Positions 1 through 64,000 of a stretch of 64,000 bases of DNA are shown here, one piece after another. The notes below the pieces were generated by a model. That model ran no database searches, was not told the origin of the DNA, and worked only from the letters and a program-made list of their open reading frames with translations. The stretch covers positions 1,205,418 through 1,269,417 of the forward strand of contig NZ_KB899659.1 of the NCBI RefSeq assembly GCF_000378385.1, read 5' to 3'. Each line of letters opens with the position of its first letter. Positions within the stretch are counted from its first letter, which is position 1. This stretch comes from Paenibacillus daejeonensis DSM 15491. GTDB lineage: Bacteria > Bacillota > Bacilli > Paenibacillales > Paenibacillaceae. The position numbers were made by a program, and so were the translations under genes.

Positions 1-219
1 CAGGCAGAGGGCTCCGCCCCGCCCCGCCGAGTCGCAGAGCTGAGCGGCTGCAGCAAAGCGGCCAGCATCCTGCAAAAAGATTATTACGGTTGGTTTGAGC
101 GGGTGGAGCGAGGGGTCTATCGCCTTCGGCCAGCCGGCTTGTTGGCCCTGGATCAATATGCCGAGCTTATCCGTGTGTGGCATACGAAGCTGACAGACCC
201 TGTACCGGAGAATCCTTAA
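1..219 (+). CDS. C-terminal end of a DUF2161-like protein (partial)
   Basis: The frame is open from the first base to TAA at 217-219, giving 72 residues with no start in the window. The visible part contains SKAASILQKD, YGWFERVERGVYRL and an LDQYAEL tail. From memory this resembles the end of DUF2161 (putative PD-(D/E)XK phosphodiesterase) proteins, but only the tail is visible and no catalytic residues can be checked. Its stop shares the palindromic bases TTAA (216-219) with the stop of the convergent aminotransferase gene. Confidence 0.55.
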   Translation, partial: QAEGSAPPRRVAELSGCSKAASILQKDYYGWFERVERGVYRLRPAGLLALDQYAELIRVWHTKLTDPVPENP

Positions 220-1412
220 CAGCGGGCGAGAAATTCGTCAACCGCTTCGGCGAAACGCTCGATGCCCTGGCGCATCCGCTCACCTTCGGTATAGGTAAAG
301 TTCATACGAGCCGTATTGCGCTTCGGCGTTCCGGCAAAGAAAGGAGCACCCGGTACAAAGGCAACGCCTTTGGTCACAGCAGCCCGCAGCAGCGCTTCCG
401 CATCAAGTCCTTCAGGCAGCTCTAGCCACAGGAACATGCCGCCCTGCGGTTGAACCCAAGTGAGATCCTGCCAGTTCCTCTGCAGCAAGAGCTGCTCCAT
501 TTGGCGCATCCGGGAGCCATAGGCAGCCGAGATCTTGCGAATATGATCATCGAGCGGGAAGTGGGTCAACAGCTCACTGACCGTCTGCTGATCCAGCGTG
601 CTCGAGTGCAGGTCCGAGGCTTGCTTGGCCTTGGCGAGCATGCCAATGATGCCGCGATCCCCCATTGCCCATCCCGTACGCAGGGCCGGAGCGACCGTCT
701 TGGAGAAGCTGCCCATATAGAAAACCGTACCACCGTCCGCTTCCCCTTCCAGGGAATACAAGGTCGGGTAATCCGCCTGCGGGTCGAACCGGATATCGCC
801 ATACGGATCATCCTCCAGAATCGGCACGCCAAATTGCCGGCTCAGGGCCAGCAGCCCTTGGCGGCGTTCCAGGCTCCACACTCGTCCCGTCGGATTGCCG
901 AAGGTCGGCACAACATAGATCATGGCCGGACGGTGCTGCCGCAGCAGGGCTTCCAGCGATTCCATGATCATGCCGTCCTTGTCGCTTTCTACCGGAATAA
1001 CGGTGAGTCCATGCATGCTAAATACCTGAAGGCTCGACAAATACGTTGGATTCTCGACAAGCACAATGTCCCCAGGGTTGGTCAAGACACGCGCGAGCAA
1101 ATCCAGCGCTTGCTGGGAACCGGTCGTGAGAATCATCTGTTCCGGCTCAACCTTCATTCCTTTGACTGCCATTCGGGTGCATAGCTGCTCACGCAGCGAC
1201 AGATACCCTTCCGTTACCCCGTATTGCAGTGATCCGCTGCCCTTCTGGAACACGCGTGCAGCCGCGTCCCGCACGGCCTCAAGCGGAAACAGCTCTTCAG
1301 CTGGCAGCCCTCCGGCAAATGAAATAATCTCGTTGCCTTGCGTAAGCTTCAAAATGTCACGTACGGCAGATGAATGCAACTGGCCAATACGTTCAGATAT
1401 ACGATATTCCAT
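216..1412 (-). CDS. PLP-dependent aminotransferase (MocR-type/2-aminoadipate-like, no DNA-binding domain)
   Basis: A fold-type I aminotransferase of 398 residues. It has the N-terminal IISFAGGLPAEELFP motif typical of the LysN/aromatic aminotransferase branch, PTFGNPTG near residue 175, EDDPYGDIRF near 200, the PLP lysine in GSFSKTVAPALRTGW (about K238), and a C-terminal GGMFLWLELP. The GntR domain of MocR regulators is absent, so it is probably a stand-alone enzyme acting on an aromatic or aminoadipate-like amino acid; the substrate cannot be told. I chose the ATG at 1412 because GGGAAGAG lies just upstream; the 36-residue longer frame has no ribosome site. It stands alone, convergent with the DUF2161-like gene. 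Confidence 0.85.
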   Translation of the reverse strand: MEYRISERIGQLHSSAVRDILKLTQGNEIISFAGGLPAEELFPLEAVRDAAARVFQKGSGSLQYGVTEGYLSLREQLCTRMAVKGMKVEPEQMILTTGSQQALDLLARVLTNPGDIVLVENPTYLSSLQVFSMHGLTVIPVESDKDGMIMESLEALLRQHRPAMIYVVPTFGNPTGRVWSLERRQGLLALSRQFGVPILEDDPYGDIRFDPQADYPTLYSLEGEADGGTVFYMGSFSKTVAPALRTGWAMGDRGIIGMLAKAKQASDLHSSTLDQQTVSELLTHFPLDDHIRKISAAYGSRMRQMEQLLLQRNWQDLTWVQPQGGMFLWLELPEGLDAEALLRAAVTKGVAFVPGAPFFAGTPKRNTARMNFTYTEGERMRQGIERFAEAVDEFLARC

Positions 1413-1577
1413 GTGTACTCTTCCCATCTGTATCAAAATGTCCGCGGATGAAAGCGGCAAAAATTCGGCTACCATACATTGTACGCCTAATCCCCTGGAT
1501 GGGCAACTGGTGGGAGCCACCCGAAATGTAACAATCTGTTCACAAGATTTGAAGTTTTCTTTTTTGTCCGATTTGGG

Positions 1578-1583
1578 TATAAT
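1578..1583 (+). promoter_or_regulatory. -10 element of the small membrane protein gene
   Basis: A perfect TATAAT lies 28 bp before the start of the 38-aa gene, inside a T-rich stretch. The -35 region is poor (TTTTCT at 17 bp spacing), so the promoter is only probable. Confidence 0.4.
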
Positions 1584-1610
1584 ATAAGCAGCTTACTGGA
1601 GGTGTACGTT

Positions 1611-1727
1611 ATGGATTTCCCAATGGAGTTTACGCGAACGTTCTGGGTCATCATGATTGTAATGGTGATGTTTTTGATCGCTATCTTCACCTCATCCTAC
1701 AATGATGACAAGACCAAAGGACTGTAA
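1611..1727 (+). CDS. Small single-pass membrane protein (38 aa)
   Basis: This short frame starts with ATG behind an excellent ribosome site (CTGGAGGTG, 7 bp spacing) and is followed at once by a perfect terminator hairpin, so it looks like a complete monocistronic gene. The 38-residue product has a short amphipathic start (MDFPMEFTRTFW), one hydrophobic segment (about residues 11-26) and a charged tail ending DDKTKGL. I do not recognise the family. Function is unknown; small proteins of this layout often attach to larger membrane complexes, but nothing here shows a partner. Confidence 0.7.
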   Translation: MDFPMEFTRTFWVIMIVMVMFLIAIFTSSYNDDKTKGL

Positions 1728-1740
1728 GCCTTAAATCGAA

Positions 1741-1780
1741 TATCAAAGAAGCCCCCGGATCCCCGGGGGCTTCTTTGATA
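1741..1780. terminator. Bidirectional intrinsic terminator
   Basis: A perfect 18-bp inverted repeat (arms 1741-1758 and 1763-1780, loop ATCC) sits between the 38-aa gene and the convergent abrB-like gene. The core is GAAGCCCCCGG/CCGGGGGCTTC. It can serve both sides. Confidence 0.9.
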
Positions 1781-1795
1781 GGCGACAAAGCTTGA

Positions 1796-2044
1796 TTAAG
1801 CTCGCATCTGACTCATATCCTGGGCGCAAGCGGCGCACAGATAACGCTCCTTGAACTCACGGACATCCTCCATGGACGTACAGAATACACATCTTGGACG
1901 ATAGCGCTCCAATATAATATGATCACCCTGCACCAAGATTTCTACAGGATCGCCTTCATTCATTTGATATCGTTTGCGCAATGATTTGGGAAGCACGATA
2001 CGGCCCAATTGGTCAACTTTGCGTACAACTCCTGCTGGTTTCAC
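1796..2044 (-). CDS. AbrB/SpoVT-family transition-state regulator with a Cys-rich tail
   Basis: The 82-residue protein begins KPAGVVRKVDQLGRIVLP, the swapped-hairpin AbrB DNA-binding domain (residues about 1-50). The tail differs from AbrB: CVFC at about residues 51-54 and CAAC near 73-76 make a CxxC...CxxC pair, a likely zinc or redox knuckle. I take the GTG at 2044, the start that aligns with AbrB; AGGAG lies 11 bp upstream and another GTG lies 9 bp earlier, too close to that site. AbrB proteins are DNA-binding repressors of post-exponential genes; a role for the Cys pair is inferred. Confidence 0.85.
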   Translation of the reverse strand: MKPAGVVRKVDQLGRIVLPKSLRKRYQMNEGDPVEILVQGDHIILERYRPRCVFCTSMEDVREFKERYLCAACAQDMSQMRA

Positions 2045-2299
2045 TGTATTCACCACTCCTGTGTCTAGTATTAATTGTTTGTATGGGAGAACCTCCGTGT
2101 ACCATAACCTTCGAGACATCGTCCGGGTTTCCTTCCTCATCCCGTTATTTCCTAGTTTTCTGCAAGCGCCGGGCACCTGCAACATCCAAAAGATGGAACG
2201 GATGCTCATTTTATGTTTTTAAACGACGACCTCTCTTTTGAAACAGGCAAGATGTAACAGCTATCGTCGTCCTTCACAGGTCTTCACAGGTGATACCTA

Positions 2300-2764
2300 C
2301 TAATTCATCCCCGGGAAGTCTAATTGTCTCAGAGCTTCGAACACAACGATCGCCGCAGCGTTCGACAAATTAAATGACCGTACGTCGCCCGTCATGGGCA
2401 GCCGCAGGCACGTCTCCGGGTTCGCTTCAAGCAGCTCGTCCGGCAAGCCTTTGGTCTCCTTCCCAAACACGAAAACATCCCCATCCCGGTATTGGAAATC
2501 CGTAAACCGTTTCTCCGACCTGGTGCTTGCAAAGAAAAAACGCCCGCCTGGAAAGCTCTTCTCTACTTCGGCGAAGCTGTCATAGTAGGAGACGTTGACC
2601 GCATGCCAATAATCCAGACCCGCCCGTTTCAGTGTCCGGTCGTCCGTTTGAAACCCCAATGGCCTGACGAGATGCAGGTGGGCTCCCGTTGCTGCACACG
2701 TGCGAGCAATGTTCCCCGTATTTGCCGGAATTTCCGGTTCAACCAGTACGATATGTAATGCCAT
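2300..2764 (-). CDS. trmL: tRNA (cytidine(34)-2'-O)-methyltransferase TrmL
   Basis: A 154-residue SPOUT methyltransferase. The family marks are all present: an N-terminus with EPEIPANTGNIARTCAA, a middle block with HLVRPLGF, FVFGKETKGLPDELL near residue 100, and the trefoil-knot end VRSFNLSNAAAIVVFEALRQ. TrmL 2'-O-methylates the wobble base of tRNA-Leu. Length equals that of known TrmL. It lies upstream of the abrB-like gene on the same strand, but a 255-bp gap argues for separate promoters. Confidence 0.95.
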   Translation of the reverse strand: MALHIVLVEPEIPANTGNIARTCAATGAHLHLVRPLGFQTDDRTLKRAGLDYWHAVNVSYYDSFAEVEKSFPGGRFFFASTRSEKRFTDFQYRDGDVFVFGKETKGLPDELLEANPETCLRLPMTGDVRSFNLSNAAAIVVFEALRQLDFPGMN

Positions 2765-2825
2765 GATAGTCCCCCCACTACGATTGTGATTGATTTGTCC
2801 AAAGATGATCAGCTGCTCTGCAAAT

Positions 2826-2853
2826 TTTACATTGGGTTAACGTTTGCTTAACC
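2826..2853 (+). promoter_or_regulatory. Three PhoP-box-like direct repeats
   Basis: TTTACA (2826-2831), TTAACG (2837-2842) and TTAACC (2848-2853) repeat with an exact 11-bp period, the 6+5 layout of PhoP boxes known from Bacillus. CATAAT -10-like hexamers follow at 2859 and 2874. The site lies 60 bp before the PhoP-like regulator, which suggests autoregulation. Confidence 0.6.
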
Positions 2854-2912
2854 TGCCGCATAATGTCCCATGCCATAATGGGGGTACATAAGCCGAAAAA
2901 GGAGCTTAAGCG

Positions 2913-3626
2913 ATGAAAAAGAAAATCCTGGTCGTCGACGACGAGCCCTCCATCTCGATGCTAATCGAGTTCAATCTTAAGCTGGCCGGCTTCGATGTCC
3001 GATGCGTTGAGGACGGCGAAGCGGTATTCGATATGCTCAAGCCTTACCGCCCCGATCTAATTGTATTGGATCTGATGCTTCCCAAGATGGACGGCATCCA
3101 AGTATGCCGCGAACTTCGCAAACAGCAAAATGCGGTGCCCATCGTCATGCTTACCGCCCTTCAAGATGTTACTGATAAAATCGCCGGCCTCGATAACGGA
3201 GCCGATGATTACATGACCAAGCCCTTCAGCCCCCAGGAGCTTATCTCTCGCATTCAGGCCGTTTTCCGCAGGGTGCAGTCACTCCCGAGTGCCGGAGATG
3301 GCCAGAGCTATGAATTTGGACGTCTGAGAGTCAATGCGGAGCAGCGTGAGGTTCACCTGGATGGGCAGCTGGTTGAACTCACGCCAAAAGAATTTGAATT
3401 ATTACTATTCCTGTGTAGTCACAGAGGCAAGGTGCTAAGCAGACAACAACTGCTGCATGGTGTCTGGGACTATCATTTCCTGGGTGACACCCGGATCGTT
3501 GACGTTCACATCAGTCATCTGCGTGACAAAATCGAGAAAAACGCCCGTTCTCCAGAATATATTATGACCGTTCGCAATGTCGGCTACAAGCTCACAGGTC
3601 CCCAGCTCAAAGATTCTTCAGGCTAG
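2913..3626 (+). CDS. OmpR/PhoB-family response regulator (PhoP-like), no kinase beside it
   Basis: A 237-residue response regulator: receiver domain with the acidic pair in VVDDEPS, phospho-acceptor Asp in LIVLDLMLP (about D53), the Thr in MLTAL and Lys in TKPF; then a winged-helix domain with ELTPKEFELLLFLCSHRGKVLSR and DTRIVDVHISHLRDKIE. It is closest in feel to Bacillus PhoP. AAGGAGC stands 7 bp before the ATG. No histidine kinase gene is adjacent: the next gene, serC, is convergent. Either the partner kinase is encoded elsewhere or the regulator is an orphan. Phosphate control is inferred from similarity and the upstream repeats. Confidence 0.85.
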   Translation: MKKKILVVDDEPSISMLIEFNLKLAGFDVRCVEDGEAVFDMLKPYRPDLIVLDLMLPKMDGIQVCRELRKQQNAVPIVMLTALQDVTDKIAGLDNGADDYMTKPFSPQELISRIQAVFRRVQSLPSAGDGQSYEFGRLRVNAEQREVHLDGQLVELTPKEFELLLFLCSHRGKVLSRQQLLHGVWDYHFLGDTRIVDVHISHLRDKIEKNARSPEYIMTVRNVGYKLTGPQLKDSSG

Positions 3627-3652
3627 TCTGCCCCTCACTCTTGGAATTGGAA

Positions 3653-3696
3653 AAGAAGCCTTCTTCCGCTGCGACGCAGCGGCAGGAAGGCTTCTT
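3653..3696. terminator. Hairpin between converging genes
   Basis: AAGAAGCCTTC (3653-3663) pairs with GAAGGCTTCTT (3686-3696), with an inner CCGCTGCG/CGCAGCGG stem. It ends the response regulator transcript and probably serC on the other strand. Confidence 0.7.
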
Positions 3697-3733
3697 GCCT
3701 GTTCTGAATCATGGAACCGGTAATCCGCACCGG

Positions 3734-4825
3734 TTAACCGTTGTTCTTCTGGAACTCTTTCATGAACTCCGCCAGCGCTCTGCAGCTCTCCAGCGGCACG
3801 GAGTTGTATGTCGATGCCCGCAGGCCGCCAACATCACGATGCCCTTTCAGTCCGACGAAGCCTTGGGCTTCCGACTGCAGGATGAACTGCTTCTCCAGCT
3901 CCGCATCATGAATACGGAATGTGATGTTCATCGTCGAACGACTCGCTGCCTGAGCCACGCCGCGGTAGAAGCCGCCGCTCTGATCAATCGCGTCATAGAT
4001 AAGGTTGGTCTTGTCGCGATTGTATTGTTCGACCTGGGACACGCCGCCTCTTGCTTCAATCCACTCCAGCATCAGCTTTACCATATAGACGGAGAAAGAT
4101 GGCGGTGTATTGTATAGGGAGTTAGCCTTCACATGCGTATCGTAGCGCAGCATCGCAGGCAGATGTTTGGGACTGGAGGCAGCCAAGTCTTCACGAATAA
4201 TAACCAGCGTGACACCTGACGGTCCAAGGTTCTTCTGGGCTCCAGCGTAAATCATCCCGAACTGCTTGATGTCGACAGGACGCGACAGAATGTCGCTGGA
4301 CATATCCGCAATCAAGGTTGCATGGTCCGCAACATTAGGATATGCCCCGTACTGTGTTCCCTCGATCGTCTCGTTGGAGGTAATATGCAGGTAGGCGGCT
4401 TCGGCCGGTACTTCGATATCGCTCAAGCTTGGAATCCGCGTGAAGCTATCCCCTTCGGAGGTTGCCGCAATCGCTGTTTCTCCAATCAATTGCGCTTCCT
4501 TGAGTGCCTTCTTCGCCCAGCTGCCGGTCATAACGTATGCTCCGGGACGGCCTGGCTGAAGCAGATTCATAGGCAGCATAGCGAACTGGGTGCTGGCTCC
4601 GCCTTGCAAGAAGAGAACATGATAATTGTCCGGAATATGGAACAGTCGTCTCAGCAGAGATTGTGCATCGTTGTTCACTTGCTCATATTCTTTACTGCGG
4701 TGCGACATCTCCATAATTGACATGCCCGCTCCGTGATAATTGACGAATTGCTCCTGGGCCTGCTGCAGCACCTCAAGCGGCAGCGCAGCTGGTCCGGCAT
4801 TAAAATTAAACGCGCGTTTGGTCAC
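3734..4825 (-). CDS. serC: Phosphoserine aminotransferase
   Basis: A 363-residue class V aminotransferase that converts 3-phosphohydroxypyruvate and glutamate to O-phosphoserine in serine synthesis. Diagnostic parts: N-terminal FNFNAGPAALPLEVL, GAGMSIMEMSHRS near residue 35, LFLQGGASTQFAMLPMNLL near 75, and PLP lysine in YAGAQKNLGPSGVTLVII near 195. The start is GTG (4825) behind AGAGGTGGAG. It lies downstream of glnA on the same strand but is separated by a terminator. Confidence 0.96.
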   Translation of the reverse strand: MTKRAFNFNAGPAALPLEVLQQAQEQFVNYHGAGMSIMEMSHRSKEYEQVNNDAQSLLRRLFHIPDNYHVLFLQGGASTQFAMLPMNLLQPGRPGAYVMTGSWAKKALKEAQLIGETAIAATSEGDSFTRIPSLSDIEVPAEAAYLHITSNETIEGTQYGAYPNVADHATLIADMSSDILSRPVDIKQFGMIYAGAQKNLGPSGVTLVIIREDLAASSPKHLPAMLRYDTHVKANSLYNTPPSFSVYMVKLMLEWIEARGGVSQVEQYNRDKTNLIYDAIDQSGGFYRGVAQAASRSTMNITFRIHDAELEKQFILQSEAQGFVGLKGHRDVGGLRASTYNSVPLESCRALAEFMKEFQKNNG

Positions 4826-4959
4826 CGTTCTCCACCTCTTACTTCCTTCATTAGTAGCTATCTATGTACACTATGGCTAATGATAGCAAGTTTGGCCTTA
4901 AGCATCAAGTCCCATCCGTGCTAGGCTACTGATGCTGAAGCACTAAAACAGCAGAAAAA

Positions 4960-4983
4960 GCGAATCCTGTTGCCAGGATTCGC
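4960..4983 (-). terminator. glnA terminator
   Basis: GCGAATCCTG (4960-4969) and CAGGATTCGC (4974-4983) pair around a 4-nt loop; a U-run follows in the minus-strand transcript (plus-strand AAAAA before 4960). Confidence 0.85.
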
Positions 4984-5018
4984 CTTTCTCAACTAGTTAA
5001 GAATAGAATCATTGCGGA

Positions 5019-6443
5019 TTAGCAGCCGAAGTAGAGGCTGTACTCGTGCGGATGAACACGGATCGATACCGCTTTGGCTTCTTCACGCTTGAACGCCACG
5101 TAGTTGGCGATGAAGTCTGGCGAGAATACGCCGCCTTCAGTCAAGAACTCGGAATCAGCTTCCAGAGCGTCCAGCGCTTCGTCCAGCGAGCCTGGTACGC
5201 TGCGGATTTCGCTCTTCTCTTCATCAGAGAGCTCATAGATATTTTTGTCGAAAGGACCGTAGCCCAGTTCTTTTGGATCCAGCTTGCGCTTGATGCCGTC
5301 CAGACCAGCCATCAGCATGGCAGCAAATGCCAGGTAAGGGTTAGCTGTGGAGTCCGGTGTACGGAACTCGATGCGGCAGCCTTTAGCTGTAACAGCAGCA
5401 ACCGGAATACGTACAGCTGCAGAGCGGTTACCTTTGGAGAATACCAGGTTAACCGGAGCTTCGTAGCCAGGTACCAGACGCTTGAACGAGTTCGTGCTTG
5501 GGTTCGTCAGAGCGATCAGCGCTGGAGCATGGTACAGGATACCCCCGATGTAATGCAGAGCCAGCTGGCTCAGGTTAGCATAAGCGCCTTTCTCGTAGAA
5601 CAGCGGCTCGCCGTTGTCGAAAATGGACGTATGCACGTGCATACCGCTACCGTTATCGCCAAACATTGGCTTCGGCATGAAAGTTGCAACTTTGCCGTAC
5701 TGGCGCGCAACGTTATGAACGATATATTTGTATTTCAGCAGGTTGTCAGCTGTTTTGGTCAGCGTGTCAAAACGGAAGTTGATTTCGCCTTGGCCGGCAG
5801 TTGCAACTTCATGGTGATGACGCTCAACGCGCAGGCCTGTTTCTTGCATCAGACGAACCATTTCACTACGGATATCCTGTTGCGTATCCATTGGTGCTAC
5901 TGGCACGTATCCGCCTTTAACGCCAACTTTGAAGCCCAGGTTGCCGCCTTCTTCCTTGCGGCCTGTGTTCCAAGCAGCTTCTTCGGAATCTACGGAGTAG
6001 AACGAAGTATTCATGGAGCTCTCATAGCGAACATCGTCGAAAATGAAGAATTCGGACTCTGGTGCGAAGAAAGCATCTGTACCTACACCTGCGGATTGCA
6101 GGAATTCTTCAGCCTTGTGAGCGATGCTGCGCGGGTCGCGGTCATAACGATCGCCTTCTGGCGTATGAATATTACACATTACGTTCAATGTCGGATGATC
6201 GGTGAAAGGGTCGACATAGACCGCTTCGGTATCCGGCATCATAACCATATCGGATTCTTCAATACCGCGGAAACCAGGGATCGAAGAGCCGTCGAATGCA
6301 ACACCGTTAACGAATGTATCAGCATCCACCTCTGTAGAAGGCAATGTGATATGGTGCGCGCGACCGGAAAGGTCAACAAAACGGAAATCCACGAACTGAA
6401 TGCTGTTTTCTTTAATCAAGTCCAATACTTTTTGAGCTGACAT
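5019..6443 (-). CDS. glnA: Glutamine synthetase, type I-beta
   Basis: A 474-residue glutamine synthetase making glutamine from glutamate, ATP and ammonia. It carries FDGSSIPGF, EPESEFF-type and HHHEVATAGQGE metal-site motifs and KPMFGDNGSGMHVH. It is clearly of the beta subtype seen in proteobacteria, not the 444-residue alpha enzyme of Bacillus: it has the roughly 25-residue insert before VKGGYVPVAPMD and the adenylylation-type tyrosine loop DKNIYELSDEE (about Y403, E. coli DKNLYDLPPEE). GGAGG lies 9 bp before the ATG. The promoter and a GlnR/TnrA-type box lie upstream. No glnR is adjacent. Whether the tyrosine is modified is unknown. Confidence 0.96.
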   Translation of the reverse strand: MSAQKVLDLIKENSIQFVDFRFVDLSGRAHHITLPSTEVDADTFVNGVAFDGSSIPGFRGIEESDMVMMPDTEAVYVDPFTDHPTLNVMCNIHTPEGDRYDRDPRSIAHKAEEFLQSAGVGTDAFFAPESEFFIFDDVRYESSMNTSFYSVDSEEAAWNTGRKEEGGNLGFKVGVKGGYVPVAPMDTQQDIRSEMVRLMQETGLRVERHHHEVATAGQGEINFRFDTLTKTADNLLKYKYIVHNVARQYGKVATFMPKPMFGDNGSGMHVHTSIFDNGEPLFYEKGAYANLSQLALHYIGGILYHAPALIALTNPSTNSFKRLVPGYEAPVNLVFSKGNRSAAVRIPVAAVTAKGCRIEFRTPDSTANPYLAFAAMLMAGLDGIKRKLDPKELGYGPFDKNIYELSDEEKSEIRSVPGSLDEALDALEADSEFLTEGGVFSPDFIANYVAFKREEAKAVSIRVHPHEYSLYFGC

Positions 6444-6521
6444 CTAATATTTCCTCCATTTCCGAACATTAACATAGAATAAAACGGATATTGTTCAACT
6501 TTCGCTTTAAACTCTGTCGTA

Positions 6522-6550
6522 ATTATAAAACGAGCGACTACCCTCGTCAA
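6522..6550 (-). promoter_or_regulatory. glnA sigma-A promoter
   Basis: On the minus strand TTGACG (plus 6545-6550) and TATAAT (plus 6522-6527) are spaced by 17 bp. Start of transcription is expected near 6515, giving a leader of about 70 nt. Confidence 0.8.
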
Positions 6551-6578
6551 TACTTATGTCAGGTATTTTTTAAGCGAG

Positions 6579-6595
6579 TGTAAGGTATGCTTACA
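6579..6595. promoter_or_regulatory. GlnR/TnrA-type operator
   Basis: TGTAAGGTATGCTTACA is an exact match to the known TGTNA-N7-TNACA consensus of GlnR and TnrA. It is centred about 72 bp upstream of the expected glnA transcription start, a position more typical of an activator or of one of two cooperating sites than of simple blocking. Confidence 0.8.
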
Positions 6596-6604
6596 TTTTT
6601 TATT

Positions 6605-6637
6605 GAATGTTCACATTTCCGTCAAACCGAATGTTCA
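6605..6637. repeat. Two direct GAATGTTCA repeats
   Basis: GAATGTTCA occurs at 6605-6613 and again at 6629-6637, 24 bp apart, between the GlnR-type box and the aroF terminator. Possible extra protein-binding site for glnA; no factor recognised. Confidence 0.35.
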
Positions 6638-6683
6638 GGTTTAGTGAATCTCTTGTCTTTAACCACTATCAGACCAAATAAAA

Positions 6684-6717
6684 CCGCCATGATCCCCTAA
6701 ACGGGCAATCATGGCGG
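6684..6717 (-). terminator. aroF terminator
   Basis: CCGCCATGAT (6684-6693) pairs with ATCATGGCGG (6708-6717); the minus-strand transcript continues into TTTTATTT. Confidence 0.85.
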
Positions 6718-6729
6718 CAACATTCGACA

Positions 6730-7791
6730 TTATTTCTTCCAGGTAGCAAACGCTTCAGCCGGTGCCTTCTCCGTGTCAAAACGACGTCCGACCAATTCAC
6801 CTAGCTTCTCCAGATCTTTCAATAGTGCTGCGAACTGATCCGGGAACAACGATTGAACGCCATCACCCGTCATCGAGTTGTCCGGGTCCGTGTGCATTTC
6901 GATGATTAGTCCGTTGGCTCCCGCAGCAACCGATGCCTTGGACATCGGCTCGACCAGCTCCCGACGGCCGGTACCATGGCTCGGATCCGAGATGACCGGC
7001 AGATGGCTCAGCTGCTGAAGGACAGGAATAGCGGTTAAATCCAGTGTGTTGCGGGTGTACTGTTCAAAGGTGCGAATGCCGCGCTCGCAGAGCATAACGT
7101 TCGGATTGCCTCCGGCCAGGATGTACTCCGCTGCATTAAGGAACTCATCGTAGGTTGAGCTGAATCCGCGCTTGAGCAGGACAGGTGTCTGAACTGTTCC
7201 CAGCTTGCGGAGCAGATCAAAGTTCTGCATGTTGCGCGTGCCTACTTGCAGGATATCCGCGTATTCGGCGCATACATCGACATACTCCGGTGTCATGACT
7301 TCTGTAATCGTCAGCAGGCCGTGCCTCTTGCCCGCCTCGGCCATCATGGCCAGCCCCTCAACACCAACACCTTGGAAGCTGTAAGGTCCGGTACGCGGCT
7401 TGAAGGCTCCGCCACGCAGTACCTGCCCACCCGCTGCCTTAACCAGTCGTGCGATCTCATCGATCTGCTCCGGGTTCTCGACGGCGCAAGGCCCGCCCAT
7501 GACAACCATATGCTCCCCGCCAATCTTGACGCCTTTGATCTCAATAATGGTATCGTCGGGATGGAAATCACGGCTGGCAAGCTTGTAGGATTTTGAAATT
7601 TTGATGACGTTCTCTACATCCTTCATCTGCCGCAGCTGCTCGGCCAGGGTTGGCTCCGCCTGACCAATGATGCCGACAACCGTGCGATCTTCCCCGCGCG
7701 AGACGTGAGCTTTGACGCCTGTTTTTTCAATATATTGAACGATTTCTCCGATTCTTTCTTCCGATACATTCTTGTTTGTAATAACGATCAT
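6730..7791 (-). CDS. aroF: DAHP synthase (3-deoxy-7-phosphoheptulonate synthase), type I-beta
   Basis: A 353-residue enzyme for the first step of the shikimate pathway, joining PEP and erythrose 4-phosphate. Residues about 1-70 form the ferredoxin-like regulatory domain of Thermotoga-type DAHP synthases; the barrel follows, with [34 protein letters not shown] and [13 protein letters not shown]. The N-terminal domain predicts feedback inhibition by an aromatic amino acid. AAAAGGAGAG precedes the ATG. Its promoter lies inside the ispH terminator, and its leader has an unusual tandem repeat. Confidence 0.95.
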
Positions 7792-7810
7792 GGTTATCTC
7801 TCCTTTTCGC

Positions 7811-7858
7811 GCTTCAACGCTTATACGCTTTTAAGCTTTTATGCTGTTATGCTTTTAA
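7811..7858. repeat. Six imperfect 8-bp tandem repeats in the aroF leader
   Basis: Six end-to-end octamers: GCTTCAAC, GCTTATAC, GCTTTTAA, GCTTTTAT, GCTGTTAT, GCTTTTAA. They lie between the aroF promoter and its ribosome site, about 20 bp from the ATG, so copy-number slippage would change leader length but not the protein. Confidence 0.8.
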
Positions 7859-7869
7859 TCGATAAAGTA

Positions 7870-7898
7870 AATATACAAGAAAAAAAAGCCTCCGTCAA
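7870..7898 (-). promoter_or_regulatory. aroF promoter embedded in the ispH terminator
   Basis: On the minus strand TTGACG (plus 7893-7898), 17 bp, TATATT (plus 7870-7875). The -35 box is in the 3' arm of the terminator hairpin and the T-run forms the spacer. Confidence 0.7.
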
Positions 7899-7930
7899 CC
7901 CCCTTTGATCAGGATTGGTACGAAGGCTTT
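7885..7930 (-). terminator. ispH terminator
   Basis: AAAGCCT.CGT near 7885-7895 pairs with ACGAAGGCTTT at 7920-7930; eight U residues follow in the minus-strand RNA. Confidence 0.75.
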
Positions 7931-7954
7931 GCACTAGAAACCTCTTACAATGGC

Positions 7955-8905
7955 TTAAGCTTTGGATTTCTCCCGTATCTTGGGCAGCAGCTTGCTCATA
8001 TTGATTGTGCGCTTAAGCTCCCACGTCTCCGAGTCATTCGGATCGTACTGCTCCAGATAACTGATTACTTCCTTGGTAATGGGCGTGGGGGTAGAGGCGC
8101 CGGAGGTGACGGCCACCAATTCCACACCTTCCAGCCATTCACGCTTCAGCTCGCTAAGGTCGGAAATCCGGTAAGCCGGCACGCCCCCGATCTCCTCCGA
8201 CACCTGAGCGAGCCGGTTGGAGTTGTTGCTCCGGGGATCGCCCACGACGATGCAGAGCTGTGCATCGCCTACTTGCTCCGCGACCGCTTCCTGGCGAACC
8301 TGTGTCGCCAGACAGATCTCATTATGCACCTCTGCGGTCGAAAAGACCTCCAGAAGCCGCTTGATTAGATGCTTGACATCCCACTGGGACATCGTGGTCT
8401 GATTGGTGATAATAATCTTATCGCTGGTAAGCACCAGACGCTCCACATCCTCCAGACGCTCAATGAGGTGGACACGCTCAGGCGCGACGCCGATCGCCCC
8501 CTCCGGCTCCGGATGGCCACGCTTGCCGAGATAGAGGATTTCGTAGCCTTCTGCGGTCTTCTCGCGTATCAAGTCATGGGTACGCGTAACGTCCGGGCAT
8601 GTCGCATCGACAACGGTCAGCCCTTTTTCCCTCGCCCGTTGACGTACCTCCGGCGAGACGCCGTGCGCGGTGAAGATGACGGTTCCCTTCTCCACTTGTT
8701 CCAGAATCTCCAGGCGATTCTCTCCATCCAGCGTAATAATGCCTTCCGTATCAAACGATTCGGTTACATGCCGGTTATGGACAATCATGCCCAGAATATA
8801 AATCGGTCTCGGCAAATCCAGGTTCTTGGCCGTCTGCATGGCCAGCACCATGGCATCGACGACGCCGTAACAATAACCTCTTGGCGATATCTTCAGTACC
8901 TCCAC
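7955..8905 (-). CDS. ispH: 4-hydroxy-3-methylbut-2-enyl diphosphate reductase
   Basis: A 316-residue IspH (LytB), the last enzyme of the MEP isoprenoid pathway, with a 3Fe/4Fe-4S cluster. Cluster cysteines lie in GYCYGV (about C12), DATCPDV (about C103) and near residue 198 in [14 protein letters not shown]; the substrate-binding [20 protein letters not shown] and [10 protein letters not shown] motifs are present. It follows the sensor kinase gene by 33 bp, so it may be the last gene of that run. It supplies prenyl units for menaquinone and haem A. Confidence 0.95.
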
Positions 8906-8938
8906 TGCTGTTCACCTGCTTTCTGACCCCATGTGTAA

Positions 8939-10447
8939 CTAGCGGTCGGTGTCTTCTATTATATCGGAATCTCCCTCTTCTGCAAAGGAGATCGGCAGCC
9001 AGATGACGAAGGTTGTTCCCTCGCCGAGCCGGGTCTTCACCTCAATAGAGCCGCCATGCTCATCAATAATCCATTTGGCAATTGATAACCCCAGACCCGT
9101 GCCCGCGGTTTTGCCGCGTGACTCATCCGCCCGGTAGAAGCGTTCGAAGATGTGCGGTACCTCTTCCTTGTCCAGACCGATCCCTGTATCCTTGATAATC
9201 AGTCCGGCTTGCCCGCTGACAAGAATGGCCTGCAGCTCGACATAACCTTCGGGCGTGTACTTGAAAGCATTTTCGATGAAGATGAAAATCAACTGCCGCA
9301 AATAATCCTCACTGCCGTAAACATGAGTCTCCGCCAGCGAGGCAAGACTGTCTCCAAGACGCAGCTCAACGGTCCGGGGCAGCAGCTGCGCGCGTCTCGC
9401 GACTTCTTCGACCAGTGGCAGGAGGGCGACGTCCGACTTCTCCATCTGATAACCGGCATCTGCCCTAGCCAGCGACAACAAGTCACTGACGAGACGCGTC
9501 ATGCGTTTGGCTTCATCGGAAATATCGCGCATTGCCTCCATGGATAGCGCAGCCTTGTCGGCATCCAGACGAATAAAGGATTCCTGCTGTTCACCTGGCG
9601 CTTGCAGCTCCGGCACCCACATCTTCTCCAGCAGGTCGATATTGCCACGAATTGTCGTCAGCGGCGTCCGCAGCTCATGCGAGGCATCCGAGACAAAGCG
9701 GCGCTGCGTCTTATAGGCACCATCGAGCTCGTTATAGGTGGTCTCCAGCCGCTCCAGCATTCCGTTTAACGTATCTGTTAGCTGCCCCATCTCGTCATTC
9801 GGCCCTTCCCTGGCAATCCGGACACTCAGGTTGGAGCCGTTCTCAATCTGATTGGTAGCTCGAATCACATTCTCGATGGGCTTCAATGCCTTCCGCGCTA
9901 GGAACAGTCCGATGGTGAAGGCAGCCAGCACCAGGAACAACGAGGATACAATAAGAATGGTCTGTACATTGCGCAGCAGACTTTCCTCACGCTCCGTAGT
10001 AGCCGCCACCTGAAGCAATCCCACAAGGGAGCCATCATTCAAGATGAGCGGATATTCATAGACTAGAAACGGGTAGTTCTCAACCCGGATATTGCGGAAT
10101 GAGCCCTGCCGAGTTAACTCGTCGCCTTCTTCCGGATACGGAAAATGCCTGATATCCTGAAGATTGCGTGTCCGATAGCTCTGAGCAGGATTTCTGTAAT
10201 TGACGACCTGGATAAAAAACTCGTTGAGCTGAATCGTGGATCGCCGGTTATCAATATTCAACTTGAATTTTTCAATAAAGTCGTAGCTCGGTTCAATATA
10301 AATAGTCTGGGCCTGTTGAATGATCCGGCTCTTCAGGCCAGTGTACGTATAGTAATTAACAAACAGATAGATCGACACGCCGAATATAATAAGGGTGGAC
10401 GCCAGCAGCCCGGAATACCATAGTGTCAGCCGCAACCGGATGGACAT
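8939..10447 (-). CDS. Membrane sensor histidine kinase (CssS/MprB-like)
   Basis: A 502-residue kinase. Two membrane helices (about residues 12-32 and 163-185) enclose an outer domain of about 130 residues; a HAMP linker follows; the phospho-acceptor His is in FVSDASHELRTPLTT (about H257), and the ATPase domain has FIENAFKYTPEG (N box), IKDTGIGLDKEEV (G1) and GTGLGLSIAKWI (G2). The 6-bp gap to the response regulator gene shows a cognate pair. With htrA upstream in the same direction, the set resembles the CssRS-HtrA secretion-stress module; that assignment is inferred from arrangement. Confidence 0.9.
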   Translation of the reverse strand: MSIRLRLTLWYSGLLASTLIIFGVSIYLFVNYYTYTGLKSRIIQQAQTIYIEPSYDFIEKFKLNIDNRRSTIQLNEFFIQVVNYRNPAQSYRTRNLQDIRHFPYPEEGDELTRQGSFRNIRVENYPFLVYEYPLILNDGSLVGLLQVAATTEREESLLRNVQTILIVSSLFLVLAAFTIGLFLARKALKPIENVIRATNQIENGSNLSVRIAREGPNDEMGQLTDTLNGMLERLETTYNELDGAYKTQRRFVSDASHELRTPLTTIRGNIDLLEKMWVPELQAPGEQQESFIRLDADKAALSMEAMRDISDEAKRMTRLVSDLLSLARADAGYQMEKSDVALLPLVEEVARRAQLLPRTVELRLGDSLASLAETHVYGSEDYLRQLIFIFIENAFKYTPEGYVELQAILVSGQAGLIIKDTGIGLDKEEVPHIFERFYRADESRGKTAGTGLGLSIAKWIIDEHGGSIEVKTRLGEGTTFVIWLPISFAEEGDSDIIEDTDR

Positions 10448-10453
10448 ATGAAT

Positions 10454-11146
10454 TTATCCTCCTTCTCCCTTCAGCACATACCCCGTCCCGCGAACGGTCT
10501 GGATCAGCCGTTTGGCCCCTCCATCTTCTGTTTTCTGCCGCAGCATGGCGATATAGACCTCCAGAACATTGGACTCCCCGCTGAAGTCATAGCCCCAGAT
10601 TCGTTCCATAATTGTCTCCCGGGTTAATACCCGTCTTGGGTTCTGCATAAACAAATGGAGCAGATCGAATTCCTTGGCTGTCAGCTCCACGCTGCGGCCC
10701 GAGCGAATCGCCTCTCTTGAGTCCAGATCCAGGATGAGATCGTCAAAGTAGAGACGGCTACCCGGCTCCTCCAGCTTGTCGGGCTTGCGCCGCAGCAGTG
10801 CCCGCACTCTCGCCAGCAGCTCCTCCAATGCGAACGGCTTCACCAAATAATCGTCGGCGCCGAGATCCAGTCCCCTTACACGATCATTAATATCATCCTT
10901 GGCCGTCAGCATCAGTATCGGCACGCCGCTGCCGCTCTCCCGTACGCGCCGGCATACCTCCCATCCATCAACCTGCGGCATCATGACATCGAGCACCAGC
11001 AGATCTGGATCATGGGCAAGCATGGTCTTCAGCCCCTCCAGCCCGTTGCTCGCGGTCGTTACTTCATAGCCTTCAAAGGCCAAGCTGCGTCTCAGCAGCG
11101 AAGTGATTTTCTCATCATCATCGACAACAATAATATGCGGTCTCAC
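10454..11146 (-). CDS. OmpR-family response regulator (CssR/MprA-like)
   Basis: A 230-residue response regulator: VVDDDEK acidic pocket, phospho-Asp in LLVLDVMMP (about D53), MLTAKDD, LVKPFALEELLAR, then a winged-helix domain with ELTAKEFDLLHLFMQ and SNVLEVYIAMLRQK. I chose the GTG at 11146, behind AAGGGGGAA; the frame is open upstream and an ATG at 11167 is possible. It is cotranscribed with the kinase and follows htrA by 118 bp. It is a candidate for binding the repeats at the htrA promoter. Confidence 0.9.
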   Translation of the reverse strand: MRPHIIVVDDDEKITSLLRRSLAFEGYEVTTASNGLEGLKTMLAHDPDLLVLDVMMPQVDGWEVCRRVRESGSGVPILMLTAKDDINDRVRGLDLGADDYLVKPFALEELLARVRALLRRKPDKLEEPGSRLYFDDLILDLDSREAIRSGRSVELTAKEFDLLHLFMQNPRRVLTRETIMERIWGYDFSGESNVLEVYIAMLRQKTEDGGAKRLIQTVRGTGYVLKGEGG

Positions 11147-11264
11147 GCGCAGTTCCCCCTTTTGCATCTCTTCCTTACCCTGTCCCCTGCCAAGCCTGAA
11201 AGAAAGCGCAGGCCGGCCAGCGGCCTCCCTGCGCTCTCTCGACGTGCACTTGTCTGTTTGTTCT

Positions 11265-12839
11265 CTATTGCTCGACCTGATTGAACTCGTTCTTATCGCC
11301 AAGCTCTATTGTCAGCTCCAGCGCGCGGCCGTCTCGCGTAACGTTGAGCGTGATGTTGTCGCCGACTTGACGCTTCTGAATCTCTTCAATAAGCGTTTCT
11401 GTGGTGTCGATGTCCTGACCGTCAATGCCGGTAATGACGTCGAACTGCCTTAGGTCGCCTTGGTAGGCTGGCGATCTGTAGTACACCCGGTTTACAAGGG
11501 CGCCACGTACATCCTCCAGTCCCAGCTGCTCGGCAAAATCTTCTGTAATGGTCCGCAGTTCGGCACCAATGAACGGCACCGGTTCTTTTGGAATTTCTTC
11601 ATTCGCCTTGAGCGTATCCACAACTTCCTTGATCGTGCTCGTAGGAATCGCAAAACCGATTCCTTGCGCATCCGTGCTAACCGCCGTGTTGATGCCAATG
11701 ACCTCACCGCTGGTATTCAGCAAAGGTCCACCAGAGTTGCCGGGGTTAATCGATGCGTCGGTCTGCAGCAGATGCTCATATTGTCTGACGCCCTGCGCAT
11801 CCGGGATGTTGATCGGACGTTCCTTGGCGCTCAGCACGCCGACTGTTATCGTATGATCGAAGCCGTGCGGGTTACCGATGGCAACCACCCAGTCGCCGAT
11901 GTTAATTGCACTGGAGTCACCCAGCGGCAAGGTAGGGAATGCTTCATCGTCTGTAATCTTCAGCACTGCCAAATCCAGCTCGTAACTGGAACCAAGCTTC
12001 TCCGCTTCAAAGGCCTTGGGATAGCCCTGGAGAGTAACCTCAATCTTGGATGCATTGGAGACCACATGCTCATTGGTCAGAATATAGCCGGTATCCTCAA
12101 AGATGAAGCCGGAGCCTACACCTGTAGGTACCGTGCTCTCGCCACCGCCGTTCGGTGCCGATGGTTCTCTGAAAAACTGCCAGAACGGATCCATCCGCGA
12201 GCCGCCTTGTCCGTTATTGACGGAGGCATAGGTCTCAATCTTGACGACCGCCGGTGAGGCTTGCTCGAAGATCTGGGCAATATTATTGGGCCGTGAGGTG
12301 TCCAGCACACTAGAGACCGGAGAGGAAGGCGCATTGTCTCCCGATGAAGTCGAAGCGAGCTCCGTGTTCTTGGACGGCAGAATCCCATTGCTGGTAAACC
12401 AGTTATTATAATCGGCCAGTCCCATCAGCGTGCCTACGACGAGAACGCCTGCAAGGAAGGAAGCAAACATCGCTTTAAACGAGGTTCGGCGCTTCTCCTT
12501 CACCTGCCAGCCGTTCTTGCCGCTATGCGAGGATGAAGCAACAGGTGCATACGGACGAGGACGCTGCGGCGGCGTAATCTGTACATCTGTCTGATGCGAA
12601 GCGCCAGAATCTGCTTGACTGCGGCCTTGGTCCTGATAACGGCTTGCAGGTCCTTCCGTTTGCCCGTCCCCAGCCTTGAATGGACCATAGGAATAGTAGT
12701 AAGAGGGTTTCCGCTCCGACTGCTCCTCTCCTTGTTCAGATGCCTCGGAACGCTCGTACTGTTCCTCATCCTTCGGTTCCTCGGGATGGCGGGAACGAAA
12801 AAAATCATCGTACGATTTTTTGTTGTTGTTGTCTTCCAT
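11265..12839 (-). CDS. htrA: HtrA-type serine protease/chaperone with PDZ domain
   Basis: A 524-residue membrane-anchored S1C protease. Residues 1-120 are a long acidic, Gln/Ser/Pro-rich cytoplasmic tail; one membrane helix follows (about 122-142, MFASFLAGVLVVGTLMGLA). The catalytic triad is visible: His in YILTNEHVVSNA, Asp in ELDLAVLKI and Ser in NPGNSGGPLLN. A C-terminal PDZ domain contains RGALVNRVYYRSPAYQGDL. It degrades misfolded secreted proteins outside the membrane. GGGAGG stands before the ATG. The promoter has three 11-bp-spaced direct repeats, and a two-component pair follows in the same direction. Confidence 0.95.
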   Translation of the reverse strand: MEDNNNKKSYDDFFRSRHPEEPKDEEQYERSEASEQGEEQSERKPSYYYSYGPFKAGDGQTEGPASRYQDQGRSQADSGASHQTDVQITPPQRPRPYAPVASSSHSGKNGWQVKEKRRTSFKAMFASFLAGVLVVGTLMGLADYNNWFTSNGILPSKNTELASTSSGDNAPSSPVSSVLDTSRPNNIAQIFEQASPAVVKIETYASVNNGQGGSRMDPFWQFFREPSAPNGGGESTVPTGVGSGFIFEDTGYILTNEHVVSNASKIEVTLQGYPKAFEAEKLGSSYELDLAVLKITDDEAFPTLPLGDSSAINIGDWVVAIGNPHGFDHTITVGVLSAKERPINIPDAQGVRQYEHLLQTDASINPGNSGGPLLNTSGEVIGINTAVSTDAQGIGFAIPTSTIKEVVDTLKANEEIPKEPVPFIGAELRTITEDFAEQLGLEDVRGALVNRVYYRSPAYQGDLRQFDVITGIDGQDIDTTETLIEEIQKRQVGDNITLNVTRDGRALELTIELGDKNEFNQVEQ

Positions 12840-12946
12840 CGCTGCTTACCTCCCGTACATGATAATTTGTGCCAGGTGCTTATCGTTTCAGCGGGGATTC
12901 GCTGGTATGACATATCAGCGTTTGTTTCGCTACATCTATCATGCAC

Positions 12947-12981
12947 ATTGTACCTTAAATGAAGCTTAAAAGGAATTTAAA
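12947..12981 (-). promoter_or_regulatory. htrA promoter with three 11-bp-spaced TTTAA repeats
   Basis: On the minus strand TTTAA repeats at plus 12977-12981, 12966-12970 and 12955-12959 (exact 11-bp period), followed by a TACAAT -10 box (plus 12947-12952). Direct repeats of one helical turn reaching the -35 area are typical activation sites for OmpR-family regulators. Confidence 0.65.
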
Positions 12982-13001
12982 CGAATATAAAATTAAAAAA
13001 A

Positions 13002-13022
13002 CCTTCCTCATATGCAGGAAGG
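13002..13022 (-). terminator. yugN terminator
   Basis: CCTTCC (13002-13007) and GGAAGG (13017-13022) pair; seven U residues follow in the minus-strand RNA. Confidence 0.8.
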
Positions 13023-13056
13023 CCGACCCGGTCTGATAGTCCCGGATTTTTTGTGG

Positions 13057-13467
13057 TTATCTTGCGATTAAACGCTCCACCTGGGCAAGCAGTTTTTTGC
13101 CCGCTTCGACCCATTCCGGTTCGATTTCTGCGTCGGAGTCGATCGGCTGCGAGAATTGGTCGAAGAGTGCGCCGACGATGTTCACTCTTGCTTCCTGATC
13201 CAGTCCTTCGTTGTACACATGCTTCAACACATAAGGCTGTCCCATCCGAATTCTGACATTCTGTGCCGACTCTACGTCCAGGTCCCCGGACACCACATCA
13301 AAGGGCAAGCGCAGCCATACTTTATGAGCGCCGTCCAGGTAGCGGTCTAATGAGCCATGCTTGTAATCCCATGCGCCGCCTAGTGCAAATTCATGCGGTT
13401 CTAGCAGCTGCAGCAATTCGATATATTCATGTTCGGTCGATTCCAGTCGGGAAGGCAAACGGATCAT
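13057..13467 (-). CDS. yugN: YugN-like family protein
   Basis: A 136-residue soluble protein resembling Bacillus YugN: GGAWDYKHGSLDRYLD followed by WLRLPFDVVSGDLDVESAQN and a middle block ending VLKHVYNEG. AAAGGAG lies 9 bp before the chosen ATG (13467); the upstream extension lacks a ribosome site. No membrane segment or catalytic motif is seen. Function of the family is unknown. It lies between htrA and liaR on the same strand, with its own terminator. Confidence 0.75.
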   Translation of the reverse strand: MIRLPSRLESTEHEYIELLQLLEPHEFALGGAWDYKHGSLDRYLDGAHKVWLRLPFDVVSGDLDVESAQNVRIRMGQPYVLKHVYNEGLDQEARVNIVGALFDQFSQPIDSDAEIEPEWVEAGKKLLAQVERLIAR

Positions 13468-13562
13468 CGCATTCGTCTCCTTTACAGCATTCGTTACTGT
13501 ATAGGTTGCCCAGCCCAAACTTTGTTATGTATGGCTGCGAAGGCAGCGCATCGATTCATAGG

Positions 13563-14228
13563 TCAGGCTTTGCCTGCCCAACCCTTGCGATGGGCATAGA
13601 CGGCCAGCTGCGTCCGGTCCTCCAGCTCGCATTTCATCAGCAGATTACTGACGTGCGTCTTCACCGTCTTGATGCTGATATGGAGCTCATCACCGATCTC
13701 TTTATTGGTCCGTCCCTCAGCAATCAGCAAAAGCACCTCGCGCTCCCGCTCCGTCAATCCCTCATCATCGCCCTGCGTCGAGCGCAGTCTCAGTCCCCGT
13801 GTGAGCGCCTGCGAGACATCGCTGGTCATAACGGGCATGCCTTTGACCGCGCCCGATAGCGCATAGATTAGCTCTTCGGCCGAGACGGTCTTCAGGACAT
13901 AGCTGACTGCTCCCGCTTCAATTGCCGCAACCACCTTCTCATCCTCCAGAAAGCTTGTCAGCATGACGATACGCATGCCAGAATCCCAAGCCATAATCTG
14001 TCGGGTGGCCTCCACCCCATCCATGACAGGCATCATCAAATCCATCAGGATAATATGAGGCTTCCCCCCCGGTAATCCTTCCTTCAGCATCTCCAGTGCA
14101 TGGGCGCCATTCGAAGCTTCAGCAATCACTTCAAATCTAGGGTCAAGCATCAAATAGGTTTGTAGACCAGCCCGCACCATGTCATGGTCATCGACGATCA
14201 TAATCCGCCAGCGCTCGGATTCACTCAT
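13563..14228 (-). CDS. liaR: LiaR-type response regulator (NarL/LuxR family)
   Basis: A 221-residue regulator: receiver domain with IVDDHDMVRAGL, phospho-Asp in ILMDLMMPVMDG, and KTVSAEELIYAL; C-terminal LuxR helix-turn-helix with LTEREREVLLLIAEGRTNKEIG and KTVKTHVSNLL-type recognition helix. Its first codons overlap the end of the kinase gene by 8 bp, so the two are translationally coupled. Together with liaS and liaF it makes a cell-envelope-stress system responding to lipid II-binding antibiotics in Bacillus. No liaIH-like target genes are in the window. Confidence 0.92.
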   Translation of the reverse strand: MSESERWRIMIVDDHDMVRAGLQTYLMLDPRFEVIAEASNGAHALEMLKEGLPGGKPHIILMDLMMPVMDGVEATRQIMAWDSGMRIVMLTSFLEDEKVVAAIEAGAVSYVLKTVSAEELIYALSGAVKGMPVMTSDVSQALTRGLRLRSTQGDDEGLTEREREVLLLIAEGRTNKEIGDELHISIKTVKTHVSNLLMKCELEDRTQLAVYAHRKGWAGKA

Positions 14229-15264
14229 GGTCCTCTTGCTCCTTTACGTTGTATTTGGGAATGCTCACACGCACGCGTGTGCCGCCCCCGGTCTTGCTAA
14301 TAATTTCGGCATCGCCGCCAAGCCGCTGTGCCCGCTCCCGCATGGTTGACAGTCCGTAGGAGCCCCGTTTCACCTGGTCAGCCCGGAAGCCTGCGCCATC
14401 ATCCTGAATGACTAGAATCAACTGGTGCTCCGACTCGGACAAGGTCAGGGTGGCTTTGCTGGCCGACGCATGCTTGACGATATTGGCCATCGCTTCCTGG
14501 ATAATCAGGAAGAACTGATGCTCCTTGGCCTCCGACAATGAGTCGTCAACCCGCCAATCCAGCACGCCCTGCAGATGATTCTGCCGGCAGTAGTCAGGAA
14601 ACCATTTGTCCAGCGCCTGCTGCAGCGACTTGCCTTCGAGCTCCATCGGTCTTAGCTGCGCAATAAATCCGCGCATCTGTTTTTGCGCGGAAGAGGACAT
14701 CTCGATCAACTGCTGCATGAGCTGTGCCGATCGCTCCGAATTCATCTCCAGCAGCTTGGGCAGGGAGGACGCCGACATATGAATGGCAAACAGCTGCTGG
14801 CTTACGGTATCATGCAAATCGCGAGCCAGCCGTTTGCGTTCCTCCATCACCGCCTCCTCATTGGAGGCCGCCTCCCGCATCACTTGTTCCTCACCGATGC
14901 GCTGGAGCAGTTGCATCCGCTGCTGCATCGCCTTGGCCATCACGTTGAACTCATGATAGGCAGCGGTAAACGAGCGAGCCCCTTCCTCCGGGATGCGAAT
15001 GGCTAGATTGCCATTGGCTGCCTGCTTGAGCGCAAGATGCAAGGTATCAATACGGCGCTGCCAGCGCTGGGCCACCCAGTAGCCAAGAGCCAGGTTCAAG
15101 AGGATAACGATGAGCGGGATGGTCAGACGGCTTTGCTCTTCTCCCATCCCCGCTTCCTCTAATAGGCCCCCTCCCCAATACCACAGGGTACAAGACACAA
15201 TCGAGGATAGAATAAAGAACAGGATCAGCTCCCACTTGGAGCTGCGCAGCATTTGCACCATCAT
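14221..15264 (-). CDS. liaS: LiaS-type sensor histidine kinase
   Basis: A 347-residue intramembrane-sensing kinase. Two N-terminal helices (about 12-31 and 47-65) are joined by a short outer loop of about 15 residues, so it cannot bind a large ligand outside. A HAMP-like linker, HisKA_3 motif RKRLARDLHDTVSQQLFAIH and an ATPase domain with IIQEAMANIVKHASA and GSYGLSTMRERAQ follow. It starts 7 bp after liaF and overlaps liaR. In Bacillus, LiaF keeps LiaS inactive without stress. Confidence 0.93.
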   Translation of the reverse strand: MMVQMLRSSKWELILFFILSSIVSCTLWYWGGGLLEEAGMGEEQSRLTIPLIVILLNLALGYWVAQRWQRRIDTLHLALKQAANGNLAIRIPEEGARSFTAAYHEFNVMAKAMQQRMQLLQRIGEEQVMREAASNEEAVMEERKRLARDLHDTVSQQLFAIHMSASSLPKLLEMNSERSAQLMQQLIEMSSSAQKQMRGFIAQLRPMELEGKSLQQALDKWFPDYCRQNHLQGVLDWRVDDSLSEAKEHQFFLIIQEAMANIVKHASASKATLTLSESEHQLILVIQDDGAGFRADQVKRGSYGLSTMRERAQRLGGDAEIISKTGGGTRVRVSIPKYNVKEQEDHE

Positions 15265-15271
15265 CGATCAA

Positions 15272-16300
15272 TCACCCGACCTTTGTTACCTTGACATCGC
15301 CAATAAACGTACTGACGACCAGACGAATTTTTTTGTCACATTCTTCATAGGACTTGCTCTCCACTCTCGTATTGAGGAAAAAGCCGCTTTCCTTGCGCTC
15401 CAGAATTTTGGCGTCCCCGATGAAGGCGCTGGATACAACATCAATGCCAACCTCGTAATCATTGGGCAGAAACACCTTCACGTCACCGATAAAAGCGGAG
15501 ATGGTGAGACGTGTCTCGCCGTAGGGAATCTGGGCTTTGGTTAAATCCAAGGTCGTATCGCCAATAAAATGTGAGATGTTCATCGGCTTGAGCTCCCAGT
15601 AATCCTTCCCCATATGGATATCGCCAATAAAATTCGAACGTGTCTGAACGCCGGGATCATTATTCCACCATTCCACGCGCTCTCGTCTGCCATGCCCGGA
15701 CTTGGTGTGATAATGCTCATGTCCTTGACCGTGTCCATGCCCATGCCCATGTCCTTGATTGTACTCGTGACCATGGCTATTGTAGTTACCGCGGTCCTGG
15801 TGATTGTTCTCATAAGCTCTACCCGCCCGGCTGGTATCGTCATAGCTTGGCGGTGCTTCATAGGGTCCCTCTGATTTGGTGGGGTCCGGATGAAGGGGCG
15901 GAGCGGGAGGGATTGGCGAGGGATCGTTGGGATATGCCTGCCATTCCTCTTCCTTATGCGCCTTACCAGTGTCCCGTTTCTTGAATATCATCGTTAAACC
16001 GAAGCCAATGATGGCTACCGGAATGGCATACCGAATCAAATCGCCAAAAGAAAAATTGACCATTCCCAGGTTGCTGCCCAGGAAATAGATACCGATAACG
16101 AGCGGAATTGCATACTCCCAGGTGCTCTTGCGGTCAAGCAAGCCCCCGATTCCGATGACGATCAGAACAACTGGCCAAAAGGTGCGTATCAATTCACCCA
16201 GACCAAAGGAAATGAATCCGGCTTGGTTGAACAGGAACAATACACCTGCACCGACAACCATTAATCCAATAAATACTCGCATGAAAACCCCTGATTGCAT
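15272..16300 (-). CDS. liaF: LiaF-type envelope-stress inhibitor with a His/Gly-rich linker
   Basis: A 342-residue protein. The first about 105 residues hold four membrane helices; the last about 115 residues are the LiaF/DUF2154 beta-repeat domain with repeated FIGD motifs (SNFIGDI, SHFIGDT, SAFIGDV, SAFIGDA, STFIGDV). Between them is a Pro-rich then His/Gly-rich linker with GHGHGHGHGQGHEHYH, coded near 15700-15775, not known to me from Bacillus LiaF. I start at the ATG at 16300, 8 bp after CGGGAG; in-frame GTG (16309) and ATG (16306) lie too close to it. First gene of liaFSR. The His stretch could bind Zn, Ni or Cu; that is inferred. Confidence 0.9.
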   Translation of the reverse strand: MQSGVFMRVFIGLMVVGAGVLFLFNQAGFISFGLGELIRTFWPVVLIVIGIGGLLDRKSTWEYAIPLVIGIYFLGSNLGMVNFSFGDLIRYAIPVAIIGFGLTMIFKKRDTGKAHKEEEWQAYPNDPSPIPPAPPLHPDPTKSEGPYEAPPSYDDTSRAGRAYENNHQDRGNYNSHGHEYNQGHGHGHGHGQGHEHYHTKSGHGRRERVEWWNNDPGVQTRSNFIGDIHMGKDYWELKPMNISHFIGDTTLDLTKAQIPYGETRLTISAFIGDVKVFLPNDYEVGIDVVSSAFIGDAKILERKESGFFLNTRVESKSYEECDKKIRLVVSTFIGDVKVTKVG

Positions 16301-16443
16301 GACCATCACTCCCGTTTGTTTACTGCTTATGGTTAGTATAGCGGAAAAGCAAGGTTCGATGTAACGGACGGCGGGTTGATTTGGCCCTACGTCTGTAGAC
16401 CGAGAGAGTGGGATTAATTTACAAATTAAGCAACAAAAGAAAA

Positions 16444-16469
16444 GGCAACCTGCTTCACTTCAGGCTGCC
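16444..16469 (-). terminator. Chemoreceptor gene terminator
   Basis: GGCAACCTG (16444-16452) pairs with CAGGCTGCC (16461-16469); TTTTCTTTTG follows in the minus-strand RNA. Confidence 0.8.
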
Positions 16470-16489
16470 GCAACACATTCTTTGGAGGG

Positions 16490-17881
16490 CTACTTGCCAA
16501 CACGCACGTCAAGACCAATTACGCCGACTGGCTTCCCTGTATGGTCTTTGATAGGGAGAGACAGCGTCATGCAGGCTTGCTTGGTAATAGCGGAGATATA
16601 AATCTCCGAAGTGAAAGGTCGTCCCGCGATTGCGGCCTTCCACCATTCGCGATTGCGGGCATTGACCAGTCCGGCCTCAGGCAACGAGAAAATGAAAGAG
16701 CCATCTGCCCGGTTGGACCAGACCGCCTCAATATCGGAAGAACCGAGCATGATGGCTGCCAGCCGCTCCTGATGCGCTGTCTCTTCCAGCGAGGTCAGCG
16801 CTTCGTCACTTGTTAATTGCTGCAGTTGACGCATCAATGCTGACACTTCTGTCATTGCACGCTGTTCCCCGCGTTTCACGCCGGCTCTGCCAATGGAGTC
16901 CGCGAGCTCATGAGAAGACTTTTGTAACGTGCGGCTAACCAGATCCAGCTTGCCAATCTGCCCGCGCTGCTGTTCTGTCAGTTCCAGTGTCTCATCGACG
17001 CGCTGCAGCGTCTCGTTGACTGTCTCCACCACTTCACCGAGCATGACGGTGGTCCCTGTCGTCAACTCACTCTGTCCACTGCTGGCCCGGCTGGACTGCA
17101 GCGCCAGTTGATCTACCTCATGAATACGACCGACAATACGATCCATATGATCCTTAATCAGCGTCATTTCCGAGATGCCGCTTGCCACTGCCGCCTTCTC
17201 CACTTCCACGGAAACGACAACCTGCTCCACGCCCTGCTCAATCTCTTCCACAATCGTAGTCGAGCGCTTCACGGCTTCGCTGCTTTGTTCCGCCAGCTTC
17301 TTGATCTCCTGGGCAACGATCGCGAATCCGCGACCAGCCTCTCCAGCATGCGCGGCCTCGATGGATGCATTAAGCGCAAGCAGGGAAGTCTGGGACACAA
17401 TGTTATGTATAGAGGAATTGATTTCATGAATTCGTGAGGTCTGTTGAATCAATTGGCCGATATGACGACTCATGGTCATATTCTGCTCATAGAGCTCGTT
17501 CATCACCCTGTCTGTCGTCGTGAGCGAACGGCAGACGTCCAGCACCACATCCTTGGTCTCACGACTCTCATCGCTCAAACGCCGGGACGTATCCTGAATC
17601 TGCTCCGCCGCGGCGGCAACCTCCTGCAAGGAAGAGAAGGTTCCTTCGATTCGCTCAAGCGCCTGCTTGCTCTGACTTCGCAGGAGTTCCTCCTGAATCG
17701 CGGAACGGTCGGCGATAGCGGTCAGCCGGCCCATCGCGAGCTGCACTTCTTCAACTGCGGCTTGCAGCTGATCTACCGTCACCTGAGATTCATTAACCAG
17801 TCTTTCCAGAGCAGTCTCTTCCTGTGGACTGCGGCCGCTCGCTCCCGTAAGCGATTTCGTCCTCCACCATGCTTGAGCCAT
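16490..17881 (-). CDS. Soluble methyl-accepting chemotaxis-like protein with C-terminal PDC sensor
   Basis: A 463-residue protein without membrane helices or signal peptide. Residues about 30-330 are the coiled-coil chemoreceptor signalling domain; its hairpin tip is recognisable as [43 protein letters not shown]. The last about 110 residues ([22 protein letters not shown]-like, [19 protein letters not shown]) look like a PDC/Cache-type ligand pocket. The order signalling-then-sensor is the reverse of membrane receptors. It could bind a cytoplasmic ligand and act on CheA or a related target. ATG at 17881 has GGAGGGG upstream. Confidence 0.85.
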
Positions 17882-17957
17882 ATTGGTGATTCCCCTCCAC
17901 ATTCCGACAATAGGTTACAATTATTAACATTATATCGAATGAATCAACAAATGAAAA

Positions 17958-17980
17958 GAGGAATCCGGTGTGGATTCCTC
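17958..17980 (-). terminator. Terminator of the 48-aa Asn/Gln-rich gene
   Basis: GAGGAATCC (17958-17966) and GGATTCCTC (17972-17980) pair; a short U-run follows in the minus-strand RNA. Confidence 0.8.
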
Positions 17981-18000
17981 TTGTTGTATGCAGGCATCTA

Positions 18001-18147
18001 TTATTTGTTGTTATTTTTGTTCACTTGTTTAGCCGGGTTGTTGTTCGCCACGTTGGCATTCAACTCTTCTGCGAACTCTTCATTCAGCTGGTTTTGTTGA
18101 TTTTGATTTTGGTTTTGCTGGATCTTGCCCTTGTTGTTCTTAGCCAC
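18001..18147 (-). CDS. Small Asn/Gln-rich protein (possible spore SASP-like), 48 aa
   Basis: A GTG-start frame behind a perfect GGAGGTGATC ribosome site and before a terminator. The product begins AKNNKGKIQQNQNQNQQ, has one acidic patch NEEFAEELNAN, and ends PAKQVNKNNNK. Nearly one half is Asn, Gln and Lys. It is hydrophilic, with no membrane segment. The composition and the EFAEE block recall gamma-type small acid-soluble spore proteins, but I do not see the full family repeat, so the assignment is tentative. A sigma-factor gene lies upstream on the same strand. Confidence 0.7.
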   Translation of the reverse strand: MAKNNKGKIQQNQNQNQQNQLNEEFAEELNANVANNNPAKQVNKNNNK

Positions 18148-18225
18148 GATGATCACCTCCCTGCCAGATAGTATGGGAGGGGGGGCGCAAAATTATGTAT
18201 GTCTCAGTTGCTGAAATCTAAATGC

Positions 18226-18753
18226 TCATTCGGGTTGAGGCGAAGCAATCCAGGCCTTCAACCGCTCACGGCTGCGGTGAATTCTCGCTTTGACTGTGCC
18301 AATGGGCATATTCATGGCATCGGCAATCTCTTGATCCTTAAAGCCATAATAAAATTTGTAGAGAATCATTGTCCGAGACCTGGGATCCAACGCCCCCAGC
18401 AGCTCGGATATCTCCACCATGAGCTCTGCTTCGGTCGGGGATTGCGATGAATGAACATCCCAATCTTCCAGCCATTGCCCGGCTTCTCGTATATACGAAT
18501 GCTGGCGATTTACATTGGATGCAATGTTGGCAGTTATCGTCTTGGCCCAAGCCGCCAGCTTGCTCTGCTCGCGCAGGGTATCGTGCTTCAGCAGCATACG
18601 AACCCACGCTTCCTGAACCACATCATGCGCATCCGATTTGTTGTGCACCCTGGAATAGGCCACGCGAATCATCTGGTTGTACAGATCGCGCAGCAGCTCT
18701 TCCTGCTCGTCCGCTCCGCCGGTCTCGCGGCCATGAGATAACCATTCATGCAT
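18226..18753 (-). CDS. ECF-type RNA polymerase sigma factor
   Basis: A 175-residue group IV sigma factor. Region 2 carries LYNQMIRVAYSRV, SDAHDVVQEAWVRML and LAAWAKTITANIASNVNR; region 4 has LLGALDPRSRTMILYKFYYGF and the helix-turn-helix IADAMNMPIGTVKARIHRSRERLK. There is no region 3 and no anti-sigma gene directly downstream, which is unusual for ECF factors; the next gene on this strand is the small Asn/Gln-rich one. Target promoters and signal are unknown. Confidence 0.9.
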   Translation of the reverse strand: MHEWLSHGRETGGADEQEELLRDLYNQMIRVAYSRVHNKSDAHDVVQEAWVRMLLKHDTLREQSKLAAWAKTITANIASNVNRQHSYIREAGQWLEDWDVHSSQSPTEAELMVEISELLGALDPRSRTMILYKFYYGFKDQEIADAMNMPIGTVKARIHRSRERLKAWIASPQPE

Positions 18754-18823
18754 GGTCTAATCCGCCCCATCAACATTCTCATTTGATGAACCTATTATAG
18801 CATCAAACGATGGAAAAAAAAAG

Positions 18824-18859
18824 AAGATTCACCCCGAAATTTGGCACGGGATGAATCTT
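18824..18859 (-). terminator. Terminator of the 3D-domain gene
   Basis: AAGATTCAccCCG-type arm (18824-18836) pairs with CGGGATGAATCTT (18847-18859); plus-strand A-run before 18824 gives the U-run. Confidence 0.8.
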
Positions 18860-18865
18860 CAAATC

Positions 18866-19390
18866 TTAAGACTTCAACATGGACATCGGAATCCGCTGAT
18901 CGGTAGCCATGGCCCGGTTAATCTCCTTAAGCCATGCCTCGGTCAGCTTGCCTTGCCCTCGATATATGACTTCGACAGTGACTGTTTTCTTGCCCCACTC
19001 CTGATACACCTGCTTAATGGTATCGAAGTAAAGATCGATTTTATGACCTTTGATTGCCGAACCGGTGTCAGCCACTACCCCGTAGCCATAGCCCGGGATA
19101 TGGATGAGAGAGCCAATTGGCAGCACCTTCGGGTCTGCGGCAATCGTCGATACATGATCCCGCCGTACACGTACGCCAGAGTAAGTGATTCCATATTGGG
19201 GATGTCCTGGCCGTTTGCCAGTAGATTCGTAGCCTGCTGTATAACCGGTTGCCATAACTTCCATGGTAGCGATAGATTCAGCAGCCTGAAGCTCTCCGGC
19301 AGGCTGTTCCCCGGCAGCTGCTGTCTGGGAGCCGCTTGTCAGCGTCCACAGCAGCAGAATACCGGCGAACGTAAGTTTATGCTTAGACAT
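18866..19390 (-). CDS. Secreted 3D-domain protein (YuiC/YocH-like)
   Basis: A 174-residue exported protein. An N-terminal signal peptide ([20 protein letters not shown], likely cut after AAAGE-like residues) precedes a 3D domain: [27 protein letters not shown], and the Asp-containing [18 protein letters not shown]. The domain resembles the catalytic core of MltA/Rpf-type cell-wall lytic enzymes; Bacillus YuiC is a stationary-phase muralytic transglycosylase. It lies just downstream of thrS on the same strand, with a separate terminator. Confidence 0.88.
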
Positions 19391-19443
19391 GTGGTCAGAC
19401 CTCCTGAATCAAAGGTTCCCCCATGTCCAGCATCTTATACGCC

Positions 19444-21381
19444 TTAAATTCGCTTGGTCCGAATCTCTTCCGCCAATTGTCCCGCCAGTTCGACGACCGG
19501 CTGAGCCCCAATGTCGCCCTCGCCGCGCTTACGCACGGATACCGAGCGCGCGCTCATCTCCTGCTCGCCGACAATCAACATATACGGCACCTTCTCCAGT
19601 TGGGCTTCGCGAATCTTATAGCCCAGCTTCTCGTTGCGCAGATCGCTCTCGACACGAATTCCGGCTGCCTGGAGTTGCTCCTGCACCTCACGGGCATACG
19701 CCTCGTAAGCAGTGGATACTGGGATCACCCGGGCTTGCTCAGGAGACAACCACAGCGGCAGCGCACCGGCGAAATTCTCCAGCAGGAATGCAGTCATGCG
19801 CTCCATGGTACTGATAATGCCACGGTGGATAACGACCGGGCGGTGCTTCTTGCCATCCTCGCCGATATACTCCAGCTCAAAACGCTCCGGCAACAGGAAA
19901 TCCAGCTGAGCAGTAGAAAGCGTTTCTTCCTTGCCCAGTGCGGTTTTGATCTGCACATCGAGCTTCGGTCCGTAGAATGCAGCTTCGCCCTCGGCTTCGA
20001 AGAACGGCAGCTCCAGCTCTTCAACGACCTCGCGCAGCATGCGCTGGGACATTTCCCACATTTCATCATTCGGGAAGTATTTTTCGGTATCCTGCGGATC
20101 ACGATACGACAAGCGGAAGCGGTACTCGGTAATGCCGAAGTCCTCGTATACCTGACGAATTAGCTGAATGACCCTTGCAAACTCTTCCTTGATCTGATCC
20201 GGACGGCAGAAGATATGCGCGTCATTGAGGGTCATGGCCCGTACCCGGTGCAAACCAGTCAAAGCACCGGACATCTCATACCGGTGCATAGTGCCCAGCT
20301 CGGCGATCCGTAGCGGCAAATCGCGGTAGCTGCGCAGATCGCTCTTGTAGACCATCATGTGATGCGGACAGTTCATCGGACGCAAGACGAGCTCTTCATT
20401 ATCCATGATCATCTTGGGGAACATATCTTCGGAGTAGTGCTCCCAGTGTCCAGATGTCTTGTAGAGCTCCACATTGGCCAATACCGGGGTATATACATGA
20501 TGGTAGCCCAGACGTTCCTCCAGATCGACAATGTAGCGCTCCATGGTGCGGCGTACACGTGCTCCGTTAGGCAGCCAGAGTGGCAGACCTTGACCCACTT
20601 CGCGGGAGAAGCCAAACATCTTGAGCTCGCGGCCCAGTTTGCGGTGATCGCGTTTCTTGGCTTCCTCCAGCAGATGCAAATGCTCTTCAAGCTGCGATTT
20701 CTTGGCAAACGCTGTGCCGTAAATCCGCTGCAGCATTTTGTTCTTGGCATCGCCGCGCCAGTATGCGCCAGCTACGCTGAGCAGTTTGAAAGCTTTGATG
20801 CGGCCTGTCGAAGGCAGATGAGGCCCGCGGCACAGATCGAAGAATTCACCCTGATCGTAAATCGTGATAACCGAATCCTCGGGCAGATCGCGGATCAGTT
20901 CCAGCTTCAGGTTGTCCTCCAGCTTGGTATAGATATCCAATGCCTCTTGTCGGGAGACGACCCGACGGCGAATCGGCAGATCCTCTTTGACGATCCGCTC
21001 CATTTCCTTCTCAATCTTGGTCAGATCCTCAGGCGTGAGCGATTGCTCCATATCGATATCATAATAGAATCCGTCCTCAATAACCGGGCCGATCCCTAGT
21101 TTAATGGATTGATCCTTGAACACGCGTTTGATCGCCTGGGCCATCAAATGCGCAGTACTGTGACGATATACCTCAAGTCCCGCTTCGCTATCAACAGTTA
21201 CGATCTCGATAGTCGCTCCCGGTACCAGCGGCTCATACACATCAACAACCTTGCCGTCGAGCTTGCCTGCAATGGCCTGCTTTCTCAGTCCGCTGCTGAT
21301 CGAAGCGGCTACGTCCTCGATCGTGCTCCCTGCTTCATATTCCCTTACGGCGCCATCTGGCAGTTTGATTTCAATCGACAT
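19444..21381 (-). CDS. thrS: Threonyl-tRNA synthetase
   Basis: A 645-residue class II synthetase. N-terminal TGS domain ([18 protein letters not shown]), editing domain with [15 protein letters not shown] and [13 protein letters not shown], catalytic core with [36 protein letters not shown] split across motif 2, [13 protein letters not shown] (motif 3) and C-terminal anticodon-binding domain ending at the TEEIRTKRI-type tail. ATG at 21381 follows GGAGGGAG by 7 bp; the longer frame overlaps the T-box terminator and is not used. Expression is under a T-box leader and its own promoter, as in Bacillus. Confidence 0.97.
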
Positions 21382-21427
21382 CTGTATTACTCCCTCCGTT
21401 TTCATCGTGACAAGCGGCGGGCGCACG

Positions 21428-21700
21428 CAAAAAAAGCACGCATCCCGCAAAAGGGACGAGTGCTTGAATGACCCGTGGTTCCACCCTCATTTAACCGGTG
21501 CCACGCAGGCTGCCAGTCCTTGAGCATCCGATAACGGGGATGATCCGTTGCCGCCTACGCACTTGCACAACACACAAGCTTCAGCCGCACAGCTGTGAAG
21601 GGGTATCTCTGCCAATGCCACGGAAGGAACTTGCAGCCGGGTTTCCTCTCTCTGGACCGTACAACTAGCAGAACATTGTCTTCAGTCGATGCTGTTAATG
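21428..21700 (-). ncRNA. T-box leader of thrS
   Basis: The minus-strand leader holds the T-box sequence GGGTGGAACCACGGG (plus 21472-21486), then a terminator (arms 21434-21446 and 21453-21465, U-run at 21428-21435). Upstream is an AGAGAGGAAACCCGG segment typical of stem I. A possible Thr specifier ACC lies at plus 21602-21604; that reading is tentative. Uncharged tRNA-Thr should stabilise the antiterminator and turn thrS on. Confidence 0.9.
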
Positions 21701-21706
21701 TACAAC

Positions 21707-21735
21707 ATTATACAATCCGGTGCCAAGGCGGTCAA
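21707..21735 (-). promoter_or_regulatory. thrS sigma-A promoter
   Basis: Minus strand: TTGACC (plus 21730-21735), 17-bp spacer, TATAAT (plus 21707-21712). Start is expected near 21700, at the beginning of the T-box leader. Confidence 0.85.
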
Positions 21736-21745
21736 GTGGCTACTT

Positions 21746-22660
21746 TTAAGATTGGCAATCACCCAGCCGCCCGGCTCCAGCCCGGCAATTCCCGCATATC
21801 TCAACTTTGCCCTGAAAAATCGATTCGATGGTGGCAATCACCTGAAGCTGGGGCTCTGTAGTGTGAATGAGAATGCGTCGGGGCGACGAAGCAATCAAGC
21901 CACTGACAATTCGATCATCCGCCTGCATCTCACTCTCCAGCATCTCGGCCACCGACCGATCGGCTGATAGCGTATCAAGCGGCTCAAATTCGGCATCGTA
22001 TAACCGGAACCGTGCGTCCTCTTCATGAACCAGATGCACCAGCGGCAATCTAATCTCCTGAAGACTGACAAAATAGCGGAGCAGCGCAAGAAAGTCCTGG
22101 TATTGCTTCTCCATCACGAACTCGTCCACTGCATACTGGACGATCTCGCGCAAGACAGCGCGGTAATCGGACAAACGGAACGTTAAAAAACCGTGAATAT
22201 GCAGCTTGCCATGGGTCATCAAATAGTCTTCCGTCTCTTTGGCTACAACTTGCTTGCGTTTCTCCCGTTCTTGCTCGCCGCTCTTGGGCGCCTCGCCGCT
22301 GCCCCCATCATAGAGAAGCTGCCAGCAATAACCCTCGATCTTCTGACGATCACTTGGTTCTTCATAACTATAATGACGACTGATGAGTCCACGCAAAACG
22401 CCTGCCTCCAACTCGCTGACAATATAATCCGCAATTCCGAGCGCCGTGCGGCGACAGAGCATCGCCCGATGCTCATGAGCACTGTATGTGAGTGCAGAGG
22501 CATGGCAAACCACTTCCATACGGTCGGTATCAATGTCCCAGTGCAGACTGGGCAAACCTGGCTCCATTGTGAGAGGAGCAAATGCTTCGCTGAGGCATCT
22601 CGACAGCTTCCATACCGCTTGCTCCCCTTCGGGAGCGATCCCGATTGTTATCAGTTCCAT
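21746..22660 (-). CDS. ytxC: Sporulation protein YtxC family
   Basis: A 304-residue protein of the YtxC family. Recognisable parts are ALGIADYIVSELEAGVLRGLI, LTFRLSDYRAVLREIVQYAVDEFVMEKQYQDFL and FVSLQEIRLPLVHLV. It sits directly upstream of thrS as in Bacillus subtilis. The molecular function is not known; the family is linked to sporulation by distribution. ATG at 22660 follows GGAGGTG; an upstream in-frame ATG (22711) lacks a site. Confidence 0.85.
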   Translation of the reverse strand: MELITIGIAPEGEQAVWKLSRCLSEAFAPLTMEPGLPSLHWDIDTDRMEVVCHASALTYSAHEHRAMLCRRTALGIADYIVSELEAGVLRGLISRHYSYEEPSDRQKIEGYCWQLLYDGGSGEAPKSGEQEREKRKQVVAKETEDYLMTHGKLHIHGFLTFRLSDYRAVLREIVQYAVDEFVMEKQYQDFLALLRYFVSLQEIRLPLVHLVHEEDARFRLYDAEFEPLDTLSADRSVAEMLESEMQADDRIVSGLIASSPRRILIHTTEPQLQVIATIESIFQGKVEICGNCRAGAGRLGDCQS

Positions 22661-22806
22661 CGCTTTCCCACCTCCGCGCAGGCTCAGCTGTGATACCCCA
22701 AGCGACTGCATCTTCCCTACCTGAACAGTATATGGTTGAGGGGAAGCGAGTATACGAAGAAGGATGTGGTATGTACCTCCAAAAGTAAGGGTGATGGAAA
22801 GAAAAA

Positions 22807-22824
22807 CCCGGCCAAGTGGCCGGG
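22807..22824 (-). terminator. mqnC terminator
   Basis: CCCGGCCA (22807-22814) and TGGCCGGG (22817-22824) form the stem; TTTTTC follows in the minus-strand RNA. Confidence 0.8.
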
Positions 22825-22840
22825 CTACAAGGTTGTATGA

Positions 22841-23977
22841 TTAGTTCTGCATCATGAAGTCGCGGGCAACCGCATCGGACTCGTCGTAAACTTTGAGCAG
22901 TTCGTAACGGGTATTGCGCTGGGCTGGAATCTTGCCGCACTCGCGGATCAGCTTCAAGATCAGCTCGATGTTGACCTTGTGTGTCGTTCCAGCAGCCGAG
23001 ACTACATTCTCCTCGATCATCGTGCTGCCGAAGTCATTGCAGCCATACGATAACGAGAGCTTACCGATCTCCGGACCCATTGTCACCCACGAAGACTGGA
23101 AGTTATCGATGTTGTCCAGGGCCAGACGGCTGATTGCCAATGTCTTGAGATACTCTTCCGGCGTCGCTTTCTCCCGCTTCATATTGGTGTTGTCCGGCTG
23201 GAAGGTCCACGGAATGAAGGCCAAGTAACCTGTGGAATCATAACCGTTCGCCAGGCAGATGTCCTGGGAGTCACGAATGCGTGTCAGGTGAAGCGCGCGC
23301 TCCTCCATCGACTCGCCAAACCCGATAACCATAGTCGCTGTCGTGTTCATGCCGATCCGGTGAGCGGTCGACATGACCTCAATCCAGTCCTCCCATGTTC
23401 CCTTCAGGCGGCTGATCTTGCGTCGGGTCCGGTTATCGAGAATCTCGGCGCCTCCGCCAGGCAGAGAATCCAGGCCCGCCTCATGGAGCTGGCGCACCAC
23501 TTCCTCAAGGGACAATCCGTCTGAGACAGTCTGCATCTTGCGAATCTCTGCAGGCGAGAACGAGTGCATCGTAATCTCTGGGAAACGCTGCTTGATTCCG
23601 CGCAGCAGGTCCGTGTAATAACTGAAGGACAGATTTGGATTCGTTCCGCCCTGCATCAGAATCTCGGTACCGCCGACATCAATCGTCTCTTGAATTTTTG
23701 CGAATATCGTCTCATCTGGAAGGACATAGCCCTCCTCAGAGCCAGGTGCCCGGTAGAAAGCACAGAATCGGCAATAGACGTCGCATACATTGGTATAGTT
23801 TATATTGCGTCCGACCACAAAGGTGGTAATCGGCTCGGGATGCTTGCGAAGCATAATCTGGTTGGCCGCGTGCCCCATCTTCTCGATCTGATCGGATTCA
23901 AACAGCGTGATGATATCGTCTACTTGCAGGCGCTGGCCTGCTAGAGTCTGATTAAGTATGGTATCTATAGTTGGCAT
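22841..23977 (-). CDS. mqnC: Cyclic dehypoxanthinyl futalosine synthase
   Basis: A 378-residue radical-SAM enzyme of the futalosine pathway to menaquinone; it closes the ring of dehypoxanthine futalosine. The cluster motif is CDVYCRFC (CxxxCxxC, preceded by INYTNV). Other family blocks are GGTEILMQGGTNPNL, LPGGGAEIL and the C-terminal GCNDFGSTMIEENVVSAAG. GGAGG lies 7 bp before the ATG at 23977; the longer frame is not needed. MqnE is coded 35 kb away in the same window, so the pathway is not one operon here. MqnA, MqnB and MqnD are not in the window. Confidence 0.94.
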   Translation of the reverse strand: MPTIDTILNQTLAGQRLQVDDIITLFESDQIEKMGHAANQIMLRKHPEPITTFVVGRNINYTNVCDVYCRFCAFYRAPGSEEGYVLPDETIFAKIQETIDVGGTEILMQGGTNPNLSFSYYTDLLRGIKQRFPEITMHSFSPAEIRKMQTVSDGLSLEEVVRQLHEAGLDSLPGGGAEILDNRTRRKISRLKGTWEDWIEVMSTAHRIGMNTTATMVIGFGESMEERALHLTRIRDSQDICLANGYDSTGYLAFIPWTFQPDNTNMKREKATPEEYLKTLAISRLALDNIDNFQSSWVTMGPEIGKLSLSYGCNDFGSTMIEENVVSAAGTTHKVNIELILKLIRECGKIPAQRNTRYELLKVYDESDAVARDFMMQN

Positions 23978-24103
23978 GGAACAGCCTCCTTCTCCATGAC
24001 AGATCGCCGCATCAAGCCGGTGTCTGTACTTGCCTTGCATATTACTCTCTATCATAACATAAACGGCGGCGCTCCGTCATCCACGGGGCACCGCCGGCTT
24101 GCT

Positions 24104-25264
24104 CTATTGCGCTGCGATCTCCAGACGCGCCTCTTCGAGGGCATGAGCCAGATCAGCAATCAGATCCTCGACATGCTCAATGCCTACCGAGAACCGCAGC
24201 AGCCGATCGTCCACGCCCACCCGGCGACGAATCTCCTCTGGAATATCGGCGTGCGTCTGCACCGCAGGATAGGTCATCAGAGATTCCACGCCGCCCAGAC
24301 TCTCTGCGAACGCGATGAGTCGGATATGGCGCAGCACCGGCTCCACATAACGGGCATCCTTCAAGCGGAAAGAAAAAATCCCCGTATTGCCCGATGATTG
24401 ACGGTTTTGAACCTCATGGCCGGGATGATGCTTGAGCGCCGGATAGTAGACTTCCTCAATGGCATCATGCGCCAAGAGATACTCTGCGAGGCGGGTAGCA
24501 TTGTATTGATGCCGTTCCATGCGCAGCGCCAGCGTCTTCATGCCCCGCATCAGCAGCCACGAATCCTGCGGTCCGAGCACGGCGCCGATTGAATTGTGAA
24601 GAATCGCCATTTCCTGGGACAACGCTTCACCCTTGGTCACGATCAGGCCAGCCAGCACATCATTATGGCCACCCAAATATTTGGTTGCACTGTGGATAAC
24701 AATATCTGCTCCCAGTTCAAGCGGACGCTGATAATATGGAGTCAGGAGCGTGTTGTCGACGATCGTCAAGTACCCTTGCTCTTTGGCCCAGTTACACACG
24801 GCAGCCAGATCAGTAATCATCATAAGCGGGTTTGTCGGTGTCTCGATTAAGATAGCCCGAGTTTCTGGACGTGCCACGTTCGCCATCTCCTGAATATCAT
24901 TCGTGTCCACGTAGGACACTGTCACGCCAAAGCGGCTCATAATGCGCTCCAGCAAGCGATATGTACCACCATACAGGTCCAGGGACACAATCAGATGGTC
25001 GCCTTGCTTGAACAGAGCAAAGATGGTCTGCAGTGCAGCCATGCCCGAGCTGCAAGCAAAGCCGGCATCGCCGGATTCGAGCTCAGCGGCTGCCTGCTCC
25101 AGAACCGTACGGGTCGGGCTTTTGGTTCGTGCATAATCGAATCCGGTACTTTCCCCCAGACGGGGATGACGGAAGGCGGTGGATTGGTAGATGGGATAGC
25201 TGACAGCGCCGGTAACCGGCTCCTGCACCGATCCGATCTGAGCCAGACGGCTTTCAATCTTCAT
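24104..25264 (-). CDS. metI: Cystathionine gamma-synthase / O-acetylhomoserine thiolase (MetI-like)
   Basis: A 386-residue PLP enzyme of Cys/Met metabolism. It has ESTGFDYARTKSPTRTVLE, FACSSGMAALQTIFALF, LDLYGGTYRLLERI and the PLP lysine in ADIVIHSATKYLGGHNDV (about K197), plus the C-terminal AESLGGVESLMTYPAVQTHADIP. The pattern matches Bacillus MetI. It makes cystathionine (or homocysteine directly) from activated homoserine. It follows metA by 60 bp with one SAM riboswitch upstream of both, so the two form a methionine operon. Confidence 0.92.
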   Translation of the reverse strand: MKIESRLAQIGSVQEPVTGAVSYPIYQSTAFRHPRLGESTGFDYARTKSPTRTVLEQAAAELESGDAGFACSSGMAALQTIFALFKQGDHLIVSLDLYGGTYRLLERIMSRFGVTVSYVDTNDIQEMANVARPETRAILIETPTNPLMMITDLAAVCNWAKEQGYLTIVDNTLLTPYYQRPLELGADIVIHSATKYLGGHNDVLAGLIVTKGEALSQEMAILHNSIGAVLGPQDSWLLMRGMKTLALRMERHQYNATRLAEYLLAHDAIEEVYYPALKHHPGHEVQNRQSSGNTGIFSFRLKDARYVEPVLRHIRLIAFAESLGGVESLMTYPAVQTHADIPEEIRRRVGVDDRLLRFSVGIEHVEDLIADLAHALEEARLEIAAQ

Positions 25265-25324
25265 AGATAACAGTCTCCTTTAACATGCGAAGTAGTAAGT
25301 TGCTTCATACGGATTGTCCAGAGC

Positions 25325-26248
25325 TTAAATGCCTGCACCCAGCTCCAGCTCGTACGGGGTTTCTTGGTAGACGTAATAGTTCAGCCAGTTGGAGAACAGC
25401 AGGTTCGCGTGTGCCCGCCAGCTCGAGAGCGGCTGACGGGACGGGTCATCGCCTGGATAATAGTTCTTGGGGATCGCTACGCGAAGACCTTTTGCCAAAT
25501 CCCGATCGTACTCCCACTTCAGCGACAATGGATCATATTCGGAATGACCGGTAACAAAAATCTGTCTGCCGTTCTTGGAAGCAGCGATATAAACGCCCGC
25601 TTCCGGCGACTCGGATAGAATCTCCAGATCCGCGACCTGTTCGATATCGCTTCGCAGCACCTCGGTGTGACGAGACTGTGGGACAAAATACATCTCGTCA
25701 AATCCCCGCAGCAGCTTGACGTTGCGCTTCTCGATGGTGTGAGGAAACACGCCGAATAGTTTTTCCGGAAGCAGATGCTTCTCGATGCCATAATGATGGA
25801 ACAAGCCAGCTTGGGCGCCCCAACAAATATGCAGTGTTGACGTCACATGACGGGCGCTCCAGTCCATAATCGTCTTGAGCTCTTCCCAATAGGTGACTTG
25901 CTCGAATGGCAGATGCTCAACCGGGGCTCCTGTAATAATGAGCCCATCGTAGTGAAGATGGGAAATCTCATCAAATGTTTTGTAGAACGACTCCAAATGC
26001 TCAGACGATGTATTCTTGGAGACGTGCGTCCTTGGATGCAGCAGCACAACCTCAACTTGCAGTGGTGTATTGCCAATCAAACGCAGGAGCTGTGTCTCCG
26101 TTGTTTCCTTAGTCGGCATCAGGTTCAGAATCGCAATTCGCAGCGGACGGATATCCTGCAGATAGGCGACACTCTCGTCCATGACGAAAATATTCTCGTT
26201 GTTTAGAATTTCTTTGGCAGGCAAACTGTCAGGAATTTTGATAGGCAC
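25325..26248 (-). CDS. metA: Homoserine O-acyltransferase (MetA family)
   Basis: A 307-residue enzyme activating homoserine for methionine synthesis. It shows [39 protein letters not shown], the catalytic cysteine in [19 protein letters not shown], the catalytic His/Glu region, and [20 protein letters not shown]. In Bacillus-type MetA the acyl donor is usually acetyl-CoA; the residue deciding donor choice was not checked. Start: GTG at 26248, 8 bp after AAAGGAG; an in-frame GTG 9 bp upstream overlaps that site. Confidence 0.94.
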
Positions 26249-26306
26249 AGGAATCACTCCTTTAAGGGTTGTTCAAAACCCGGCTTTGATTACGCATGAT
26301 TATAAA

Positions 26307-26472
26307 ACGAAAGACCCCCTCTGGTCAGAGAGGGGGTCGTATGGGCAGAGCTCAGACGCCTCTCTCATCTCTCAGAAACCACCGGTCTCCGCAAGAATTA
26401 GCACCGTACATATAAATATGCCGGTTGCCGGGCTTCATCGGGCTAGTCCCTCCGCCTGCTCTTGATAAGAAA
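26307..26472 (-). ncRNA. SAM (S-box) riboswitch of metA-metI
   Basis: Read on the minus strand, the leader has TCTTATCAAGAGCAGGCGGA (from plus 26470), AGGGACTAGCCCGATGAAGC, CCGGCAACCGG, GGTGCTAATTC and CTGAGAGATGAGAG, the conserved order of the SAM-I aptamer. A strong terminator follows: GACCCCCTCT (26313-26322) with AGAGGGGGTC (26329-26338). SAM binding is expected to stop transcription. Confidence 0.96.
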
Positions 26473-26522
26473 GTTCATATGCAATTGTTGGTATGGTCTA
26501 ACGTTCCTAGTATCTATCGTTT

Positions 26523-26551
26523 ACTTTAGCGCATTCCGTTATACACGTCAA
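26523..26551 (-). promoter_or_regulatory. Likely metA-metI promoter
   Basis: Minus strand: TTGACG (plus 26546-26551), 17 bp, TAAAGT (plus 26523-26528). It lies about 50 bp upstream of the SAM aptamer. Confidence 0.55.
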
Positions 26552-26667
26552 GACGATTTACACAGAACATATATGGATTGTACCTGATATACCGTCACAT
26601 GAATGCTCCGTGAAGCACCGCGTCCGCTCCTGCCGCATATACTTCAGAAAAGCACTGGCAGCCGGGC

Positions 26668-26696
26668 TTGTCCGCCCCGGGGGATGGAAGTATAAT
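26668..26696 (+). promoter_or_regulatory. corA promoter
   Basis: TTGTCC (26668-26673), 17 bp, TATAAT (26691-26696). It lies 35 bp before the chosen corA ATG, which rules out the longer TTG start at 26668. Confidence 0.75.
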
Positions 26697-26730
26697 CGAA
26701 GAAGGTCATCAGTGGGAGGAGCTGCGAGAG

Positions 26731-27666
26731 ATGAAAATCCGGTGGGTGCAAAATGGCGTGTTTACGGTCGTGGAGGACATCGAGACGGCGCTGGCTCCGC
26801 CTCCTTCGGGCTTCTATTGGGTCGATGCGGATCTTGACGATCTGGTTGTCCTGCAGCCGTTATTCCGGATGCATGACCTGGCGGTTGAGGACTGCCTCAA
26901 CGAAGCCGAGCAGCGACCCAAGATTGAATATTACGACGGCCATTATTTTATTGTCATGAACAGTATCCGCTTCGATGACGAGGAAATTTTCCTGCGCGAG
27001 CTCAATATCTTTTTGGGCCGGCATTATATTATTACGGTCACGGACCAGAAAATCAACGAGCTGCGTTCACTCAAGCCGCTGCTGTGGGAGCATGAGGTTG
27101 ATCATCCCGACCGCTTCCTGTACCATCTGCTCGACCTGGTGGTAGACAATTATTTTCTGGTCGGGGACCGGATTGAGGCCCAGATTGAGAAACTCGAAGA
27201 AGACATTCTGATGCGTACCAAGAAATCACATTTGACCGAAATCATCGGATTGCGAAGCGAGATTCTGTGGCTCAAGAAAACACTCGGGCCGCAGCGCGAG
27301 GTGATTTCGACGCTTCACAAGAAAGAGCTGAAACTGATTGACTCCAAGCTCAATCCGTATTTCAACGACGTCTATGAGAATGCGGTGAAAGTCGTGGAAA
27401 CCTTTGATACGTACCGCGATTTGATGGGAAACTTGCGAGAGGCGTATCAGTCCTCATTGGCCGGCAGGGCCAACGAAATTATGCGCATCTTCACTGCGCT
27501 GACAACCATCTTCATGCCGCTCACCTTTATTACGGGCATCTACGGCATGAACTTTGATTTCATCCCCGGTCTTCATTTCCGCTATGGCGCCTATGTTCTG
27601 ATCGGGATGATGCTGTTCCTCGCGGCCAGCATGTTCTACCTCTTCCGCAAGAAGGATTGGCTGTAG
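26731..27666 (+). CDS. corA: CorA-type magnesium/cobalt transporter
   Basis: A 311-residue divalent-cation channel. A soluble alpha/beta N-terminal domain and a long charged helix (about residues 150-245) precede two C-terminal membrane helices. The signature GMN is in FITGIYGMNFDFIPG, at the end of the first helix; the protein ends with a basic FRKKDWL tail. It forms pentamers in the membrane and admits Mg2+ or Co2+. GGGAGGAG precedes the ATG; a consensus promoter and a terminator flank it, so it is monocistronic. Confidence 0.93.
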   Translation: MKIRWVQNGVFTVVEDIETALAPPPSGFYWVDADLDDLVVLQPLFRMHDLAVEDCLNEAEQRPKIEYYDGHYFIVMNSIRFDDEEIFLRELNIFLGRHYIITVTDQKINELRSLKPLLWEHEVDHPDRFLYHLLDLVVDNYFLVGDRIEAQIEKLEEDILMRTKKSHLTEIIGLRSEILWLKKTLGPQREVISTLHKKELKLIDSKLNPYFNDVYENAVKVVETFDTYRDLMGNLREAYQSSLAGRANEIMRIFTALTTIFMPLTFITGIYGMNFDFIPGLHFRYGAYVLIGMMLFLAASMFYLFRKKDWL

Positions 27667-27671
27667 AATCA

Positions 27672-27696
27672 ACACCTCGTCGCATAGACGAGGTGT
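27672..27696. terminator. Terminator between corA and the MFS gene
   Basis: ACACCTCGTC (27672-27681) pairs with GACGAGGTGT (27687-27696) around GCATA; it separates convergent genes. Confidence 0.8.
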
Positions 27697-27703
27697 TTGC
27701 TAT

Positions 27704-28984
27704 TTAACCACCAATACGCGCTTCAAAGGCCAAGGCCTCCCTGCGCCCCTTCTCCAGACTAACAAACCTGAGAAGTACGATGCCAATGACGAAAAAGGCG
27801 ATCAGCGACAGGATGGCCAACCTGCTCGAGCCGGTCAGTGTGCCGACGATGGAGAATAACAGCGGCCCGGCGACGGACGAGAACTTGCCCGACAAGCTCA
27901 GGAAACCGAAGAACTCCGCCACCTTCGAGGCTGGTACCAGATTGGCATACAGCGAGCGGGCCAACGCCTGGCTGCCGCCCTGCACCAAACCCACCATGAC
28001 GGCCAGTGCATAGAAATACGCGGCATTGGTCATGAAATAACCGAGCGTGACAATGACCATATAGAATAGCAAGGTGGCATAAAGCGCGCGCTTCGCTCCA
28101 GTCCGCGAGGCGAGTTTGCCGAAGGCCAAGGTTGCCGGGAAACCGACAAATTGTGTAATCAGCAGCGCGATAATAAGATGCATCATCTCGATTCCAATGC
28201 CACTGCCGTAGATGGTCGCCATAATGATGACGGTATTAATGCCGTTGTTGAAGAACCAATAGGCAATCATATACTTCAGCAGCTCTGGGAACCGGGCAAT
28301 CCCTCGCATCGTGTCACCGAGCCGGCGCACACCCGTACGTACCACGGAACCAATTCGCTCGCCATGGGCCCTTGGGACGTCCCTCACGTTGCGGAATAGT
28401 GGAATCGAGAACACCAGCCACCAGATGCCAACTGTAGCAAATGCGGCTTGGGTAGCGACCGTCTGGTTTGGAAAGCCAAACATTTCCCAGCCCTGGATCA
28501 TGGCAACGTTGATCGCCAGCAGCACTCCGCCGCCAATGTAACCATAGGCATAGCCTTGACTGCTCACTTCATCGCGCTTGCTCTCCTCAGCCAGCTCCGG
28601 CAGAAGCGCATCATAGAAGGTGTTGCCTGCCGAAAATCCGATGGAGCCGATGATTGCCAGTATGGAAGCCAGCAGCCAGTCGCCTTCTCCCGCCAGTGCC
28701 AAGCCTGAACTGGCAAGCGCCCCCATCAGCATAAAGACGCCGAGAAAACGGACTTTTGCGCCGATATGGTCGGCAATGGCTCCAAGGATCGGCGAGAGAA
28801 TGGCCACACAGAGCATGGCGATCGTCTGGGTATTGGCCCAATAGACCTCTGCCTTGTTGCCTGGCAGATCAATACCGGCAACCGTTTCATAGAACACCGG
28901 CATCACCGCGGCAAGAATTGTCGTCGCGAAGGCCGAGTTGGCAAAGTCATACATTAACCAGCCGCGAATCGCTTTGCGTTTCAC
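27704..28984 (-). CDS. MFS transporter, UMF1/Atg22-like family
   Basis: A 426-residue protein with about 12 membrane helices. The first residues GWLMYDFANSAFATTILAAVMPVFYE are the hallmark of UMF1-family permeases, related to yeast Atg22 (vacuolar amino-acid effluxer). The duplicated MFS layout is clear, with the loop GAIADHIGAKVRFLG after helix 2 and GKLASRTGAKRAL in the second half. The substrate is unknown. It is convergent with corA and divergent from the LysR gene, and stands alone. Confidence 0.85.
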   Translation of the reverse strand: MKRKAIRGWLMYDFANSAFATTILAAVMPVFYETVAGIDLPGNKAEVYWANTQTIAMLCVAILSPILGAIADHIGAKVRFLGVFMLMGALASSGLALAGEGDWLLASILAIIGSIGFSAGNTFYDALLPELAEESKRDEVSSQGYAYGYIGGGVLLAINVAMIQGWEMFGFPNQTVATQAAFATVGIWWLVFSIPLFRNVRDVPRAHGERIGSVVRTGVRRLGDTMRGIARFPELLKYMIAYWFFNNGINTVIIMATIYGSGIGIEMMHLIIALLITQFVGFPATLAFGKLASRTGAKRALYATLLFYMVIVTLGYFMTNAAYFYALAVMVGLVQGGSQALARSLYANLVPASKVAEFFGFLSLSGKFSSVAGPLLFSIVGTLTGSSRLAILSLIAFFVIGIVLLRFVSLEKGRREALAFEARIGG

Positions 28985-29137
28985 CTCACTACCCCTTTCA
29001 TATATTCGAGTTGAACTACCTCTTTATGTACAGCTGGACCAAAACATTCGACGGCGGCTTTGCTTTTCCTCCCTTTATCGTGTTTAAGATTGGGTAAAGA
29101 ATGACCTCGTCCGAGCTACACGGCCAAAGCCCCAGCT

Positions 29138-29166
29138 TTGCCCAATCTCCTGCAATCGCCTATAAT
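29138..29166 (+). promoter_or_regulatory. Promoter of the LysR-PHP operon
   Basis: TTGCCC (29138-29143), 17 bp, TATAAT (29161-29166). Confidence 0.7.
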
Positions 29167-29178
29167 AGAGTATTAGCT

Positions 29179-29194
29179 ACCGTAATTCTACGGT
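29179..29194. promoter_or_regulatory. Inverted repeat downstream of the -10 box
   Basis: ACCGTA-ATTC-TACGGT, a perfect 6-bp inverted repeat just after the expected transcription start. The position suits a repressor, probably the LysR protein itself; that is inferred. Confidence 0.5.
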
Positions 29195-29215
29195 CTTTGA
29201 TCAGGAGGAATGCCG

Positions 29216-30118
29216 ATGAACATCAGCCAGCTCGAAACGCTATTGACCATCTCCCGCACCATGAGCTTTCGCAAGGCAGGCGAACAGCTCAATCTGACCC
29301 AGCCTGCGGTCTCCGCGCAGATGAGAAGCCTCGAGGACGAATTCAAGGTTATCCTGCTTGACCGGAACCAGCCTGTCACGCTCACAGACCAAGGCAAAGT
29401 GTTCCTTGACCATGCCGAGCGCATCCTTGCCATTGTCGCAGAGCTGCGGCAGAAGTTATCCGATCTGAGCGACACCCCACAAGGCCATATTACGCTTGGG
29501 ACGACCGCGACAATCGCCATTCAGATTCTGCCGCGCGTCCTATCGTACTTCCAGGATCAATTCCCACTCATTAAGACGACCATTCATTCCATGCCCTCGT
29601 CTATGGTCATGCCAAGCGTGGAGAACGGCATCGTCGATATTGGCATTACTTATCTGGGTGAACGCAATCCTAACCTGGAATCCTCCATTCTCTACTATGA
29701 TACATATGAACTGGTGGTCTCTAGCGACCACGAACTGAGTCATCTTAAGCATACGACCGTTGACCGACTCAAAGACCTGCCGTTTATTATGCTCTCACCG
29801 GATACGCTTGGCCGCCGCTTTATTGATCAGATGTTCCGCAAGTACAATATCGAGCCCAATATTGTCATGGAGTTATCCAGCAGTGAGGAAGTCAAACGGA
29901 TGGTCGAGATTAATCTCGGGGCAGCTGTTGTGTCCAAGCTTTCGATTGCCAAGGAGCTTGGTCTGGGTACACTAAAGATGATCAAGGTCAATGAGCTGGA
30001 GCTCAGCCACCCCGTAGGCGTCATTTACAAATCCGGGCGTTATCTCAATTCAGCCATGCAGCAGTTCCTGAGCGACCTCAAAGGCATGCCCGAGGACCAA
30101 TTTATCAGCACGGAATAA
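29216..30118 (+). CDS. LysR-family transcriptional regulator
   Basis: A 300-residue LysR regulator. The N-terminal helix-turn-helix is MNISQLETLLTISRTMSFRKAGEQLNLTQPAVSAQMRSLE; the effector-binding domain begins near residue 90 (GHITLGTTATIAIQILPRVL). It resembles CysL/CbbR-type regulators by general pattern, but the ligand cannot be told. I use the second ATG (29216), 7 bp after AGGAGG; the ATG at 29210 is too close to it. The PHP-phosphatase gene follows by 24 bp, so they are probably cotranscribed. Confidence 0.9.
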   Translation: MNISQLETLLTISRTMSFRKAGEQLNLTQPAVSAQMRSLEDEFKVILLDRNQPVTLTDQGKVFLDHAERILAIVAELRQKLSDLSDTPQGHITLGTTATIAIQILPRVLSYFQDQFPLIKTTIHSMPSSMVMPSVENGIVDIGITYLGERNPNLESSILYYDTYELVVSSDHELSHLKHTTVDRLKDLPFIMLSPDTLGRRFIDQMFRKYNIEPNIVMELSSSEEVKRMVEINLGAAVVSKLSIAKELGLGTLKMIKVNELELSHPVGVIYKSGRYLNSAMQQFLSDLKGMPEDQFISTE

Positions 30119-30142
30119 GACGATGGAACAGGAGGAATCGCC

Positions 30143-30955
30143 ATGAAATTTGATCTTCACACCCATCACCTTCGCTGCGGACACGCAGAGGGGGCTATTG
30201 AGGATTATATTCTTGCCGCAATTGAAGCCGGGCTTCAAGTCATCGGCATTTCTGATCATTCACCCTACTTTGCCAGCGCCGAGGATCAACCCCACCCTTA
30301 TATTGCGATGGGCAAGAGCCATTTTCAGAGCTACATCGACGAGGTGTTAGCCTTAAAGGCCCAATATGCCGACCGAATTGAAGTTTTGCTGGGCGTCGAG
30401 TCTGATTTTTTCCCGGAACACCTGGACATCTATCGCCAGTCTTACGCCGCTTATCCCTTTGACTATATTATCGGCTCCGTCCATCAGACGAAGGGCGTCA
30501 GCATTTTTAACCGAAACCGCTGGAAAGGGCTCGACGAAGCTGCCAAAATCGAGCACAAAGAGCATTACTATGAGTTGATCCGTCAGTCGGCCCGGAGCGG
30601 ACTCTTCCAGATCCTTGGCCATATCGATGCGATGAAGGGGTATTATCCGGCGTTCTCCGCAATTCCTGCAGCGTCCGCTATTGATGCGACGCTGGCCACG
30701 ATTGCGGAATGTGGAGTCGCCATTGAGATTAATACGTCTGGCGGCACCAAAGATGTCGGTGGCTGGTATCCGTCCGACGAAATTCTTGAGCGGGCTTTCC
30801 ATTACGGGGTTCAGGTTACCTTTGGCTCGGATGCTCACAACCCTTGCCGGATCGGCGAGGACTGGGAGCTGGTGCGCGCCAGGCTGAGGGAGATTGGTTA
30901 CCGGGAGTGGGTGTTCTACCGCCAGCAGCAGCCTGTTGTGGTGCCGCTGGATTAG
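30143..30955 (+). CDS. PHP-domain phosphatase (histidinol-phosphatase HisJ-like)
   Basis: A 270-residue PHP-family metallophosphatase. The metal ligands are in DLHTHHLRCGHAEG (HxH pair), ISDHSPY, GVESDF, LGHIDAM and FGSDAHNP. This matches HisJ-type histidinol-phosphate phosphatases (last-but-one step in histidine synthesis), though other PHP phosphatases share the motifs. No his genes are near; it lies behind a LysR gene, so a different small phosphorylated substrate remains possible. ACAGGAGG precedes the ATG. A terminator follows. Confidence 0.82.
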   Translation: MKFDLHTHHLRCGHAEGAIEDYILAAIEAGLQVIGISDHSPYFASAEDQPHPYIAMGKSHFQSYIDEVLALKAQYADRIEVLLGVESDFFPEHLDIYRQSYAAYPFDYIIGSVHQTKGVSIFNRNRWKGLDEAAKIEHKEHYYELIRQSARSGLFQILGHIDAMKGYYPAFSAIPAASAIDATLATIAECGVAIEINTSGGTKDVGGWYPSDEILERAFHYGVQVTFGSDAHNPCRIGEDWELVRARLREIGYREWVFYRQQQPVVVPLD

Positions 30956-30967
30956 CGCAAAAAAAAT

Positions 30968-30987
30968 GGACCCGCCTCGGCGGGTCC
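30968..30987 (+). terminator. Terminator after the PHP gene
   Basis: GGACCCG (30968-30974) pairs with CGGGTCC (30981-30987). The U-run on the plus strand is weak. Confidence 0.6.
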
Positions 30988-31066
30988 CAATAGTTTATAT
31001 AAAAAAAAGGGGGTCTTGTTTATTATAATAGCCGATCATTGTGAACGAACGATAACAGCAATATTT

Positions 31067-31083
31067 CATTTGTGTAACAAATG
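31067..31083. promoter_or_regulatory. Palindrome upstream of the EamA gene
   Basis: CATTTGT-GTA-ACAAATG, a perfect 7-bp inverted repeat 27 bp before the start codon and about 40 bp after a TATAAT at 31024-31029. Likely operator; regulator unknown. Confidence 0.45.
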
Positions 31084-31109
31084 CTAACGAGACGAGGAAT
31101 GATGAGATC

Positions 31110-31958
31110 ATGTGGATGTTGGTTGCCGTCGGCAGCGCCTTTATTTTTGGCTTAGCAGGTCTGGCGATGAAGATTTCACAAATGCGGGGCGGGTCCAACG
31201 CCGCGCTCTTGCTTGCGCTCTATATTAGCGGTACGGTAGGTTTTGCCGTCCATGGCGCTGTCAGCGGATCGTTAGCCGGTCTCTTCGCAGACTGGCGTAT
31301 ATGGGTTGCAGGCGCCGTCATCGGCGCAGGCTCGGCCTGGGGCAATGCCGTATTTATGAAAGCACTCGCCTATGGCCCCGCCTCATTAACTTCACCACTC
31401 GTCAATATGAACATTATTCTTGTGATTCTAATGGGAACCTGGGTATATCATGAGCCAATCACGAGAGGAGAATTATCAGGTGTCGCTTTGCTTCTGTTGG
31501 CGGTTGTCCTGATTGCTATTCGACGTAAAGAGTCGTACACCATTAAGGAGAGAACATGGGGGCTGTACGTTGCAGCAGGCATCTTTCTCTTCAGTCTCCG
31601 CAACGGCGGGCTTAAAGTAACCGAAGAATTACAGCTGGATGGTACCTTGATCCTGCTGGCTGCATATCTATTGTCTGCGCTGTGGTTTTTGCCGCCGATT
31701 CTCCGTGAGCAGGATGTGACTGCACGGCGTACTGGCTGGCGGTGGGGACTGTTGGCGGGTGTATTCTCTTATGGGGGACTACAGCTGTATGCAATGGCGC
31801 TCGCGACGGGCAAGGCAAGTCTGGCTGCCCCGATTTTTGCCACCAACGCGCTGGTTATCGCCCTCGGGGCCATTCTGATTTACAAAGAACGTCTGACGCC
31901 CTTGCAAACTGCTGCTTTTGTGTGCACAATGGCCGGGCTGATTATTATCCGCCTCTAG
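31110..31958 (+). CDS. EamA/DMT-family transporter
   Basis: A 282-residue integral membrane protein with ten predicted helices in two EamA repeats (about residues 1-138 and 150-282). Each half ends in a characteristic helix pair, such as PLVNMNIILVILMGTWVYHEP and PIFATNALVIALGAILIYKERL. Members of the family export amino acids, nucleobases or other metabolites; the substrate here is unknown. Its stop TAG shares the palindrome CTAG (31955-31958) with the stop of the convergent gene. The start ATG has only a weak AGGA upstream. Confidence 0.85.
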   Translation: MWMLVAVGSAFIFGLAGLAMKISQMRGGSNAALLLALYISGTVGFAVHGAVSGSLAGLFADWRIWVAGAVIGAGSAWGNAVFMKALAYGPASLTSPLVNMNIILVILMGTWVYHEPITRGELSGVALLLLAVVLIAIRRKESYTIKERTWGLYVAAGIFLFSLRNGGLKVTEELQLDGTLILLAAYLLSALWFLPPILREQDVTARRTGWRWGLLAGVFSYGGLQLYAMALATGKASLAAPIFATNALVIALGAILIYKERLTPLQTAAFVCTMAGLIIIRL

Positions 31959-32794
31959 CCCTTCTCGCCCGGTCGGCCGAACCAACGCTTCACAGCCTGC
32001 ATGGAGCCGATTTTGCGGCCAGCAGACAATCGCAACCGTTTCAGCCAGGAGAGGCGAAGCATGGCTCCCCAGCCATCGTATCTGCCATCTACCTTGCCTA
32101 CCAGCTCATGCAGCTCGCCTACCCGTTCGTTGACCGTTTCCAGCCGTACATCCTCCCACCTGCTCACAACGAGGGAGTACGGGTACCCGGGCCGTTCCTC
32201 GGGCACCTTGCCGTCCTCTACCGTGTAACCCAGCCCCTCAACCGCCTGCTTCATCGCGCTGCGGTCTTCGTCTTGCTTGAACAACAGCCAGTGATAGACA
32301 TGACGCGGGCGTTCGATATGATCTCCCTTATGAATAAGTGCGTATACCATCTGAGCATTATGAATGTACATTTCCTCCAGGGCATCCGGCAGCAGATAGC
32401 GATAGAAGGACCAGTCCGAGTCTGGTTTGCTGTAATAGACGATTCCAGAATCCCGGAACAAGGAACGAAGCTCACGCTGCTTCTCATGCTGGTCCTGGTG
32501 AGGTGGTGTATAATAATAGAATTCCAGCCGTTTGGCCGTATTGATTCGGCCAATATAGACGGCCTTCATAGACGCCTCCGCAGCTTCCTCGAGCTGCGAC
32601 TCCAGTCGCTCCAGCACGCGCACGGCCTCTCGTCTGTCCTTATGCTCGGACATGAGCTGCATTAGGTTTACTGTTGCAGATAATAGCTCGGTATGGCCTG
32701 GGGGTGGTGATTGCTCGCGCCAAGCCAAATTAACGAGTATGCGCATCTGCTCCCGATCGGTCCGCCGTTCAAAAAATCCCCAATTTTCGGCCAT
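31955..32794 (-). CDS. DUF695 / RraB-like domain protein
   Basis: A 279-residue soluble protein. The middle part (about residues 70-170: RLEFYYYTPPHQDQ, DWSFYRYLLPDALEEMY, HNAQMVYALIHKGD) looks like DUF695; the following part (HVYHWLLFKQDEDRSAMKQAVEGLGY, about 170-220) resembles the RraB fold. In proteobacteria RraB inhibits RNase E; Paenibacillus-type bacteria do not need to have that target. The last about 50 residues are basic. It has no operon partners. Family match is from memory. Confidence 0.65.
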   Translation of the reverse strand: MAENWGFFERRTDREQMRILVNLAWREQSPPPGHTELLSATVNLMQLMSEHKDRREAVRVLERLESQLEEAAEASMKAVYIGRINTAKRLEFYYYTPPHQDQHEKQRELRSLFRDSGIVYYSKPDSDWSFYRYLLPDALEEMYIHNAQMVYALIHKGDHIERPRHVYHWLLFKQDEDRSAMKQAVEGLGYTVEDGKVPEERPGYPYSLVVSRWEDVRLETVNERVGELHELVGKVDGRYDGWGAMLRLSWLKRLRLSAGRKIGSMQAVKRWFGRPGEKG

Positions 32795-32851
32795 GACGAT
32801 CCCCTCCCTTCTGCGCTTTTTAGAGGTTGTTCGTATTGTCCGCCAGTCTTA

Positions 32852-34246
32852 CTAATTCTCGGCAGGATGCACCATATCCTCTGCCCGGACCACTTGATCA
32901 AACTTCTCTGCACTGATTAGTCCGCTCGCGATTGCCGCCTCTCGAAGCGTTATCCCTTCCAAGTGCGCTTTTTTGGCAATCGTTGCTGCATTCTCATAAC
33001 CGATATGCGGATTAAGGGCAGTGACCAGCATCAGCGACTCGCTGAGCAGCTCTGCAATTCGCGTTTCATTGGCCTCGATACCGCTGGCGCAATGCCGGTC
33101 GAAGGAACGAATGCCATCTGCCAGCAACCGTACCGATTGCAAGAAATTGTAGATGATCACTGGCTTGAATACGTTCAACTCAAAATTGCCCTGACTAGCC
33201 GCAAACCCGATTGCCGCATCGTTCCCCATTACTTGGCACACAATCATCGTAAGGGCTTCACTCTGGGTCGGGTTGACTTTGCCCGGCATAATGGAGCTCC
33301 CCGGTTCATTGGCTGGAATCGTCAGCTCGCCGATGCCGCAGCGGGGGCCACTGGCCAGCCAGCGGACATCGTTGGCAATTTTCATCAGATCGGCTGCCAA
33401 CGCTTTGAGCGCGCCGTGCGCGAAGACCAGCTCGTCATGACTGGTCAGAGCATGGAACTTGTTGTCGGCGCTGCGGAAGTGTCCCCCTGTTCGCTCGCTG
33501 ATCAGTGCTGCCGTGCGTTCACCGAAGCCTGCAGGACTGTTGAGACCTGTTCCGACCGCCGTTCCGCCAATCGCCAGCTCCGCCAATTCTTCCTTGCTGG
33601 TGCGGATCATCCGGGCAGCTTTCTTAAGCATCTGTACCCATCCACTGATTTCTTGACCCAGCGTGAGTGGTGTAGCATCCTGCAAATGCGTGCGTCCAAT
33701 CTTAATAATGGACTGAAAAGCAGCACGCTTGCCTTCAAGTGTTGCAGTCAAGCCCTCAAGAGCTGGCAGCAGTTGTTCTTCTATCGCCAGACTGCCTGCG
33801 ATATGCATGGCGGTCGGAAACGTGTCATTGGAGCTCTGTGATCGATTTACATGGTCATTGGGATGAATTGTACCGGGGCTGCCTGCTGCCTCTAACAGTT
33901 GGTTGGCCCGGCGCGCAATGACCTCATTGAGGTTCATATTGGTTTGCGTGCCGCTCCCGGTCTGCCAGACGGACAAAGGAAACTCATCTTCCCAACGCCC
34001 CTGCAGGATCTCCTCTGCTGCTTCTGCTATGCGATCAGCCAGATCGCCCTCCAACGTCTGGAGCTCTTTATTGGCTTTGGCGGCGCTCTGCTTCAGTATC
34101 GCCATGGCATGAATCAGCTCTCGGGGCATGCGTTCACTGCCAATTTGGAAGTTATGACGGCTTCTTTCGGTCTGCGCTCCCCACAACCGTTCCTGGGGGA
34201 CGCCGATCTCGCCCATCGAATCCTTTTCGATCCTTTGCTTCATCAT
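32852..34246 (-). CDS. fumC: Fumarate hydratase, class II
   Basis: A 464-residue oxygen-stable fumarase that converts fumarate and malate in the TCA cycle. Motifs: [19 protein letters not shown] near the start, [50 protein letters not shown] and the signature [22 protein letters not shown] lies 6 bp before the ATG at 34246. It is divergent from the HxlR regulator gene; both start sites share a 207-bp region. It works together with sdhCAB coded 2 kb away. Confidence 0.97.
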
Positions 34247-34422
34247 AAAACGCCTCCTATCCTGGGTTTCACCTGTCTATTGCTAGTCTAAACCTTTGAT
34301 CTGCTTGCATCAACTTACCCCTACTTAACCGATTCAAACAGCTTTATAAAGGTTAGTATATATATATTAAGCAGTTTATTATGTTTTTACAAATTTGCCT
34401 TACGTTTTGGGGGCCGGCGTGT

Positions 34423-34435
34423 TACAATAGTTGTA
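34423..34435. promoter_or_regulatory. Palindrome over the -10 box of the HxlR gene
   Basis: TACAA-TAG-TTGTA, perfect 5-bp arms, overlapping a TACAAT -10 element (TTACGT at 34400-34405 is a weak -35, spacing 17). Expected for autorepression. Confidence 0.5.
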
Positions 34436-34453
34436 TAAAGTGGGGTGATATCT

Positions 34454-34762
34454 GTGGACTATTCAAAAATGTGTCCGAAGTATGAATCCGCGGCGGAGAT
34501 TCTCTGCAAAAAGTGGACGGGTCTTATCATCCGGGTTCTGCTGGACGGGCCCAAACGGTTTAAAGAAATGAAGGAACAGATCCCTGATATGAGTGACAAA
34601 ATGCTGACGGACCGCATGAAGGAGCTCGAGACCATGGATATCGTGAAGCGGACGGTCTATCCTGAGATGCCGGTCCGCATCGAATATGAATTGACAGACA
34701 AAGGACGCGGTCTGGAGCCCGTCATTCAATCCATTCAAGGCTGGGGAGAACATTGGATGTGA
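34454..34762 (+). CDS. HxlR-family regulator, YodB/CatR-like redox sensor
   Basis: A 102-residue winged-helix protein. The core GPKRFKEMKEQIPDMSDKML then TDRMKELE is close to Bacillus YodB, as is the start YSKMCPKYESA with an N-terminal Cys at the place of the redox-active Cys6 of YodB. There is a second Cys in EILCKKWTGLII. YodB and CatR repress quinone- and diamide-detoxifying genes until the Cys is modified. I chose the GTG at 34454, behind GGGGTG; a GTG at 34445 overlaps this site. The regulated gene may be itself or the divergent fumC. Confidence 0.82.
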   Translation: MDYSKMCPKYESAAEILCKKWTGLIIRVLLDGPKRFKEMKEQIPDMSDKMLTDRMKELETMDIVKRTVYPEMPVRIEYELTDKGRGLEPVIQSIQGWGEHWM

Positions 34763-34785
34763 CCCTCCGCCTCCTGCCATAAGCA

Positions 34786-34823
34786 AGCCCATGCCCTCGT
34801 CAGAGCTGACAGCGGCATGGGCT
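34786..34823 (+). terminator. Terminator of the HxlR gene
   Basis: AGCCCATGCC (34786-34795) pairs with GGCATGGGCT (34814-34823), followed by TTTTT. Confidence 0.9.
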
Positions 34824-34975
34824 TTTTACTGTGCCCCGCCCATTAGATTTTGCTCAGCAACCCTGTATCCGACCCTGCGCTTGATAGAAACCCGCCGAAT
34901 TGGTTTATAAAGAGGAAGGGTACGGATTGATGAACATCAAGAGTACTGATGCTATCGGGAAGGGACGGATGTTGC

Positions 34976-36112
34976 ATGGCAAACGAGGCAAAAGGACGGC
35001 CCATCGTAGAAGAATTCAATCTTCTCCGGGCGTTCAGTATCTTAGGCGTGCTTATGGTGCATGCCACCTCAGAAGCGATTGCTATGGTGGAGAAGACCTC
35101 CAAGGCCTATCCCGTTTATGTGGCATTGAACACATTTGCCATGTTTTGCGTACCGGCCTTTATATTTTTGACCGGATTTGTGCTGTTCTATAATTATTAC
35201 CGTAAGCCGATCACAGCATCTATGCTGAGAATATTCTATTCCAAACGGCTGATGCAAATACTGATTCCGTATCTTCTAATTTCGATTCTATTCTTTTTTG
35301 TCAGGAAAGCCTTAAATGATGACCTGGCGCCAATAAGTGTGATGATTCCGGACCTGTTAGGCAGGCTTTTGAACGGAACGGCCTATACGCATCTGTATTA
35401 TATTTTTGTATTGATCCAGTTTTATCTGCTGTTCCCCTTGCTCTTATTCGCTTTGCAGCGCTGGCCGCAGCTGGGGCGCTGGGCGATTGCTGTCGGTTTC
35501 GGTGTTCAATGGGCCTTTTATTTCGTCAATAAGGTATGGCTCGATGTCCCATCCAAAGGCAGTGTCTCGCTGGCGTATTTTGCCCCTTTTATGCTGGGGG
35601 TATTTGTCGGTATCTACTATGAGCGTATCAAGTCATGGTTTACTCCGTTGGCCAGCTCAGGCTCTCGCACCTTCAGATTGGCTCAGGGCACACTCTGGTT
35701 AACCTGGATTATTGCTTCAGTAGGGTATATCTGGCTCTGGTATGCGAATCGCACAGAATGGATGATCGTGAATTCCACCTGGTATGAACTGGGCTACAAT
35801 ATATTTACAATGACCTCGATTCTAGTCCTGACCCAGCTGGCTTATAAGCTGTACAAGTCTGGCCCACAGCTGATGATCAGCAGCCTGCAGCGTCTAGCCG
35901 CCTTGTCCTTCGGCATCTATCTGATTCATCCGATGCTATTACTGCTCTACCGAGCGTATCCGCCGAATCAGCTGACGCCAGTGATCTATCATGTCTGGAA
36001 AGCCGGAGGCTTTGTCTTCGCGCTGCTGGGATCAGCGATCCTGCTCGTTACTTTATATCGTCTGCTGCCTCCGGTCTGGCTTTTGTTCGGCCCACGGCCC
36101 AAGATGAAATAG
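34976..36112 (+). CDS. Membrane acyltransferase (acyltransferase 3/OafA-like)
   Basis: A protein of about 378 residues with about ten membrane helices. The family mark is the first helix with FNLLRAFSILGVLMVHATS, containing Arg and the catalytic His; FFVRK and HLYYIFVLIQFYLLFPLL follow. Such enzymes O-acylate polysaccharides, peptidoglycan or small molecules in the membrane. It lacks a C-terminal SGNH domain. Start is uncertain: ATG at 34976 with AAGGGA 11 bp upstream, or ATG at 34949. It stands alone between two terminators. Confidence 0.82.
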   Translation: MANEAKGRPIVEEFNLLRAFSILGVLMVHATSEAIAMVEKTSKAYPVYVALNTFAMFCVPAFIFLTGFVLFYNYYRKPITASMLRIFYSKRLMQILIPYLLISILFFFVRKALNDDLAPISVMIPDLLGRLLNGTAYTHLYYIFVLIQFYLLFPLLLFALQRWPQLGRWAIAVGFGVQWAFYFVNKVWLDVPSKGSVSLAYFAPFMLGVFVGIYYERIKSWFTPLASSGSRTFRLAQGTLWLTWIIASVGYIWLWYANRTEWMIVNSTWYELGYNIFTMTSILVLTQLAYKLYKSGPQLMISSLQRLAALSFGIYLIHPMLLLLYRAYPPNQLTPVIYHVWKAGGFVFALLGSAILLVTLYRLLPPVWLLFGPRPKMK

Positions 36113-36132
36113 CTAATCTACCCTGCGATTCA

Positions 36133-36160
36133 AGCCGGTTGGCCATGTGGCCAACCGGCT
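36133..36160 (+). terminator. Acyltransferase gene terminator
   Basis: AGCCGGTTGGCC and GGCCAACCGGCT form a perfect 12-bp stem around ATGT; TCTTTG follows. Confidence 0.85.
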
Positions 36161-36176
36161 TCTTTGGGCGCGACGA

Positions 36177-36228
36177 TTGACAGATGAACAGACAACGATT
36201 ATATTGTTAATAATGAGAATCATTTTCA
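36177..36228 (+). promoter_or_regulatory. Orphan promoter with a Fur-like box, facing sdhB
   Basis: TTGACA (36177-36182), 17 bp, TATATT (36200-36205). Right after it, 36209-36227 matches the 19-bp Fur consensus in 16 positions and contains the 7-1-7 form TGAGAAT-C-ATTTTCA (36214-36228). The box covers the expected start (about 36212). No gene with a credible start lies downstream on this strand; only a 7-codon frame appears before the sdhB 3' end. Confidence 0.6.
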
Positions 36229-36264
36229 AGTAGATGTTCTGGACATACAAACCCTAACAAAAAA

Positions 36265-36298
36265 GCTCTCTGCAATGTCCTGAGACACCACAGAGAGC
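36265..36298 (-). terminator. sdhCAB terminator
   Basis: GCTCTCTG (36265-36272) pairs with CAGAGAGC (36291-36298), with an inner TGTC/GACA stem. The plus-strand A-run at 36259-36264 gives the minus-strand U-run. Confidence 0.85.
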
Positions 36299-36316
36299 CA
36301 TTGAATATTAAATGAC

Positions 36317-37081
36317 TTACATGCCCAGCCATTTCTTGAACATATGCTTGGTTGTATCTTTATTGAGCGCTGCAATCGACGTTGTCAGCGGAATGCCCTT
36401 CGGACATGCGCGTACACAGTTCTGTGAGTTACCGCAGCCCTCGATGCCGCCGTCGCTCATCAATGTCTCCAGTCGCTCGTCCTTGTTCATCTCCCCTGTC
36501 GGGTGAGCATTGAACAGCCGGACCTGCGAGAGTGCTGCCGGACCGATGAAGCTGGTACGGTCATTGACATTGGGGCAGGCTTCGAGACATACGCCGCAAG
36601 TCATGCACTTGGACAGCTCGTAAGCCCATTGACGCTTGGCTTCGTTCATCCGTGGACCAGGACCCAGATCGTACGTACCGTCGATTGGAATCCACGCCTT
36701 AACCCGCTTGAGCGCGCCGAACATCCGCTCACGGTTGACGATCAGGTCACGAACAATCGGGAAGGTCTTCATGGGTGCCAGCTTGATCGGCTGCTCCAGC
36801 TTATCGATTAGTGCGGTACACGCCTGTCTTGGTTTGCCATTTACGAGCATGGAGCATGCGCCGCAGACTTCCTCCAGACAGTTGGAGTCCCAGCATACCG
36901 GGGAGGTCGACTGGCCACCAGCAGTGGTCGGGTTACGCTGAATCTCCATCAATGCGCTAATGACATTCATATTCGCCCGGTATGGGATTTCGAATGTTTC
37001 CGTGTAAGGCTGGGAATCCGGCTTGTCCTGGCGGGTAATCTCCAGTTTAACGGTCTTGTTGGCTACTGCTGCATCCGCCAT
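36317..37081 (-). CDS. sdhB: Succinate dehydrogenase iron-sulfur subunit
   Basis: A 254-residue subunit of complex II. The 2Fe-2S cysteines lie in CWDSNCLEEVCGACSMLVNG and a later Cys; the 4Fe-4S and 3Fe-4S cysteines lie in CMTCGVCLEACP and CVRACPKGIP with C in GCGNSQNC. It passes electrons from the SdhA flavin to the SdhC haems and menaquinone. It follows sdhA by 2 bp; last gene of sdhCAB. An iron-linked orphan promoter reads toward its 3' end from the other strand. Confidence 0.97.
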   Translation of the reverse strand: MADAAVANKTVKLEITRQDKPDSQPYTETFEIPYRANMNVISALMEIQRNPTTAGGQSTSPVCWDSNCLEEVCGACSMLVNGKPRQACTALIDKLEQPIKLAPMKTFPIVRDLIVNRERMFGALKRVKAWIPIDGTYDLGPGPRMNEAKRQWAYELSKCMTCGVCLEACPNVNDRTSFIGPAALSQVRLFNAHPTGEMNKDERLETLMSDGGIEGCGNSQNCVRACPKGIPLTTSIAALNKDTTKHMFKKWLGM

Positions 37082-37083
37082 CG

Positions 37084-38844
37084 TTATTCTCCTTTCTTCT
37101 TCTTGTCCGTAGTATAGTCGCGTTTGCGCGGCGGAATCAGGGAGACGTCGATATCCTCGTAAGAGATATTAGGACCGTCCTGTGTCCACGACGCAATCGT
37201 TGTCTTCATGAACTTCTCATCGTCCCGCTCCGTGAACTCTGGCTTGTAGTGCGCGCCGCGGCTTTCATCACGGAGCAATGCACCTTTGGTCATAGCCTCG
37301 GAGAGCTCAAGCATGTTCCACAGCTGGCGTGTGAAGGCAACGCCTGCATTGTTCCAGTTGGCTGTATCGTTCATGTTAATCTTGGCGTAACGCTGCTTGA
37401 GCTCCTTGATCTTATTGATCGTCTCCTGCAGCTTGTCGTTGTAGCGGACCACTGTCATATTGTTGGTCATCCACTCGCCAAGCTCCTTGTGAAGCACGTA
37501 CGCATTCTCCGTTCCGTCCATCTTCAGTAGAGAATTGTACTTGTCGGTCTGTTTTTTCTTCTCCCGGTCGAATACCGAAGATGAGATATCCTCCGACGAT
37601 TTGCTGAGACCACGGATGTACTCGACAGCCTTAGGTCCTGCAACCATGCCGCCGTAGATAGCGGATACGAGCGAGTTGGCTCCGAGACGGTTGGCCCCAT
37701 GGTATTGATACTCGCACTCGCCGGCAGCGAACAGGCCAGGAATATTGGTCATCTGATTGTAATCGACCCACATGCCGCCCATCGAGTAGTGGACTGCCGG
37801 GAAGATTTTCATTGGAATCTTGCGCGGGTCGTCACCCATGAATTTCTCATAGATTTCGATAATGCCGCCGAGCTTCACGTCCAGCTCCTTCGGATCCTTG
37901 TGGGAGAGATCCAGGTAGACCATGTTCTCGCCGTTGACACCGAGCTTCATGTCCACGCAGACGCCGAAGATCTCGCGCGTTGCGATATCACGCGGTACCA
38001 GGTTGCCATACGCCGGATATTTCTCCTCAAGGAAGTACCAAGGCTTGCCGTCTTTATACGTCCAGATCCGTCCGCCTTCGCCGCGTGCAGATTCAGACAT
38101 CAGGCGCAGCTTGTCATCGCCTGGGATGGCTGTCGGGTGAATCTGGATAAACTCGCCGTTCGCATAGTTAACGCCTTGCTGATAGACTGCGCTCGCCGCC
38201 GTACCGGTATTAATCACCGAGTTGGTCGACTTGCCGAAGATGATACCAGGACCGCCAGTTGCCAGGATAACCGCATCCGCAGACACAGCATGCACTTCCA
38301 TGGTCCGCAGATCCTGGGCCGATACGCCACGACAGACGCCATCGTCATCAATGACCGCGCCGAGGAATTCCCAATGCTCGTACTTGGTTACCAGACCTGC
38401 CGTTTCCCAGCGGCGGACCTGCTCGTCCAGCGCATACAGCAGCTGTTGTCCGGTTGTTGCCCCTGCAAAAGCAGTCCGGTGATATTTGGTACCGCCAAAC
38501 CGGCGGAAATCAAGCAAGCCTTCTGGTGTCCGGTTGAACATAACGCCCATCCGGTCCATCAGGTGAATAATACCTGGCGCCGCATCGCACATCGCCTTAA
38601 CGGGCGGTTGATTGGCGAGGAAGTCGCCGCCGTACACTGTATCATCGAAGTGCTCCCAAGTGGAGTCACCTTCACCTTTTGTATTGACTGCGCCGTTGAT
38701 GCCGCCTTGCGCGCACACCGAGTGAGAACGCTTTACAGGGACGATCGAGAACAGATCGACATGCATCCCAGCTTCAGCAGCCTTGATGGTCGCCATCAAG
38801 CCGGCCAGGCCGCCGCCAACGACGATTACTTTATTTTTTGCCAT
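37084..38844 (-). CDS. sdhA: Succinate dehydrogenase flavoprotein subunit
   Basis: A 586-residue flavoprotein that oxidises succinate to fumarate. FAD-binding VVGGGLAGLMATIKAAE opens the protein; the FAD-linking His is in KRSHSVCAQGGINGA (about H40); the substrate site includes HPTAIPG, RGEGGRIW and the later ANRLGANSL. The Bacillus-type sequence agrees with a menaquinone-linked enzyme. It lies between sdhC (40 bp upstream) and sdhB (2 bp downstream). Confidence 0.97.
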   Translation of the reverse strand: MAKNKVIVVGGGLAGLMATIKAAEAGMHVDLFSIVPVKRSHSVCAQGGINGAVNTKGEGDSTWEHFDDTVYGGDFLANQPPVKAMCDAAPGIIHLMDRMGVMFNRTPEGLLDFRRFGGTKYHRTAFAGATTGQQLLYALDEQVRRWETAGLVTKYEHWEFLGAVIDDDGVCRGVSAQDLRTMEVHAVSADAVILATGGPGIIFGKSTNSVINTGTAASAVYQQGVNYANGEFIQIHPTAIPGDDKLRLMSESARGEGGRIWTYKDGKPWYFLEEKYPAYGNLVPRDIATREIFGVCVDMKLGVNGENMVYLDLSHKDPKELDVKLGGIIEIYEKFMGDDPRKIPMKIFPAVHYSMGGMWVDYNQMTNIPGLFAAGECEYQYHGANRLGANSLVSAIYGGMVAGPKAVEYIRGLSKSSEDISSSVFDREKKKQTDKYNSLLKMDGTENAYVLHKELGEWMTNNMTVVRYNDKLQETINKIKELKQRYAKINMNDTANWNNAGVAFTRQLWNMLELSEAMTKGALLRDESRGAHYKPEFTERDDEKFMKTTIASWTQDGPNISYEDIDVSLIPPRKRDYTTDKKKKGE

Positions 38845-38884
38845 TGTCTATTCGCTCCTTGTCTTCCAGTTAAGCTTGGATTGG

Positions 38885-39553
38885 TTATACGTGCCGGATG
38901 ATATCCAGCGCAGCCGCAGCTTCCTTGAACTCATCGCCCCGGAACGCAGCCAGCGACATCATGAACATCGCAGTCACAATGACGAATACGACCATCCATA
39001 CATAGGAGGAAATGCGCTGTGCCCGCGGGCCCACCGTAATGCCCCAGCTCACAAGGAATGCCCACATGCCGTTGGCAAAGTGGAAAACAGCTGCAATGAC
39101 GCCAATAGTGTACAGAACGAAGAACACCGTGTTAACGGAAATCAAATGCATGACACCGCCAAGCTCTTCATGGGATACTTCGCCAATGGCTACCTGGAAA
39201 CGGGTCTGATACACGTGCCAGACGATAAAAATGAACGTAATCACGCCGGTGATGCGCTGCATGGTGAACGCCCAGTTCCGTCCGTACGAGAATTGTCCGG
39301 TGTTGCTGTTGGACTGATAAGCAATGTAGAGCCCGTAGATGCCATGGAACAGCAGCGGCAGGAAGATGAACACAAGCTCGACGAGCCAGACCATCGGCAA
39401 GCTGTTGATCAAACTAACCGCACTGTTGAAGCGTTCAGGCCCTCCTTCAACAGCCGCAAAATTCGTCAGCATGTGTGAAATGATGAACAAACTAAGTGGA
39501 ATCACCCCTAGCAAGGAATGAATCCGGCGAGCGTAATACGAATTTCCCTTCAT
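38885..39553 (-). CDS. sdhC: Succinate dehydrogenase cytochrome b558 subunit
   Basis: A 222-residue membrane anchor with five helices, like Bacillus SdhC, binding two b haems. Conserved His residues appear in RIHSLLGVIPLSLFIISHM, LLFHGIYGLYIAYQ, FIVWHVYQTRF and VFHFANGMWAF. It carries electrons to menaquinone. I start at the ATG at 39553; a longer frame extends upstream without support. GGAAAGGAG lies 12 bp away, a rather long spacing. First gene of sdhCAB. Confidence 0.95.
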   Translation of the reverse strand: MKGNSYYARRIHSLLGVIPLSLFIISHMLTNFAAVEGGPERFNSAVSLINSLPMVWLVELVFIFLPLLFHGIYGLYIAYQSNSNTGQFSYGRNWAFTMQRITGVITFIFIVWHVYQTRFQVAIGEVSHEELGGVMHLISVNTVFFVLYTIGVIAAVFHFANGMWAFLVSWGITVGPRAQRISSYVWMVVFVIVTAMFMMSLAAFRGDEFKEAAAALDIIRHV

Positions 39554-39628
39554 GACATTTGTGTTCTCCTTTCCAGACTGGACGTGCAGATGTTGTACAA
39601 ACTCGTACATTGGTAAACAACGTCTTTC

Positions 39629-39657
39629 ATTGTACTCCTGACCCCATAAAGCGTCAA
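39629..39657 (-). promoter_or_regulatory. sdhCAB promoter
   Basis: Minus strand: TTGACG (plus 39652-39657), 17 bp, TACAAT (plus 39629-39634); leader of about 70 nt. Confidence 0.8.
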
Positions 39658-39749
39658 CAAAAACTCCCACCCCATGACACAACTTAGTCACACTTTCAAT
39701 GGTACTCCTTTTTCGCTTATAATGGAATTGCTTATTTAGTATAATATCT

Positions 39750-39766
39750 TATAACCTAGGGTTATA
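39750..39766. promoter_or_regulatory. CcpC-type dyad ATAA-N7-TTAT
   Basis: TATAACC-TAG-GGTTATA is a perfect 7-bp inverted repeat that includes ATAA-N7-TTAT, the dyad known for CcpC in Bacillus. It lies 44 bp before the LysR gene start and just after a TATAAT (39740-39745). Confidence 0.6.
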
Positions 39767-39809
39767 TGTATGCGATATCATCATAAGCTGAATAGAGAGG
39801 AGTGTTCTT

Positions 39810-40715
39810 TTGCTTGAACAAATGCACATTTTCGCCACAGTTGTTGAGCAGTCGAGCCTGAATAAGGCCTCGGCTTTGTTGAATGTGTCACAGCCTGCGC
39901 TCTCGCGCAAAATTGCCAAGCTGGAGGAGGAACTGGATGTTGAGCTCTTCCGGCGCGTTGGCAAACGGCTGGAGCTGACCAGTGTCGGCCAGCTGACCTA
40001 TGCGTTCGCCAAGGAGCTGCGTGCGCTGGAGCTGAATTACATGCAGAGCGTTGCCGAATACCGCCACACCGAGCGCCGGCAGTTAACGATCGGCGCTTCA
40101 CTGACGACGCTGCAGACGACACTGCCCGATTTGATCCAGGTCCTTACCCGTGTAAGCCCCGAGCTGGAGATCAAGGCGGTCACTGGCAAGACGCATGAGA
40201 TTGTTTCTTTGGTCAGGGACAAACGAGCGGATATGGGATTGGTTGCTTCCATTATAGATGAATCCCATCTGAACTGCGTGCCGCTGTTCGAAGACCAGTT
40301 GCAACTGGTGCTGCCCCGGAACTTGCTGGTTACAGATAAATCCGTGCCGGAGATTAGCATCCTGAACGGACTTCCGATGATTCTGTTTTCCAAGGGCACC
40401 TGGTATCGCGTGCTGACCGACGAGCTGTTTCAGACCTTCCGCCTCTCACCCGACGTACGGATGGAAATCGACTCGTTTGAAGCGATACTCCGTCTGCTGC
40501 ACACCTGCCGGGCCGCCACGCTGCTGCCTCAATCGTATCTGCGTGCGCAACTGCTCGAAGATAATGACCTGATGTTACTGCCCATTCGCGAACTGGCCCA
40601 GGCCAGACGGACAACGACCCTGATCTATTCTCCGGATGATCAGCAGAACGGCGCTTCAATGCGGCTCTGGCTCGATGAGATCAAAACCCATTTTACCCGC
40701 AAAGGCAGTCGCTGA
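39810..40715 (+). CDS. LysR-family regulator (CcpC/CitR-like), divergent from sdhCAB
   Basis: A 301-residue LysR protein: helix-turn-helix MHIFATVVEQSSLNKASALLNVSQPALSRKIAKLE at about residues 5-40, effector domain from about 90 (QLTIGASLTTLQTTLPDLI). TTG start at 39810, 8 bp after AGAGGAG; an ATG four codons later is the alternative. CcpC represses TCA genes in Bacillus and senses citrate. The divergent place beside sdhCAB and the ATAA-N7-TTAT dyad upstream support a role in TCA control; sequence alone does not prove the ligand. Confidence 0.85.
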   Translation: MLEQMHIFATVVEQSSLNKASALLNVSQPALSRKIAKLEEELDVELFRRVGKRLELTSVGQLTYAFAKELRALELNYMQSVAEYRHTERRQLTIGASLTTLQTTLPDLIQVLTRVSPELEIKAVTGKTHEIVSLVRDKRADMGLVASIIDESHLNCVPLFEDQLQLVLPRNLLVTDKSVPEISILNGLPMILFSKGTWYRVLTDELFQTFRLSPDVRMEIDSFEAILRLLHTCRAATLLPQSYLRAQLLEDNDLMLLPIRELAQARRTTTLIYSPDDQQNGASMRLWLDEIKTHFTRKGSR

Positions 40716-40811
40716 CACTCAGCCCCCGCGCAATTGGAATTGTCAGCCATTCCTATGGTAAGGTTATCCTAAGAGAGCAAATTGTCCAAATCCGAACTCA
40801 GAGGTGCAAAC

Positions 40812-42488
40812 ATGAATTCACTACCGATTGAACCCCCGTGGCGGCGGCTGTTGGTATTCAGCATGATCTGCCTGGCCATCTACCTGCTGCTGCAGATTGT
40901 GCCGCAGACTGCGGCTACCTTCTTCAGCTCATCGGCGCCCGAGGTCATGGACAAAGCGGAAGCCGAGCAGAACGCCGTTGCCTTCGTCAGAGAACAGTTC
41001 GACGCGGTTGTTGCAGATCCGCATGCGGTCTACCAGACCGACCGGCTGCTAAACGGCTATCTTGCCAAAGAGAAACAGCTCGAAGCTTATCATGAGCAAT
41101 ATGGTGGCAAGTATCCTCCCGATACATATCAGGTGAGCGTTCGTACTCCGCATGAGACGAACTTCAACATGGATACCTACTATTTTGTCTATCTCAACAT
41201 GGAGACCGGTGAGGTGGTCTCCTGGAACCGTAAAGGCAGTACTCCCGAAGGGGAAATGCAAGTCGGTGTTACGGAGCAAGCGATGGACAACGCCATTGCG
41301 TTTGCGGAGACCCAGGGATTCTCCAGGGATGAACTGTCTCCACGCGGCATGGATCGGGAGGGCTTCGCCATCCTCGATGTAAGCGGCAGGACGATTGGAG
41401 AAGCAGCCCTGGAGTTGCGGATCCGGACGGTGGAATCCAACTCTGGTGAGTTTGTAACTGTCGGCTACAAGCCTTCCTTTGTCCCCCCGACTGACTACAT
41501 TACATACGTCCAGGGACAAGACGAGCTTGGCACGATGATGACACTGCTCGGATATCTGGGTCTGACGATCGTGCTGTTCATCCTGTCCATCGTCTACGCG
41601 GCCATCTATCGCGGTCACACGTCCTTTGCCAGGGGACTGTTCATGACAGGGTTCTTCCTGGTGTTCTACATTATCAACAATTTAAACATGATGGACGGCG
41701 TCCGGGCTGGATTGGGTGAAGAACCTGGGCAAAGCGCTGTTCTGATCTTCGGTATGGCCATTACGATGCTCCTGTCTGTTGCCATGGCCGCCTCGGTTTA
41801 CTTTGCCCTTGTCGCTGGAGACGGCCTGTGGCGGGAAGCAGGACGCAATCTGTGGCCCCGCTTCGGTGAACCCGGCTATGGTGCCCATGTGTGGCAGAGC
41901 ATGAAGGTTTCCTATCTGTGGGCATTCATTTTGCTCGGACTGCAAACCCTAATTTTCCTACTGCTGGAGCAAGGGTTCGGCACCTGGACAACGACAGACA
42001 GCGCTACCTCGGTCTACAACCTGAGCTGGCCTTGGCTGTATCCGATGCTGGCCTGGTGCGCGGCAATTTCGGAGGAAGCCGTGTACCGGCTGTTCGGCAT
42101 CGGTCTGCTGCGCAAATGGTTCAAGAACCTGTTTGTCGCATCCCTGATCCCCACCGTCATCTGGGCGCTTGGCCATGTGTCCTATCCGTTCTACCCGGCG
42201 ACCACTCGGCTGATCGAGCTGACGATTATCGGTTTGCTGTTCAGCTATATTTTCCTGAAATACGGCTTCCTCACTGCCGTCTTCACGCACGCGATCGTCA
42301 ACAGCATTATGATGGCGCTCATGCTGATATTCCTCGGCGAGCCCGTAAATATTACAGCCGGTATCTTCTACATTGTCTTGCCGGTTCTGGTTGCATGGGT
42401 GATGCGTTGGTGGTCAGATACGAGAAGCCCGCGGCATCCAGCAGAAGAAGAGGAACCGCCGGTCACGGTTCCTCCCTCAACGCTGTAA
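40812..42488 (+). CDS. CPBP-family intramembrane metalloprotease
   Basis: A 558-residue membrane protein. One N-terminal helix (about 16-36) is followed by a long outside region of about 200 residues, then about eight helices. CPBP (Abi) motifs are in the last third: [14 protein letters not shown] (EExxxR), [10 protein letters not shown] and [11 protein letters not shown]. These form the metal site of type II CAAX-like proteases. The large outer domain is more than the usual family size of 200-300 residues. ATG at 40812 follows AGAGGTG. Its 3' end overlaps uvrC by 26 bp. Confidence 0.85.
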
Positions 42489-44346
42489 GGATTTGATTCG
42501 CCAGCTTTTCCCCAATCGATAGAGGCTTGAAGTCCTGGACTTCAGCCTCTTTTATTTTTTTGAGGGAGCCGAAGTGCTTCAGCAGCTGCTTGCGCCGCTT
42601 CTCTCCAATGCCCGGAATAGCATCCAGCCGCGAGGCGACCATCGACTTGGCTCTTGTCTCGCGATGGAAGGTGATAGCGAAGCGATGCACTTCATCCTGA
42701 ATTCGCTGCAGCAGATAGAATTCCTGACTGTCGCGGGGCAGCGGCACGACCTCTGCAGGATCGCCCACCATCAGCTGCGCCGTCTTATGCTTGGCATCCT
42801 TGACCAGACCGCAAACCGGTATATGCAGACCCAACTCATCCTCCAGCACCTCGATGGCTGCGGAGATCTGGCCTTTGCCGCCATCGACGACAATCAGATC
42901 GGGCATGGTCAGACCTTCCTTAAGCACCCGCTCATAACGCCGCCGGATGACCTCCCGCATCGTGCCGTAATCGTCCGGACCTTGCACAGAACGGACCTTA
43001 TACTTGCGGTATTCCTTGCGGTCCGGCTTGCCGTCTGTGAACACGACCATCGCCGATACGGGATCGGTGCCTTGAATATTGGAATTATCGAACGCTTCAA
43101 TGCGTCTGATCTGCTCCAATCCGATCCACTCTGCCAATCCGGCCGCAGCCTTGACACTGCGCTCCTCATCTCGCTCGATGAGCTTGAACTTCTCCTCGAG
43201 CGACATCTGGGCATTTTTCTTGGCCATCTCGACGACCTGCTTCTTTTGCCCCTTGAGGGGGACGATCACTTTTACTTTGAGCCACTTCTGGAGTATGCCG
43301 CCTACATCCTCGGCAGCCTGCTCCGCCCCGCTCTCTGCTGCCTCCGCCTCCTCCGGCTGCTCTGGCAGGAAGATTTGCTTCGGAAGTGCAGGGTTGTCGC
43401 TGTAGTACTGCGTCACGAAGGTCATAAAATCACTGTACTCTGTCCCATAGTAAGGAAAAGTCGTCGCATGACGCTCAATCAGCTTGCCCTGGCGCATGTA
43501 GAGGATCTGCACGCACATCCAGCCCTTGTCTGTGGCATAGCCGAATACATCACGATCGAGGGCATCATTCATCGTAATCTTCTGCTTCTCCATGACGGCC
43601 TCAATCGCAGTAATCTGGTCACGGTATTCCTTAGCCCGCTCGAACTCGAGCGCCTCCGCCGCCTCTGCCATTTTCTGCTGCAGCTGTTCCTTGACCACAT
43701 CCTGGCCGCCGCTTAGAAAACGAGAGATGTCCTGAATCATCTCCTCGTACACGTTAGGCTCTACAGGGTACTCACATGGCGCAATGCATTGCCCCAGATG
43801 ATAATACAGACATACTTTGTCCGGCAGTGTCTTGCATTTGCGCAGTGGATAGAGCCGGTCCAGCAGTTTCTTGGTTTCCTGCGCGGCGTACGCATTGGGA
43901 TAAGGACCGAAGTACTTGGCCTTGTCCTTGACGATTCGGCGCGTGACCTCCAGCTTGGGATGCTTCTCATTAGTAATCTTGATGTACGGGAATGACTTGT
44001 CATCCTTAAGCAATACGTTGTACCGGGGATGGTACTGCTTGATCAGGTTGCACTCCAGAATGAGTGCCTCCATATTGCTGGAGGTGACAATATATTCGAA
44101 ATCGCGAATCTCTGAAACCAGCCGCTGTGTCTTGCCGTTGTGGCTGCCATTAAAATACGAGCGTACGCGATTTTTGAGAACTTTGGCTTTTCCGACGTAA
44201 ATGATCGTGCCTCCGCTGTTCTTCATCAAATAACAGCCGGGCTGGTCAGGCAGAAGCGCCAGCTTGCTGCGGATCAGCTCCGCCGCTTCTTCCCGGGTGC
44301 GCTCAGGCACAGAGACATCTATTCGGTTGTCCGGCTTATCGTTCAT
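42463..44346 (-). CDS. uvrC: Excinuclease ABC subunit C
   Basis: A 627-residue nucleotide-excision repair nuclease. GIY-YIG domain at the start ([28 protein letters not shown]), UVR motif near 205-240 ([24 protein letters not shown]), RNase H-like domain with [19 protein letters not shown] and [11 protein letters not shown], and a helix-hairpin-helix end ([21 protein letters not shown]). Cuts on both sides of a lesion marked by UvrAB. GAAAGGAAGG precedes the ATG. Overlaps the convergent CPBP gene by 26 bp. Confidence 0.97.
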
Positions 44347-44455
44347 GCGCTGGCCTTCCTTTCTCTCGTGACACGGTAATGCGAACGTATACTCCTATTG
44401 TAGCACAGCCGGGCCCCGCACGGCATCCCGCCTCAATTTTGTCACGAAGCCCGCC

Positions 44456-44485
44456 TTTACATTTATCCTGGATGTTGGGTATACT
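44456..44485 (+). promoter_or_regulatory. Promoter of the 48-aa membrane protein gene
   Basis: TTTACA (44456-44461), 18 bp, TATACT (44480-44485). Confidence 0.55.
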
Positions 44486-44578
44486 ATGAGAAAGTGCGTT
44501 CTGCTGCACATCGATTGTAAGGATGGACAGCCTGGCTTGCGCCACTGCTTCATCGTCCGTGAGGAGGTCGTAAGAAAA

Positions 44579-44725
44579 ATGGAGAATATCAGAGATCCCA
44601 GAGAGCATGTGAACGAGGAACCTCGTCACGATTTTAACGACGTGGCCATGGGTGCCGTAGCTATGGGCGGTTTTATGTTCGTGGTCTTTGCGGTAGCTGT
44701 CATCGTCAAATTCATCATTACGTAA
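44579..44725 (+). CDS. Small membrane protein (YqzM-like, tentative), 48 aa
   Basis: The 48-residue product has a charged start (MENIRDPREHVNEEPRHDFND) and one C-terminal helix (AVAMGGFMFVVFAVAVIVKFIIT). The VNEEPRHDFND block and the single tail helix recall small YqzM-type proteins, but the match is from memory. GAGGAGGT lies 11 bp before the ATG at 44579; the longer in-frame start at 44486 overlaps the promoter region. It is flanked by its own promoter and terminator. Function unknown. Confidence 0.65.
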   Translation: MENIRDPREHVNEEPRHDFNDVAMGAVAMGGFMFVVFAVAVIVKFIIT

Positions 44726-44805
44726 CAAGGCATCAAGGTGAAACGGCTGTCGCCGCCAGCGGGCGGTGCAGCAAGTTTCATCCTGAACCTGAATATGGCA
44801 CTCAA

Positions 44806-44828
44806 GCCCTTCCGCGCGGCGGAGGGGC
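44806..44828 (+). terminator. Terminator of the 48-aa gene
   Basis: GCCCTTCCGC (44806-44815) pairs with GCGGAGGGGC (44819-44828), followed by TTTTTTG. Confidence 0.9.
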
Positions 44829-44917
44829 TTTTTTGTATCCAGCTATCCACACAAAACGACTGCTCCCCTCCAATCTAGAGGGAAGCAGTCGTCGTCGTAA
44901 CCATAACTTAAGATGGT

Positions 44918-45124
44918 TCAAGATTTGTTCGCTGCACTTGTGTTGGTAGCGGCAGTCTGCGCCTGGGCGGTATTATGATTGTCAAACCGCTTGCGCTCGG
45001 TGCGCTCGATCTGGACGATTCGGCCGTCATGCACCGTAATCAGCACTGAGCCGTATTCCAGCCCGCTCACCTGACCCAGTATTCTCTCCTGCCACACTTC
45101 ATCAATCTCCAATGGTTTTGCCAT
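44918..45124 (-). CDS. yezD: YezD-family protein (DUF2292)
   Basis: A 68-residue protein whose core VWQERILGQVSGLEYGSVLITVHDGRIVQIERTERKRF matches the small DUF2292/YezD family, a beta-rich fold of unknown function. The tail is low-complexity (Gln, Ala, Thr, Asn). GGAGG lies 8 bp before the ATG at 45124. It follows cysW by 22 bp, so it is the last gene of the sulfate-uptake operon; the family is often found near sulfur-assimilation genes, which fits a role there. Confidence 0.82.
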   Translation of the reverse strand: MAKPLEIDEVWQERILGQVSGLEYGSVLITVHDGRIVQIERTERKRFDNHNTAQAQTAATNTSAANKS

Positions 45125-45146
45125 GCTGATCTCCTCCATCCTGTAG

Positions 45147-46028
45147 CTAATGCGCTTCTTTGGCGGTTTCCCGGTGGGATTTCCATTCGATGAATGATTT
45201 CATAATTAACGTGAATACGGCCAGCAGCACCAGCAGCGATGCCACCGCAAACGACGCGGAAAACTGATACTCGTTATACAAAATTTCAACATGCAAGGGC
45301 AGCGTATTCGTCTGTCCGCGGATATGACCGGAGACGACCGAGACAGCGCCGAACTCCCCCATCGCCCTTGCATTACACAAAATCATGCCATAGAGCAGTC
45401 CCCATTTGATATTCGGCAGCGTGACGCGCCAGAATATCTGCCAGCCCTTCGCGCCGAGCGTCACGGCCGCTTCTTCCTCATGCGGTCCCTGCGCCTGCAT
45501 CAAGGGAATCAACTCCCTGGCGACAAACGGAAAGGTGACAAATGCGGTCGCCAGGACGATGCCTGGCAGGGCAAAGATAATCTGAATGTTACGGTCATCC
45601 AGCCAGGGGCCGAAGAAGCCCTGAGCGCCGAACAACAAGACGAAGATCAGACCGGCAATGACCGGCGATACGGCAAAGGGCAGATCGATCAGCGTCACGA
45701 GAAACTGCTTGCCGCGGAACCGGAATTTACTGATTGCCCAGGCCGCCGCGATACCGAACAAGGTATTGATCGGCACCGAAATGACGGCAGCCAGCAGAGT
45801 CAATCGAAGCGCAGAGAGCGCATCCGACTCCGTAATCGAAGCCACATAGACATCGACTCCCCGCTTGAAGGCCTCTATGAAGATGGAGACAAGCGGCAGA
45901 GCAACAATCAAGAGCATAAAGAGTAAAGCAAGACCGATCAACAGCCACTGCACCCATCTTGGTTCATTGCGGTGTCTGGGACGCAGCTCTGGATCACGCG
46001 ATAAATGTGCGGTAACTACTCCAGCCAT
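45147..46028 (-). CDS. cysW: Sulfate ABC transporter permease CysW
   Basis: A 293-residue permease with six core helices. The ATPase-coupling EAA loop is visible as [24 protein letters not shown]. The start has AGGAGG 5 bp before the ATG, overlapping the cysT stop. It pairs with CysT to form the membrane channel for sulfate or thiosulfate. The gene for the ATPase CysA does not follow; yezD and then a terminator-free gap to the next unit come instead. Confidence 0.93.
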
Positions 46029-46037
46029 GGCAGCCTC

Positions 46038-46877
46038 CTATTCCGCAATGACGCGGCGGCCTGCCCGCCACTGCAAGTAGTTGATCAGTAACAACAGCAG
46101 AAAAGACAGCACGAGCATGACAGCAGCGATTGCCGTTGCGCCCATATAGTCATACTGCTCCAGCTTGGTCATAATGAGCAATGGTGCAATCTCTGTCTTC
46201 ATCGGCATATTCCCGGAGATGAAGACGACTGAGCCATACTCCCCGATCCCCCGTGCAAAGGCCATTGCGAAGCCTGTCAAGAGCGGCGGAATCAGTTCCG
46301 GCAGAATTACGGAGCGGAACGTACGGGCCCGGTAAGCGCCGAGCATGGCCGCTGCTTCCTCGGTATCCTTCTCCAGATCCTGAAGGACTGGTTGGACGGT
46401 ACGCACGACAAACGGCAAGCCGATGAAGATGAGTGCAATCGTAATCCCGATCGGCGAGAATGCAACCTTGATGCCGAGCGGCTCCAGGAACTTACCGATC
46501 CAGCCGTTAGGTGCGTAGATAGCTGTCAGGGCAATACCCGCCACAGCAGTTGGCAGCGCAAACGGCAGATCTACCAGACTGTCAACCAGCCGCTTGCCGG
46601 GGAACTGGTAGCGAACCAGTACCCAAGCGACAAGCAAACCGAAGACGAGATTGACCAATGCTGCAAAAAAAGCCGTTAAGAAACTGATTTTGTAGGAAGC
46701 AAGTACCCGGGGAGCGGTGACCGTCTCCCAGAACTCGCCCCAGGACAGACCCGAGGTCTTGATAAACACCGCGGAGAGCGGTATGAGTACCAAGAGCCCC
46801 AGATAGAAAATCGTGAAGCCCATCGATAATCCAAACCCTGGCAGCACACGACGAGACTTTCGTTTGGAACCTTTCAT
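46038..46877 (-). CDS. cysT: Sulfate ABC transporter permease CysT (CysU)
   Basis: A 279-residue permease with six core helices and the EAA loop [25 protein letters not shown]-type segment. Other marks are [18 protein letters not shown] and [16 protein letters not shown], conserved in CysT. It lies 31 bp after sbp and 9 bp before cysW, so the three are cotranscribed. Confidence 0.93.
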
Positions 46878-46908
46878 GTGAAGTCAGCTCCTTTGTATGC
46901 CCTCATGC

Positions 46909-48015
46909 TTAGGAGCCCGGGATATAGATTTTGTCAAACGTGCCGCCGTCACTGAAGTGCTTCTCTTGCGCAGTCTGCCAGCCGCCAAAATCATCGTTGA
47001 TTGTCAGCAATTCGATTTGCTCATACTGGTCTTTGTACTTCTCTGCAATTGCCGGCAGGGTTGGACGGTAGTAGTGCTTGCCTGCAATATCCTGACCTTC
47101 CTCTGTGTACAGATACTGCAGATAAGCTTCAGCCACTTCGCGTGTACCACGGTCATCTACAACCTTGTCTACGATGGCTACAGGCGGCTCAGCCAGAATG
47201 CTGAGCGATGGCGTAACAATTTCGAACTCTCCTTCGCCGAATTCATCCAGCGAGAGCAGAGCTTCATTCTCCCAAGCGAGCAGCACATCACCGATTTTGC
47301 GCTCAACGAAAGTGGTCGTGGATCCGCGCGCACCGGAGTCCAGTACCGGCACATTTTTGAACAGCGCACTTACGAATTCTTCGGCTTTGGCTTCATCATT
47401 GTTGTTGTGCTTCAGGGCATAACCCCAAGCTGCGAGATAGTTCCAGCGAGCGCCGCCGGATGTTTTCGGATTGGGCGTGATGACTTCAACGTCCGGCTTA
47501 ATGAGGTCATCCCAGTCTTTGATCCCCTTCGGGTTGCCTGAACGGACCAGAAACACGATGGTGGATGTATATGGCGAGCTATTGTTCTCAAATTGTGACT
47601 GCCAGTCCGGCTCAATCAGGCCGGGTTCAGTAATCGCATCAATATCATAGCCCAGAGCGAGTGTTACCACGTCAGCCTTGAGACCGTCAATGACCGAACG
47701 GCCCTGCTTGCCGGAGCCGCCATGCGACTGATTGATGGTAACAGTTTGACCAGTTTCCTCTTTCCAGTGCTTCGCAAATGCTTCGTTAAATTCAACGTAT
47801 AATTCCCGGGTTGGATCGTAGGATACATTCAAGAGTTCAACAGGCTTCGGCGGATCTGTCTTCGCTTCTCCATTATTTGGAGTCGTAGTTGTCTCTGTAT
47901 TGCCGCCGCTAGTTCCTCCTGTTTCTGTGTTTCCTCCACCGCCGCCGCAGGCTGATACGACCAGTACAACAGCGAGCAAGAGCAGTGTCAAACGAGCAGA
48001 AATCATGGTTTTCAT
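46909..48015 (-). CDS. sbp: Sulfate-binding lipoprotein
   Basis: A 368-residue periplasmic-type binding protein anchored as a lipoprotein: signal [19 protein letters not shown] with lipobox VVSAC, then a Gly/Thr/Asn linker. Sulfate-binding protein marks are [46 protein letters not shown] and [16 protein letters not shown]. It delivers sulfate (or thiosulfate) to CysTW. I chose the ATG at 48015, 8 bp after AAGGGGTG. First gene of the operon. Confidence 0.95.
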
Positions 48016-48118
48016 TGTAAAAACACCCCTTAGCGTTTTTAACAGATCCTGTCTCATTTCTACTCCGGCGGTCCGGTGGCAAGAAATTATTCCAATCTGT
48101 TTAGTTGGTAATGGATGA

Positions 48119-48148
48119 ATAATACCAGTGACTGGTCGTCTTTGTCAA
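48119..48148 (-). promoter_or_regulatory. sbp operon promoter
   Basis: Minus strand: TTGACA (plus 48143-48148), 18 bp, TATTAT (plus 48119-48124). No S-box is seen between it and sbp, so sulfur control would be at DNA level. Confidence 0.75.
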
Positions 48149-48196
48149 TAAAATTTATAGCTATGATCAAAAAAAATAATTGCTTCAGACAGCAAA

Positions 48197-48240
48197 AAGG
48201 CTTTGTCCTCCGTTTCGTATGCAACGTGAGACAAAGCCTT
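48197..48240 (-). terminator. dnaB-dnaI terminator
   Basis: AAGGCTTTGTC (48197-48207) pairs with GACAAAGCCTT (48230-48240); a U-run follows on the minus strand. Confidence 0.85.
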
Positions 48241-48293
48241 ATTAGGTGTTTTACTTAAGGACGTAATCTTCTATCGCCCATCAGATGCTGCTG

Positions 48294-49247
48294 TTACCGG
48301 CCGCGCTTGTTCTCGCCGGCCACCACGACGAGCTCTACAAACGGCCGAATCCGGTCCATCAGACGCTGCCCCTTGTGCAGCTCATCCCCATCCTTGCTCG
48401 TAAAGCTGAAATGCCTCTCCAGGACGTCCAGATTCTGATTGGAGGTATAGAACGTCGGCTTGCGGTTCATCCGATAGTTCAATATCGTCCCCAACACATG
48501 ATCCCTAACCCAAGGACTCAAATTCTCGGCGCCGATGTCATCGAAAACCAACAGATCGGTCTGCTTCATCATTTCGACCGTTTCCTTGATCCGCTGCGGC
48601 TCATTGAACATGGATTTCAAGTCCTCGACAAACTCGGGTACGTACACGATGACACCCGAGAATCCTGTCTTGGCCAGCTCATGCAGCATATAACACATCA
48701 AGAACGTTTTCCCAGTACCGAATTTACCCGCCAGATACAAGCCTTTGGGCTGGAGTCCTGATTCCTTGGTCTGATCAATATAACGCATAATCTGGCCGAC
48801 AGCTTTGATTCGCTCGGCATCCTTGCGCATGATTTCATCAGCAGAATAGCCTTGCTCCAACGCCCGATCGTCCACATAGAAGCTGCGCACCCGGCTGCGG
48901 ATACGGCTCTCCGTCTCCCGAGCCAGCTGCAGCTTGCACGGGACCTTGCGGTCATTCAGCTGCGGCTGTCCCGATGGACTCTCCACATCCAGCAGCGTGT
49001 AGTGTCCCTCAAAATCATTGGGGCAGTTGTCCAGCCCCGGACAGTTGCTGCAATTGCGGTGTTCCTTGACGTATTGGTATACACGGTTCAGATTGAGTTT
49101 GACAAGCGAATCATCGAGCTCGGGATGCTGCATTCTGAGCCGCTTAATCAGCGGTTCAGCCATGAGCTCGTTCAATAGCTCGTCCGCCTTCTTCGTCATC
49201 TGTCTTCCACCCGGCCATTGCTTCAAAACCTGACTTAACGATTCCAC
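48294..49247 (-). CDS. dnaI: Primosomal protein DnaI (helicase loader)
   Basis: A 317-residue AAA+ helicase loader. The N-terminal domain has a zinc cluster CSNCPGLDNCPNDFEGH; the ATPase has Walker A LAGKFGTGKTFLMCYM, Walker B DLLVFDDIGAE and sensor TSNQN. It loads the replicative helicase DnaC at origins and restart sites. It follows dnaB by 15 bp, the same gene pair as in Bacillus. Confidence 0.95.
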   Translation of the reverse strand: MESLSQVLKQWPGGRQMTKKADELLNELMAEPLIKRLRMQHPELDDSLVKLNLNRVYQYVKEHRNCSNCPGLDNCPNDFEGHYTLLDVESPSGQPQLNDRKVPCKLQLARETESRIRSRVRSFYVDDRALEQGYSADEIMRKDAERIKAVGQIMRYIDQTKESGLQPKGLYLAGKFGTGKTFLMCYMLHELAKTGFSGVIVYVPEFVEDLKSMFNEPQRIKETVEMMKQTDLLVFDDIGAENLSPWVRDHVLGTILNYRMNRKPTFYTSNQNLDVLERHFSFTSKDGDELHKGQRLMDRIRPFVELVVVAGENKRGR

Positions 49248-49262
49248 TTGTCCTTTCCTCCT

Positions 49263-50780
49263 TTATCCCTTGCCATCCAGTTTGCGCGCAAGCTGTCGCA
49301 GCTCCTCCAGCTCTTCTTCGCTGATATCGGCCTTCTCGCCGCTATCATCAATAATCGGCAGCTCCGGCTTGCGGCGACCGCCATTCCAGCCTGTGTTCCG
49401 CCGGCTGGCCGCTCCCGCAGGATTGTCTCGTTTGCGCTGCTCCTGTTGTTCGGTCTGCACATCCTTGGCATCCTGCTCCCTGACATAGCTGACGGCCTTC
49501 TCGAAGGTGTCCACTTGCTTGAGCAGCATGTTGGAGGCAACAGCGTCAATAAATGATTTGTTCACCCGCTTGTTGTCGGCCTGGCCCAAAACATAGTGGA
49601 TAAGTACGTTAATGACCGGCCCGGGAAGCCGGTAATTCAGATCGATTCGCTCGAACACCCGATCCATCCATTCTGGTACCGCTCCCGGGAAGAAGCGCTG
49701 CAGGAAACGCGTGTGGGGCTCATTGCGCATCAGCATGTTATACTGCGCGATATCGCAGCGCCCGGTCAGCTGAGCCGGTACATCCAGCCGATGATTAGAG
49801 TCTACGCCGTGCTCGTCGGGCAGCTCCTCCTCCTCCTGCTCGGATGATGTCGTGCCCGTTGTCATTCGGGCAAGAACACGCTGCCTGTGCCCCTCCCGTT
49901 TGCGTTCCTGGCGGTATGTGCGGTTGGCACGCAGCTGCAGTTCGTCCTCCAGCAGCTCACCCCGAACGGTGAAGATCCCATCCTCATCCAGCAGACGACA
50001 CAAATCGACAACTTTAAGACTGTATTTATAAGCGATATAGTTCAATGTAGCCATACCTTCGGTATCGCTCCGGAGCTTCTCCACATACGGCCGGTTGGCC
50101 GAATGTCTCGGGAACCGCATGATGATCTCACCGTATTGAATGCCTGCCGTCTCCGCCGCAGCACGGGCAACCGGCGCCCTTGCCGGAGCAATCTCGGTCA
50201 GTGCCTGCTCCAGCTCATGATCAATTGCCGCCGTCCCCAACTCGAAGAGCTCATAGAACGGCACAGACAGATTCTCCTTGGCCGGCTCCGCCTGAGCCAG
50301 CTCGTCCGGCTCCGGTGCAAAAAACTGCTCGCGCAAATGAATAACCGTGTACTTGCCCACTTGATCGCGCAGATACATCGTCAGGTGCTGATTGCGAAAA
50401 AACTCCAGCGGAGATTGCGGTGGCAGCAGCTCATATTCATAGATAACATCTTCCCCGTCGGGCACAATAAGACGCGAGCTCTGCAGAAGCCCTACCGCTT
50501 CCAGCCGGGACGCCTGGTCCGCCAGCTGGCGCCGGCCGGCATCATTCATCTCCAGACCGAGTCCAAGGAACAGCCTGCGCTGCGGCTCCAGTCCCGAATA
50601 TCCGACACGATCCGACTCTACCTGATAATACAGCAGTTGATATAAACCAGCCGCCACAGCGCCAATCATTGGTTGATAGATAAGCTGCAGCATTTTCAAA
50701 TCGATCCCGCTCAGCGAAAAATCCCGATACATATAAAATCGATGATGCTCGGTAAATTGATGTATATTCCTGATGCGCAT
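49263..50780 (-). CDS. dnaB: Replication initiation and membrane-attachment protein DnaB
   Basis: A 505-residue DnaB of the Firmicute type (DnaD/DnaB family, not the helicase). The N-terminal winged-helix part includes RDFSLSGIDLKMLQLIYQPMIG; the C-terminal half has the DnaD-like helical region with PGPVINVLIHYVLGQADNKRVNKSFIDAVASNMLLKQVDTFEKAV, followed by a charged tail ending EELEELRQLARKLDGKG. It acts with DnaD and DnaI in origin opening and helicase loading. NrdR, often upstream, is not present. Confidence 0.93.
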   Translation of the reverse strand: MRIRNIHQFTEHHRFYMYRDFSLSGIDLKMLQLIYQPMIGAVAAGLYQLLYYQVESDRVGYSGLEPQRRLFLGLGLEMNDAGRRQLADQASRLEAVGLLQSSRLIVPDGEDVIYEYELLPPQSPLEFFRNQHLTMYLRDQVGKYTVIHLREQFFAPEPDELAQAEPAKENLSVPFYELFELGTAAIDHELEQALTEIAPARAPVARAAAETAGIQYGEIIMRFPRHSANRPYVEKLRSDTEGMATLNYIAYKYSLKVVDLCRLLDEDGIFTVRGELLEDELQLRANRTYRQERKREGHRQRVLARMTTGTTSSEQEEEELPDEHGVDSNHRLDVPAQLTGRCDIAQYNMLMRNEPHTRFLQRFFPGAVPEWMDRVFERIDLNYRLPGPVINVLIHYVLGQADNKRVNKSFIDAVASNMLLKQVDTFEKAVSYVREQDAKDVQTEQQEQRKRDNPAGAASRRNTGWNGGRRKPELPIIDDSGEKADISEEELEELRQLARKLDGKG

Positions 50781-50933
50781 TGCATCTACCCCATCCGTCC
50801 TATAGACTTAGATAAATATGGCCGTCCGGGGACGGCTGTTTTGTTGGTGCGATTCGAGAGATCCCAATACGTTCGTTCTGTCCGTATCTCTAGTGTATCA
50901 CAAGCGATAACGGTTCACCTGTTAGAATTTAAA

Positions 50934-50953
50934 AATCCTCCTTGCGGAGGATT
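50934..50953 (-). terminator. yuiB terminator
   Basis: AATCCTCC (50934-50941) and GGAGGATT (50946-50953) form a stem around TTGC; a U-run follows in the minus-strand RNA. Confidence 0.85.
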
Positions 50954-50964
50954 CTGGCTTGCTA

Positions 50965-51255
50965 CTAATAATACATCTTATAGCCGCTCTTGCGGAGCAG
51001 CTTGATCGCCCAACCGCTGACGATAGCTCCGATCAATGCCGCGACGGCCGGCAAAACATCCACATAGGTGTATGCGGTAATATTGTCTTGCCACGACAGA
51101 TTGGAACTCCACGTATAATAGATCCCGAGCGGCAGAAGCACCAGGATAAACAGATAGATCGGAAACCAGGTTGTCTTCATCAGCATGTTCAGGATGAAGC
51201 CGATTCCGAACATCATGACAAAAAACAACAGCATCGCAATAATAACCTGCAGCAC
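50965..51255 (-). CDS. yuiB: YuiB-family membrane protein
   Basis: A 96-residue protein with three membrane helices (about 1-25, 31-46, 66-86). The first helix has VIIAMLLFFVMMFGIGFILNMLM, close to Bacillus YuiB. I prefer the GTG at 51255, behind GAAGGGGG, because it gives the YuiB-length protein; a TTG 13 codons upstream has no site. Function unknown. Confidence 0.78.
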   Translation of the reverse strand: MLQVIIAMLLFFVMMFGIGFILNMLMKTTWFPIYLFILVLLPLGIYYTWSSNLSWQDNITAYTYVDVLPAVAALIGAIVSGWAIKLLRKSGYKMYY

Positions 51256-51392
51256 AGCATGTAGCCCCCTTCTGACTTCATCCACTATGGCCAACGCACA
51301 TGCGGACCTCTTCTATGTTAGTTTAGGGTAAGGGGCAATTGAAGTCAATGAAGCAGATGTGAACAACGTATGGAGAAGGTGACCTTTTCATT

Positions 51393-52121
51393 TTGGAACT
51401 TACATTAATGATCTACAACATTCATCATGGCCGGGCGATGAACGGCACGATTAACCTGGACCGAATCGCGGCTCTCATCCACCGCCACCAGCCGGACATA
51501 GTCGGCTTTAATGAAGTCGACCGCTTTTTCTCCCGCCGCAGCAAATTCGAGGACCAGTTCGCCTGGCTCAGCCAGACGCTCGGGATGGAAGGCGCCTTTG
51601 GCGCATCGATTGTCCGTCGCAGGCAGGAGCAGGTACGCGAATACGGCAATGCCCTGTTATCACGGTTTCCCATCATTCAGCATACCAACCATGGGCTCAA
51701 AGCCCGCGCACTCACCATCAGTGAGCCTCGCTCCGTGCTGGAGGCGGATCTCGCCATCGCCCCGGACAAGCAGCTCAAGGTGTTCGTTACCCACCTGAGC
51801 ATCGTCCACCTGATGCAGCGCGTCCAGGTCGATCTCTTGGCCAGGCGGATCGCTGAGGCGTCTACCCCGTCCGTGCTCATGGGAGACATGAACATGCCCT
51901 CTGGCGGCAGCCTGTGGCGCAAACTGATGGCCAAGGCTAGCGATGTCTGCATCAGCCAGCCGCAGAGCACCTATCCGACCTTCCCGTCGATTCGGCCGGT
52001 CACACAAAAAGACTATATCTTTGTGTCTCCGTCGATCGAAACGATTGAGGTAGCAGCCGTCTCCACTGACCCTTCCGCCTCTGACCATCTGCCGCTACTG
52101 GCCACCATACGGCTATCGTAG
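51393..52121 (+). CDS. Endonuclease/exonuclease/phosphatase-family hydrolase
   Basis: A 242-residue EEP-fold enzyme. Metal and catalytic residues are in LMIYNIHHGRAM, DIVGFNEVD (Glu), VFVTHLSI (His), VLMGDMNMP (Asp, Asn), and the final SDHLPLLATI (Asp-His pair). It has no signal peptide, so it is probably cytoplasmic. Substrates of the family range from DNA to phospholipids and inositol phosphates; nothing here decides. TTG start at 51393 with GGAGAAGGTG upstream. Confidence 0.85.
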   Translation: MELTLMIYNIHHGRAMNGTINLDRIAALIHRHQPDIVGFNEVDRFFSRRSKFEDQFAWLSQTLGMEGAFGASIVRRRQEQVREYGNALLSRFPIIQHTNHGLKARALTISEPRSVLEADLAIAPDKQLKVFVTHLSIVHLMQRVQVDLLARRIAEASTPSVLMGDMNMPSGGSLWRKLMAKASDVCISQPQSTYPTFPSIRPVTQKDYIFVSPSIETIEVAAVSTDPSASDHLPLLATIRLS

Positions 52122-52156
52122 CGTCAGCGCCCAGAGACTTGTCACAAGCTTGCCAT

Positions 52157-52186
52157 TTGCCACCATTCCTGCTTGTACGCTACAAT
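52157..52186 (+). promoter_or_regulatory. hemQ promoter
   Basis: TTGCCA (52157-52162), 18 bp, TACAAT (52181-52186). A start near 52193 gives a leader of about 250 nt that contains the structured element. Confidence 0.65.
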
Positions 52187-52237
52187 TACCCCATAAGAGC
52201 ATATTACCAGGCTGCCCTCAAAAAGAAAGCCTACAGT

Positions 52238-52405
52238 CACGGATCGATCTTCCGATCGCTGTTGTCCCCAGATTTCTTGATTGTTAACCGCTCTAGCGGT
52301 TGAAATCCGGGGACAAAGGCGAACGCTTCGCAGCTTATGCTTCCGAAGTCGCTTTCTTCCAGAAAGCGTTGACCAGATTCGATTCCGTGCCTCTCCGGCA
52401 CTTTT
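52238..52405 (+). ncRNA. Structured leader or intergenic element before hemQ
   Basis: Helices found by eye: TTGTCCCCAGATTTC (52262-52276) with GAAATCCGGGGACAA (52302-52316), one mismatch; inside it AACCGC-TCTA-GCGGTT; then GCGAA/TTCGC (52319-52331) and CGCTTTC/GAAAGCG (52350-52368). CACGGATCGA (52238-52247) can close the whole with TCGATTCCGTG (52379-52389), which competes with the terminator-like hairpin GTGCC-TCTCC-GGCAC-TTTT (52387-52405). No RNA family recognised; a dispersed palindromic repeat is the alternative. Confidence 0.6.
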
Positions 52406-52446
52406 GAGGCCAGGCTGAAAATAAGTAAATAAAGGAGACTGAAATC

Positions 52447-53193
52447 ATGAGTGAAGTAGCACAAACCCTGGAAGGCTGGTATGCCCTCCATGATTTTCGC
52501 CGTATCGACTGGACGGCCTGGAAAGAAGCCGCACCAGAAGCAAGACGCCGCGCCGAGGATGAACTCCACAGCCTGATCGGAGAATGGAGCGCTTTGGAAG
52601 AGAACCGTGCTGGCAGTACCGCGGTGTATGCGATCGTCGGCCAAAAAGCCGATCTTGTCTTCGTTCATCTGCGGGAGACGCTGGAGGAGCTGCAGCAGCT
52701 CGAAACAGCCTTCAATAAAACCGAACTGGCCCGCTTCACCATTCCTGCTTATTCTTACGTAAGCGTCGTGGAGCTCAGCAACTATATGACTCAACCGGGC
52801 TCAGACCCGATGGCCAACCCTGAGGTCGTTGCCCGTCTGAAACCAATTATGCCGAAGGCCAAGCACATCTGCTTCTACCCGATGAACAAACGCCGCGAGG
52901 GCAATGACAACTGGTACATGCTCAGCATGGACGATCGCCGCACGATGATGCGCAGCCATGGAATGATTGGCCGCCAATATGCTGGCAAGGTCAAGCAGAT
53001 CATTACCGGCTCAGTCGGGTTTGATGATTGGGAATGGGGCGTGACGCTGTTCGCCGACGATGCCCTGCAATTCAAGAAGCTGGTGTACGAAATGCGCTTT
53101 GACGAAGTCAGCGCCCGCTATGGCGACTTTGGCGATTTCTACGTCGGCAATCTGCTGACCACAGACGGCATTCGCACGATGCTGAGCGTCTAA
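52447..53193 (+). CDS. hemQ: Coproheme decarboxylase HemQ (chlorite-dismutase-like)
   Basis: A 248-residue enzyme for the last step of Gram-positive haem synthesis, two decarboxylations of iron-coproporphyrin III. HemQ marks: the radical-forming Tyr and neighbouring Lys in [18 protein letters not shown], and the haem-ligand His in [16 protein letters not shown] followed by [18 protein letters not shown]. It lacks the Arg typical of true chlorite dismutases at the equivalent loop as far as I can judge. AAAGGAG stands 9 bp before the ATG. A long structured leader precedes it. Supplies haem to SdhC and CtaA. Confidence 0.95.
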
Positions 53194-53202
53194 TCGCATA
53201 AC

Positions 53203-53244
53203 AAAAGGATGTCCCTGCCGCTTGACGGCTCGGGACATCCTTTT
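53203..53244. terminator. Bidirectional terminator after hemQ
   Basis: AAAAGGATGTCCC (53203-53215) pairs with GGGACATCCTTTT (53232-53244); T-run on the plus strand and A-run before it serve both directions. Confidence 0.92.
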
Positions 53245-53247
53245 TTT

Positions 53248-53508
53248 TCAGCTCTCTTCGCTATCTTCCAGCGCTTGACGCTCCTTGGCGGCCAGGTATT
53301 CCTGGGTCGCCCGGTCGCGGTCTCTGCCTTTTTCCTTGAGACGCTCGATGCCTGGCTGAACGAGCAGATCGACTTCCTTCTGCACCGTATAGACCAGATC
53401 GTAGCGGCTCTGGGATTCCAGGAAGGAGCCGACTTCCATTAATGCATTGTAGCGGTCCAGTTCATCCCTTGTCAGCAATCCTCGGACTTGTACGCTGCAA
53501 TGACGCAT
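53248..53508 (-). CDS. Conserved-looking 86-aa protein coupled to ndh
   Basis: A small soluble, highly charged, mostly helical protein (LTRDELDRYNALMEVGSFLE, EKGRDRDRATQEYLAAKERQ) with a single Cys near the start (RHCSVQVRG). Its ATG overlaps the ndh stop in the sequence TAATG, so it is translationally coupled to the NADH dehydrogenase. It ends at the hemQ terminator. I do not recognise the family. The coupling suggests a partner or regulator of Ndh; that is inferred from position only. Confidence 0.75.
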   Translation of the reverse strand: MRHCSVQVRGLLTRDELDRYNALMEVGSFLESQSRYDLVYTVQKEVDLLVQPGIERLKEKGRDRDRATQEYLAAKERQALEDSEES

Positions 53509-54701
53509 TAGAAAAATTTACCTTTGCGCAGGACGAGCGGAATACCGCCGATAATAAACAGGTAGCGGATATCGATGGCTTTTTTAAGCCATGCAGCTAC
53601 ACGTCCTTTATATTTTTTGCCGAAGGCGATACCGATGGCTTCGCCTTTGCCGAGTGAAGCAACAACGCCCTTGTTGTTGAACTCGAAGCCTTTGAGCGGC
53701 TGGTTACGGATGGCTGCTACAAGGTTATGCGCGCACACTACGCCTTGCTGCATGGCGATTTGTGCAGTTGGCGGGTATGGGCGGCCTTCCGGATTGAACA
53801 TCAGGGAGTTATCGCCCACGATGTAGATATTCTCATGGCCCGGAGCACGCAGATGCTCGTCAACCTTGACGCGTCCGCGCATGGTTTCGAAGCCAGCTTC
53901 CTCAATGAGACGGTTACCGCGGATGCCGCCTGTCCAGATGACCGTTTGCGAACGAATCTCTTCGCCTTCGCCAACAATAACGCCTTCTGGGGAGCACTCT
54001 TTGATAGCCGTGCCAATGCGGAAGGTTACACCTTTGCGAGAGAGCACTTCCATAGCGTACTCAACCAGCTCTGGGTCAAAGCCCGGCAGTGCGGTAGGCG
54101 CCGCTTCAATATTGTAGATTTTGACGATCGCCGGATCTACGTCAAACTGCTTGCACAGCTCGGGTACGCGGTCAGCCAGCTCGCCGATGAACTCGATACC
54201 TGTAAAGCCCGCACCACCGACGATAAATGTCAGGTAGTCGGTACGATGAGGCTCGCGCTTGTAGCGTGCGAATTGATACTCAATATGCTCGCGGATCAAG
54301 CGAACAGAGTTGATACTGCGGATATTCATCGCATGCTCGCCAAGACCTGGAATGCCAAAGGTTTCAGGCTCGCCGCCTACACCGATAACAAGATAGTCAT
54401 AGGAAAGCGTGCCGTCTTCGAGAATAACCTTTTTATCTTGCGGACGGATTTGTACGACAGTCGATTTCACAAAATCGATTTTGAACTCATCGATCAGCTT
54501 GGAGATGCTGACGCGAGCATTCTCCGGATTGTCCGTACCTGCGGCCGGCATATGAAGATGCGTTGTGATGTAGTGGTAATCATGCTTGTTTACCAGCGTC
54601 ACGTCGGCCTCATTGTAGTTTAATTCTTTTTGCAGGCGCAGTGCAGTCAAAATCCCGCCGTAGCCCGCTCCCAGAATGACGATTTTCGGTATGTTGCTCA
54701 T
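53508..54701 (-). CDS. ndh: Type II NADH dehydrogenase (NDH-2)
   Basis: A 397-residue single-subunit NADH:menaquinone oxidoreductase. FAD site KIVILGAGYGGILTALRLQ at the start, NADH site FIVGGAGFTGIEFIGELADR near residue 165, TVIWTGGIRGNRL, and IYIVGDNSLMFNPEGRPYPPTAQIAMQQG near 300; the C-terminal amphipathic helices KGRVAAWLKKAID bind the membrane. ATG at 54701 follows GGAAGGG. A Rex-like operator lies 42 bp upstream. The 86-aa gene is coupled downstream. Confidence 0.95.
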   Translation of the reverse strand: MSNIPKIVILGAGYGGILTALRLQKELNYNEADVTLVNKHDYHYITTHLHMPAAGTDNPENARVSISKLIDEFKIDFVKSTVVQIRPQDKKVILEDGTLSYDYLVIGVGGEPETFGIPGLGEHAMNIRSINSVRLIREHIEYQFARYKREPHRTDYLTFIVGGAGFTGIEFIGELADRVPELCKQFDVDPAIVKIYNIEAAPTALPGFDPELVEYAMEVLSRKGVTFRIGTAIKECSPEGVIVGEGEEIRSQTVIWTGGIRGNRLIEEAGFETMRGRVKVDEHLRAPGHENIYIVGDNSLMFNPEGRPYPPTAQIAMQQGVVCAHNLVAAIRNQPLKGFEFNNKGVVASLGKGEAIGIAFGKKYKGRVAAWLKKAIDIRYLFIIGGIPLVLRKGKFF

Positions 54702-54742
54702 TTTGTTAATCCCTTCCATTCCTCTTTTATCTTGTTCACACT

Positions 54743-54760
54743 TTGTGAAAAATTACACAA
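54743..54760. promoter_or_regulatory. Rex-like operator of ndh
   Basis: TTGTGAA-AAAT-TACACAA fits the Rex consensus TTGTGAA-N4-TTCACAA with one mismatch. An overlapping palindrome TTCACA-CTT-TGTGAA (54735-54749) adds a second half-site set. Rex is the NADH/NAD+ sensor known to control ndh in Bacillus. Confidence 0.65.
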
Positions 54761-55011
54761 ACTTGGTTAAACGAGAAAGTAATGCATCTTGTGTTCCTTT
54801 AGTTTGTGTCTTGCCGTCCTTCCTTATGACAAGGTCCAGGGCGCGGCAATCGTCCCGTTCCGACATACACATTGAAATAATATCGGCTTTTCGATAAAAG
54901 TTCAAGCACAAATTATACGAAAAACTTTAGAACAATATACAAATCTGTTTTTTTTTCGAATAAAAGCGTATGATGGTAGTGAGACAGATATAATTTTTGG
55001 AGGTGCCTACT

Positions 55012-56010
55012 GTGACAAGTCAGAAGGAAAACAACGCGGTGGATATTATTATCATCGGCGGGGGACCTGCGGGGATGTTCGCAGCGTTCTATGCAGGCAT
55101 GCGTCAAGCATCCGTTCGCATTCTGGAGAGCATGCCCCAGCTTGGCGGCCAATTGGCTGCACTGTACCCCGAGAAATACATCTATGATGTGGCCGGATTC
55201 CCCAAGGTGACGGCGCAAGAGCTGGTCAATCTGCTGAAGCGGCAGATGGATCATTTTCAGCCGGAAGTTTGCCTGGAAGAAAAAGTGCTGCAGGTTGTCA
55301 AAAAAGAAGAACGTCTCTTCGAAATTACAACGAACAAGGGGACGCATACAGCAAAAGCAGTCATTATTACTGGCGGCGTAGGCGCCTTCGAACCGCGGCG
55401 GCTGGATCTCCCGGAAGCAGCACAGTTCGAGAAAACCAATTTGTACTACTTTGTTAATGACTTGCATCAGTTCAAAGGTCAAAAGGTGCTAATCAGCGGC
55501 GGCGGTGACTCTGCTGTTGACTGGGCTCTTATGCTGGAGCCGATTGCCGAGCAGGTGACGCTCGTGCATCGACGCGACAAGTTCAGAGCACATGAGCATA
55601 GCGTTGAAAACTTGATGAACTCCAAGGTACAGATCATGACCCCATACGAGATCACTAAGCTGCATGGCGATGAACGGATTCAAGTTGTTACCCTGGAGCA
55701 TATCAAAACCAAGGAAGTGACTACACTGGATGTTGACGCAGTGATCGTCAATTTTGGTTTCGTGTCCTCACTGGGTCCTATCGCTGAATGGGGCATTACG
55801 ATTGAAGGCGGCTCCATCGTGGTTGACTCCCGGATGGAAACCAATATTCCGGGTCTGTTCGCGGCAGGCGACATTACAACATATCCAGGCAAACTCAAGC
55901 TGATTGCGGTTGGTTTCGGTGAGGCCCCAACAGCTATTAATAATGCCAAGGTGTATATCGATCCAAATGCAAAATTGTCTCCAGGCCACAGCAGTAACAT
56001 GAAAATGTAG
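55012..56010 (+). CDS. yumC: Ferredoxin/flavodoxin-NADP+ reductase, thioredoxin-reductase-like (YumC)
   Basis: A 332-residue flavoprotein: FAD site [23 protein letters not shown] at the start, NADPH site [17 protein letters not shown]-type segment near 155, and C-terminal [27 protein letters not shown]. The CxxC of thioredoxin reductase is absent, which is typical for YumC-type reductases that reduce ferredoxin or flavodoxin. I use the GTG at 55012, 6 bp after GGAGGTG. Divergent from ndh with 310 bp between, shared by the Rex-like site region. Confidence 0.92.
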
Positions 56011-56036
56011 TTAAAAGCCCTCATTTCTTCACAAAG

Positions 56037-56094
56037 ACAGGGTATGTCGATCCGCCGGAACCGCAAGAGCCGGGCAGGATGAGACATACCCTGT
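56037..56094. terminator. Long hairpin between yumC and sda
   Basis: ACAGGGTATGTC (56037-56048) pairs perfectly with GACATACCCTGT (56083-56094), with an inner GC-rich stem. There is no clear U-run, so its role as terminator is probable but not certain. Confidence 0.5.
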
Positions 56095-56146
56095 TAGGGG
56101 TGTCTAACTAGAATGGAGGTGTCGATATCATTCATGGGGATTACGA

Positions 56147-56290
56147 TCAGACACCGACAAGCGAGCAGTCAGCTGGAATCTCGCGACGACGGATCTCGGT
56201 GAGCAGCAATTGCAAAAAATCCGGTTCCAGTTCCAGATGCACCGCTGTCTCATAGGTGTCGATGAGCATTTCATCCGAAAGAATCTCCAT
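56147..56290 (-). CDS. sda: Sporulation checkpoint protein Sda
   Basis: A 47-residue helical hairpin protein: LSDEMLIDTYETAVHLELEPDFLQLLLTEIRRRE aligns with Bacillus Sda (LSDELLIESYFKA...FIELIENEIKRR). Sda blocks the sporulation kinase KinA when replication is disturbed. AAGGAAGGG lies 6 bp before the ATG at 56290; the longer frame lacks support. A set of DnaA-box-like sequences lies upstream, as in Bacillus, where DnaA drives sda. Confidence 0.9.
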   Translation of the reverse strand: MEILSDEMLIDTYETAVHLELEPDFLQLLLTEIRRREIPADCSLVGV

Positions 56291-56359
56291 TACCAACCCT
56301 TCCTTTCCTATTTGTTCCTCACATCTTAGCACGTTGCGAAACCAGGAACAAGTGTTCCG

Positions 56360-56459
56360 TTATCCACAGCCTGTTGTGGACAGCTTGTGTGCAATTTGTG
56401 AGTAGCTGCTATAAATTCAAGCGTGTCCAGTGGGGATGGTGTGGATAGCGTTATACACA
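56360..56459. promoter_or_regulatory. DnaA-box cluster upstream of sda
   Basis: One perfect box TTATCCACA (56360-56368), near-boxes TTATACACA (56451-56459) and, on the minus strand, CTATCCACA (56440-56448) and CTGTCCACA (56375-56383). It lies 70-170 bp before the sda start codon. Confidence 0.75.
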
Positions 56460-56528
56460 CCTGTCAACTCACTCTATCAATAAAAAAATTTAATAGATTC
56501 ACCAAAATCTATCAATCTTTTAAATATC

Positions 56529-57200
56529 CTACTGAGGTCGCGTATTGACTTCGAAGATCCATATTTTCCCGTGTTTGTCGAGACCATAATCGAAGCCTAG
56601 CTGGCCTATACCAGGCAGCCGCGTCTCCAGCACTTGAGTCGAGAGCGAGGTTAACTTGCGCATTTCGCGCTTTTTACTCTTCACCATGGCTGTAGTCAGA
56701 GAGCGACGAATGCCTTCTGCGGCGGGCATCTGCGTACCTCCCCGGCACAGGTTCGTGACGAACAGCCCTTCTTTGGCCAAGCGCCCAACCATGGCACGAC
56801 AGCTCCACCCTGTGCCTTCTTTTACGTATTTGACCCGATAATCAATCGGACGTCCACTGATGGTGGCCAGTTGTATCCCTTTCTGAATCAGATAAGGACG
56901 TTTGCGTTTCATCCGTGTAAGCGCTGCTGTCATTGCGCCAAACGTATCGTAAAAACGCCGATCGTGATAGTGGCTCACAGCGTAGCGTCCATCCTGTTTC
57001 GATACTTTGATGACACCATGACCGCCTGCCCCCCTAACGGGCTTGATAACGACCATGCCATGAATGGCTAGCATCGACTTCAGATTGCTTTCATTGTACA
57101 TGCGGGTTGGCGGTATATGAGGGGCAATCGCGGGATGAGACAGTAATGCTGCCGTTTTGACCCACTTGCTGGCGTATTGCCTGCCTGTAGCTTCACCCAT
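56529..57200 (-). CDS. YheC/YheD-family ATP-grasp protein (spore-coat associated)
   Basis: A 223-residue short member of the YheC/YheD family. ATP-grasp marks are MVVIKPVRGAGGHGVIKV (P-loop-like lysine), YLIQKGIQLATISGRPIDYRV, GFDYGLDKHGKIWIFEVNTRP (metal-binding Glu and Asn). Full-length Bacillus YheC/YheD are about 360-450 residues, but short forms are usual in Paenibacillus as far as I recall. It may form an amide or peptide bond in the spore coat; substrate unknown. AAAGGAG is upstream of the ATG. Confidence 0.85.
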   Translation of the reverse strand: MGEATGRQYASKWVKTAALLSHPAIAPHIPPTRMYNESNLKSMLAIHGMVVIKPVRGAGGHGVIKVSKQDGRYAVSHYHDRRFYDTFGAMTAALTRMKRKRPYLIQKGIQLATISGRPIDYRVKYVKEGTGWSCRAMVGRLAKEGLFVTNLCRGGTQMPAAEGIRRSLTTAMVKSKKREMRKLTSLSTQVLETRLPGIGQLGFDYGLDKHGKIWIFEVNTRPQ

Positions 57201-57652
57201 CTCCCATTCTCCTTTGCACGTTGATATGCTAGTATATGAATGAGAGTGGATATTCTCTTGTATGGTTGACTAGTTTTATGTGAACTCGCGATAGACCACT
57301 AGAGTTTCGTTGTTAGAGGTAGAAGGTTACACAGTGAGCCATGATCACGAAATTTTGCAGCATAAGAGTCGCAGTTCAATCCAATTGCCGGCGCGTGTCT
57401 TGACAAAAAAAGCGTGCCCTCTTCGTTTTCCGCTCGTGAACATGCTGCTCCCCTCCTTTTTAAAGGCATCTAGCCCTTATGTCCTTGGACTTCACTTCCA
57501 TATGCATCCTATTACCCACATTTTCCCTCCTATAAACGCCTGCCTATTCAAAATGAGAACTGATTTTCTCAAGCCTGTCTGCTTAGGCAGCAAAAAAAGC
57601 CTCTCGCAGGAATACCCTGAAAGAGGCCGGTAACAGGTATAGGTGAATCAGA
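57201..57652. other. Gene-free stretch (452 bp)
   Basis: This region holds the upstream sequence of the YheC/D-type gene and the erpA-type terminator at its right end. A 107-codon plus-strand frame (57310-57633) lacks a ribosome site and runs through the terminator, so I do not count it. I see no further RNA or repeat. Confidence 0.6.
57599..57632 (-). terminator. Terminator of the HesB/IscA-type gene
   Basis: GCCTCT and AGAGGC pair across about 57600-57625; the plus-strand A-run before it gives TTTTTTT on the minus strand. Confidence 0.75.
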
Positions 57653-58015
57653 TTAGCATTCGCCAGCTTCGCTTGGCTTGCCTGCATCGGTAGCTGTACG
57701 GAAACTAGAACCACAACCGCAAGTGACGGTCGCATTAGGATTCTCAATCGTGAATCCCCCGCTCATAGCTGTTTCTTTGAAGTCGATCTGCAAGCCATTC
57801 AGATACTTGGCACTGTCTTCGTCGACGACAACCTTCAGGCCCTCAATTTGCAGCTCGCGGTCATTATCGCGCAGCTCGTCATCAAATCCCATGCCATACG
57901 AAAAACCGCTACAGCCGCCTTCGTTGACCCCAATCCGCAAGAACAATTCAGGAGATTCTTCCTGGGCCAGCATTTCCTTTATCTTTGAAGCAGCAGGTTC
58001 ACTGATTACAATCAT
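57653..58015 (-). CDS. erpA: A-type iron-sulfur carrier (HesB/IscA, YutM/ErpA-like)
   Basis: A 120-residue Fe-S carrier. The three cluster cysteines are in NEGGCSGFSYGMGFDD and TCGCGSSFR. The core IVISEPAASKIKEML and GGFTIENPNATVTCGCG is typical. It passes Fe-S clusters to targets such as IspH, SdhB and MqnC/E. ATG at 58015 is 7 bp after AGGAGG; an ATG two codons upstream is too near that site. The tail (TATDAGKPSEAGEC) adds a further Cys at the end, which is unusual. Confidence 0.93.
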   Translation of the reverse strand: MIVISEPAASKIKEMLAQEESPELFLRIGVNEGGCSGFSYGMGFDDELRDNDRELQIEGLKVVVDEDSAKYLNGLQIDFKETAMSGGFTIENPNATVTCGCGSSFRTATDAGKPSEAGEC

Positions 58016-58162
58016 GTTCATTCCTCCTATCCAGGTGATGCCTTGGGAATACATAATTTCATTATACTCCATCTTTCCTTATGCCTCAAGATGGCACATG
58101 CGATTGGGCCGATTCTCTGTCGTTTTCACCTAAGAATTCGATGCTGAGACGTTTTTTGCTTG

Positions 58163-58191
58163 TTGCCGCCCACCTATGGGAGGTTTATAAT
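58163..58191 (+). promoter_or_regulatory. mqnE promoter
   Basis: TTGCCG (58163-58168), 17 bp, TATAAT (58186-58191); leader of about 75 nt. Confidence 0.75.
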
Positions 58192-58274
58192 AGATGGAAG
58201 GTGTTTTGGCAGACGGGGATGTTCTTTTTTTCACAATCCCCCTGCTCACGTTATTTTAAGGAGGCTCCTGCTAT

Positions 58275-59378
58275 ATGAATGTTATTCTATCCACACCCGA
58301 GAAACAGATGCAGGACATCGCTGACAAAGTCCGCCAAGGGGAACGCTTGACGCTCGAAGACGGCGTGTTTCTGTACCAGTCCGATGACCTTCTGTCGATC
58401 GGCCAAATGGCCAACGAAGCCAACTTGCGCAAAAACGGCAAGCGGGTTTATTTTATTGAAAATATGAGTTTATATTTTACCAATGTCTGCGAATCACGCT
58501 GCGCGTTTTGCAATTTCCGCAAAGATGAGGGCGACGAAGGCGCCTATACTCTAAGCGGTGAAGAGATGATTGAGTACGTTGAACAACACATCCATCCAGG
58601 GGTCCGCGAGTTTCACATTGTGGGCGGCCATAATCAGCATGTGCCTTTTCAATATTATGTTGATTCACTACGCGCCCTGCGGGACAAATATCCTCAGGTG
58701 ACGTTAAAGGCTTACACCGCGGCAGAGATTGATTTCTTCGCCAGAATCAGTGGTCTGTCCTACCGGGAAGTACTGGAGCAATTGATTGAAGCCGGACTCG
58801 CGACCCTCACCGGGGGCGGGGCAGAAATTCTATCGGATCAATACCGCAAAAAAATGCGCGTAGACAAAGCAGACGTGAGCGAGTACCTGGAAGTTCACCG
58901 GACGGCTCATTCGCTTGGCCTGAAAACTCATACAACGATGCTGTATGGCTCGATTGAAACCCATGAGCAGCGGATCCAGCATATGATGCATATCCGCGAT
59001 CTTCAGGATGAGACCGACGGCTTCCAAGTATTTATCCCGCTATCCATGCAGCCTATTAATCCACGCGCGGGCATCCGCCGGCGGAATTCGGCTTATGAGG
59101 ATTTGAAAACCATCGCTATCAGCCGTCTCATGCTGGATAATATTCAACATATTAAAGCGTATTTCATCAATATCGGCACACAGCTAACACAGGTTGCCCT
59201 GACTATGGGTGCAGATGATGTGCACGGCACAATTGTCAAAGAGCGAATTAGCCATGCGGCAGGTGCGCTGACGCCTGAAGGCATCACCCGCGAGGACTTG
59301 ATCTGGCTCGTCAAAGGCGCAGGTCGCATACCGGTAGAGCGCGACACTTTTTACAATGAAATCAAAGTGTACGAATAA
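58275..59378 (+). CDS. mqnE: Aminofutalosine synthase
   Basis: A 367-residue radical-SAM enzyme that joins 3-enolpyruvyl-benzoate with SAM to give aminofutalosine, an early step of futalosine-type menaquinone synthesis. The cluster motif is CESRCAFC (CxxxCxxC) after YFTNV; FHIVGGHNQHVPFQYYVD and LTGGGAEILSD are family blocks; the C-terminus has MGADDVHGTIVKERISHAAGA. AAGGAGG precedes the ATG. Its relative mqnC is at 22841-23977; the two share layout but differ in length and in the motif after the cluster. Followed by yutJ on the same strand. Confidence 0.95.
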   Translation: MNVILSTPEKQMQDIADKVRQGERLTLEDGVFLYQSDDLLSIGQMANEANLRKNGKRVYFIENMSLYFTNVCESRCAFCNFRKDEGDEGAYTLSGEEMIEYVEQHIHPGVREFHIVGGHNQHVPFQYYVDSLRALRDKYPQVTLKAYTAAEIDFFARISGLSYREVLEQLIEAGLATLTGGGAEILSDQYRKKMRVDKADVSEYLEVHRTAHSLGLKTHTTMLYGSIETHEQRIQHMMHIRDLQDETDGFQVFIPLSMQPINPRAGIRRRNSAYEDLKTIAISRLMLDNIQHIKAYFINIGTQLTQVALTMGADDVHGTIVKERISHAAGALTPEGITREDLIWLVKGAGRIPVERDTFYNEIKVYE

Positions 59379-59454
59379 GGGGCCGCAGCGCATACTATAA
59401 AGGCTGCGACCGAAGGCGCGATTCCCAGCATTGAACAGTAAGGTTGGTGTGCTT

Positions 59455-60516
59455 ATGAAACGATTTGTCATTTTGGGCGGGGGTTACGGAGGCATCACGA
59501 TCGCCCAGACGCTGCTTGAGGGGCACATCCCGGACGATACGACGGTAATGTTAATTGACAGAATGCCTTTTCAAGGTCTCAAAACGGAGTATTATGCTTT
59601 GGTAGCAGGGACAGTATCGGATTATGATCTCCGGGTTCAATATCCGACGGATCCAAGGCTTGTGCTCAAGCATGGGGAAGTCCACGATGTGGATCTGGCT
59701 TCCCGTCTGATTCATATGGAAGGCGAAGACCCGATTAGTTATGATTGGCTGGCGATTGCACTCGGTTGTACGGACCGTTACCATGACATTCCCGGCGCCG
59801 AAGAGCATTCGACGTCTCTGCAGACCTTCTCTGCAGCCAGGCAGACTTACCGCTTGTTGAACGACATCAAGCCCTATGGGCAGGTCACTATCGTCGGCGG
59901 TGGTCTCAGCGGTGTTGAAGTGGCTGCAGAGCTAAGGGAAGCACGCAGGGATCTGAATATTCAGATCTTGGATCGTGGCCAGAACATTTTGTCCGCTTTC
60001 CCCGGCAAGCTGCAGCGTTACGTGTCCAGTTGGTTCAATGAACATGATGTCCGTACCGTGGGCGGCGTATCCGTCAGTCGTCTGGAGCGGGGGATTATCT
60101 ACAACCGCAATGAACGGATGGACACGGATGTCACAGTGTGGACAGCGGGCATTCAGCCCGTGCCGCTTGTTCAGCGCATGAATTTGCAGAAGGATGGCCA
60201 AGGCCGCTTAATCATTGATGAGCATCATCGATTGCCCGACCACCCGGAGGTGTTTGTGGTGGGGGACTGTGCTTCTCTTCCCTTCTCCCCCAGCGCCCAG
60301 GCGGCCGGGGCGCAAGGCAAGCAGATTGCCGAGATCATCTCGGCTGAATGGCGGAATCGGCCGCCTAGATTGTCGCGCATCAAGCTCAAAGGCGTGCTTG
60401 GATCGCTCGGCAAAAAGGCCGGATTCGGCCTCATGGGTCGCACAGCCATCATGGGTCGTGTCCCCCGTGTCCTGAAATCCGGCGTCTTATGGCGCTCCAA
60501 GCATCATTCCGGCTAA
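59455..60516 (+). CDS. yutJ: NDH-2-like flavoprotein YutJ
   Basis: A 353-residue FAD/NAD(P) oxidoreductase related to type II NADH dehydrogenases. RFVILGGGYGGITIAQTLLEG at the start, LKTEYYALVAGTVSDYDLRV, VTIVGGGLSGVEVAAELREARRDLNI near residue 150, FVVGDCASLPFSPSAQAAGAQG near 275 and LKGVLGSLGKKAGFGLMG near the end match Bacillus YutJ closely. It lacks the amphipathic membrane tail of Ndh; the role and acceptor are not known. ATG at 59455 with AAGGTTGGTG upstream. Confidence 0.88.
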   Translation: MKRFVILGGGYGGITIAQTLLEGHIPDDTTVMLIDRMPFQGLKTEYYALVAGTVSDYDLRVQYPTDPRLVLKHGEVHDVDLASRLIHMEGEDPISYDWLAIALGCTDRYHDIPGAEEHSTSLQTFSAARQTYRLLNDIKPYGQVTIVGGGLSGVEVAAELREARRDLNIQILDRGQNILSAFPGKLQRYVSSWFNEHDVRTVGGVSVSRLERGIIYNRNERMDTDVTVWTAGIQPVPLVQRMNLQKDGQGRLIIDEHHRLPDHPEVFVVGDCASLPFSPSAQAAGAQGKQIAEIISAEWRNRPPRLSRIKLKGVLGSLGKKAGFGLMGRTAIMGRVPRVLKSGVLWRSKHHSG

Positions 60517-60553
60517 CCAGTAATGAGGCCTGAGTCGTATTCTGTCCGAATGA

Positions 60554-60823
60554 TCAAAGGTCGTCTAGCAGCTTGTCCAGCGCATCCTGGTGCGCTTGCT
60601 GTTCTTTCACCGCTGCTTCGATCTTTTTGGAGAGCTCCTCGACCGTCTCGGCCGCGACGATCTCTCCATTCACCAGGACAAACGGGAACAAATAACATTC
60701 GCCGCAGTTGCCCAGGCATCCATATTCAATGGCATCGATTGTCGGGTCTGCCTCTAGCTGCTCCAGCAGTTCGTCAGTCCCGTGATGCATATTGCTGGCA
60801 CAAAATTCTACGATAGGATTCAT
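60554..60823 (-). CDS. yuzB: YuzB-family protein (DUF1450)
   Basis: An 89-residue small protein with [41 protein letters not shown] and a charged helical tail. The Cys pattern (Cys near position 8; CxxxCxxC near 35) is typical of the DUF1450/YuzB family, thought to be a thioredoxin-like [2Fe-2S] fold; metal binding is not proven. It lies between yutJ and nfu as in the Bacillus yut region, divergent from nfu. Confidence 0.88.
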
Positions 60824-60906
60824 ATCTTTTTCACCTTACCTTTTCGCCATCCATTTTCATTTGCTTCGATTTGTACTATAATAAAGAAAGAAAGGAGTCG
60901 ATAAGC

Positions 60907-61155
60907 ATGAGTGATAATACACAAACCTCTTCCAAGTATGATGAAGTACTGGATGTATTGGATAAGCTGCGTCCGTTCCTACAGCGTGATGGAGGCGACG
61001 TCGAACTCGTTGAGATCGAAGACGGAATCGTCAAGCTGAAATTGATGGGTGCTTGCGGCAGCTGCCCGAGCTCCACGATTACCCTCAAGGCAGGCATCGA
61101 ACGCGCCCTGCTGGAAGAAGTCGAAGGTATTGAAGAGGTCGTACAAGTATTCTAA
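60907..61155 (+). CDS. nfuA: NifU-like Fe-S scaffold (Nfu, YutI)
   Basis: An 82-residue protein made of the NifU C-terminal domain only: [35 protein letters not shown] with the CxxC that holds a 4Fe-4S cluster, and [20 protein letters not shown] at the end. It carries Fe-S clusters to apo-proteins. A TATAAT with weak TTTTCA -35 (17 bp) lies just upstream; AAAGGAG lies 9 bp before the ATG. A long terminator follows. Confidence 0.94.
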
Positions 61156-61190
61156 AACCCATTAAGGGTTAACGACCATTCGTAACAAAA

Positions 61191-61229
61191 AGTCTTGCTG
61201 CAAGACGTATTCACGTCTGCGGCGAGACT
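61191..61229 (+). terminator. nfu terminator
   Basis: AGTCTTGCTGCAAGACGT and ACGTCTGCGGCGAGACT pair (61191-61208, 61213-61229), followed by TTTTTTTG. Confidence 0.92.
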
Positions 61230-61261
61230 TTTTTTGTATGCCTATAGGCATCCGATGCGGA

Positions 61262-62038
61262 TTACCCTTTCAAGGTGCGGCGTATGGGATCGAGCCCGCC
61301 GGTTACATCCAAAATATTGCCTGTGATAAAATCGGATTTGCTATCACAAAGAAAACAGATTGCCCTTGCAATGTCCTCACCAGTTCCAGGACGGCCGCGC
61401 GGCGATTCATCATCAATCAGCCCTTCAACCTCATCGATCGTCTTCTCCTTATTCTCCCCCCGAATATCCCCGGGACAGATCATGTTCACGGTGATGCCAT
61501 GAGCGGCTTCCTCGACAGCCAACGTCTTGGTAAAGGATACTAGTCCGGTCTTGGCGGCAGCGTAGACGGCCCGGTGCGGCCAGGCTCTCGCCTCTCCCGC
61601 ATGACCAAAACCAAAATGGATAATGCGCCCCCAATTGCGAGACCGCATGAGCGGCAGGACCCGGTGGTCCAACAGCATGACGCCGAGCAGATTACCATGG
61701 AGCAGGCCTGTAATTTCAGAGCGCTGATATTCCGAGAAAACTCGACGCTCACGAATAAATGGGCCAGCATTATTAATTAGAATATCAATGCCGCCGAACG
61801 CTTCCTCTGCCTGATCGGCTAACTGTTCAGCCTGTTCGGGGTCAGCGATATCAGCTTGCAGAGCAATGCAGTTGACGCCCATGGAACGGATTTGTGCTTC
61901 CAGCGCTTTTGCAGCGTCTTCACTTGTGACATAGTTCAATATAATATTGCACCCGTAGCTTGCCAGCATGACAGCGGTGCTTTTTCCCAGTCCTTTGGCA
62001 CTTCCGGTTATGAGGGCCGTTTTGCCGCTCAAGTCCAT
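61262..62038 (-). CDS. Short-chain dehydrogenase/reductase with altered active site
   Basis: A 258-residue SDR protein. The cofactor motif TALITGSAKGLGKSTA and NNAG in DILINNAGPF are normal; the catalytic YxxxK is YAAAK (about residue 157). The catalytic Ser that should stand 13 residues before the Tyr is missing: the segment is IIHFGFGHAGEARAWPHRAV, with His at that place. Substrate and activity are therefore open. The Asn (HGN) helix residue is present. It is convergent with nfu; its ATG is close to the HEPN-like gene downstream of the upstream neighbour (24 bp), so they are probably one operon. Confidence 0.85.
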   Translation of the reverse strand: MDLSGKTALITGSAKGLGKSTAVMLASYGCNIILNYVTSEDAAKALEAQIRSMGVNCIALQADIADPEQAEQLADQAEEAFGGIDILINNAGPFIRERRVFSEYQRSEITGLLHGNLLGVMLLDHRVLPLMRSRNWGRIIHFGFGHAGEARAWPHRAVYAAAKTGLVSFTKTLAVEEAAHGITVNMICPGDIRGENKEKTIDEVEGLIDDESPRGRPGTGEDIARAICFLCDSKSDFITGNILDVTGGLDPIRRTLKG

Positions 62039-62061
62039 GGCTACTCCCCCTTGTCATGGCC

Positions 62062-62796
62062 TTATTCCTGCCCTAGTATACCATATTTCCCGTGTTTCCT
62101 CATCATGGTCTGCGCATAGGAGAAGGTCTCTGCGAGCGTCCGCATGACCATCTCGCAGCCTTGATCCAGATCGGCTAGCTGCGAGGCGATATCCTCGAGA
62201 GGAATATCCTGACCGTAAGCGCCCCTGCTGTGCCGCAGATCATCCTGCAGCTCTGAGTTCATGTAATGAATTTCCGTGTTGCGCCGCTTCCGCAGCCGTG
62301 ACATGGGCTCGCGGTACGTTTCTTTGATCTTGAACAACCGCTCGCCAAGCCTTGGCTCGATCCGCCTTTCCTGCATGCGGCGCAGCACCGTAAAATAAGA
62401 AAAGTGTTTCTTGCTCTCTCCTGTATCCAATGTCAGCCACTCATTTAAAAATGTGCCCAGCTTGTCCAGCAGCGCAAAGATTCGGATAAAAGCATTTTTA
62501 TCAAAATAAATATGCCGGTAATAATCCATCATTTCTTCAGAAGACATCACGCTTAGGTAACGAGACGTGATTCGCTTGCCGAACCAGTGCGCAGCAAATT
62601 GACTCTGTTCCAATTCATCCAACGAGCCCAGCAGACCCGCTGTCCAAATTTCCAGCTTGCGGTACTCATGCTGGCGAGCATCTCCCGTGGCTATGCGTTT
62701 CTGCAATTCCGTCATGAGCTGTTCCATTTGCGTCATGGCTGCCAGAAGCAGCCCTTCCGCCTGGCGCGGCTCTCCGCCGAGTAAATCTCGCAGCAC
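62062..62796 (-). CDS. Helical protein, Cthe_2314 HEPN-like
   Basis: A 244-residue all-helical soluble protein. It contains RKLEIWTAGLLGSLDELEQSQ, FDKNAFIRIFALLDKLGTFLNEWL and, near residue 165, MSRLRKRRNTEIHYMN, where R(x)4-6H resembles the HEPN RNase motif (RNTEIH). From memory this fits the Cthe_2314 HEPN family. Whether the motif is active is unknown. The SDR gene follows by 23 bp. No MNT partner gene is near, so a toxin-antitoxin role is not supported. Confidence 0.65.
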   Translation of the reverse strand: MLRDLLGGEPRQAEGLLLAAMTQMEQLMTELQKRIATGDARQHEYRKLEIWTAGLLGSLDELEQSQFAAHWFGKRITSRYLSVMSSEEMMDYYRHIYFDKNAFIRIFALLDKLGTFLNEWLTLDTGESKKHFSYFTVLRRMQERRIEPRLGERLFKIKETYREPMSRLRKRRNTEIHYMNSELQDDLRHSRGAYGQDIPLEDIASQLADLDQGCEMVMRTLAETFSYAQTMMRKHGKYGILGQE

Positions 62797-62887
62797 GTCT
62801 GCTCCCCCTCATCAAGTTCTGTACTATAGGATGCCCTGCTCCCTGAACGCAAAACCGCCAATCCTAAGGAATGGCGGTTCATAGCAT

Positions 62888-63814
62888 TTACCTGCGCCGC
62901 AGCTTCCAGGAGCGGATGGAGAGCTCTGCCAGCAACCCGAACAAAACGGATATGATGACATTGTGCAGCAGACTGGTAAAGATATAGACTTGCTCATTGC
63001 CAAGCGTTGCCGTTACTAGCGCGCCACTTAGCACCTGGGTCAGCACAAGCGCAAACGCCCAGGCTGCGGTACGTTTCAAGCCTTCATGACCTGTGGCTTT
63101 CTTGTGGATGTAATAGGCCAGCGCGGCAATCAATATGAAAATAATCAAAGCAGCCACGCGGTGCAGGAACACAAGTCCCGTGGCTCCACTGAGCTCAGGA
63201 ATGACTTGTCCGTTACATAACGGCCAGCCAGCACAGCCACCCGCTGATTTGGTATGGCGGATATAGGCGCCAATGTAGACCACCACATAAATGTATCCGA
63301 ATATTGCCCAAGCAAACTTGTAAACGGAATGCGGAAGGTCCGTCAGAGCCGTCTTGCCCAGTCCCCGTTTCATCCGGTAGGCCCAGATGACCAATAATAA
63401 CGTACTGGCAAATGCCAGTAGGGAAAAGCCAAAATGCAAAGCCATCACGGGTGGCGATTGCGGCCACTTCACAGCTGCAGCACCCAGCAGCGCTTGCAGA
63501 ATCGTGAAGAACAACGCACTGGAGGCATATAGCACAGGCTCCCCTTCCCTGCGATGCTTAACCATTGTAAGGATAAAGACGGCGAGCACGAGGAAACCGA
63601 CAATCGCGCTAACAAGGCGATGGGAGTACTCCAGCATGGATTCGAGCGTATACGCCGGGACGAATTTACCATAGCAGAGCGGCCAATGATCGCCGCAGCC
63701 TCGTCCCGAGTCCGTGTTCGTGACGAGCGCTCCCTGCAGGAGAACAATCAGCATGCCAATACATGCAACTATGATAAGCACGCGAGTGCCCTTAGTTACC
63801 AAAAAAATCACCAC
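62888..63814 (-). CDS. ctaA: Haem A synthase CtaA
   Basis: A 308-residue enzyme with eight membrane helices in two four-helix halves, oxidising the methyl group of haem O to give haem A for terminal oxidases. Haem-ligand His residues: LEYSHRLVSAIVG, MALHFGFSLL, FLHRVAALIIF and SLLHNVIISVLF. Paired Cys occur in the first outer loop (GCGDHWPLC) and in GCAGWPLC. The start is uncertain: GTG at 63814 or TTG at 63805; RNA-binding sites are weak for both. A gene for a FCD-type regulator lies upstream in the same direction. Confidence 0.95.
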   Translation of the reverse strand: MVIFLVTKGTRVLIIVACIGMLIVLLQGALVTNTDSGRGCGDHWPLCYGKFVPAYTLESMLEYSHRLVSAIVGFLVLAVFILTMVKHRREGEPVLYASSALFFTILQALLGAAAVKWPQSPPVMALHFGFSLLAFASTLLLVIWAYRMKRGLGKTALTDLPHSVYKFAWAIFGYIYVVVYIGAYIRHTKSAGGCAGWPLCNGQVIPELSGATGLVFLHRVAALIIFILIAALAYYIHKKATGHEGLKRTAAWAFALVLTQVLSGALVTATLGNEQVYIFTSLLHNVIISVLFGLLAELSIRSWKLRRR

Positions 63815-63902
63815 TTCTTGTCGAATATGACCATCAATTTATTATAGCCATAAGAAAAGTTAAAAGCCATGTTGAAAATGTGACAATCCGCAGCTTATTC
63901 CA

Positions 63903-64000
63903 TTAAAGCTTGGCTTCACGGGGCAAATGCAGATAAAAATCCAGATCCGCTTGAAGATGCTGCTTCATCAGCCGCTCTGCCCCGTCTGCATCGCGTGCGC
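63903..64000 (-). CDS. C-terminal end of a GntR/FadR-type (FCD) regulator (partial)
   Basis: The last 31 codons before TAA (63903-63905) read ARDADGAERLMKQHLQADLD then FYLHLPREAKL, the usual end of the FCD domain of FadR-subfamily GntR regulators. The rest of the gene lies beyond the right edge. Confidence 0.6.
   Translation of the reverse strand, partial: ARDADGAERLMKQHLQADLDFYLHLPREAKL

Follow-up and report, generated by a model that had tools for sequence, protein, structure and literature searches.

The locus lies within the window, the whole 64,000-nucleotide stretch of DNA from Paenibacillus daejeonensis DSM 15491 that was analysed. It comprises the sdhCAB operon on the minus strand, a gap behind the sdhB stop codon, and an acyltransferase gene on the plus strand that converges on the operon (Table 1). 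A preliminary description, made from the sequence alone, had named these genes, and Pfam matches confirmed sdhB, sdhA and sdhC. It had also described the gap as empty of open reading frames. The frames of at least 40 aa that touch it, short ones on the minus strand and a single plus-strand frame of 64 aa lying antisense to sdhB, do not look like genes. The acyltransferase gene is outside the unit considered here, HxlR or other genes standing at that place in other species. A class II fumarase gene, whose product is an iron-free enzyme, and an HxlR regulator gene adjoin sdh (32852-34762 in the window).

The inverted repeat behind the acyltransferase gene is terminator-like with a weak U-run, and is absent from the terminator-scan list. 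The hairpin closer to sdhB (36265-36298) had been described as having no U-run on the plus strand, which was correct; on the minus strand it serves as the terminator for sdh.

Table 1. Features at the 3' end of the sdhCAB operon and around it, with window coordinates.
Feature	Position	Strand	Basis and remarks
Acyltransferase gene, upstream of promoter	34949-36112	+	Pfam Acyl_transf_3
13-bp perfect inverted repeat, 3' of acyltransferase gene and 5' of promoter	36132-36161		Self match; -26.6 kcal/mol
Antisense promoter, -35 hexamer TTGACA	36177-36182	+	Sequence, promoter scan
Antisense promoter, -10 hexamer TATATT	36200-36205	+	Scan
Fur-type operator, over expected start point	36209-36228	+	19-mer 36209-36227; 7-1-7 core TGAGAATCATTTTCA 36214-36228
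Antisense RNA, expected 5' part	36212-36316	+	Predicted start to sdhB stop codon, then into sdhB; deduced from promoter spacing
sdhCAB operon intrinsic terminator	36264-36299	-	Terminator scan; hairpin 36299-36264, then TTTTTGTT (T-run)
sdhB, iron-sulfur subunit	36317-37081	-	Pfam Fer2_3, Fer4_8; first gene the antisense RNA would cross
sdhA, flavoprotein subunit	37084-38844	-	Pfam FAD_binding_2, Succ_DH_flav_C
sdhC, membrane subunit	38885-39691	-	Pfam Sdh_cyt; listed ORF, true start may be internal

The promoter and the Fur-type box behind sdhB

The near-consensus promoter that had been noticed pointing at the 3' end of sdhB was recovered by the promoter scan, which scored TTGACA-17-TATATT on the plus strand (36177-36205, spacer 17 nt) at 11/12. 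Box scoring likewise recovered the Fur-like box on its expected start point: the 19-mer AATAATGAGAATCATTTTC (36209-36227) matches 16/19 consensus positions, and the overlapping 15-mer TGAGAATCATTTTCA (36214-36228) matches 12/14 positions of the 7-1-7 Fur consensus. Taken singly, neither the promoter nor the box is above chance inside the window, with three promoter-like sites found in 35000-38000 versus 3.1 expected and five box-like sites (three or fewer mismatches) found in the window versus 3.07 expected. The combination of the two at the sdhB 3' end, together with its conservation, far exceeds what chance would be predicted to give.

The identity of the box was examined by scoring the window core against consensus strings for the three regulators, which gave 12/14 for Fur versus 10 for PerR and 8 for Zur. 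A PerR or Zur box in place of a Fur box was rejected on these lower scores. Fur was also the best-scoring consensus in 49/49 relatives, a count that is partly circular because the box was picked by its Fur score. The P. daejeonensis genome contains four FUR-family matches. Pfam testing was carried out on seven of ten candidate proteins encoded behind such boxes in this genome, and the seven were four Peripla_BP_2 proteins, an FhuF-like protein, an ABC ATPase and an AraC-type regulator. Among the boxes examined, which are those with retrieved loci and form a subset of 64 genome matches, seven are accompanied by a promoter (at least 10/12); six of these lead into an ORF of at least 287 aa, and the one at sdh does not.

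Conservation of the promoter and box among relatives

The 3' flanks of sdhB were collected from 177 loci, 80 of them named, with 54 of 98 family genomes contributing to the family sample. A C-terminal motif oriented 172 loci, and 145 flanks were distinct; the five loci lacking the motif were examined by coordinates and contained no box. A Fur-type box (at least 12/14) was found within 420 nt of the sdhB stop codon in 49 of the 145 distinct flanks.

Retention of promoter and box in relatives with sdhB had been set beforehand as the test of the element, and retention was what we observed. In the genus of P. daejeonensis (g1), both stood behind sdhB in 4/7 genomes, and in a second genus (g17) they did so in 43/50 genomes with sdhB (sdhB was matched in 50/51; the 43 comprise 42 listed loci and L100, which is identical to L151). 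The box was absent from 3/7 own-genus and 7/50 g17 genomes, indicating that the element is not essential. It was also absent from 86/88 other distinct flanks, the exceptions being L181 of genus g11, which carries the element, and L087 (P. roseus), a doubtful carrier with two Fur-like sites in its 3' flank, a weak inward promoter and a better outward one. This arrangement may reflect a neighbouring iron gene on the side away from sdhB, or a changed form of the element. In other families of the order, 20/20 flanks (11 oriented by motif and 9 by coordinates, from 20 of 71 genomes) had no box. The distance between box and sdhB among carriers ranged from about 70 to 370 nt, the upper end being represented by the g1 genome G005 (~370 nt). 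Named carriers include P. sabuli, P. endophyticus, P. harenae, P. luteus, P. prosopidis, P. oryzae and P. sinopodophylli; P. pinihumi is an example of a sister species with no box at this place. L007 and L008 (of which L085 is a duplicate) have a Fur-like box ~690-740 nt behind sdhB, roughly at the expected fumarase/HxlR gap.

A pattern search for box followed by sdhB in 394 family genomes returned 33 matches, of which 29 fell in the two genera; the counts per genus (2/7 g1 and 27/51 g17) are undercounts because of the gap limit. The remaining four matches came from genera g13 and g18, at loci without the sdhB motif.

The direction of the promoter was strongly biased. At score thresholds of 9, 10 and 11 of 12, a promoter beside the box pointed into sdhB in 49, 41 and 32 of the 49 box-bearing flanks, versus 6, 1 and 0 pointing away. 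The pair was found in 0/96 box-less flanks, which is near-definitional (no box within 420 nt), and the direction count is the informative control. We scanned 76 distinct named loci (952,245 bases) for a strict pair (promoter 10/12 plus box 12/14). Of 29 binned hits, 28 lay within 600 nt behind sdhB and pointed inward (21 loci), and one lay there but pointed outward (L087). Elsewhere in these bases the strict pair did not occur on either strand, and dinucleotide-shuffled flanks gave 0/2840. The element is very probably a selected Fur-controlled promoter aimed into sdhB.

Exact TTGACA was present in 39 of the 49 box-bearing flanks. We aligned, gap-free, 23 flanks chosen by exact TTGACA-17-TAnnAT and box score, and mean pairwise identity was 1.00 at the -35 hexamer, 0.90 at the -10 hexamer and 0.92 at the box, values inflated by that choice. 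It fell to 0.30 upstream, 0.51 in the spacer and 0.40 in the 60 nt downstream; for comparison, the third positions of codons at the end of sdhB gave 0.63. An ATATCA after the core, which was not part of the selection, carried 1.1 to 2.0 bits per position. The informative parts of this alignment, as a comparison of sequences, are the drop in identity outside the elements and the unselected ATATCA. Independently of this selection, the window, L004 and L006 share one and the same 19-mer box, although their spacers and flanks differ. In a crude test that was not codon-aligned, no extra constraint was seen at third positions of the sdhB 3' end.

The element was found with different neighbours. An HxlR gene lies upstream in 29/48 scored carriers (g1, g17 and L181); it was undetected in the other 19, and promoter and box were still present. 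In the window itself, the acyltransferase gene stands between HxlR and sdhB. Mapping the trait onto a 145-row sdhB tree requires 11 changes by parsimony versus 41 in shuffles, and at least seven changes are forced by well-supported branches. Carriers occupy several separate groups of this tree, with differing versions of the box. Read from this one-gene tree, on which gain and loss are not separable, the element is clustered yet repeatedly gained or lost.

Other sequences were noticed in the same flanks. In L064, L152, L153, L156 and L157, a ACTCAAATTTGAGTA-type sequence (partial in some) lies upstream of the sdhB end and precedes a minus-strand transporter-like gene that replaces HxlR as the neighbour of sdhB. 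Genus g2 (L022, L026, L029, L030, L031 and L040) has a long, near-identical, imperfect inverted repeat in the sdhB 3' flank; it recurs with variations within the same flank and resembles a REP-like or structured RNA element.

The predicted transcript and its rival explanations

We examined what the promoter would produce. An ORF of at least 12 aa preceded by a Shine-Dalgarno sequence occurred near the box in only 1/49 relatives. The 64-aa antisense ORF (36312-36506) was rejected as a product, an ATG being present at that place in only 2/49 (the window and L045). No conserved leader followed the promoter in the 60 nt downstream among the 23 aligned flanks. A plus-strand terminator-like hairpin between box and sdhB was found in 3/49 (L039, L065 and L159), all with weak U-runs, so the RNA might stop early in these three; a scan in fixed 50-nt bins placed a terminator-like hairpin in the last bin before sdhB in 4/49. 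No consistent plus-strand terminator was detected along the initial 1400 nt that the antisense RNA would cover (at most 2/49 per 50-nt bin). A weak plus-strand hairpin ~2.34 kb along (38660-38675 in the window) was present in five box-bearing and two box-less named loci; since it occurs with and without the box, it probably arises from the coding sequence of sdhA.

The promoter faces sdhB on the opposite strand and does not lead into a gene of its own. Downstream of it, the carriers have only sdhB in common, read backwards, which makes cis-antisense transcription the best reading. The absence of a conserved leader, peptide or plus-strand terminator makes a trans-acting small RNA unlikely. Of the Fur-controlled small or antisense RNA aimed at sdhB that had been proposed at the outset, the antisense part is favoured; the trans-acting small-RNA part is disfavoured by an unconserved 5' part and, usually, the lack of a terminator of its own.

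We also searched for FsrA (RF02273). The window gave no covariance-model match at the gathering score. FsrA was likewise found in 0/20 relatives, a set with seven own-genus genomes that takes in the P. daejeonensis genome, and in 0/51 g17 genomes under stricter filters; the B. subtilis control was positive in both searches. An FsrA homologue was rejected on this total of 0/71 genomes searched. The only Rfam match in the window at gathering scores was a SAM riboswitch (26362-26471, minus strand, 80.1 bits).

The explanation that we favour starts from the promoter and box sequence, their orientation, their conservation and the association of this box type with iron genes; from these observations we infer Fur binding, a transcript, its mechanism and the sign of its effect on sdh. 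A sigma-A-type promoter, repressed by Fur and situated just beyond the sdh terminator, would fire into sdhCAB on the opposite strand. With iron present, Fe-Fur would cover the start point and sdh would be freely transcribed. With iron absent, Fur would leave, and RNA polymerase would run rightward from ~36212 into sdhB, where opposing polymerases would collide and/or the antisense RNA would pair with the 3' end of sdh. The level of full-length sdh mRNA would then drop, the distal iron-sulfur gene sdhB being affected first. Iron would be saved in cis, to the same end as by FsrA or RyhB. We put the probability that Fur-controlled cis-antisense transcription lowers sdhCAB in cis under iron limitation, by a wiring unlike that of FsrA, at about two in three. 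A broader proposal stands at even odds: two Paenibacillaceae genera without detectable FsrA would have fixed a purely cis, sequence-independent switch, in which an antisense promoter under Fur repression, placed immediately past the sdh terminator, shuts down the whole of sdhCAB through colliding polymerases. Judging from the sdhB tree, gain or loss of such a switch may have occurred on several occasions.

A trans-acting, Fur-controlled sRNA of the FsrA or RyhB kind, lying beside sdh by accident, would fit a Fur-type promoter that leads into no obvious gene and the weak plus-strand terminator before sdhB in 3/49 carriers, and a substitute for FsrA is plausible given that FsrA was undetected in 71/71 genomes. 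Such an RNA would, however, require neither this place nor this orientation. Its 5' part would be near-random between species (mean identity 0.40 in 23 flanks), its promoter lies at a variable distance from sdhB (about 70 to 370 nt) and remains there where the neighbour is not HxlR, and the window hairpin has no plus-strand U-run. We consider this explanation unlikely. It is more doubtful still that transcription from the antisense promoter, acting through DNA topology or protection of the 3' end, stimulates sdh or fine-tunes it in place of repressing it. One antisense promoter at isc-suf of Rhodobacter is described as raising expression (PMC6956336), but more of an iron-rich enzyme during iron starvation would contradict the known Fur logic, in which Fur-regulated sRNAs lower SDH (PMC11257911).

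Two further explanations have very little probability. Beyond the sdh terminator, the Fur site could serve as an insulator or be a roadblock formed by bound protein, with the promoter being incidental; the box does stand directly behind the terminator in many aligned species, but a roadblock needs no promoter, and the promoter is directed (41/49 inward versus 1/49 outward at 10/12). Alternatively, the promoter could be a relic of a lost iron gene or could supply the 5' leader of a distant plus-strand gene (LysR-type, 39810), in keeping with the lack of a plus-strand gene directly behind it in the window. Against a relic, the elements are kept while the flanks drift to near-random and are present in several sdhB-tree groups; a leader would need a run of ~3.6 kb to reach the LysR gene. 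Repression of sdhCAB by Fur-controlled antisense transcription in cis is the reading that we favour.

Relation to known iron-sparing systems

Sparing iron in the TCA cycle is a textbook job of trans-acting sRNAs. Succinate dehydrogenase is described as often being lowered by sRNAs under Fur control (PMC11257911), among them FsrA, which in B. subtilis targets sdhCAB (PMC8464778, PMC11257911) and is an 84-nt trans sRNA thought to base-pair with target mRNAs (PMC8464778). The arrangement described here resembles FsrA in its predicted Fur-repressed RNA output at sdhCAB of a Gram-positive and in its iron-sparing logic; it differs in that the output would come from a cis-antisense promoter at the operon 3' end, whereas FsrA is a trans sRNA. 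IsrR of Staphylococcus aureus and RyhB of E. coli are further Fur-controlled RNAs reported to target SDH (PMC11257911). NrrF of Neisseria is described likewise, and all three differ from the present element in being trans-acting sRNAs. None of them is known to be encoded opposite sdh.

Antisense control has been described elsewhere with other signals or targets. In B. subtilis, the antisense RNAs of SR7/rpsD and S1290/opuB lower or delay their targets by transcriptional interference (PMC8464778); they respond to salt shock and several stresses, not to Fur or iron, and their targets are unrelated. Collision of transcription is argued to be frequent (PMC10349824). The isc-suf locus of Rhodobacter resembles the present one in that antisense promoters under regulation lie inside an operon for iron-sulfur proteins (PMC6956336); it differs in that IscR, Irr and OxyR, not Fur, are the proteins described as binding there, and in being an assembly operon and not one for an iron-using enzyme. 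The isrR/isiA pair of Synechocystis also involves an iron-linked cis-antisense RNA (PMC8635728), but isrR is described as abundant in iron-replete cells and as opposing a stress gene. At sdhB-sucA of E. coli, an antisense-linked termination event is reported, and the portion of the paper that treats this asRNA states no link to Fur (PMC10349824). Among the top-ranked papers of searches in the open-licence literature, none described an antisense promoter under Fur control at sdh, and none described this element in Paenibacillus.

Iron-sparing control of sdh seems to be wired here by cis-antisense transcription, which would need no RNA chaperone, no seed and no evolution of targets. With carriers in dozens of species and absence from close sisters, the element offers a conserved natural system for testing whether antisense promoters at 3' ends serve operon regulation or represent transcriptional noise. 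In many Paenibacillus relatives, a Fur-type promoter that lies past the sdh genes and is aimed back into them probably lowers this iron-rich enzyme under iron scarcity.
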